Shown here in pieces: positions 1 through 25,978 of a stretch of 25,978 nt of DNA; positions within the stretch are counted from its first letter, which is position 1, and each line of letters opens with the position of its first letter. A model generated the notes under the pieces. It made no database searches. It saw nothing but the letters and a program-made list of their open reading frames with translations, and was not told where the DNA came from. The DNA is from a virus. The position numbers and the translations under genes are program-made. The stretch spans positions 1 to 25,978 of IMG/VR virus record IMGVR_UViG_3300048833_000700; one strand, written 5' to 3'.

Positions 1-870
1 TCAGGGTGCGGAAAGTCCGGTGCATCCCTCCCACAAGGTTTGAACGGCAGCGAGAAACTGGTTGGCGTGGTCGCTGGTGAATGCCGTTCCGGCACCCCAA
101 AAAAAGACTTCTTCCTGGCAGTATTGATCGGGGGAGGACCAGTTTCGCCGCAGCGCGTGGATATTGTTGGCTGGGAGAGCACCACCGGTAGTGGTTGCGG
201 TCCATGATGTGCTAGAATTGGATTTCCGGCGGTAGAGGGTTCGAGCTGTTCCGGTGATGGTGGCGAGATAAAGCCCGGTGTTGGACAAGCCAAGCCCGCC
301 GAAGGTCGATAAGGTGTTCAAACCCATTATGGATACCCGCCTTTCACTCCCCACACCGCTCCGAAACAGATCGAAAATATTGCCCGCACCAGGGCGGTTC
401 CCCACAATGCTCTGGGTGGTGTCGCTGTGGTTGGATCGGAATCCTCCGAAATTAGCGATGCTGGTGGAAGAGCATCCCAGGGCTTCGTAAGTCGTGCCAA
501 AATCAAAATGCCCGGTGCTGCCATCACCTCGAACAAACCCGGTTCCATGAGTCACAGTCCCCCCAAACGTCCCACTGCCCCGCGCGATCCAGTCAATTGC
601 ATTCGGGCCAGCAGCTCCCCAGATGGGGAGATAGAAACGTTTGATCGCAGCATGCCAACCTTCGATTTTACCGGTGCGGAAAAATGTGTCGATCGCGGAT
701 AGCTGGGAATTTGAGACAGTGGCACCAGCGGTGACAATGGCGACGATACATGCGGCTGCGTCCGAGTCGATCAGGCTCCACGCTTGGATGTCGCCCAGCA
801 CTATTTTGCTCACGGCTGTATTGCCCAGCCGGATCGTGCTCGGATTCGTAGAGCCCAAACGGATGCTCAT
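1..870 (-). CDS. Distal tail / appendage protein, LamG-like
   Basis: A 289-residue protein, the last late gene seen; its stop codon is the first three bases of the window. The N-terminus has a repeated short strand pattern (IRLGSTNPSTIRLGN, then IVLG), followed by a glycine/serine/threonine-rich region with aromatic residues. This suggests a beta-sandwich such as a concanavalin/LamG-type carbohydrate-binding fold. The start overlaps the upstream stop as ATGA, so translation is probably coupled to the fibre-like gene before it. Position after the hub and fibre genes suggests a virion surface or receptor-binding part. Fold and role are inferred from composition and context; no catalytic motif was seen. 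Confidence 0.6.
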   Translation of the reverse strand: MSIRLGSTNPSTIRLGNTAVSKIVLGDIQAWSLIDSDAAACIVAIVTAGATVSNSQLSAIDTFFRTGKIEGWHAAIKRFYLPIWGAAGPNAIDWIARGSGTFGGTVTHGTGFVRGDGSTGHFDFGTTYEALGCSSTSIANFGGFRSNHSDTTQSIVGNRPGAGNIFDLFRSGVGSERRVSIMGLNTLSTFGGLGLSNTGLYLATITGTARTLYRRKSNSSTSWTATTTGGALPANNIHALRRNWSSPDQYCQEEVFFWGAGTAFTSDHANQFLAAVQTLWEGCTGLSAP

Positions 871-1640
871 TTGATGACGTAAAGGGTGGAGGCTGATTTG
901 TTGGCGATGGCGTCGTATGCTGCTTGTGTGAGAGACACGATGTTCGTGACGGCGTCAGACCCAGCAATACCAGTGGTGTCGGAGGCAGGAACTTTAGCGG
1001 CAGCCCTGACGCCCGCCGGGTCCGCCTCGATGGCGGAGATGACTGAGGCGTTTGTGAGTGCCTCCACATGCGCGGTGATGGCCTGCTTGATTCGCAGAGG
1101 CGAAAATGAGCGCAGGCCTGTCTCTGTGCCGGCTTCGGATTCGGCTTGGGTGGCCGGGGTCTGGGCTGGCTCAGCTCCGAGATCGGCTGGGGTGGCGGGG
1201 ATATCGTCTGCGTCGGCCGGGGTGAACCCAAGGGCAGCGATCACTTGCGCCTGGGTCGGGACGGTGGCCGGGTTTTCCGTGTGGATCGGGATGGATACCT
1301 CGGTCTGGCGCGTGATATCTCGCGAAAACTTGAGCGTGCCTCTGGCGGGGGTGCGGACTTCGGCGGTGGTGAGGTGCTGGGCCTGGATGTCCCAATAGAT
1401 GGTGATGGCATCGATGTCCCTGGTGTCTTGCGGCACGAGGGCGACCAGGGCATTGGTGCCGCTGTGCGTGATCCCGGCCCCGGTGGCCTTTTGGATGAGG
1501 GCTGCGTCATCCGGATCGGTCCGCTTGGCTTTTGCCGTGAAAATGAGGTGCCAGTCGGAGCCGGGCGTGAACCCTGCGTCATCCCATTCCAGAGGAATGG
1601 TGAAGGTCGAGCTGTCTCCGTAGAATTGATTGAGTTTCAT
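867..1640 (-). CDS. Tail fibre-like protein
   Basis: A 257-residue protein. The open frame continues upstream, but only as a shadow of the previous gene. The ATG at 1640 overlaps that gene's stop (ATGA) and is the natural start. The N-terminal ~110 residues look like a beta-rich virion-attachment domain. A linker then carries AQVIAALGFTPADADD, a form of the xALGFTPA unit common in tail fibres. The C-terminus ends SLTQAAYDAIANKSASTLYVIK-like, a motif found at the ends of phage tail and upper-fibre proteins (TQAxYDAL...TLYxI). Placed between the hub region and the last structural gene, it is probably a short fibre or tip component. Confidence 0.7.
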   Translation of the reverse strand: MKLNQFYGDSSTFTIPLEWDDAGFTPGSDWHLIFTAKAKRTDPDDAALIQKATGAGITHSGTNALVALVPQDTRDIDAITIYWDIQAQHLTTAEVRTPARGTLKFSRDITRQTEVSIPIHTENPATVPTQAQVIAALGFTPADADDIPATPADLGAEPAQTPATQAESEAGTETGLRSFSPLRIKQAITAHVEALTNASVISAIEADPAGVRAAAKVPASDTTGIAGSDAVTNIVSLTQAAYDAIANKSASTLYVIK

Positions 1641-2782
1641 GGTGGGTCGAGGGTGACTTGTTCGCCGAAAAGCGTGGGCTTGGAGCCGTAGGGGCCGCGG
1701 TGGTGGAAGGCGCGGCCGTTGACCACGCGGCGGGTGCCGGGTGTGTCGGGAGGATTGATGAAATACCATCCGGACAGGTAGTCCTCGGGATCGAGAGTGC
1801 CGGCGGGGCGGGTCCATTCCCAGGTGTTGTCCACCGAGAAAAACGAGCGCGCGGCCGTGGGCGGATCTGCGTCCCATCCGGCCGGTTCGTCGAGGATGTC
1901 CCACATGACCTTGAACCATGTGCCGGTGTGCTCGTCATCGACGATCCAGCGGCGGCGTGCTTGGCGCGCGCTGGTGCATCCTCGCCATGCGGAGCATGAG
2001 GGTTCTTCGTCGGCATCTTCGGTGTAATCCACCTCGCTGAAATCCGGTGCGGCAGGGTCGGAGAAAATGACGGTCCACACTTCCTCTCCGGTGCCGAGTT
2101 CGGTGATGGGGATGGTCTTGGTGAAGGTTCCCGGGGCTGTGAAATCCCATGACGCGTCGATCGCCGGGCCGTTGATGACCGGATCGAAAAAATACGCGAC
2201 GCCGGCCCCGCTGTCGGTGGTGATGTCCGGATCGTCCGGCGGGTATTGTTGGGAGGATGACGAGGTGAAGGTGCCCTCGATCACGGAATAGAACGGCCCG
2301 CCGATTGGACCCACCAGATTCAGCGAGATTTCATCCGCTGCGGTATCGGTGCGGGTGGTGGATCCGATCTCTTCGAGTTGGCCTGGGCGAGGCGCGAGAT
2401 AATAGGAAAGCGTCTCGGTCAGCGTCTGGGCGTAGATGGCTTGGCACGCAAACGTGGCGGGGGCGGTTTTGATCAGTTGGGTGGTGACCAACGCGGTGGA
2501 ATCCTTGTCCTCGGTCTCAGTGTCCGGATCGTATCCCTCGTGTGGGGTTTCGAGATGCCGATCGTAGGTGTAAACGGTCTGCCGGGAGGCAAACCTGGGC
2601 GGGCAATCTTCCTCCGGGACATCGGGGTGCTCGGGCAGTTCGAACCCGCAGATTGGCACCGTCACGGATTCGCACTCTACCCCCGGCACCGGGCATTCCG
2701 GCAGCTCGCAGCAGCAGCCGGATGCCAGCATGGCGTTCCATGCCGGGAGCGTGTCAATCGGGTCTGCGGTGAATGTGCTCAT
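1637..2782 (-). CDS. Cysteine-rich distal tail protein, hypothetical
   Basis: A 381-residue protein of unknown family. The start at 2782 overlaps the hub gene's stop (ATGA); upstream in-frame codons would lie inside that gene. Residues 23-60 hold seven cysteines (C23, C24, C25, C30, C37, C45, C60) among prolines and acidic residues, followed by a long acidic beta-rich region. A second small cluster, EEPSCSAWRGC, lies near residue 260. The cysteine spacing suggests a metal site or a disulfide-knotted cap, which is inference only. Its place between hub and fibre genes supports a tail-tip role. Confidence 0.6.
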   Translation of the reverse strand: MSTFTADPIDTLPAWNAMLASGCCCELPECPVPGVECESVTVPICGFELPEHPDVPEEDCPPRFASRQTVYTYDRHLETPHEGYDPDTETEDKDSTALVTTQLIKTAPATFACQAIYAQTLTETLSYYLAPRPGQLEEIGSTTRTDTAADEISLNLVGPIGGPFYSVIEGTFTSSSSQQYPPDDPDITTDSGAGVAYFFDPVINGPAIDASWDFTAPGTFTKTIPITELGTGEEVWTVIFSDPAAPDFSEVDYTEDADEEPSCSAWRGCTSARQARRRWIVDDEHTGTWFKVMWDILDEPAGWDADPPTAARSFFSVDNTWEWTRPAGTLDPEDYLSGWYFINPPDTPGTRRVVNGRAFHHRGPYGSKPTLFGEQVTLDPP

Positions 2783-4932
2783 GCGCGGACGAGTATCCAG
2801 TTTCCGAGGCAAGCCTGGGTGGCGAGGCTGCCGACTCCGGCGGGTAAAAAGGTGGCGTCCGTCCAGCGGCCGAGTTCGTAGTAGAGTTTGCGGCCGGTGC
2901 GGGAGTCGTAGGTGATGGCATCGTTGGCCGGGACGGTGGTCGCGGGGGTGCCGTATGCACCGGCGGTCACGGACAGTCCGGGCAGCAGGATGCCGTCCGC
3001 GGCGGTGGCGGTGCAGGTGGCCTCTGCCCAGAGGATTTTCCCACCGAGGGTGACCACGCCGGTGGTGGCATCGAGCACCTTGTAATCCGCCAGGGTGGCG
3101 GTGCCTCCATGGCTGCCGGAAATGATACCGCCCTGCAGATAGGTGTCGCCCTCATCATCCTGATAGAGGGTGAAAAACGCACCGGCGAGTGACCCGCCAC
3201 CGCCGCCGGGTGCGAAGATGTTATCGGGTGTGTGGTAGGGGCCGACCGTATCGCCGCGGGCGGAGGGCTCGTCTTCGGATCCGTATTTTTCGGAGGTGCG
3301 TTCGTCCGCGGAAAACCAGGTGACCGGGAGGGTGCGGAACATGCGTTGCAACTCCAGAAAATCCTGGATGGCGAGATACGGGGCCGGGCCGAACTCCACT
3401 GTCGATCTGCCAGTGACCAGGTCCCAGGTCACGGCGTGGATCAGGGCGTTCATGGTCTCGTAAGCGCTGTTGCCGGTGCCGCTGATGTTGAGTTTTTTTC
3501 CGATCAATCTGGCCACTTGCACGTCCTCTGCAGCGGTCGTGCAGGAGCCTTGCCAACGGTTCCCGGCGACGATGGCGTTGTAGGCGGATTCCGCGATGCC
3601 GGCGGGCACGGATTCAGGTGCCGGCCACTGGCTGGGGCCGTAGTAGATTTTGGTTCGGGCATTGGTGGCCACGATCTGGCATTCCGGCGTTCCTTGGGCG
3701 ATCGCGGCGATGGTTTCCGCGCTGGCACCGGCGGCGGCCACCACGGTGGGTTTGACCACCATCTTGCTCACCCGCACCCGCATGTGATCCTCGATCGCGC
3801 CGCGGATGAGTTCGCGGGGATACTTGTCCGGATCCGGGCTGGTGAGGCGCGTGGCCCGCGGGTTGATCAGTGGGGCCTGGTCTCCGGGTTCTTCGATGAG
3901 TTCGCGCTCGACGGCGCTGATGGTGATTTCCTCATTGGGGACGTTGCGCAAATGCAGATATTTGTTTTTGATCCAGCGCTTGGCGGCATCGGTGGATTTG
4001 TTCGCCTCGGTGGCGATGGTCAGCGCGTAGATGCGGGTCTTCTGGGCCTGCATGTTGAGGCCTGCCAGCGGCACGGATGCGCAGATCACTTGCGGGCCGG
4101 CGTCTGGCCCGGTGGTCGGGTATTTATCCACGATGGCGCGGCGGAAGATTTCCGGGTCGCCATCGACATTGGCCTCTCCGGCGTATTCATAGACCACCCG
4201 CACTGCGGCCGGGATGAGGTCCGCGCGCTCGGTGATCCGGATGTCCTGGACGTCATCCGCCGCGCCGACTTCGAAGTCCACGGCCGTGGCGGAGGCGGCC
4301 GGGGTGACATGGAATGTGGGTGGCGTGGTCGTGTGGTCGATCCATGGCTGCCAATCCGGATGAAAGCGCAGGGCCATGCGGATGATCTCCGCGATGGTGA
4401 TGTTGGATACTTCCGCCGGCAGCGGGATCTCTCCGGTGGGGATGGATCCTGCCTGGATGGCGATGCCCACCGATGCGGCATAGGTGATGGCATTGGTGAT
4501 GACTTCCCCCACGCTGATGCGGGTACCGGCGGAGGACATGCCAAAGACGGCGCGGGGCACCTGGATGTCGGATCGCACGTGGGCGTTTTCCTCCTCGTCC
4601 ACCACCACCCCGAATCCCCATGGCTCCTGATAGGGTGTTTGGTCCAGATCCGCCCAGGCATCCGAGATGATGTATTCATGGCCCTCTTCCTCCGGCGATC
4701 CGTATTTGGGGATGCTGGTCACGATGCCCTGGAAAAACTTCACCGGACTGCCCGCACCGGTCTGGTAGGTGAGCACGGCCGCCGCGCGGTAGGCCAGGGT
4801 TTCCGCGGCTTGGATGGTGGTGTCACGCGTGAATGCCATCGAAGAAACTCCATTGGCCACGAAGGTTCCGCCGGCCAGGGTGAGGCCGAGGGATTCCAGC
4901 GTGGAGCCGTTGAGTTTCCAGATCAGGGACAT
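2779..4932 (-). CDS. Tail hub / central tail-tip protein
   Basis: A 717-residue protein directly after the tape measure, where siphophages keep the distal-tail and hub proteins. The N-terminus (MSLIWKLNGSTLESLGLTL) resembles the opening of hub proteins that sit on the tail tube. Residues ~1-400 have mixed alpha/beta texture with many short strands, as in gp27/gpD-like hubs. Near residue 575 a PGGGGGS linker leads to a separate C-terminal domain rich in G/T/A (TLYQDDEGDTYLQGGII). The end, ATQACLGNWILVRA, is typical of a structural tip domain. There is a 3-nt gap to the upstream gene and an ATGA overlap downstream. No lysozyme or peptidase motif was seen. Confidence 0.6.
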   Translation of the reverse strand: MSLIWKLNGSTLESLGLTLAGGTFVANGVSSMAFTRDTTIQAAETLAYRAAAVLTYQTGAGSPVKFFQGIVTSIPKYGSPEEEGHEYIISDAWADLDQTPYQEPWGFGVVVDEEENAHVRSDIQVPRAVFGMSSAGTRISVGEVITNAITYAASVGIAIQAGSIPTGEIPLPAEVSNITIAEIIRMALRFHPDWQPWIDHTTTPPTFHVTPAASATAVDFEVGAADDVQDIRITERADLIPAAVRVVYEYAGEANVDGDPEIFRRAIVDKYPTTGPDAGPQVICASVPLAGLNMQAQKTRIYALTIATEANKSTDAAKRWIKNKYLHLRNVPNEEITISAVERELIEEPGDQAPLINPRATRLTSPDPDKYPRELIRGAIEDHMRVRVSKMVVKPTVVAAAGASAETIAAIAQGTPECQIVATNARTKIYYGPSQWPAPESVPAGIAESAYNAIVAGNRWQGSCTTAAEDVQVARLIGKKLNISGTGNSAYETMNALIHAVTWDLVTGRSTVEFGPAPYLAIQDFLELQRMFRTLPVTWFSADERTSEKYGSEDEPSARGDTVGPYHTPDNIFAPGGGGGSLAGAFFTLYQDDEGDTYLQGGIISGSHGGTATLADYKVLDATTGVVTLGGKILWAEATCTATAADGILLPGLSVTAGAYGTPATTVPANDAITYDSRTGRKLYYELGRWTDATFLPAGVGSLATQACLGNWILVRA

Positions 4933-4935
4933 GGG

Positions 4936-6600
4936 TTATTTTCCGGTGCGGTTGCGTTTCGCCTGGCCTTGCAGGTTTTCGATATCCTTGGCCATGGCCT
5001 GCATTTCCTTGAGCGTGGCGGTCAGGGTTTTGAACATCGCAGCGCTCATGTTCTTGGCCTCTTGTTGCACATCGCGGGTAAGGGATTCGGTCTCGCCCAA
5101 ATTGGTGCCGTCTGCCAAGCGGTCCGCCACGCGCTGCGCAGGGCGGTTGGTGGTGCCAGAGGCATCGATGCGGCCGGCGAACTGCCTCGCCTTGGCATCG
5201 AGCGCCGCCTGCTTGCGCTCGATCTCCGCTTGCGCGGCCGCGCGGGATGCTTGTTCGGCTTTGCGATCTGCTTCGGCTTTCGCACGGGCTTCCGCCGCTT
5301 TGGCGGCCGCTTCGGATGTCGTGCTGCGGGCCCCCGCGCGAGCGTTGTATTCGTCCCGGATGGCGGGTGCGCGGATGGCTTCCAGTTCGGCCGCTTGCTT
5401 GGCCCGGGCCGCGGCATCGCGGGCGGCGATTGCGGCAGCGTCAGCTTGTTGTTGTTGCTGGGTGAGTCCGGATGTTGCCAGATTGATATCTCCGTCGATG
5501 CTGGCCAGACGGGAGCGGTCTTTTACTGAAACTGAATTCGCCTGCGCGCGCGTGCGGGCCAGTTCTTCCTGAAGCCGGCGGGTTTCGTCGGTGTCTTTGA
5601 ATGTTTGATAGGTGACCCCTGTCACGGGATCCCGATTTGTGATTTTTTCCCGACTGGCCTTGATCTCGGCTTCTTGTTTTTCGATCGCTACGGCGGCGGC
5701 ATTCGCTGCCTGCACCCGTCCCCTGAGCGCTGCCTTTTCCGCTTCCAGGTCGGCAAGCCGTTGGGCGGTCCCGTCCGCATCGGCCTTTTGTCTCTGCGCG
5801 GTTTCCGCTTTGTTTTTGGCCTGGATCGCGGCGATGTTCTTGAGGGCTGCCAGATCGTCGATCTTGGCTTTGGCCCGGGCTTTTTCGTCGGCCTCACGCA
5901 CGGCGGCCACTTCGCGGATTTTGGTCGCCTCGTCCTTCTTCGGGTCCGCTTGGATGCTGGCGATTTCGGCGTCGCGGCGCGCGGTGTCCACTCCAAGTTG
6001 GGCATCGCGCCTGGCGCGGATCAGCTCGATCTGGCGTTCGATTTCCGCATTCTGGTCGCGGTAGGATTGCTCCTCATCGTCCAATGCATCGAGCCATTCC
6101 TGGAGAGCGGCGGCGGATTTTTCGCCCGCCACTTCCGCGGCTTTTTCGCGGAGTTTTTCCAGGGCTTCCGTGGCCTCTTCCGCACCGTCTTTTACTTCTC
6201 CGCCGGCGAAGAGTCCGGCGAGTTTCGGGCCAAGGACGGAAAAGGAAACGGCGGCCATCGATACCACACCGGCCAGTCCCATGGTGCCGCCGAGTTGCAT
6301 CACCAGGGACGGGATGTTGTTCAGAACCCCACGGATTCCGTATTGAGCGTCTTCAATGCCCTGGGAGAGGGACAAGACCGCCGCGCCCATGTTGCGGGTG
6401 GATCGCTGGACTTCCGGGGCTGCCTGGGAGATGCCATCGAGTGCATCCTTGGTTTTTTTCGCGGCGGGAGCGATCCCGGTTTGCGTCTTCGGATCCTGGA
6501 GCTTTTCGGATAGATCATCGGCCGCCGCCGTTACCTTGTCGATCTCGTTCGCCGCGGCTTGTGCGCCTTCGGTCTGGAGCTGGATTTTGACGGGTTTCAT
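4936..6600 (-). CDS. Tape measure protein (short)
   Basis: A 554-residue, largely alpha-helical protein. Residues ~68-135 contain SLSQGIEDAQYGIRGVLNNI-type sequence followed by a hydrophobic stretch (LGGTMGLAGVVSMAAVSFSVLGPKLAGL), the usual membrane-active segment of tape measures. Residues ~140-520 are Ala/Lys/Glu/Arg-rich coiled coil with a QQQQQ run. At about 0.15 nm per residue this would specify a tail of roughly 80 nm, short but within siphophage range. It lies between two small tail proteins and the hub, the normal site for this gene. The start context is AACCATG without a Shine-Dalgarno sequence. Confidence 0.8.
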   Translation of the reverse strand: MKPVKIQLQTEGAQAAANEIDKVTAAADDLSEKLQDPKTQTGIAPAAKKTKDALDGISQAAPEVQRSTRNMGAAVLSLSQGIEDAQYGIRGVLNNIPSLVMQLGGTMGLAGVVSMAAVSFSVLGPKLAGLFAGGEVKDGAEEATEALEKLREKAAEVAGEKSAAALQEWLDALDDEEQSYRDQNAEIERQIELIRARRDAQLGVDTARRDAEIASIQADPKKDEATKIREVAAVREADEKARAKAKIDDLAALKNIAAIQAKNKAETAQRQKADADGTAQRLADLEAEKAALRGRVQAANAAAVAIEKQEAEIKASREKITNRDPVTGVTYQTFKDTDETRRLQEELARTRAQANSVSVKDRSRLASIDGDINLATSGLTQQQQQADAAAIAARDAAARAKQAAELEAIRAPAIRDEYNARAGARSTTSEAAAKAAEARAKAEADRKAEQASRAAAQAEIERKQAALDAKARQFAGRIDASGTTNRPAQRVADRLADGTNLGETESLTRDVQQEAKNMSAAMFKTLTATLKEMQAMAKDIENLQGQAKRNRTGK

Positions 6601-6609
6601 GGTTCGGGA

Positions 6610-7050
6610 TCAAGCCAGGGAGGTGCCGGCCTCGATGGCGGTGAGCTCGCCGCCGATGAAGGTGAGGGTGTAGCGGCCGAGATGGTCTTGGTTGGAGGCA
6701 TCCCACTCGGTGATGCAGGCGTTTTTCAGGGTGATGCCGCTGCCGTTGGCGAACTGCATTTTCACGTCAGCCATGGTGCGCGGCAGGGTGATCGGATAGA
6801 TGGCGGCGGCCTTGGCGGCGTTCTCCACGGTGAGCGGCGTATCCACCGGCAGCTCCTTGCAGAGGGAGAAGGTGAGCGTGTGCTGCTCATTGCCGCGCGG
6901 GCGCGCCTTGATGCCGGCCGCGCGGAACAAGGGCACCGGCGTCACCACCTGCCGGCCGTTGATTTTCACGACGTCCCACATCGGCTCGCCCAGGGCGACG
7001 AGCAATGTCGTGCCATGCCGCACCTGGACGAGACTGTCGTAAACTTCCAT
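6610..7050 (-). CDS. Small tail protein, possible tape-measure chaperone
   Basis: A 146-residue protein of unknown family just upstream of the tape measure. It has alternating charged and hydrophobic beta strands (VKINGRQVVTPVPLFRA, YTLTFIGGELTAI) and no membrane segment. In long-tailed phages this slot usually holds tail assembly chaperones or a second tube-like protein. The beta-rich texture favours a tube-related or tail-assembly structural protein over a helical chaperone. A 9-nt gap separates it from the tape measure. No frameshift site joining it to a neighbour was seen. Confidence 0.6.
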   Translation of the reverse strand: MEVYDSLVQVRHGTTLLVALGEPMWDVVKINGRQVVTPVPLFRAAGIKARPRGNEQHTLTFSLCKELPVDTPLTVENAAKAAAIYPITLPRTMADVKMQFANGSGITLKNACITEWDASNQDHLGRYTLTFIGGELTAIEAGTSLA

Positions 7051-7057
7051 TCCGGGA

Positions 7058-7495
7058 TCAGAGGGTTAGGGATACGGGGCCGCTGCGGGGGGTGTCACTC
7101 ACATCGCCCACGGCGATGTCGCCCGAGAAACCATCTTCCATCAACCAATCCAGGTCGACGATGGGTGTCCCGGAGCTCCCATTGAGTGCGGCGATGAGTA
7201 CGTTACCGCCAATGCTTTTGAGCTCCCAGTCTAACTCGAAAGCTTCTTTGATCCGGTATGCCAGACTCGGTTGGACATAAACCATTTTCCCCGAAATCCT
7301 GACGCCATCGTAAAATCCATTGGCTGCCGCGGGATTAGTGATTCCGGTGACCACGATCCCTGATCCAGGTGCTCCTTGGATAATCTGAGACTCCGGCGTA
7401 ACCGGTGAGGAGGACGGCACCGGCAGCGTGACGGCCGCCGGAGTGCCGGGTGTGGGAGACATGCTGGCGAGGGATACGCTTACGGGTGTGCTCAT
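7058..7495 (-). CDS. Small tail protein, hypothetical
   Basis: A 145-residue protein with a Pro/Ser/Val-rich N-terminus (~40 residues, low complexity) and a beta-rich core ending SDTPRSGPVSLTL. No known motif was recognised. It lies between the tube-like protein and the gene before the tape measure, so a tail-assembly or tail-decoration role is likely by position. It starts 65 nt after the upstream stop; that gap contains a GC-rich hairpin at 7541-7560. No Shine-Dalgarno sequence is visible upstream. Confidence 0.6.
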   Translation of the reverse strand: MSTPVSVSLASMSPTPGTPAAVTLPVPSSSPVTPESQIIQGAPGSGIVVTGITNPAAANGFYDGVRISGKMVYVQPSLAYRIKEAFELDWELKSIGGNVLIAALNGSSGTPIVDLDWLMEDGFSGDIAVGDVSDTPRSGPVSLTL

Positions 7496-7540
7496 GACGG
7501 GTGCGGGCTGTGAGTTCGACGAAAAATGGCGGGCGGGGTT

Positions 7541-7560
7541 GGACCGCCGGCCTGCGGTCC
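7541..7560 (-). terminator. Hairpin after the tail tube gene
   Basis: GGACCGC (7541-7547) pairs with GCGGTCC (7554-7560) over a 6-nt loop, ending one base from the stop codon of the tube-like gene on the minus strand. No U-tract follows directly; a short T run lies about 15 nt further on. It may be a weak terminator or an mRNA-stabilising stem that raises tube-protein yield over the genes downstream. Confidence 0.4.
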
Positions 7561-8097
7561 TCAGTCGGTGAGGTTGGTGATGGTGCCGGTGGTGAGCGGG
7601 CTGTATAGTTGTTCAATGACCAGGGCATACGGATCGAGCCGCTCGCCGAACTTGTAGCCTTCGATGGTGGCCTCACCCCAGATGTTGAGCACGATGATCG
7701 GGCTTTGGTTCTGGTCATAGGCCTGGATAATCCACCAGCCGCGCAGCGAGTCCGCCCGCGAGCCAGGCACGAAAATGCCGGTGCTCGAGTTCGGCACGCC
7801 GCCGCCCAGGACCAGCTCCGCCAGCGTGGTTTTGGTGAACTCCTGCAAGCTGAATGCATGCGTCATGGTGGAGCTGAGCGGGATTTTCTTGCGCGTCTGG
7901 TAGCGGCCGGGTGAGGGCGAGCGCCGCGTGGCGAACTGCTGCGTGAACTTCGGCTCCCAGTCCTCCACGGTCGGGAACTTGATGTAATTGGTGGTCGGGT
8001 CCGTGTCCGGCCGCGCGGTGGCGGAGACGAGCACGCTATCGATGGTTTCCCCCTCGCGGGCGAACAGTAGGTGTGAACCTAGGATCAGGTCTTTCAT
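7561..8097 (-). CDS. Major tail tube-like protein
   Basis: A 178-residue, mostly beta protein containing VEDWEPKFTQQFATRRSPSP, then a central HAFSLQEFTKTTLAELVLGG helix and a C-terminal beta region. This layout, with size and position ahead of the tape measure, fits a major tail tube protein. The family was not recognised with certainty. The gene is flanked by intergenic gaps of 29 and 65 nt, the latter with a hairpin. This is unlike the overlapping neighbours and is common for a highly expressed structural gene. Start context is CACCATG with no Shine-Dalgarno sequence. Confidence 0.65.
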   Translation of the reverse strand: MKDLILGSHLLFAREGETIDSVLVSATARPDTDPTTNYIKFPTVEDWEPKFTQQFATRRSPSPGRYQTRKKIPLSSTMTHAFSLQEFTKTTLAELVLGGGVPNSSTGIFVPGSRADSLRGWWIIQAYDQNQSPIIVLNIWGEATIEGYKFGERLDPYALVIEQLYSPLTTGTITNLTD

Positions 8098-8126
8098 GGT
8101 GTGTGTGTTCTAACGTTTTTGGTGCT

Positions 8127-8600
8127 TCATGGAGATTCCGGCTGCGGGGCAATGATGATCCGCGTTTTGAATACCGCCTGGCGGATGATGTATTCGTCAT
8201 CCTCCACATCGGTGAAGGAATCCATATCCAGCCAGAAATGTTGATCGCCCCGCCCCAGGCTGTCTCCCTGGAGCAGCAGGCAGAGCGCTTCCCAACGGTC
8301 GTCCTCATCCTCGTCTTCCGCCTCCGGTTGCTCCGGGGTGATGGTGGGCAGCTCAATCAGGGTGATGGGAATGCTCACCTCCAGCTTGATCATGCCCTTG
8401 CGTGGCCGGGCGTTGCCGTCCTTTTTCCCCTCTGCCACGCCGATGACCAGGCACTGGCCGTGGGTGCTGGCCGCGGCGGCCACCGCCACGTCGTTCCAGA
8501 TATTGGTCCGGCGCTTGATGAGGATTTCATCCAGCTCGAACTGCTCGGAATCCACTATGAGATCGCGGATGTTGCGCCGGATGGAATAGAGCTGGCTCAT
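8127..8600 (-). CDS. Tail completion protein, Mu gp37-like position
   Basis: A 157-residue protein with a helical N-terminus (MSQLYSIRRNIRDLIVDSEQ), a beta core with LVIGVAEGKKDGN, an acidic loop EAEDEDEDDRWEAL, and a C-terminal strand RIIIAPQPESP. Size, fold texture and location between the gpG-like gene and the tube protein match the tail-terminator/completion slot of Mu-like and HK97-like phages. Its start overlaps the gpG-like stop by ATGA, indicating coupled translation. Assignment is mainly by synteny. Confidence 0.6.
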   Translation of the reverse strand: MSQLYSIRRNIRDLIVDSEQFELDEILIKRRTNIWNDVAVAAAASTHGQCLVIGVAEGKKDGNARPRKGMIKLEVSIPITLIELPTITPEQPEAEDEDEDDRWEALCLLLQGDSLGRGDQHFWLDMDSFTDVEDDEYIIRQAVFKTRIIIAPQPESP

Positions 8601-9268
8601 GCGATACCTCCTTCGCTGGTAATGGATGCGATGTAATCATCCGCCTCTTCCTGCAGCACGCCCGCCAGATCCTCTCCACTTGGGAGGGCGTCGGGATCCT
8701 TGGTGATGCTCACGGACTTCTTGAGCGCGAATACCGCCCGGATGCCCTGCCGCGCGCCCAGCCTCATGCCCAGCGTCCGGTTGCGGCCGCGGGTGCGGGT
8801 GGCGTTCACCCGGCTTTCGCTCGCCGCATCGTCATCCGCCTTCTCAAACAGCATGTCCCGCCCACGGATGCTGAATAAGCGTTTTCCGGTCTTCTCCCGG
8901 TAGGATGCCGCACTCTCCCCCCTCGCTTCCTTGATCACCGGGATCGTCAAGGAGCGGGCCACCTTGGGGAAAATCGTTCCGCCGAAGAGGTGGATGTTGA
9001 ACCGCTGCTCGGCCACCTGCACCGTCGCTCCGGCATCCGTCACTTCCTGGGTTTTGGTGCTGGATGCCACCTGGTTCCAGAAGTTCGTTTTGTCCGCGTT
9101 CCACTTGTTCGGCTTGGCGTTCTTCTTGGCAAAATGGTCGCGCAGCGCATCCGTCAGCCGTTCCGCCAGCGCCGCATTCAGCCCGCGCGGGTTCTCAAGC
9201 GCCCCGGTGATCTTCACCAGGAAGGCCCGCGTGTCGGAGGCTGCCACTGTCACCCTCACGCTCAGCAC
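8597..9268 (-). CDS. Virion morphogenesis protein, Mu gpG-like
   Basis: A 223-residue protein. The frame is open far upstream, but the GTG at 9268 has the best ribosome site in the window (AAAGGAGTG, about 8 nt away) and is chosen as start. The segment RGLNAALAERLTDALRDHFA, then a W-containing loop and a strand VAEQRFNIHLFGGTIFPK, resembles the phage virion morphogenesis / tail completion family (Mu gpG, P2 gpS). The C-terminus is basic then acidic and helical. In Mu, gpG follows gpF directly; here the F-like gene is also immediately upstream, but a plus-strand gene sits between them. Confidence 0.65.
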   Translation of the reverse strand: MLSVRVTVAASDTRAFLVKITGALENPRGLNAALAERLTDALRDHFAKKNAKPNKWNADKTNFWNQVASSTKTQEVTDAGATVQVAEQRFNIHLFGGTIFPKVARSLTIPVIKEARGESAASYREKTGKRLFSIRGRDMLFEKADDDAASESRVNATRTRGRNRTLGMRLGARQGIRAVFALKKSVSITKDPDALPSGEDLAGVLQEEADDYIASITSEGGIA

Positions 9269-9273
9269 GGCGC

Positions 9274-9282
9274 CACTCCTTT
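9274..9282 (-). promoter_or_regulatory. Strong Shine-Dalgarno site of the gpG-like gene
   Basis: On the minus strand the bases GAAAGGAGT lie just upstream of the GTG at 9268. This purine-rich site settles the start codon in a frame that stays open for another 390 nt. It is notable because most starts in the window have no recognisable Shine-Dalgarno sequence. Confidence 0.6.
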
Positions 9283-9286
9283 CCGG

Positions 9287-9315
9287 TTGCGGCCGCGGCC
9301 GGCCGGTGTTACCAT
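9287..9315 (+). promoter_or_regulatory. Candidate promoter of the plus-strand moron, leaderless layout
   Basis: TTGCGG (9287-9292), a 17-nt spacer, then TACCAT (9310-9315) preceded by TGT (9307-9309), an extended -10. The -10 ends 7 nt before the ATG at 9323, so transcription would begin at or within a base or two of the start codon. That would give an mRNA without a leader, consistent with no ribosome site being visible. This is a pattern match by eye, and the spacer is very GC-rich. Confidence 0.4.
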
Positions 9316-9322
9316 CCCCGGC

Positions 9323-9514
9323 ATGATGACCAATGCCGCCCTGGACGCGCTTGCCGCCACCATCCTTGCGAATAACGAGGTGGATGAGGAGACCGCGGCC
9401 TGGTATGCGGACCTCATCGGTGATTCCGCAGAGGTGGACGCAGACGGCCTTTTTGTCGTCAGGGATTTTAATGAAGGGGTCATTGTGGCAAGGGTATCCA
9501 TCCCCGGTCGGTGA
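9323..9514 (+). CDS. Small acidic protein, candidate moron on the opposite strand
   Basis: A 63-residue acidic protein (D/E-rich, one Trp), the only plus-strand gene in the 20-kb late operon. It fills the 211-nt gap between the MuF-like and gpG-like genes, where no minus-strand gene is present. It begins with two Met codons and reads as a compact helix followed by beta hairpins (DADGLFVVRDFNEGVIVARV). Its last 35 nt overlap the 3' end of the MuF-like gene tail to tail. A promoter-like sequence ends just before the ATG. The family is unknown. A lone reverse-strand gene with its own promoter is typical of cargo expressed in the lysogen; it could still be a chance frame. Confidence 0.5.
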   Translation: MMTNAALDALAATILANNEVDEETAAWYADLIGDSAEVDADGLFVVRDFNEGVIVARVSIPGR

Positions 9515-11054
9515 AGAGTTTTTCCATTTCCAGGAGGATCGGGGCGAAGTCATCGTCTGGCCATTGAGCCTCACTCCAGACATGGTAGGATTCCCTCTCT
9601 CCGGAGCGGATCTTGTTGAGCTCCGCCAGCAACTGGGCGTCCCCGGACTTCGTGGCAATGAACTGGCTGTAGGCCCGTGCGAAAAGCTCCTGGGGGGCTA
9701 CCCAATAGCCTTTCTTTCCTGCGCGGCACCTGGTCAGCAGCCGGGTGTATGTCTTGGAGCGCGTGATGGCACTCATGAGTGCAGCCAACTCCTTCTGCCC
9801 GGTGGAAGCATAAGGGTGCTCCATTGTCGGTGTGTGCAGCCCATGATTATCCAGCAGATGCGCCAGCTCATGCAGCGCGGCCCAGCCTGCATCCAGTGTT
9901 GAGGGTGAGATCCGGATCTGCGGCGCCGTGTTGCCGTCCGTCGTCAAGCGGTAGTCACCGCCCACTCCCGGCCCGGGCGAGGTGATGGAAACATCCGGCT
10001 TCGGCAAGACTCCGTCCGTATGCACTCCAGCCGCCACCTTGATCGCGCGCGTGGCCTCTTTGCGGATGGCTCGGTCGACCAGCCCGCCTGGCACGATCAC
10101 CACTTCCGTAAGGTCGGTGCCGTTCTGATTGGCGGCCGGTTGGTCGCGCGGCCGGAAGATAGGCCTCGCCACTTTGCCAGGCCTGCCTTGGCTTATCTCA
10201 TCCAGCGGCAACAGCCGGATCACATCCCCCTCGATTTCCACATCCCCCCGGAACTCATCCTCGATCACCCGCCGCCTAGATTCGGGGATCCCCTTCAGGC
10301 TTGCCTCCGCCCCCTGGTTGAAAGGCACCTCCGAGGGCGTCTGCACCTCACCGGGCTTCAGCAAGCCCAGTTCCAGGCATTCCTTGCGCCGCACATTCCG
10401 CGTCCCCATTCCACTGCCCCAGTCGAACGGCTTCCATGGCACTCCGAACCGGTTGATCTTCACCCAGATCTCGGCTGTTTTCAGCGCGAGCATCCGGCCT
10501 TCCGGATACTCGGACGGCCCCGGGTAAAACCGCCCGCCATTCGCCCGCCAGATCGCCGGCCAGTTCCGCCGTTCCATCCGGCTCTCCAGGCGCTTGAATT
10601 CCCACGCCGGCGTCGCCCGCAGAATATCCGGATCCATCGCCGTCTTCCACTGCGCGTAGCCCTCCGCCTGGGCCAGATTCATATCCCAGATCAAGCCCAG
10701 CCTCCTTTCCGATGTGAAATCCTGCAGCGTCCCCTCCTTGCCCGCCTCCGGCCGGTAGCCCGCCTTCTTGAACTCCTGGCGCATCTCGTCGATGAATCTC
10801 CGCCTGTCCATCGTCACCCCCTCCTTGCCATCCGCCAGTTTGCTCCGCTCCAGGGCGATGCGCTGCGCGAGCCTCCGGTGCATCTCCGCTGCCAGCTTCT
10901 CACATTCCAACCGCGCCGCCCAAAACGAACGCAGGCGGATCTCCGCGGGCACCAAGTCCCACTCCGCGGACGAGAGCACCGTTCCCATCGGCGTCCGCCG
11001 GGAAATGCTCTCCACCGCCTCATCGAGCGGCACACCTGTAGTGAAACCAATCAT
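9480..11054 (-). CDS. MuF-like minor head protein fused to an HExxH metallopeptidase
   Basis: A 524-residue two-part protein. Residues ~15-235 look like a Mu gpF/SPP1 gp7-type head morphogenesis region: LSSAEWDLVPAEIRLRSFWA, long basic helices, then FDWGSGMGTRN and a cysteine near 226. Residues ~310-475 hold a zinc-peptidase-like domain with H395-E396-L-A-H399 (WAALHELAHLLDNHG). E456 in PQELFARAYSQF is a plausible third ligand, as in gluzincins. MuF proteins with toxin or enzyme tails are known in other phages, where they may be packaged and ejected. The gene is displaced from its Mu position after the portal and lies after the gp36-like gene, together with its gpG-like partner. Peptidase activity is inferred from the motif only. 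Confidence 0.75.
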   Translation of the reverse strand: MIGFTTGVPLDEAVESISRRTPMGTVLSSAEWDLVPAEIRLRSFWAARLECEKLAAEMHRRLAQRIALERSKLADGKEGVTMDRRRFIDEMRQEFKKAGYRPEAGKEGTLQDFTSERRLGLIWDMNLAQAEGYAQWKTAMDPDILRATPAWEFKRLESRMERRNWPAIWRANGGRFYPGPSEYPEGRMLALKTAEIWVKINRFGVPWKPFDWGSGMGTRNVRRKECLELGLLKPGEVQTPSEVPFNQGAEASLKGIPESRRRVIEDEFRGDVEIEGDVIRLLPLDEISQGRPGKVARPIFRPRDQPAANQNGTDLTEVVIVPGGLVDRAIRKEATRAIKVAAGVHTDGVLPKPDVSITSPGPGVGGDYRLTTDGNTAPQIRISPSTLDAGWAALHELAHLLDNHGLHTPTMEHPYASTGQKELAALMSAITRSKTYTRLLTRCRAGKKGYWVAPQELFARAYSQFIATKSGDAQLLAELNKIRSGERESYHVWSEAQWPDDDFAPILLEMEKLFTDRGWIPLPQ

Positions 11055-11061
11055 CTGTGAT

Positions 11062-11090
11062 CTCTTCTCTTGCTTCTTGATGTCTTGGGG
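11062..11090 (-). repeat. Heptad-like repeat array between gp36-like and MuF genes
   Basis: The plus strand shows repeated CTT-initial units (CTTCTCTTG, CTTCTTGATG, CTTGGGG) in near 7-nt spacing. This is a degenerate member of the same array family as at 14044-14071 and 14354-14388. It occupies nearly the whole gap between the two genes. No Shine-Dalgarno or terminator is evident here. Confidence 0.4.
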
Positions 11091-11093
11091 CTT

Positions 11094-11567
11094 TCAGATC
11101 CCTTCCTGCTGATCCCTGCCGAAGCGGCGTTTCCTGGCATTGATCTTCGGCGCTGGATGCGGCTTGCCTTCCGGCACCGGATTCGCCTCCGCGTCCGGAG
11201 CCGGCCTGGGCCGGATCGTCCCCTTCGCCACCATCAGGAAAAACGCATCCGCCTTGTCATACTCATCCTTGCGCGCTTCACCCGGCTTGTAGTTCGGAAT
11301 GCTGGTGAGCACCCGCCACCTCGCAATGGCCATCGCCTTTGCCACAAACTCGGAGGGAATCAAAAGCGGATTCGCGCTCAAAGTATTCTGCGCGTGCGAG
11401 CCGATGTAACCGCGCACCTCGTTCACCAGGTCCGCCAGAATCGGAATCACCCGGTCCGTCACATCCGCCCCCACCGAGACCTTGCCGAAGTCCTCGCGCT
11501 CCTTCACTGTCATCGAGGACAGCAGGTTCGTCGCGCTCAAAGGCACCCATGGTAGCAAAGTAGGCAT
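11094..11567 (-). CDS. DUF1320 / Mu gp36-like head-tail joining protein
   Basis: A 157-residue helical protein. The order MTVKEREDFGKVS (helix), TDRVIPILADLVNEVRGYIG, then FVAKAMAIARWRVLTSIPNY matches the helical bundle of the DUF1320 family. Mu gp36 belongs to this family, as do gp6/gp15-like connector proteins that join the portal to the tail. The C-terminal 40 residues are a proline-rich basic tail. It follows the major capsid gene, as in Mu. The upstream gap contains a strong hairpin and a 7-nt repeat array. Confidence 0.7.
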   Translation of the reverse strand: MPTLLPWVPLSATNLLSSMTVKEREDFGKVSVGADVTDRVIPILADLVNEVRGYIGSHAQNTLSANPLLIPSEFVAKAMAIARWRVLTSIPNYKPGEARKDEYDKADAFFLMVAKGTIRPRPAPDAEANPVPEGKPHPAPKINARKRRFGRDQQEGI

Positions 11568-11570
11568 GAT

Positions 11571-11613
11571 CTCTTATCTTCTGTCTTCTGTCTCAAAATC
11601 TTCTGTCTTACCC
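11571..11613 (-). repeat. Heptad repeat array, CTTCTGT type
   Basis: On the plus strand: CTCTTAT, CTTCTGT, CTTCTGT, CTCAAAA, one extra T, CTTCTGT, CTTACCC. Units are in 7-nt register apart from a single inserted base. The array starts four bases from the ATG of the gp36-like gene and ends against the capsid-gene hairpin, so it would form the 5' leader of that gene. Confidence 0.7.
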
Positions 11614-11655
11614 CGGCTATGCCCTGGGAGATCTCTCCCCCAGGGCAATGCCGGG
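11612..11655 (-). terminator. Long hairpin after the major capsid gene
   Basis: Arms 11612-11628 and 11639-11655 pair over 17 bp with two mismatches (CCCGGC and GCCCTGGG blocks) around a 10-nt loop. It begins 11 nt after the capsid stop on the minus strand. No U-tract follows, so it may act as a 3' mRNA stabiliser or partial terminator that sets capsid expression above the genes downstream. Confidence 0.5.
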
Positions 11656-11665
11656 ATCAGAGCGG

Positions 11666-12589
11666 TCAGCTCACGGTGATGCGGCGACCGGAGTCAGCAG
11701 CCACGACTTGGATGTCCGCGCTCCAGTCCACATAGAACACGTCGGAGGCGGCGCGGTCGTCCCGGTATTCGCGCACGGCGTCCACCATACCGGGGGCAGT
11801 GGTGAAGGTCTTGGCGAAGGAAGGATCGTATTGGTCCGGAGTGTCGCTTCCGAAGAAGATGAACACTTCCGCGCCGACGATGCTCGACGCGTTCTTGGCG
11901 GCACCCACCTTGTTGACATCCGCGCTGAGCACGCCCACGCGGATTTCCATGGAGGGATTGAGGAACAAGCCGCCGGCCTGATCCGGTTGCAGCCCGATCA
12001 AGGTGGCACCCGGCTGGCGGGCGATCACCTTGCTGTGCTGCCGGAAGAAGCGCCACGCGCCGATGCCGAACACGATGCGGTTGGGCATGCGGCCGGTGGC
12101 GATGGCGATGGCCTCGATCTGGGAATCGATGTCGTTGACCGGATCGTTGTTGGCCGGGTTGGACCACACGCCGATCGAGCCGGTGGCGGACTTGCCCGCC
12201 TTGATGGCATCATAGACGCGCTTTTCGTGGCTGTGGATGCCAGCGCCCACCAGGTTGCGGATTTTGGCTTCCTGGAGGTTGATCACGTTGCCATCCCCGG
12301 CCATCGCGCGCTCGTGGTCGTCGATGGTGGTTTCCAGGCCTTGCGGGAGGCAGTTGAAGAACGGATCGGTGGCGGCGAATTCCACGCGCTTGCGGGTGCC
12401 GCCGATGGCGCGCGCCGTGTCGAGCACTTGGAAGTCGTTCTTGTCCGAATACTTCTTGTATTGGCCGCTGGCCAATCCGGTCACCACGATGGGTGCGATG
12501 AAGTTCGCAAGGCTGGCCGTGCGATCCTGGGCGAGGCCACTCGCGAAGTTCGTGAGGTGGCGGTTAACATTTGCAGCAGTGGCTGGCAT
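11666..12589 (-). CDS. Major capsid protein, Mu T-like position
   Basis: A 307-residue protein between a decoration-like protein and the gp36-like protein, the position of Mu T. It opens with LASGLAQDRTASLANFIAPIV, a common N-arm for capsid proteins that need no long cleaved delta domain. An alternating alpha/beta core follows, with IDDHERAMAGDGNVINLQEA (spine-helix-like) and KSATGSIGVWSNPANNDPV. The late region ends VREYRDDRAASDVFYVDWSADIQVV, a typical capsid P-domain/axial strand ending. Isolated gaps with hairpins on both sides fit high independent expression. Start context ACCATG, no Shine-Dalgarno sequence. Confidence 0.8.
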   Translation of the reverse strand: MPATAANVNRHLTNFASGLAQDRTASLANFIAPIVVTGLASGQYKKYSDKNDFQVLDTARAIGGTRKRVEFAATDPFFNCLPQGLETTIDDHERAMAGDGNVINLQEAKIRNLVGAGIHSHEKRVYDAIKAGKSATGSIGVWSNPANNDPVNDIDSQIEAIAIATGRMPNRIVFGIGAWRFFRQHSKVIARQPGATLIGLQPDQAGGLFLNPSMEIRVGVLSADVNKVGAAKNASSIVGAEVFIFFGSDTPDQYDPSFAKTFTTAPGMVDAVREYRDDRAASDVFYVDWSADIQVVAADSGRRITVS

Positions 12590-12617
12590 GGTAATGGTGT
12601 CTTTCTGGTTGGTGGGT

Positions 12618-12644
12618 GGCGGCGGCCCGTCATGGACCGCCGCC
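12618..12644 (-). promoter_or_regulatory. GC hairpin in the leader of the capsid gene
   Basis: GGCGGCGG (12618-12625) pairs with CCGCCGCC (12637-12644); the loop has further CC/GG pairing. It lies in the 64-nt gap between the decoration-like gene and the capsid start. It could end upstream transcripts or stabilise the capsid mRNA 5' end. No T run follows on either strand. Confidence 0.4.
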
Positions 12645-12653
12645 GGTTGGGGG

Positions 12654-13046
12654 TTAGCTGGCGTAGTTGATCGGCTCGATGAGGTAGGCGTCGATTAGTT
12701 CATCCGCAGCGCCGGCTTCCAGGGCGCGGGCCACGCGGCAGCGTGCGCCGCTTCCGGCATCCGCCTGCACCGTCCCGTCCGTCTTCACGGTCAGGTAGGT
12801 GCCGCGGTTGATGGTGCCGGGGCTGGTGCCCGTCACCTTCACCTTGACGACTCCGCCGAAGTTCGGCGTGGCGATGGTGGAGCTGTTGGCTGCGGCGCTG
12901 CCTTCGACGATGACGCCGATCGGAGTGTCGGTGACGGCGTTGACGATGGAGTCGGTGCCGGATGCAGTTTCGACGAAATGGCCGTCTTTACCGCTGAGGT
13001 CCGCCGAGTGTTTGGCGGGAATGATGGCTTCGGATCGTGAGATCAT
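12654..13046 (-). CDS. Head decoration / capsid cement protein
   Basis: A 130-residue beta-rich protein (VIVEGSAAANSSTIATPNFGG, RGTYLTVKTDGTVQADAGSG) ending ARALEAGAADELIDAYLIEP. This is the pattern of small capsid-stabilising proteins (DUF2190-like), in which the last segment reads VxGxALExxxADELIxVxL. It sits directly before the major capsid gene, the usual location. No signal peptide is present. The upstream gap holds a regular heptad repeat array. Confidence 0.7.
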   Translation of the reverse strand: MISRSEAIIPAKHSADLSGKDGHFVETASGTDSIVNAVTDTPIGVIVEGSAAANSSTIATPNFGGVVKVKVTGTSPGTINRGTYLTVKTDGTVQADAGSGARCRVARALEAGAADELIDAYLIEPINYAS

Positions 13047-13054
13047 GGTATTTG

Positions 13055-13096
13055 TTGATTATCGGTTGTCGGTTATCGGGGATCGGGGATCAGTTG
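13055..13096 (-). repeat. Heptad repeat array, TCGGTTA type
   Basis: Six consecutive 7-nt units in strict register on the plus strand: TTGATTA, TCGGTTG, TCGGTTA, TCGGGGA, TCGGGGA, TCAGTTG. The last unit includes the stop codon of the gpI-like gene (13090-13092), so the array runs across a coding end. It fills the 43-nt gap between the protease and decoration genes. Confidence 0.75.
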
Positions 13097-14040
13097 AAGA
13101 GTTCGGGGCGTTCGCCCTTGGCGATGTTCCAAGCGGTTTGGAAGTCGCAGCGTTCGCGGTTGCGGATAGAGGTGACAGCGGCGTTTTGTGCCTTGGCCTT
13201 GTCATCCTTGTCGGCATCGCTCACCGTCTCCGGCTGCTTCGCCTGGGTGCGGTTGAAGATGCGTTCCTCGGGCGCCTTCTTCGCGGGTTCCGGCAGCAGC
13301 TCCAGCATCGCCACCGTATCCTCACGGTTGCGGATCAGCTGCGCCTTCACGTCCTCGCGCTTCTCTTTCGGGATGCGCTCGCCGTAGCGGTTCATGATCA
13401 CCTCGGCTTCCGTCTCGGCGGCTTTGCCCTTGAGGCTTTCCAGCTCGGACATCATGTCCGTGATTTTCTTCAGGATCGCTGCTTCGTCGGCATCGGCGGG
13501 CAGCCCTAGTTTTTCTGCAATTGGTTGCATGGTTGGTTTGGTTTCAGTTTCGGTTTGCTCGCCGCCGTAGCGGTTGGAGATTGGTTTCGCCCCCCTGTTG
13601 TTGGGCCTGTTCGTGAATGCCAGCCCTGCCAGGCGCAGCGGCCGCACCCGGCCATTGCCCAGATCCTCCAGGTCCTCGGGATCGTATTCGGTGGAGAAGA
13701 ATTTGAAGCGCTTGTTGCGGATCGCCAGCTCGCCGATGTCCGTCAGGTCCAGCCGCGCATGCAGTTGCCCGTCGCGGACTTCCAGCTGCTGCGCCCAGGC
13801 CAGCGCCTCGGTGGAGTTTTCCATGTCATGGCTCAGGTGGTCATTGTCCACCAGCAGGCCCGCGAAGTTTTCGCCCGCCTCAGCCTTCTCGGCCGCGAAG
13901 CGTTCCACGATGGATTCCAGCGCGACCTCGTCGATCACCTGCTGGCGCGTCCTGCCCGCAGGATGCACGCCCGTCACCTCGATCTGGTACCACCCATCGG
14001 CTGGAATCCCGCCGCTTCTGTTATGGATTCTCGCTCTCAT
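13090..14040 (-). CDS. Mu gpI-like prohead protease with scaffold tail
   Basis: A 316-residue protein. The start at 14040 overlaps the portal stop (ATGA); the longer upstream frame is a shadow. Residues ~10-165 match the phage I-like protease pattern: GWYQIEV, LLVDNDHLSHD (candidate catalytic His), AWAQQLEVRDGQLHARLDLT, KFFSTEYDP, and LAGLAFTNRP. Residues ~171-316 are charged coiled coil (AAILKKITDMMSELESLKGK), as in the scaffold half of Mu I/Z. Met171 (codon at 13528-13530) begins this part and could serve as an internal start for a free scaffold, though no ribosome site is seen. The stop codon lies within a heptad repeat. Confidence 0.8.
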   Translation of the reverse strand: MRARIHNRSGGIPADGWYQIEVTGVHPAGRTRQQVIDEVALESIVERFAAEKAEAGENFAGLLVDNDHLSHDMENSTEALAWAQQLEVRDGQLHARLDLTDIGELAIRNKRFKFFSTEYDPEDLEDLGNGRVRPLRLAGLAFTNRPNNRGAKPISNRYGGEQTETETKPTMQPIAEKLGLPADADEAAILKKITDMMSELESLKGKAAETEAEVIMNRYGERIPKEKREDVKAQLIRNREDTVAMLELLPEPAKKAPEERIFNRTQAKQPETVSDADKDDKAKAQNAAVTSIRNRERCDFQTAWNIAKGERPELFN

Positions 14041-15710
14041 GAATTGTTCTCTTGTGTCTTGCGTCTCAGCCCATCCCTCACCCCGATCAAAGCCGCCGTC
14101 CCCATCGCCGCTTCCAGCTCTGCCGCCAGCGCCGCCGCCTGCTCCACATCGAACAACTCCGGCAGGCTCTCCGCCGCATCCTCCACGAATTGCAACCACG
14201 CTGCATCGTCCATGCCCTCGCCCTGCAATCCGGCGAGCAGCTCGTCGATCGGTTCCAAAACCTCACCCCTCACGCCCATCGCCTGCGCCAGCGATGACCG
14301 TAATAATTTACGGTAATCCCCACCATCCCGGTTCATAATCCTCTCCCCGCCCTCTTGCGTCTTGATGTCTTGTGTCTTGCGTCTCACCGGATACCCCGTC
14401 TTCTCCTCGATCCACTTCTCATCCGCCTCCAGGCCCGCGCCTTCCAGGGAGACGATGTCCTTCACCACCTGCGCCGGATCCATCTCCTCATTGGCCGCCA
14501 GCGAGAAGTAAGCGTAAGCATCCTCGCCCGGTGTCACCCGCTCGATGATCTCCGCATCAATGCACTTGCGGAAGATCTCGGAAATCTCCGCCGCCTCTGC
14601 CCGCGCGATCGCCGCAAAGGTCTCCGCATGCGCGTTGCCAGCCAGAGTCCCGCTGCCGCTTTCCGCCAGCATCGTGAGTTTCCCACCCGTGCCGCGCAGG
14701 ATCACCTGCTCATCCTGATACTTGATGTGATCCTTGAACGGGTTTTGCCCGCGTGCCCCATTGTCCACCGTCTTCACGTCGCTCCCACCCGGCAGCACAC
14801 CCCGCGCGTCCCCGGTCACCTGGTCCGCCATTTCCAGGTATTCCTCGCTCTTTTCCTCCGGCACGTCATTCGGCATCACAATGAACACCGCCGGGATCCC
14901 GAAGGTCTCGATGAAGCCATCCCAATCTTTCTGGGAAAGCGCCTTCCTCACAAACGCGATCAACGCCACCCGGTTGATCGGCCTCGCCACCTCGCGCGTC
15001 ACGAAGCGCGGCAACGGCACATCCTCCCCACGGTTGGTGCCAAGCGTCGAGCTGGAGTTAAGCTGCCATTTGCCGTACAACCCCTCCCTCACCCAGAACC
15101 ACTGGTCCACCGGAGCCAGCTCCACCACATCCCCGTTTTCATCCGTCACCTTCTCCAGGTGCGCATATCCCCGGAAGGATGCCATCGCCATCGCCTCAAA
15201 CGCGGCGGATAGATTCGTGATCCGCCCATACGCCGTCTTCAGCGCTGCCGCCTGCCGTTTCGCCACCGCTGTTTTCCCGGCCGGGATCTCCGCCCGCGTC
15301 TTGATGTCCCAGTCCAGCTCCTGGATCGCCGAGGTCCGCCGCTCCACCAGCGCACCCAGGGTGGCATCCTGCATTTCGATATAGCGGTAGGTCCATTGCA
15401 GATCCGCAAACGCTCCCCGCTCGCCATCCTCCAGCAGATGCACCGCCCGCATGATCGTCAGCGAGCGCAGCGGATTATAGGCGTCCCGCCACAAGTTCGC
15501 AGTGCCCACATGCAGCCGGTAATTGACCGAGGCCACCGCGCGGTTCATGATCGCCCCCATCCGGCGCAGGAAACCGCCCTTCGCGGCCCCTCCAGGTCCC
15601 TCAAGCGTCCTCACAGCCGCCCTCCTTTCCCACTTCGCTGCAAACCCGTTGCAAATCGCCGTGAGGCGTTGCAAAGATCTCGGGTGCGCAATGGTCCCAT
15701 ATTCGGGCAC
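14037..15710 (-). CDS. Portal protein, DUF935 / Mu gp29-like
   Basis: A 557-residue portal. The core shows LLEDGERGAFADLQWTYRYI, VERRTSAIQELDWDIKT, FVRKALSQKDWDGFIETFGI and the C-terminal helical LEPIDELLAGLQG...FDVEQAAALAAELEAA region, all characteristic of DUF935. The GTG at 15710 gives the longest form; ATG codons at 15560 (residue 51) and 15548 (residue 55) are alternatives because the first 50 residues look unlike the family. A G8 run lies directly before the GTG. Two heptad arrays lie inside the gene and translate as RRKTQ segments at residues 443-447 and 549-553, one in a linker and one at the extreme C-terminus. Confidence 0.85.
   Translation of the reverse strand: MPEYGTIAHPRSLQRLTAICNGFAAKWERRAAVRTLEGPGGAAKGGFLRRMGAIMNRAVASVNYRLHVGTANLWRDAYNPLRSLTIMRAVHLLEDGERGAFADLQWTYRYIEMQDATLGALVERRTSAIQELDWDIKTRAEIPAGKTAVAKRQAAALKTAYGRITNLSAAFEAMAMASFRGYAHLEKVTDENGDVVELAPVDQWFWVREGLYGKWQLNSSSTLGTNRGEDVPLPRFVTREVARPINRVALIAFVRKALSQKDWDGFIETFGIPAVFIVMPNDVPEEKSEEYLEMADQVTGDARGVLPGGSDVKTVDNGARGQNPFKDHIKYQDEQVILRGTGGKLTMLAESGSGTLAGNAHAETFAAIARAEAAEISEIFRKCIDAEIIERVTPGEDAYAYFSLAANEEMDPAQVVKDIVSLEGAGLEADEKWIEEKTGYPVRRKTQDIKTQEGGERIMNRDGGDYRKLLRSSLAQAMGVRGEVLEPIDELLAGLQGEGMDDAAWLQFVEDAAESLPELFDVEQAAALAAELEAAMGTAALIGVRDGLRRKTQENNS
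14044..14071 (-). repeat. Heptad repeat array inside the portal C-terminus
   Basis: Plus strand units in 7-nt register: TTGTTCT, CTTGTGT, CTTGCGT, CTCAGCC. It lies within the last ten codons of the portal gene, coding for LRRKTQENN. The array thus supplies the protein's C-terminal tail. Confidence 0.7.
14354..14388 (-). repeat. Heptad repeat array inside the portal linker
   Basis: Plus strand units: CTTGCGT, CTTGATGT (8 nt), CTTGTGT, CTTGCGT, CTCACC. The array is read in frame as VRRKTQDIKTQ in the linker between the portal core and its C-terminal helical region. Its sequence is nearly the same as the array 300 nt away at 14044, which suggests duplication or independent invasion by the same repeat type. 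Confidence 0.7.
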
Positions 15711-15717
15711 CCCCCCC
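15710..15717 (-). other. G8 homopolymer at the portal start
   Basis: The minus strand has eight consecutive G just before and into the GTG start of the portal gene. With one more G, the upstream ATG at about 15733 would join the portal frame. The run could be a slippage site or an assembly/sequencing indel, so the portal N-terminus is uncertain. Confidence 0.5.
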
Positions 15718-15741
15718 TAGAAATCGATCCTGGAGCCATTT

Positions 15742-17268
15742 TCACCAGACACTCCTTTCTTTGTTCCGAGTCCGCCGCCCGCCGGGCCGTGGCGGGAAGT
15801 AAAAAGCGTTCGCATCCCCCGCTGCCCGGACCGCCAGCGCCAGCGCGGTGCATCGGTCGCTGTGCCCTGCCTTCGTCCGCGCTGCCCAGTAGTTGTATTC
15901 CCCGTTGGAAATCACCTGCTTCATCTCGTGGAGGTCCTCACGGATCACCGTGCTGATTGGGATGCGCAGCTTCGTCGGCGCCGTAAAGGCCTGCCTCAGC
16001 TTCGGGAAAATCTGCCGCTTGAATCCGGCCGTGAAGGTGCATAATTCCACCTTGCCCATCTTGTGCTCGCCCGGCTTCCACTCCCGGTGATTCTTCACCA
16101 TGATGTCCCCCAGACCGATTCCCGGCCCCGTGTAGTCGAAGCTCACTCTCGTCGAGGCCCGGATCCGGTCGTCCAGAATCTGGAACTGATCCGGCGTGGA
16201 AACCTTGTCCAACACCAGCACCTCCCGCGTCCATAGAATATCGCCCACCCGCTGCAGCGTCCAGCACACCGTCGGATCATTGGTCCGCCCGAAGTCGATT
16301 CCCAGGAACGTCGCCCCTGCGTGACGCGCATCATCCAGGCTCCAGCACTCCGTCGCCTCCGCACTCTCCGCCAGCGCGATCAACTCATACGGCAGCAGCA
16401 CATTGGTCGTGTCCAGGAACTGGCACAGGAACTCCTGCGCGAATCCATCCGGATCATCCATCAACTCCCGGATCTGCTGCACGTCCACCGGCAGCCCCAT
16501 CAGCACCGCATGATAGATCGTCACCAAGTGGCGGATCCACTTCAGCTTGTCCTTGCTGTCATCCTTCGTGAAAATCTTGTGTGCCGCGCTCCCCGTCCCA
16601 TTCGGAGTCGTGCCGATCCGCACCTTCTTCTCACCACCCCGCAGCGGGTTGGTGATGGATGGCAGGATCGCCTTCCACGTCTCCGCCGGCTTCTCGAAGA
16701 AGTCGAACTCCGTTAGAATCACATTCGCGCTGCGGCCCCGCACCGTGTCCGGCTTCCCTGGCACCGCCCGGAACCTGCTGCCATTCTCAAACAGGATCTC
16801 CGCACTCTTCAACAAGTGCTGTGAGGTGTTCCCCTCGCGCTCCTCGAAGATCTCCTTGATGTGGAACTCCCACGCATCCGCCCAAAGTTTTCCCTGCTCC
16901 AAGCTATCCAACGCCTGGCGCTCGGATGGCGCGGCCAGCATCCACTCCGTCACATGCTCCAGGCAGTCTTCCACCGCCTCGCCGTTCATCGTGAAATCCT
17001 TCCCCGTCTGGCGGCTCTGGATCTGGATCTTTGCCCGGCTCCGGTCGTGGTGCGCCGCGAATTGATACTCCAAGTAAACACTCCGGGGGTCGCTCGCCGG
17101 GTAGGGGTTTTCCCATCCGCTGTAGGAAGTGCCCAGCGTGTGGTTTTCCACCAGCCCTTCCAGCTCACCCAGCTCCATCGTCCAAAGCGGATTGCTCCGC
17201 GCCGCAGTGTGCGCTTCCGCCACCTGCACCCGGAGCTGCTCAAGAGCATCTGTTTTCGCGTTCCCCAT
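15742..17268 (-). CDS. Terminase large subunit, Mu gp28-like
   Basis: A 508-residue packaging motor and nuclease. The start at 17268 (MGNAKTDALEQL) is used; the longer frame overlaps the small terminase. An adenine-binding region precedes Walker A-like SRQTGKD (residues 85-91). VILTEFDFFE (~183-192) is the Walker B region, and IGTTPNG (218-224) the coupling motif. The RNase H-like nuclease has GIDFGRTND (D325), an Asp in VSFDYTGPG, and a third in AGHSDRCTALALAV. All core ATPase and nuclease residues appear present. It follows the small terminase by 5 nt and precedes the portal, as in Mu. Confidence 0.85.
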   Translation of the reverse strand: MGNAKTDALEQLRVQVAEAHTAARSNPLWTMELGELEGLVENHTLGTSYSGWENPYPASDPRSVYLEYQFAAHHDRSRAKIQIQSRQTGKDFTMNGEAVEDCLEHVTEWMLAAPSERQALDSLEQGKLWADAWEFHIKEIFEEREGNTSQHLLKSAEILFENGSRFRAVPGKPDTVRGRSANVILTEFDFFEKPAETWKAILPSITNPLRGGEKKVRIGTTPNGTGSAAHKIFTKDDSKDKLKWIRHLVTIYHAVLMGLPVDVQQIRELMDDPDGFAQEFLCQFLDTTNVLLPYELIALAESAEATECWSLDDARHAGATFLGIDFGRTNDPTVCWTLQRVGDILWTREVLVLDKVSTPDQFQILDDRIRASTRVSFDYTGPGIGLGDIMVKNHREWKPGEHKMGKVELCTFTAGFKRQIFPKLRQAFTAPTKLRIPISTVIREDLHEMKQVISNGEYNYWAARTKAGHSDRCTALALAVRAAGDANAFYFPPRPGGRRTRNKERSVW

Positions 17269-17273
17269 CGTTT

Positions 17274-17858
17274 TTATCCCATCCGGAAAATTTGCTTCAG
17301 CTTCGCCGCCTTCTCCTCTTCGGTGAGCTTCCCATCCCCCATCACTTTTCCCGCTTCGTCCGCCTTCGCGGCCTTCGCCTCCAGCAGTGCCACCCTCCGC
17401 TTGTCCAGCTCCTGGGCCTCCTCCATCAGGCCCAGCCTTGCGTCCATCTGTTTGATTTTCGCCCGCCCGTGCCCGATCTTCATCATTGCCGAGAACAGCT
17501 TCCCATCGCGCGTCTGGACGCCGCGCGCCGCCATCATCACCACGCCCGCCCGCTCGATCTCCTCCAGGTCGAAGGTCGGATCCGCACGCATCTGCTCTTT
17601 GATCTGCTCGATCACATCCCGCGTCCGCTCGAAGTCCCTCCGCACCGAAAGCCACTTGTAAAAGGAGGACACAGTGGAGAGCGAGCGCACGGGAATGCCA
17701 TGCCGCTCCTGCAGTTCTGCCATCACCTCCACCAGCGTGAATTTCTTGCCGTCCTTCTCCGGATGGCGCAGACGCCACATCATATCCGCGAACTCGGGAT
17801 CCGCCTCCGCCTTCGTCTGCAGCACCGCGTCTGCCCTTGCGTCTTTGGGGATGTCCAT
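17274..17858 (-). CDS. Small terminase subunit, DUF3486 / Mu gp27-like
   Basis: A 194-residue protein with an N-terminal helix-turn-helix region (FTLVEVMAELQERHGIPVRSLSTVSSFYKWL, within ~40-70). A central helical DNA-binding/oligomerisation part (DFERTRDVIEQIKEQM) and a charged coiled coil (~130-190) follow. This matches Mu gp27/DUF3486 in length, order and HTH type, and the gene sits immediately before the large subunit. The start codon abuts the upstream stop with no spacer. It should recognise phage DNA for packaging; the target site is not visible here. Confidence 0.7.
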   Translation of the reverse strand: MDIPKDARADAVLQTKAEADPEFADMMWRLRHPEKDGKKFTLVEVMAELQERHGIPVRSLSTVSSFYKWLSVRRDFERTRDVIEQIKEQMRADPTFDLEEIERAGVVMMAARGVQTRDGKLFSAMMKIGHGRAKIKQMDARLGLMEEAQELDKRRVALLEAKAAKADEAGKVMGDGKLTEEEKAAKLKQIFRMG

Positions 17859-18125
17859 TCACTTGATTCTATCGTGGTTGATTCCCGCCTTCGTGATCAC
17901 CCAGCCGTCCAGCTCCAGCTCGTCGATCCTCTCCCGCCGCACAAAAGCCTCCCCGTGGTTCCACTCGATCGCGTCGCGCAGCTGAGTTAGATCCACCCCG
18001 CCGCCTACCAGCTCGTTCACGGCATCCAGTAAAGGCTCCTCGGCCAGCGGCTCGCCTTCCTGCATCCGCAGCACCGTCCGCACCTTCTGCCTCACACGCC
18101 CATTGCTCACTCGTTGCTTGCTCAC
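17859..18125 (-). CDS. Small winged-helix-like phage protein
   Basis: An 88-residue protein. The stretch EPLLDAVNELVGGGVDLTQLRDAIEWNHGEAFVRRERIDELELDGWVITKAG reads like a winged helix: three helices and a two-stranded wing ending in GWVITKAG. It occupies the place of the small gp25/gp26 genes before the terminase in Mu-like phages. It may be a DNA-binding accessory of packaging or late regulation. No close family was recognised. Its start overlaps the upstream stop (ATGA). Confidence 0.55.
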   Translation of the reverse strand: MSKQRVSNGRVRQKVRTVLRMQEGEPLAEEPLLDAVNELVGGGVDLTQLRDAIEWNHGEAFVRRERIDELELDGWVITKAGINHDRIK

Positions 18126-18694
18126 GCTTTTTTGGGTTCGGGGTTATCGGGTTTCGGGTGGATCGCTTCCGCCAGCTTGCTCAGTTGCGCCGCCACGTCG
18201 GAATGCACCCTCAGTGCCGCCACCTCCTCGCGCTGGTCATTCACCACTTCCCAGATCTTCTGCCTGCCGCCATGCGCCGCACTGGCCACCTTGCCGATCT
18301 CCTCGCTCAGGCTCTTATTCTGCCGCTCGATCTTGCTCGAAAGCGTCGTGTTCTGAGTGGCCAACGCGCTCATGGTCTCCCTGAACAGGCTTTTCATTTC
18401 CGCGGAGCTGACTGCCATCACTCCCTTGATCTCGGCCACATTCGCCGCCAGGCTCTGCTCCAGCCGCTCGAACTCCCGCCGCGTCACAAACTCCTCCTTC
18501 ATCCTCACCTCGAAGGGCTGCGGCCCCACCTTCAGCTCCCGCTCCTTGTCCTGTTGCCAGCGGCTCTTCATCACCGGTGCCATCACCGCCCCCAGGATCG
18601 CCACCACAAAGGTCGTCACCCAGGGGAGGATTTCCCTCAGAGTCATCGTGCTGCCCGCAGCCGCCTCCGCCAGATATGTCATCGCCTCAGTCAT
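18122..18694 (-). CDS. Membrane-anchored coiled-coil protein (DUF2730-like)
   Basis: A 190-residue protein with one N-terminal membrane segment (residues ~22-42, LREILPWVTTFVVAILGAVM) followed by long helices rich in E, K, S and M. This resembles the DUF2730/Mu gp25 type: one TM plus coiled coil, next to lysis and terminase genes. It could also be a spanin-like periplasmic rod. The C-terminus HPKPDNPEPKKA is the translation of a heptad repeat array. ATGA overlaps occur on both sides, so it is tightly coupled. Confidence 0.6.
   Translation of the reverse strand: MTEAMTYLAEAAAGSTMTLREILPWVTTFVVAILGAVMAPVMKSRWQQDKERELKVGPQPFEVRMKEEFVTRREFERLEQSLAANVAEIKGVMAVSSAEMKSLFRETMSALATQNTTLSSKIERQNKSLSEEIGKVASAAHGGRQKIWEVVNDQREEVAALRVHSDVAAQLSKLAEAIHPKPDNPEPKKA
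18134..18161 (-). repeat. Heptad repeat array at a gene 3' end, CGGGTTT type
   Basis: Plus strand units in 7-nt register: GGGTTCG, GGGTTAT, CGGGTTT, CGGGTGG. The array is inside the last codons of the coiled-coil protein gene and codes for its proline/lysine tail. The flanking T6 plus GGGTTCGGG reappears at 21261-21275. Confidence 0.65.
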
Positions 18695-18933
18695 AGAATT
18701 TTGGATACCCTCCGCATGGCCTTTGCCTTTTTCTTCCTTGCCCGGCGCAGGTAGCGCATCGCCGCCGTCACCAGCGCGATGCCCAGGATCTCGTCACGGG
18801 TCTTTCCCGCCTCCCGCCCCGCGGCGTAATCGCACAGCGCCAGCAGCCCAGCCGCTTTCAGATTGCGGATGCGTCCCTCCCTCTCCCCGGTGCATTCCTC
18901 GGCCGCCAGTGCTTCGTAAAAATCCCGCGTCAT
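18691..18933 (-). CDS. Small hypothetical protein in the lysis cluster
   Basis: An 80-residue protein, mostly helical: acidic at first (DFYEALAAEECTGEREGRI), then hydrophobic (AAGLLALCDYAAGR, EILGIALVTAAMRYL), ending in a strongly basic tail (RRARKKKAKAMRR). Both ends overlap neighbours by ATGA. The function is unknown. The amphipathic helices and basic tail could fit a membrane-associated lysis regulator or a nucleic-acid-binding protein. It is kept as a gene because of coupling and consistent codon use. Confidence 0.55.
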   Translation of the reverse strand: MTRDFYEALAAEECTGEREGRIRNLKAAGLLALCDYAAGREAGKTRDEILGIALVTAAMRYLRRARKKKAKAMRRVSKIL

Positions 18934-19676
18934 GCCGCACCCCCTTTCATCATCAGATCATGCACCTCCCCGCGAAAAACCCGGTCCGCCTCCGCGATCG
19001 CACGTGCCCGCTTCATCCACGCCGCCTCCAGCAGCGCGACCCGCTCCGCAACCACTTCACCTGGCACCACAACCGCCACGGCCGTCGGCGGCGGAGTCAC
19101 CGCCTTCGTGTCCAGCTTCAGATACTTCGTGATCCCACGCGCCAGCGCCTCGCCGGCCCGCCGCTGGTTTTCCGGATCCGCCAGCCAGGCCTCGCCCTCT
19201 TCCGTGTGAATGAACTCCAGCTCAAACAGCGCCGCCGCCATCCGCGTCTTCATCAGCACTGTGAACTTCGATTCCTTGTCCACATCGCCATCGCTCATAT
19301 CCATCCGCTTCGGCTTATCCGGAAACTCGGCTCCATACTCATCGAAAAGATCCGTCGCCAGCCAATCGCTCGCCGTCTGCCCTGGTGATGTCCATACCTC
19401 GAAACCCTTCCCTTGCCCCGGAGGCCCCGCATTGCAATGCACCGAGACGAAGATGTCCGCCCCCTCACGGTTTGCGAAATTCGCCCGTTCCGTGAGACTC
19501 AAGAACCGGTCCTCATTCCGCGTGTAAATCACCCGGCATCTCCCCATCAACAGCGTCCCCGCGATCCGCACCACATTCAATGCCACCGCAGACTCCTTCA
19601 GCCCAAGCGGCCCCACCGCTCCCGGATCCGCCCCGCCGTGCCCGCCGTCAAAACACACTGTTGGGGTCAATCTCAT
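18930..19676 (-). CDS. N-acetylmuramoyl-L-alanine amidase (Amidase_3 endolysin)
   Basis: A 248-residue endolysin that should cleave the amide bond between N-acetylmuramic acid and L-alanine in peptidoglycan. Residues ~5-185 form an Amidase_3 domain. The zinc ligands appear as H13 in FDGGHGG, E28 in LKESAVAL and H80 in FVSVHCNAG; the catalytic Glu is probably E152 in LFELEFIH. No signal peptide is present, so it needs the holin-like proteins upstream to reach the wall. Residues ~190-248 are helical and may anchor or regulate it. ATGA overlaps join it to the small membrane protein and the 80-residue gene. Confidence 0.85.
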   Translation of the reverse strand: MRLTPTVCFDGGHGGADPGAVGPLGLKESAVALNVVRIAGTLLMGRCRVIYTRNEDRFLSLTERANFANREGADIFVSVHCNAGPPGQGKGFEVWTSPGQTASDWLATDLFDEYGAEFPDKPKRMDMSDGDVDKESKFTVLMKTRMAAALFELEFIHTEEGEAWLADPENQRRAGEALARGITKYLKLDTKAVTPPPTAVAVVVPGEVVAERVALLEAAWMKRARAIAEADRVFRGEVHDLMMKGGAA

Positions 19677-19846
19677 GCCCGGGGTTTCCTTCCCAGTTCA
19701 GAGTTCATCATCACCTCATTCGCCTCGCGCCGGTCCTCATGATTCCCATAGATCCCATCACTCCCATTCCTCCCATTGCGCCGCCGCCGCAGGCACAGCA
19801 GTGCAAGCACTGTTGCGATGATCAATCCTGCGTCGGCGGCACTCAT
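19673..19846 (-). CDS. Short single-TM protein of the lysis cassette
   Basis: A 57-residue protein. One hydrophobic segment (ADAGLIIATVLALLC, residues 4-18) is followed by a positive stop-transfer sequence (LRRRRNGRNG), then an acidic/basic soluble tail. It overlaps the amidase start by ATGA, and the arrangement suggests a pinholin, antiholin or membrane anchor in the lysis module. Its middle codons (NG-x repeats) are the translation of a 9-nt repeat. No Shine-Dalgarno sequence is seen before the ATG at 19846. Confidence 0.55.
   Translation of the reverse strand: MSAADAGLIIATVLALLCLRRRRNGRNGSDGIYGNHEDRREANEVMMNSELGRKPRA
19741..19776 (-). repeat. Nine-nucleotide tandem repeat in coding sequence
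   Basis: Four units in 9-nt register on the plus strand: GATTCCCAT, AGATCCCAT, CACTCCCAT, TCCTCCCAT. Each ends in TCCCAT. The repeat lies inside the short TM protein gene and encodes Asn-Gly-rich triplets. It resembles the heptad arrays in style but keeps the reading frame. Confidence 0.6.
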
Positions 19847-19957
19847 TTTATGGGTAGGGGTGCAAGTTGTTAGAAAAAGGCTGCCCGCCGGTGGTTCTTC
19901 AATCTCGGTTGTCTCCTGCTAGAGCGGATCTCCCCAGGCGGTCGGGCATTGGTGCGG

Positions 19958-20356
19958 TTATTTTGAAAACTGGTAACTCATGGAGTATCCCGGCCCCTGG
20001 ACGGCGACTCCCACCGGATAACCGACGGCCGAACACGACGGCAGGGCACCGAGGCACCCCACCGCCGCGCCGGTGACAAGCAGCAGCATGACCCCCCCGG
20101 ATCCGCCGAGCCGCTTGTCGGTCACTTCATCATCATGGTTCCCCTTCCGGAGATTGGAAATCCAGGTCAACGCCATCCGCCACAGCGCCGTGATCACCAG
20201 TGACGCGATGATCACCAGCGGCCCCACCAACTCGGAGATAGCCTGCGCAAGCGCGGCCTGATCATCCGGGGAAAGGGCCACCAGGGAAATGATCCACGCA
20301 GTAAATAGCGTGGCGATGAGCGTAAACCAGTGCCGGAGGATCGATGCAATGTTCAT
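19958..20356 (-). CDS. Holin-like membrane protein with lipoprotein-like tail
   Basis: A 132-residue protein with three hydrophobic segments (~10-28, 43-65, 88-105) and a charged loop KGNHDDEVTDKR between the second and third. The first two fit a phage holin preceding an amidase. From Met90 on, the sequence looks like a separate small lipoprotein: a hydrophobic signal (LLLVTGAAVGC), a lipobox-like AVGC at 98-101, and a Gly/Tyr/Ser tail (GYPVGVAVQGPGYSMSYQ). It may be a holin fused to an Rz1-like outer-membrane spanin, or M90 may be an independent start. It is the first late-operon gene; start context CACCATG. Confidence 0.65.
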   Translation of the reverse strand: MNIASILRHWFTLIATLFTAWIISLVALSPDDQAALAQAISELVGPLVIIASLVITALWRMALTWISNLRKGNHDDEVTDKRLGGSGGVMLLLVTGAAVGCLGALPSCSAVGYPVGVAVQGPGYSMSYQFSK

Positions 20357-20477
20357 GGTGTCGGTCGAGTTGGATCCAGGGGAGCGCGGCGGCGGTCAGG
20401 AAAACCCATTAACCTGTAACCGCTCGCCGCGTCCCTCAGAGGCCCGCATCTAATCACACCCCCTGCGGACCGTCCGC

Positions 20478-20504
20478 CGCACCTCCCACACCTCCCGCAC
20501 CTTT
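20478..20504. repeat. Nine-nucleotide tandem repeat
   Basis: Three units in register: CGCACCTCC, CACACCTCC, CGCACCTTT. It is directly adjacent to the palindrome at 20465-20477 in the late-operon leader region. Confidence 0.5.
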
Positions 20505-20522
20505 CGGGCTTTTCCCCTCTTC

Positions 20523-20550
20523 CACCGATCACTGATCACTCGGCACTCAT
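20523..20550. repeat. Heptad repeat array, CACTGAT type
   Basis: Four units in register on the plus strand: CACCGAT, CACTGAT, CACTCGG, CACTCAT. It lies 7 nt beyond the stop codon of the HTH gene on the minus strand. The same unit recurs in the early operon at 24081-24115 and 25803-25851. Confidence 0.7.
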
Positions 20551-20557
20551 TCCCCAC

Positions 20558-20893
20558 CTACCCGCAGCGCAGCGGGCTTTCCGCCTCGCGCGCAGCCTTA
20601 TACTTCAGCACGCTTTCCGAGTCCAGCCGCAAGGCCGCGTTGCTCGCCCGCCCGTCCTTGCGCTTCACCCGCGCCCCCGGCTTGTACCCGTCGATCAATC
20701 CTTTCCGGTAGAGATCCGTCACCGTCCACTCGCTCACCCCCAAAATCTTCGCCGTCTGCTTCGCGCTCATGTGGGACAGCGGCCGCCGCGCCGTCACCGT
20801 CACCTTCCCAGGCCCCGCCGTCACCACCTCACTCTCCCAGATGCACAGGGTCAGCTGAACGGGCGTTGCGGGGGCAGTGCAGGTGGATTGCAT
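20558..20893 (-). CDS. HTH DNA-binding protein, excisionase/MerR-like
   Basis: A 111-residue protein. The first ~40 residues are variable and Thr/Val-rich. Residues ~42-75 contain SAKQTAKILGVSEWTVTDLY, then RKGLIDGYKPG, a helix-turn-helix with wing as in excisionase and helix_turn_helix_17-type proteins. The C-terminus is basic (RVKRKDGR) with a final dimer-like helix (VLKYKAAREAE). It sits between the lysogeny-side genes and the late operon, so it could activate late transcription, act as an excisionase, or tune the switch. The ATG at 20893 is preceded by GCTGCGGGC; a weak -10-like TTAAGC ends only a few bases upstream. Confidence 0.65.
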   Translation of the reverse strand: MQSTCTAPATPVQLTLCIWESEVVTAGPGKVTVTARRPLSHMSAKQTAKILGVSEWTVTDLYRKGLIDGYKPGARVKRKDGRASNAALRLDSESVLKYKAAREAESPLRCG

Positions 20894-20940
20894 GCCCGCA
20901 GCTTAACACAGCTTCCCGGAGCGTCCGGAGCGTGACACAA

Positions 20941-20967
20941 AAACCGTGTCACGCCGTGACACGGTTT
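20941..20967 (-). terminator. Odd-centred palindrome 1, second of two tandem terminators
   Basis: Thirteen-bp perfect arms (20941-20953 and 20955-20967; AAACCGTGTCACG and its complement) around one central C. On the minus strand the hairpin runs straight into TTTTTG, as an intrinsic terminator does. A further half-site CGTGACAC lies at 20931-20938, so protein binding is also possible. Confidence 0.55.
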
Positions 20968-20975
20968 CAGAAAAG

Positions 20976-21002
20976 CTGCCGTGCCACGGCGTGGCACGGC
21001 AG
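20976..21002 (-). terminator. Odd-centred palindrome 2, first of two tandem terminators
   Basis: Thirteen-bp perfect arms (20976-20988 and 20990-21002; CTGCCGTGCCACG and its complement) around one central G. It starts 6 nt after the stop of the membrane protein gene on the minus strand and is followed by CTTTTCT. Its core TGCCACG-G-CGTGGCA is identical to the palindrome inside the gene at 25317-25341. Confidence 0.6.
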
Positions 21003-21008
21003 GGACGA

Positions 21009-21254
21009 TCAGCGTATGCCGGTCTCGAATGTCTTGCGACGTTTCGGCCCCGGGCGCTTCGCCGCCGGCTTTTGATCGGCCGGCAGCAGACACAGCGCCA
21101 GCACAGCACCCAGCACGCCAAGGAGCGCACCTGCACCGAGGATTTTCCACCCATCCTTGCGCAGCCAGGCGGAGCCTCCAAACGCCATCAATGTGACTGG
21201 GATCATCTGCCATGCCCAAATGGCGAAATACAAAAGCAGGTCTGGATTTTTCAT
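21009..21254 (-). CDS. Small membrane protein downstream of the repressor
   Basis: An 81-residue protein with two or three membrane segments (LLLYFAIWAWQMIPVTLMAF; ILGAGALLGVLGAVLALCLL) and a basic cytoplasmic tail (KPAAKRPGPKRRK). The ATG at 21254 is preferred over an in-frame GTG at 21278, because the extra residues come from a T-rich stretch without a ribosome site. It follows the leftward RHH regulator by 46 nt and ends at tandem terminators, so the two probably form a lysogeny transcript. By that context it may be a superinfection-exclusion or other lysogenic membrane factor. Confidence 0.6.
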   Translation of the reverse strand: MKNPDLLLYFAIWAWQMIPVTLMAFGGSAWLRKDGWKILGAGALLGVLGAVLALCLLPADQKPAAKRPGPKRRKTFETGIR

Positions 21255-21300
21255 CGTGTTTTTTTGGGTTCGGGCCACGGCCCTTGAATGATGTTACTCG

Positions 21301-21561
21301 CTACGCTCGACGCTTCTTTCCTTCCTCAAGCGGCTTGAGCACCGTTTTCTTCGGCCGACCGCCTTTACCTGCACGATCCGGCGCGTGCATGAAATTCTCT
21401 GGCAGGTGTATCCGGCATTCCTTGGTCACATACAAAAACAGCACCTCCCTAAGAAACTGGGACCTGCTTTTACCGCCTCTTGCGCGGTCGATCGCCGCAA
21501 CGAATTCGGCATCCAAATGGACCCCTATTAAGGTTTGGCCGGTAGCGCGTTGGTTTGGCAT
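21301..21561 (-). CDS. Ribbon-helix-helix regulator (candidate lysogeny repressor)
   Basis: An 86-residue protein. Residues ~8-45 (GQTLIGVHLDAEFVAAIDRARGG, then KSRSQFLREVLFLYV) fit a ribbon-helix-helix fold: one strand that binds DNA as a dimer, then two helices. The C-terminus is very basic (GKGGRPKKTVLKPLEEGKKRR) and may add DNA contacts. It is transcribed leftward, divergent from a second RHH gene, with overlapping promoters between them. By analogy with Mu c/ner or P22 mnt/arc it is the better candidate for the lysogenic repressor, because it leads the lysogeny-side transcript. Confidence 0.75.
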   Translation of the reverse strand: MPNQRATGQTLIGVHLDAEFVAAIDRARGGKSRSQFLREVLFLYVTKECRIHLPENFMHAPDRAGKGGRPKKTVLKPLEEGKKRRA

Positions 21562-21573
21562 GGGCAGCCTTTT

Positions 21574-21640
21574 AACACCTTTTTAGAATGGCTCCAATTT
21601 TTTTCTTGTCAACTGGCTTAAACTCAATTAAACACCTTTT
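21574..21640. promoter_or_regulatory. Divergent promoter/operator region between two RHH genes
   Basis: A rightward -35 TTGTCA (21606-21611) with TAAACA at 21629-21634 (17-nt spacer), and a leftward perfect TTGACA (21612-21607) with a weak -10 17-19 nt away (~21582-21589), share the same bases. The 10-mer AACACCTTTT occurs at 21574-21583 (near the leftward -10/start) and at 21631-21640 (near the rightward -10/start), as direct repeats 57 nt apart. These are likely operators. A run of T's (21598-21604) lies between. The region is clearly lower in GC than its surroundings. Confidence 0.6.
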
Positions 21641-21655
21641 CAAGCAACCACTACC

Positions 21656-21841
21656 ATGTCCAATCCTCAAAAACGCACTCAAACCCGCGGGGCTGTCCAA
21701 AAGGCCGGCGCGACGTTTGTCGCAGCTTGGATCCCCGACGAGATCGTCGAGGCCCTTGATCGAGCTGTGCAACATCAAGACACCGACCGCTCGAAACTCA
21801 TTCGGAAGGCCCTTCGGTCGTTCCTTTCGAAATCCGCCTGA
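21656..21841 (+). CDS. Ribbon-helix-helix regulator (early, Ner/Cro-like role)
   Basis: A 61-residue protein. Residues ~14-58 (KAGATFVAAWIPDEIVEALD, RSKLIRKALRSFL) form a CopG/Arc-type ribbon-helix-helix unit with the usual xxSxLIRxALRxFL second helix. The N-terminal 12 residues are basic. It is the first gene of the rightward early operon and faces the other RHH gene across the shared promoter. The two proteins differ in sequence, so they would be rival regulators of one operator region, like Cro/Ner against repressor. Start context TACCATG, no Shine-Dalgarno sequence. Confidence 0.75.
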   Translation: MSNPQKRTQTRGAVQKAGATFVAAWIPDEIVEALDRAVQHQDTDRSKLIRKALRSFLSKSA

Positions 21842-21861
21842 ACACCCAACCCAACCCAACC

Positions 21862-22638
21862 ATGGACCCCATCACCGTCACTCCTCTGCAACAGCCACTA
21901 TTCGACCTCCTCACGCCGCACGCTCGCCGCGTCCTCTCCATCGCCGCTGAAATCGCTGCCGCCGAGTCGGCCTTCGGTGTCTCCTGCATCGCCTGCCATC
22001 ACCTCCTCGCCGCCCTGGTGCAGGACAATCACGGCGTCTTCGGCCTGCTGCTGGAACGCGCCGGCATCACCGAGGCCGCCATCCGAGAACTCCTCAACCC
22101 CAGTCCGGAGCCTCCTCAATCCCATAAAACGGAAACGGCCCCACCAACTCCAGCGCCACCAACTTCATCCAGTGATCGGATCTCCGGTTCCATAACTCTG
22201 TCAGCAGCCACACTTGGATGCGGGAAACACTCCATCCATCAGGCGGACCACCAAACGGATCTTCCCGCGATGCCGGTGGAAACAACTGCCCCGCAAAATC
22301 ATTTCCACACTGGCACCGAAGATAAAGGAAGTAGGCCATGGATGGAGAAAGACGCTGTAGATCAACTGTTCCGCAGCCTGCACGCTTGCATACCAGCTCC
22401 AGGCCCGCCCTCACCCGCCGTTCTTCCGCAAACAAGAACCTCACCAGCGGTTCAAACCCTGCCTGAATGTTCGGGCTCAACCGGGAAAGATACGGCAACG
22501 CCCTTTCCAGGGCACCGTGCGTCAGTCGTTGAAGGTTTTCTCCTGCTTCGTTCCATTCTGCTGGGGGGGTCATGCCCGCAGTGTGGCCGCCTCCACACCC
22601 AGGATCAAGCCCCCTCTTCCACCTCCGCTGCCCGCTAA
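21862..22638 (+). CDS. ClpN (Clp R domain) protein with suspect C-terminal extension
   Basis: The first ~78 residues match a Clp N-terminal repeat domain: LTPHARRVLSIAAEIAAAES, a HHLLAAL motif (HHLLAALVQDNHG) and VFGLLLERAGITEAAIREL. In hosts this domain loads substrates or adaptors onto ClpA/ClpC; a free version could compete for adaptors or bind phage or host proteins. Residues ~80-235 are Pro/Ser/Thr/His-rich with no fold sense and lie antisense to a plausible gene (22094-22573). The last ~20 residues return to CPQCGRLH-type sequence. The original product was probably shorter, and the frame was extended when that segment arrived. The ClpN call is good; the C-terminal extent is doubtful. 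Confidence 0.6.
   Translation: MDPITVTPLQQPLFDLLTPHARRVLSIAAEIAAAESAFGVSCIACHHLLAALVQDNHGVFGLLLERAGITEAAIRELLNPSPEPPQSHKTETAPPTPAPPTSSSDRISGSITLSAATLGCGKHSIHQADHQTDLPAMPVETTAPQNHFHTGTEDKGSRPWMEKDAVDQLFRSLHACIPAPGPPSPAVLPQTRTSPAVQTLPECSGSTGKDTATPFPGHRASVVEGFLLLRSILLGGSCPQCGRLHTQDQAPSSTSAAR
22094..22573 (-). CDS. Reverse-strand cargo gene, zinc-binding-like hypothetical protein
   Basis: A 159-residue protein read against the early operon. Unlike the plus frame across it, it has natural protein texture: hydrophobic helices (LYLRCQCGNDFAGQL, KLVALELVGPFPFYG) and six tryptophans. The paired motifs CKRAGCG and CQCGND suggest a zinc site. The start ATG at 22573 lies in CTGCGGGCATG, the same 11 nt as before the HTH gene at 20893. 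A possible TTGATC-17-CACACT lies close upstream. Base composition is lower in GC than adjacent genes. It is a likely moron expressed in the lysogen; its function is unknown. Confidence 0.5.
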   Translation of the reverse strand: MTPPAEWNEAGENLQRLTHGALERALPYLSRLSPNIQAGFEPLVRFLFAEERRVRAGLELVCKRAGCGTVDLQRLSPSMAYFLYLRCQCGNDFAGQLFPPASREDPFGGPPDGWSVSRIQVWLLTELWNRRSDHWMKLVALELVGPFPFYGIEEAPDWG

Positions 22639-22665
22639 TCCCCCAACCACCAACCCCACATCATC

Positions 22666-22899
22666 ATGAACACCACCACCACCACCACCCAACCCGCCGC
22701 CGATCTTAAATCGGCCGCACTCATCAAACTCCAGCAGGCCGCCGGGCTCATCATCTCTGCGCGGGATGATCTCTGCAACCTCGAAGGCCACGGTTATTGT
22801 CGGATTTACGAGCGCACCCTCAAACACGCGATCGCGGTATCTACCGAGGCCACCAATCTCCGGCACCTCGCCCCACCCACCGGACTCTTCACCGTCTAA
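22666..22899 (+). CDS. Small helical early protein, hypothetical
   Basis: A 77-residue protein with two helices (DLKSAALIKLQQAAGLIISA, YERTLKHAIAVSTEATNL). It opens with a Thr run coded by (ACC)6 at 22672-22689. No family is recognised. Conserved-looking polar residues (RDDLCNLEGHGYC) could form a metal or binding site. It lies 27 nt after the ClpN frame and 5 nt before the next gene, consistent with the early operon. Confidence 0.55.
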   Translation: MNTTTTTTQPAADLKSAALIKLQQAAGLIISARDDLCNLEGHGYCRIYERTLKHAIAVSTEATNLRHLAPPTGLFTV

Positions 22900-22904
22900 C
22901 AACC

Positions 22905-23183
22905 ATGCAACCCACCATCATCGCCCCCAAGCACGCCGCCGCCCGCGTCTTTCACGACCCGGTCACGAGCGAGGACCTCCCCATCATCATCATGATCGCC
23001 ACCGCCACAGCCCCCGCTCCCATGAAACCGCCACGCCTCTTCCGCCTGCTCCGCATCATCGAGCGCCTCAACCTCATCCATTGCCATCGCCGGCTCACCG
23101 GCCGCCGCACAGACCACCTCTACGCCCGCTCCCGCGCCATCACCCAAGCGTACCTCACCGCCGCCGCCGCCAGCCAGCCATGA
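22905..23183 (+). CDS. Small basic early protein with the ARVFHDPVTSED module
   Basis: A 92-residue protein. Residues 13-28 read ARVFHDPVTSEDLPII, coded by a 50-bp repeat also found in the gene at 24334. The rest is a strongly basic helical region (PRLFRLLRIIERLNLIHCHR, RRTDHLYARSRAITQAYL) that could bind nucleic acid. The ATG at 22905 follows the upstream stop by 5 nt; the longer frame upstream is a shadow. Its stop overlaps the start of the DnaA-like gene (ATGA). Function is unknown. Confidence 0.55.
   Translation: MQPTIIAPKHAAARVFHDPVTSEDLPIIIMIATATAPAPMKPPRLFRLLRIIERLNLIHCHRRLTGRRTDHLYARSRAITQAYLTAAAASQP
22939..22988 (+). repeat. 50-bp direct repeat, copy 1
   Basis: Matches 24521-24570 at 48 of 50 positions; the differences are two adjacent C-to-T changes. 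Both copies are in coding sequence and in the same reading frame, giving ARVFHDPVTSED(L/F)PII in each protein. Flanking sequences are unrelated. Confidence 0.85.
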
Positions 23184-23527
23184 GCCCGGTCCGCATCTCC
23201 TCACTCGCCCTCATCCGCCTCGTCATCCTCGCGGTGGAGGATGTGTTCCAGGTCGATCATCGGCATCTATTCAGTCCCAGTCGCAAGCCCATATTCTCCT
23301 GGCCTCGCCAGGTCGCCATGGTGGCTCTAATGGATCAGCTCGGGCTCTCATCCACTTCTGCCGCCAGAGCCTTCCGGCGCCGGGATCACGCCACCGCCCT
23401 CCATGCCAGGCGCGTCCTGCACCGCCGCGTCGCCTCATCCACCTATGATCGGGCAAAGATCCGCCAGTTACTCACCAAGCTCGCCGAGCTTCGCCGCATC
23501 CACTCCACCCTCAAAACCCATAACTGA
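23180..23527 (+). CDS. Free-standing DnaA domain IV-like DNA-binding protein
   Basis: A 115-residue protein. Residues ~10-85 align with the C-terminal DnaA-box-binding domain: AVEDVFQVDHRHLFSPSRKP, then WPRQVAMVALMDQLGLSS, then the signature region AARAFRRRDHATALHARRVL (DnaA: xxFggRDHsTVlhA). The AAA+ ATPase domain is absent, so it could bind DnaA boxes without forming a replication filament. It might block host initiation, recruit host factors to phage DNA, or regulate transcription. It starts by ATGA overlap and is followed after 5 nt by the sigma-like gene. Confidence 0.75.
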   Translation: MSPVRISSLALIRLVILAVEDVFQVDHRHLFSPSRKPIFSWPRQVAMVALMDQLGLSSTSAARAFRRRDHATALHARRVLHRRVASSTYDRAKIRQLLTKLAELRRIHSTLKTHN

Positions 23528-23532
23528 ACGCC

Positions 23533-23820
23533 ATGTCATCAGACCCCACAGACGAAGACGCGCTTGCCGCCAGCCTCGCGGATGCCGCCATCCGCCTGGT
23601 GGAGGAATCTCATCCTTTCGGCTCCCCCAAGTTCCGCCGCCGCATCGCCCGCCTCTACCTCCGCCAGCTCACCGGTTCAGAGAAACCTCCCGGCCGCATC
23701 ACCGAGGCCGCCGTCGCCAAGTCCATCGGCCTCACCAAGCAGCGCGCTTCGGAAATCAAGCACACCGCCCTCGCCAAGCTCTACCTCGCCATCCGCAATC
23801 GTCACCCAGACCTGTTCTAA
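23533..23820 (+). CDS. Sigma-70 region 4-like HTH protein
   Basis: A 95-residue protein. The C-terminal half (RITEAAVAKSIGLTKQRASE followed by IKHTALAKLYLAIRN) follows the sigma region 4 pattern: xTxxEIAxxxGLTxxRVxQIxxxALxKL. The N-terminal half (LADAAIRLVEESHPFGSPKFRRRIARLYLRQL) is helical and could hold an RNA-polymerase contact. Region 2 is absent, so it is not a full sigma factor. In phages, such a protein often controls late transcription. That would fit a late operon here without a visible standard promoter. It sits 5 nt after the DnaA-like gene. Confidence 0.65.
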   Translation: MSSDPTDEDALAASLADAAIRLVEESHPFGSPKFRRRIARLYLRQLTGSEKPPGRITEAAVAKSIGLTKQRASEIKHTALAKLYLAIRNRHPDLF

Positions 23821-23824
23821 TCCC

Positions 23825-23995
23825 ATGCAAACCATCCACCCCTTAGAAATCGTCCTGGTCGTCAGCGCCGCCCTGGCCATCGCCACCGTGTCCGTCCTGC
23901 TCACCGCCGCCTATTACCGCCAGCGCATCCACCGCGTCTATTCCGACGCCTGGCGCGCCGCCCGCGCCTTCTATCGCTCCAACCCTCCGGCCTGA
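23825..23995 (+). CDS. Short single-TM protein
   Basis: A 56-residue protein: a membrane segment (IVLVVSAALAIATVSVLLTAAYY, residues ~8-31) followed by a basic aromatic tail (RQRIHRVYSDAWRAARAFYR). It is likely an inner-membrane protein with a cytoplasmic amphipathic tail. The ATG at 23825 follows the sigma-like stop by 4 nt. It ends just before a structured intergenic element. Function is unknown; early single-TM phage proteins are often exclusion or inhibitor factors. Confidence 0.55.
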   Translation: MQTIHPLEIVLVVSAALAIATVSVLLTAAYYRQRIHRVYSDAWRAARAFYRSNPPA

Positions 23996-23996
23996 A

Positions 23997-24069
23997 CCCC
24001 TTCGGGGCGGATGGCCCGCACGGCAACGCCGGGCTCGGGCTCGATAACCTGCACCAAGCATCCGCCCCG
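23997..24069 (+). ncRNA. Structured intergenic element (two competing hairpins)
   Basis: An 11-bp perfect inverted repeat, CGGGGCGGATG (24003-24013) and CATCCGCCCCG (24059-24069), encloses 45 nt with inner stems (GCCCG 24014-24018 with CGGGC 24030-24034, or CGGC-AAC-GCCG at 24021-24031) and a GGGCTCGGGCTC repeat. A smaller hairpin CCCC-TTC-GGGG (23997-24007) overlaps the left arm, so the two forms exclude each other. It could be a processed RNA, an attenuator or a mobile repeat. It is too irregular to be a tRNA, and no terminator U-tract follows. Confidence 0.45.
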
Positions 24070-24080
24070 TCTCTCTCTCC

Positions 24081-24115
24081 CACTGCTCACTGCTCACTGA
24101 TCACTGCTCACTTCT
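24081..24115 (+). repeat. Heptad repeat array, CACTGAT type
   Basis: Five units in strict register: CACTGCT, CACTGCT, CACTGAT, CACTGCT, CACTTCT. It ends 7 nt before the ATG at 24123, so it forms the leader of that gene in place of a Shine-Dalgarno site. Confidence 0.75.
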
Positions 24116-24122
24116 TCATCCC

Positions 24123-24329
24123 ATGTCCGAAACCGCCACCACCCTCACCAAGATCCGCGAAGCCCGCGAAAACATCACCTACTGGAAACGCCAGAAAGCG
24201 CTGCGCACCGAACACACCGCCCGCGTGGAAGCCGGTGCCCGCGTGCTTCTCTGGGAGCAACAACTCCACGCCCACCAGTCCCGCCTCAACACCCTCATCG
24301 CCGCCAAAGCCCAACCCGCCACCGCCTGA
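24123..24329 (+). CDS. Small coiled-coil early protein, hypothetical
   Basis: A 68-residue, almost wholly helical protein (TTLTKIREARENITYWKRQK, VLLWEQQLHAHQSRLNTLIA) with no membrane segment. The heptad leucine/hydrophobic pattern suggests a dimeric coiled coil. No family is recognised. It is preceded by the structured element and a heptad DNA array, and followed after 4 nt by the next gene, so it probably starts a second translational block in the operon. Start context TCCCATG. Confidence 0.55.
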   Translation: MSETATTLTKIREARENITYWKRQKALRTEHTARVEAGARVLLWEQQLHAHQSRLNTLIAAKAQPATA

Positions 24330-24333
24330 TCCC

Positions 24334-24678
24334 ATGTTATATCTCATCACCATCCACTGGCAACGCCGCGTGTTAGAAGAAGGCCGCCCACCGTCCGGCA
24401 AATCCACCTACCCCACCGCCGCGCGCAACTACCCCACCGCCGTCTGCAAAGCCAAACTCAAATTCCAGCGCAAGTTCGGTGCCCACCTCACCATCACCAA
24501 AACCGAGGAGTTCCAGGACCCCGCCCGCGTCTTTCACGACCCGGTCACGAGCGAGGATTTCCCCATCATCGATTGCGGCTCAGGCCGAGACTTCGGCATC
24601 TGCCCTCGTTGCGGCCTCGGTCACGGCGCGGTCCTCATGATGGCCGGCCGCTCCCTCGTCCCTTCCCCTGAAAACTGA
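24334..24678 (+). CDS. Early protein with the ARVFHDPVTSED module and CxxC
   Basis: A 114-residue protein. Residues 1-60 are basic and beta-rich (MLYLITIHWQRRVLEEGR, AKLKFQRKFGAHLTIT). Residues 64-79 are ARVFHDPVTSEDFPII from the 50-bp repeat shared with the gene at 22905. The end contains GICPRCGLGHGA, a possible half zinc ribbon. Its stop codon lies within a heptad array. No family is recognised; the shared module in two otherwise unrelated proteins is its main feature. Confidence 0.55.
   Translation: MLYLITIHWQRRVLEEGRPPSGKSTYPTAARNYPTAVCKAKLKFQRKFGAHLTITKTEEFQDPARVFHDPVTSEDFPIIDCGSGRDFGICPRCGLGHGAVLMMAGRSLVPSPEN
24521..24570 (+). repeat. 50-bp direct repeat, copy 2
   Basis: Second copy of the repeat at 22939-22988, 48 of 50 identical and in the same frame. 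Distance between copies is about 1.58 kb, so recombination between them would delete the DnaA-like, sigma-like and two small genes. Confidence 0.85.
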
Positions 24679-24695
24679 ACACTGAACACTAGCAA
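24668..24695 (+). repeat. Heptad repeat array, CTGAACA type
   Basis: Four units in register: CTGAAAA, CTGAACA, CTGAACA, CTAGCAA. The second unit contains the stop codon (24676-24678) of the preceding gene. The array fills the gap before the gene at 24706. Confidence 0.75.
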
Positions 24696-24705
24696 ACTTT
24701 CCACC

Positions 24706-25800
24706 ATGACAAACCCCGCATTTACCGCCCTCACCAAACAACTTCAGGACCGCGCCTCCTGGCTCGTCAACGCCGGCGTCGAGGACACTCGCATGGGATG
24801 CAACGCCATGACCGGAACCGACGATGACATGGCCGTCCTCCGTGCCGCCATCGAAGCCGAAACATCCGGCGCGAACCGCGTCTCCCGCCTCGACATCATG
24901 CGGGCAAAGCTGCGGAAGTTCAGCGAGGCAGCCCGCGCTGAACTTCTTCTCCACCGAAATGCGGGCCCCACCAAACCCGAATCCCCCCTCGCCAAACGCG
25001 CCCGGGAACTCCGCGAGGCCCGCCACAACCCTCCCGCCCAGGTCGTCTCCAAAGAAGAGTTCAAAACCATCGCTACCGCCATCATCACCCGGGATGCCTC
25101 CGCCTCAGACGTCGAGATCGTTACCGAGTCCCAGGTCAAAACCGCCGACCTCCGCGCCTCCGCCCAGCGCATCAACGAGGCCCTCGAAACCATCCGCTCC
25201 CATGAGGATGCCATGATCGAGGCAACCCTGGAGCACCGCCTCTGCATCGGCCTCGAACTCGCCAAAGCCCAGGACGCTTTCGGCCTTTCGCGTGCCGCCG
25301 CCGGGGCCATCGGTGGAAGCATGCCACGGCGTGGCATGCTTGACGAAACCCCCGCCCCCATCACCGCAGATCCCGTGGGATTCTCCAACTGGCTGGCCAA
25401 GGAAATCCCCGATCTCAAGCGCGGTACCGCGCATAAATACGCCACTGCCTTCGCCGGTACCGGTCTCACCATTCAGGACGCCACCCCCGTCAAGATCCGG
25501 GACGTCGTCAAAAAACTCCGCCATGAGTTCGGCAAGGAAGGCAAGCCCATGCCCTGCCTGCAAGACTTCTACAAACGCGGCCGCATCCCACGCTCGGAAC
25601 TCGTCATCATCGGAGCAAAACCCATCACCTCCAAGCAGCTCCGGCTCGAAGACGCCCGGGAAATCTTCCACCTCTGGCAGGAAGCCTTCCACAAAGCCCT
25701 CAAGAAAGGCCACCTCGATCACCTGGACAGAAAAGGCCTGCTCGAACTCCAGGAATTCACCGCCACCGTCCGGGACCGCATCAAAGCCCGCCTCAAGTAA
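24706..25800 (+). CDS. DUF3102-like protein with in-frame palindrome insert
   Basis: A 364-residue, mainly helical protein. Residues ~155-250 resemble DUF3102: INEALETIRSHEDAMIEATL, GLELAKAQDAFG, then FSNWLAKEIPDLKRGTAHKY, the last being its typical HTH-like part. Between these two halves, residues ~204-212 (GSMPRRGML) are coded by a perfect palindrome at 25317-25341, so the domain seems split by a repeat insertion that kept the frame. The N-terminal ~110 residues are helical and of unknown role, and the C-terminus is basic. DUF3102 proteins are common near plasmid and phage replication or control genes. Start context CACCATG. Confidence 0.6.
   Translation: MTNPAFTALTKQLQDRASWLVNAGVEDTRMGCNAMTGTDDDMAVLRAAIEAETSGANRVSRLDIMRAKLRKFSEAARAELLLHRNAGPTKPESPLAKRARELREARHNPPAQVVSKEEFKTIATAIITRDASASDVEIVTESQVKTADLRASAQRINEALETIRSHEDAMIEATLEHRLCIGLELAKAQDAFGLSRAAAGAIGGSMPRRGMLDETPAPITADPVGFSNWLAKEIPDLKRGTAHKYATAFAGTGLTIQDATPVKIRDVVKKLRHEFGKEGKPMPCLQDFYKRGRIPRSELVIIGAKPITSKQLRLEDAREIFHLWQEAFHKALKKGHLDHLDRKGLLELQEFTATVRDRIKARLK
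25317..25341. repeat. Odd-centred palindrome inside a coding region
   Basis: Perfect 12-bp arms (25317-25328 and 25330-25341; AAGCATGCCACG and its complement) with a single central G. Its central TGCCACG-G-CGTGGCA equals that of the terminator-like palindrome at 20976-21002. It encodes part of the DUF3102-like protein in frame. Confidence 0.75.
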
Positions 25801-25802
25801 AC

Positions 25803-25851
25803 CTCTCCTCTCTGCTCACTGATCACTGATCACTTCTCACCCGGCACTCAC
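25803..25851 (+). repeat. Heptad repeat array, CACTGAT type (longest)
   Basis: Seven units in strict register: CTCTCCT, CTCTGCT, CACTGAT, CACTGAT, CACTTCT, CACCCGG, CACTCAC. It runs from just after one stop codon to 4 nt before the next ATG, filling the whole 55-nt gap. No ribosome site is seen in it. Confidence 0.8.
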
Positions 25852-25855
25852 ACCC

Positions 25856-25978
25856 ATGAAACTCACCCTCATCGATTACGGCTCACACGAATGGGAAACC
25901 CTGTCCGCCCCACTCCGCACCGAGATCGAGGATTGGATCCACGCCCTCTCCGCACCCCCGCCCACACGCGGCATCGGC
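25856..25978 (+). CDS. Partial gene leaving the window (transposase slot?)
   Basis: Only 41 residues are visible, and the frame is open to the window end. The sequence (MKLTLIDYGSHEWETLSAPL, then RTEIEDWIHALSAPPPTRGI) is soluble with amphipathic helices and a proline-rich turn. It follows early regulators in the place where Mu-like phages carry transposase A, and the start could be an N-terminal DNA-binding domain. That is context only; no DDE motif is visible. Start context ACCCATG after a heptad array. Confidence 0.5.
   Translation, partial: MKLTLIDYGSHEWETLSAPLRTEIEDWIHALSAPPPTRGIG

Follow-up and report, generated by a model that had tools for sequence, protein, structure and literature searches.

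The window analyzed here is a 25,978-bp fragment of an uncultivated virus (IMGVR_UViG_3300048833_000700; 62% GC), in which the late functions (terminase, portal, head protease, major head protein, endolysin and others) are encoded on the leftward strand. It also contains two divergently oriented genes for ribbon-helix-helix (RHH) proteins, here called RHH-L and RHH-R. The genes and features in and around this pair are as follows:

20976-21002, leftward strand: terminator-like hairpin with a 12-bp stem, nine GC pairs and a T-rich tail
21009-21278, leftward strand: hydrophobic 89-aa open reading frame (ORF) downstream of RHH-L
21301-21561, leftward strand: RHH-L, an 86-aa RHH protein with a basic GKGGRPKK tail
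21562-21655: control region, the 94 bp between RHH-L and RHH-R, 38% GC vs. 62% for the contig
21656-21841, rightward strand: RHH-R, a 61-aa RHH protein that opens the rightward early operon
21862-25800, rightward strand: rightward early operon with a Clp_N protein, a sigma-r4-like protein and unknown proteins, running to the contig limit

The description in an earlier note of two different, divergent RHH genes was borne out, as both proteins of the window pass the curated cut-off of Pfam RHH_1 (20.5 bits) and flank a 94-bp AT-rich gap. Homologs of RHH-L are present in 17 other loci, and the RHH-L family profile (A7) matched the RHH domain of NikR in the PDB with an E value of 2.8e-6. All 16 RHH-R members and 10 of the 15 RHH-L members matched RHH_1 at E ≤ 0.1. 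None of these 31 family proteins matched Pfam Arc (PF03869) at the same threshold and, therefore, the pair is not filed under the Arc/Mnt family. In Foldseek searches the top-ranked matches to the RHH-R model were mostly RHH proteins, with none below an E value of 0.15, while the RHH-L model had no significant match, probably because the RHH strand forms in the dimer only.

The search for the same gene pair in relatives that had been proposed earlier was productive, as the divergent RHH-L/RHH-R pair is found in 18 distinct loci from uncultivated phages or prophages: the window, L015 (genome G003), L017, L018, L019, L020, L021, L023, L024, L025, L026, L027, L031, L034, L035, L040, L042, and L044 (the near-identical L022 was grouped with L024, and L032 and L033 with L031). 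G003 (IMGVR_UViG_3300012347_000602) has a portal protein 77% identical to that of the window and carries the divergent pair, with 57% and 61% identity to the RHH proteins of the window. Locus L019 belongs to a Puniceicoccaceae genome (Verrucomicrobiota). These homologs were reached with alignments as queries, of two members and then of five; scans of IMG/VR with a single RHH-L or RHH-R sequence produced no matches, and a tblastn search of 50,697 INPHARED phage records produced no match for either RHH protein or the transposase. RHH-R was detected in 2 of 388 sampled Verrucomicrobiota genomes and in a third genome from a sample of the order, and all three have the whole pair. The RHH/RHH module is real but, since RHH-R is so rare in the sampled Verrucomicrobiota genomes, infrequent among sequenced genomes. 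In the part of the literature that was covered, we found no account of an RHH pair like this one from Verrucomicrobiota or from transposable phages. Three loci with weak RHH-R matches (L036, L038, and L039) were excluded, as HTH proteins adjoin the match. In L029, RHH-R is present without RHH-L; the homolog is at 9977-10153 and diverges from a gene for a zinc-ribbon-like protein, and MuA was not detected at this locus.

Of the 17 related loci, 14 have RHH-R followed, in the same orientation, by a gene for a MuA-like transposase. This gene lies 0.9-5.3 kb further on in the 13 distinct loci where a profile search detected it, and in L018, the fourteenth, a PHROG transposase is directly downstream. 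In most of these 14 loci the transposase is accompanied by a MuB-like ATPase, and a profile built from the transposase alignment hit the known structure of the Mu transposase (4fcy; E value of 5.8e-5). In G003, two products of the rightward operon, of 710 and 360 aa, match a PHROG transposase family and a DNA transposition protein family, respectively. The contigs of L027 and L040 stop before a transposase could appear, and in L044 the pair is present with no transposase within the 3 kb read. In this last locus (genome G589), a head-protein-like gene (281-1390, leftward strand) is directly after RHH-R, unlike the transposition operon elsewhere.

Based on the fact that the transposase follows RHH-R in 14 of 17 relatives, the region represents the repressor/early-operon control of Mu-like transposable phages, and we consider it likely that in the window we see the RHH/RHH control region of a B3/Mu-like transposable phage, that is, a repressor/early switch made of two RHH repressors. 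Regulatory genes that separate left and right arms are the B3-like organization of transposable prophages (PMC8705779). The window stops 4.1 kb past RHH-R with no recognized transposase inside it; from its homology to G003 the transposase is expected to lie beyond the contig limit, and the assignment of the window to the Mu-like phages would rest on the homology of its portal, endolysin and RHH pair to those of G003. Two proteins of the early operon deserve mention in their own right. The Clp_N-domain protein (21862-22638, rightward strand), directly after RHH-R, has no counterpart match in G003. The 364-aa protein (24706-25800, rightward strand), of unknown function and without a confident family match, is 47% identical over 243 residues to a G003 protein (L009:9249-10148), and an IMG/VR search with it returned no relatives.

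RHH proteins are common as antitoxins and some RHH-R members weakly match antitoxin families, so that the two genes might be unrelated neighbors by chance, for instance antitoxin-like or accessory regulators. However, divergence and spacing of the pair are conserved across 18 loci, the relatives have transposition genes downstream of RHH-R, and neither gene in the window has a toxin family match beside it. The conservation of the pair largely refutes chance adjacency, which we regard as extremely improbable, and a toxin-antitoxin system was rejected, as there is no toxin and the pair is conserved with transposition genes.

On the left, RHH-L and the 89-aa ORF probably share one short transcript, and the hairpin at 20976-21002 lies between this unit and the lysis/late genes. 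The three elements together are consistent with a short lysogenic transcript, although terminator-like sites are not enriched in number (2 found vs. 2.0 expected from shuffles). Strong GC-rich palindromes (CGTGTCACGCCGTGACACG and GCCGTGCCACGGCGTGGCACGGC) are clustered at 20920-21002, just left of the 89-aa ORF; one of them resembles a terminator, and the second could likewise terminate transcription or serve as a binding site. An HTH_17/excisionase-like gene (20558-20893, leftward strand), with relatives in G003, G001, L020, L034, and L035, separates the RHH module from the lysis genes.

To describe the control region we compared 17 homologous intergenic regions, 68-94 bp in length. Its proposed elements in the window are as follows:

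21569-21597, leftward strand: proposed leftward promoter, TTGGAG (21597-21592), 17-bp spacer, TAAAAG (21574-21569)
21572-21583, rightward strand: proposed left operator with the sequence TTAACACCTTTT, covering the leftward -10 and matching the right site at 21631-21640
21606-21612, both strands: TTGTCAA overlap of TTGTCA (21606-21611, rightward) and TTGACA (21612-21607, leftward)
21606-21634, rightward strand: proposed rightward early promoter, TTGTCA, 17-bp spacer, TAAACA
21609-21638, rightward strand: proposed early operator, 10-bp direct repeats TCAACTGGCT, TAAACTCAAT, and TAAACACCTT over the spacer and -10

The TTG of the rightward -35 is invariant in all 17 regions, and the rightward promoter scores well over shuffles that ignore the relatedness of these regions (z = 3.2); the leftward promoter scores barely above them (z = 1.2). 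The arrangement CAA-N8-TTG, which represents two -35 elements back to back, is present in 12 of the 17 regions, with one more region having a 9-bp spacing; the chance expectation is a mean of 0.53 and a maximum of 4 regions in 1000 shuffle sets, relatedness again being ignored. No CAA-to-TTG spacing other than 8 bp was seen in more than two regions. Many of the leftward -35s reach, through a spacer of 16-18 bp, a TATAAA-like -10 that ends 5-8 bp before the start of RHH-L. We also observed across the 17 regions that in many phages only 5-9 bp separate the end of a predicted -10 from the start codon and, therefore, the mRNAs may be leaderless.

The earlier note had proposed that the two promoters exclude each other by sharing a single -35 region. 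The overlap of TTGACA and TTGTCA on the seven bases at 21606-21612 is real, and TTGACA is a perfect consensus hexamer for the leftward direction. However, 11% of shuffles of the window gap also give overlapping -35s (5/6 matches), and only 3 of the 17 homologous gaps have them (those of the window, L015, and L034). The leftward TTGACA has no good -10 at 17 bp, its only candidates being CATTCT after a 16-bp spacer and TCTAAA after a 19-bp spacer, and the conserved leftward -35 is located 8 bp from the rightward one. We therefore rejected the shared -35, which has a low probability in our estimation, and the overlap is likely incidental. What survives of the proposal is the exclusion itself, on the different basis of the conserved spacing: with -35s 8 bp apart, joint occupancy by two polymerases appears unlikely, and mutual exclusion is predicted because the footprint of RNA polymerase is too large for such an arrangement.

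The control region is also rich in repeats. The sequence AACACCTTTT, previously noted near each -10/start, has exactly two copies in the window, at 21574 and 21631, and none of 100 shuffles contained two; a direct repeat of at least 10 within the gap arose in 1.6% of shuffles. The early-operator repeats of the window are conserved in L015. Across the family, direct repeats to the right of the TTG are enriched at periods of 10 (z = 3.6) and 11 (z = 5.7) relative to shuffles that ignore relatedness, other periods from 5 to 15 having z values of at most 1.6, and most phages favor either the 10-bp or the 11-bp period. Dyads are enriched in the early-promoter segment as well (z = 7.0, with shuffles that ignore common descent); the dyad is perfect over ten pairs in L034 and L042 and weak in the window (6/10). 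Repeats about one helical turn apart suit RHH dimers aligned on one face of the DNA, and tandem 10/11-bp repeats inside the early promoter are as expected of RHH operators. Left and right sites resemble each other more within one phage than across phages (permutation p = 0.0038), which would be the case if the same protein recognized both.

The pair, its conservation, the gene order, the promoter spacing and the repeats are all seen in the sequence, and from them we infer which protein acts at which site, that the promoters are mutually exclusive and that the pair has a role in lysogeny. The pair is probably the switch by which a Mu-like phage of Verrucomicrobiota stays dormant or replicates, made from a kind of protein seldom employed for this purpose, with the two RHH repressors taking the roles that the c repressor and ner have in Mu-like phages. 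RHH-L would head the short leftward unit, and RHH-R the rightward operon bearing the MuA-like transposase and MuB-like ATPase further down. The back-to-back -35s, about 8 bp apart, would leave no room for two RNA polymerases together. RHH dimers may bind at the early promoter, on the tandem 10/11-bp repeats that lie between its -35 and -10, and also at the counterpart site covering the leftward -10. RHH-L would keep the transposition operon off in the lysogen; after induction, RHH-R would build up, shut the leftward promoter and lastly its own. We accordingly propose RHH-L as the maintenance (c-like) repressor and RHH-R as a Ner/Cro/Arc-like early repressor, roles to which position, conservation and an HTH swap in a relative all point.

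This swap was observed in G001, the closest relative by portal protein (81% identity), which matches the window up to the HTH_17 gene. Past that gene, and with one ORF between, G001 encodes an XRE/HTH_3 protein on the same strand (L014, at 26553-26645 on the leftward strand, truncated at the end of the contig) in the position that RHH-L takes in the window. An XRE protein in the slot of RHH-L is as expected under immunity-module exchange, and this suggests that such modules are exchanged. It also bears on whether the pair might be an auxiliary immunity module, with a separate repressor elsewhere holding lysogeny, in the way that P22 has mnt/arc as a supporting region in addition to c2 (PMC7549136). 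Some of the related records do encode small HTH_3 and MarR proteins. Against an auxiliary role, the pair stands directly at the head of the transposition operon, the XRE protein replaces RHH-L at the same position in the closest relative, and no Peptidase_S24 (LexA/CI-like) repressor was found in 12 related records, where several of the HTH_3 matches fall in the N-terminus of MuB and a few in small proteins. We consider an auxiliary module unlikely, and the two RHH proteins as the repressor/early switch remain our preferred reading, although RHH-L may not be the sole repressor given the small HTH proteins present in some relatives. The broader claim, that in a family of temperate transposable phages the primary lysis-lysogeny decision is run wholly by two different RHH proteins on shared tandem operators, one helical turn apart, between back-to-back promoters, without an HTH immunity repressor, we regard as evenly balanced.

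Sequence comparison gives good support to a compact switch of two RHH proteins whose divergent promoters exclude each other: the pair recurs in 18 loci, stands at the head of a transposition operon and has a conserved promoter/operator architecture. The lysis-lysogeny switches studied to date mostly use helix-turn-helix repressors, and P22 arc/mnt, the RHH pair known from textbooks, has a supporting role. If our interpretation is correct, the conserved RHH/RHH pair that heads a transposition operon would have solved the same problem a second time and independently, in phages of a poorly studied phylum. Short tandem operators in helical phase would keep both the protein and the DNA components within reach of a complete quantitative test, and natural variants of operator specificity would be available from the 18 versions, in which the spacing is 10 bp in some and 11 bp in others. 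The earlier suggestion of a new type of switch holds only in part, as the arc/mnt pair of P22 immI, already named in the earlier note, is a functional parallel and the c/ner logic is shared with Mu and B3.

Among known systems, P22 immI is one of the closest to the pair. The mnt and arc-ant genes of P22 are divergently arranged. Both systems have a pair of RHH repressors diverging around overlapping promoters, here in 18 loci, with the likeness in promoter layout being by comparison only. In P22, Arc regulates its own operon in lytic growth and Mnt acts in the lysogen (PMC7549136). However, the operon controlled in P22 encodes the antirepressor and here it is for transposition, with no Pfam or PHROGs match to an antirepressor (ant) among the five rightward genes in the window. 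The proteins described here also differ in matching Pfam RHH_1 rather than Arc, and the operators in looking like tandem 10/11-bp repeats. Other RHH proteins are more distant parallels: CopG, NikR, ParD, and AmrZ belong to the same fold family by profile (and for RHH-R also by model), but have another genomic role and are not phage switch proteins in a divergent pair. In SPbeta, the Arc-type RHH protein YosL has been proposed to act in the lysis-lysogeny circuit (PMC10516654), but it is a single RHH protein beside a separate master repressor, MrpR. In Mu, B3 and Fc02 the repressor and first early gene are on opposite strands, with promoters pC and pE, and overlapping promoters between divergent repressor and ner genes are a frequent feature of B3-like phages and others (PMC9936078). 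The c (repc)-ner arrangement of these transposable phages is similar to that described here in having a repressor opposite the first early gene, but the Fc02 repressor is a CI-like helix-turn-helix protein (PMC9936078), whereas here both proteins are RHH. By analogy, we propose that the RHH pair may be functionally a hybrid of the c-ner switch of Mu/B3 and the mnt/arc pair of P22.
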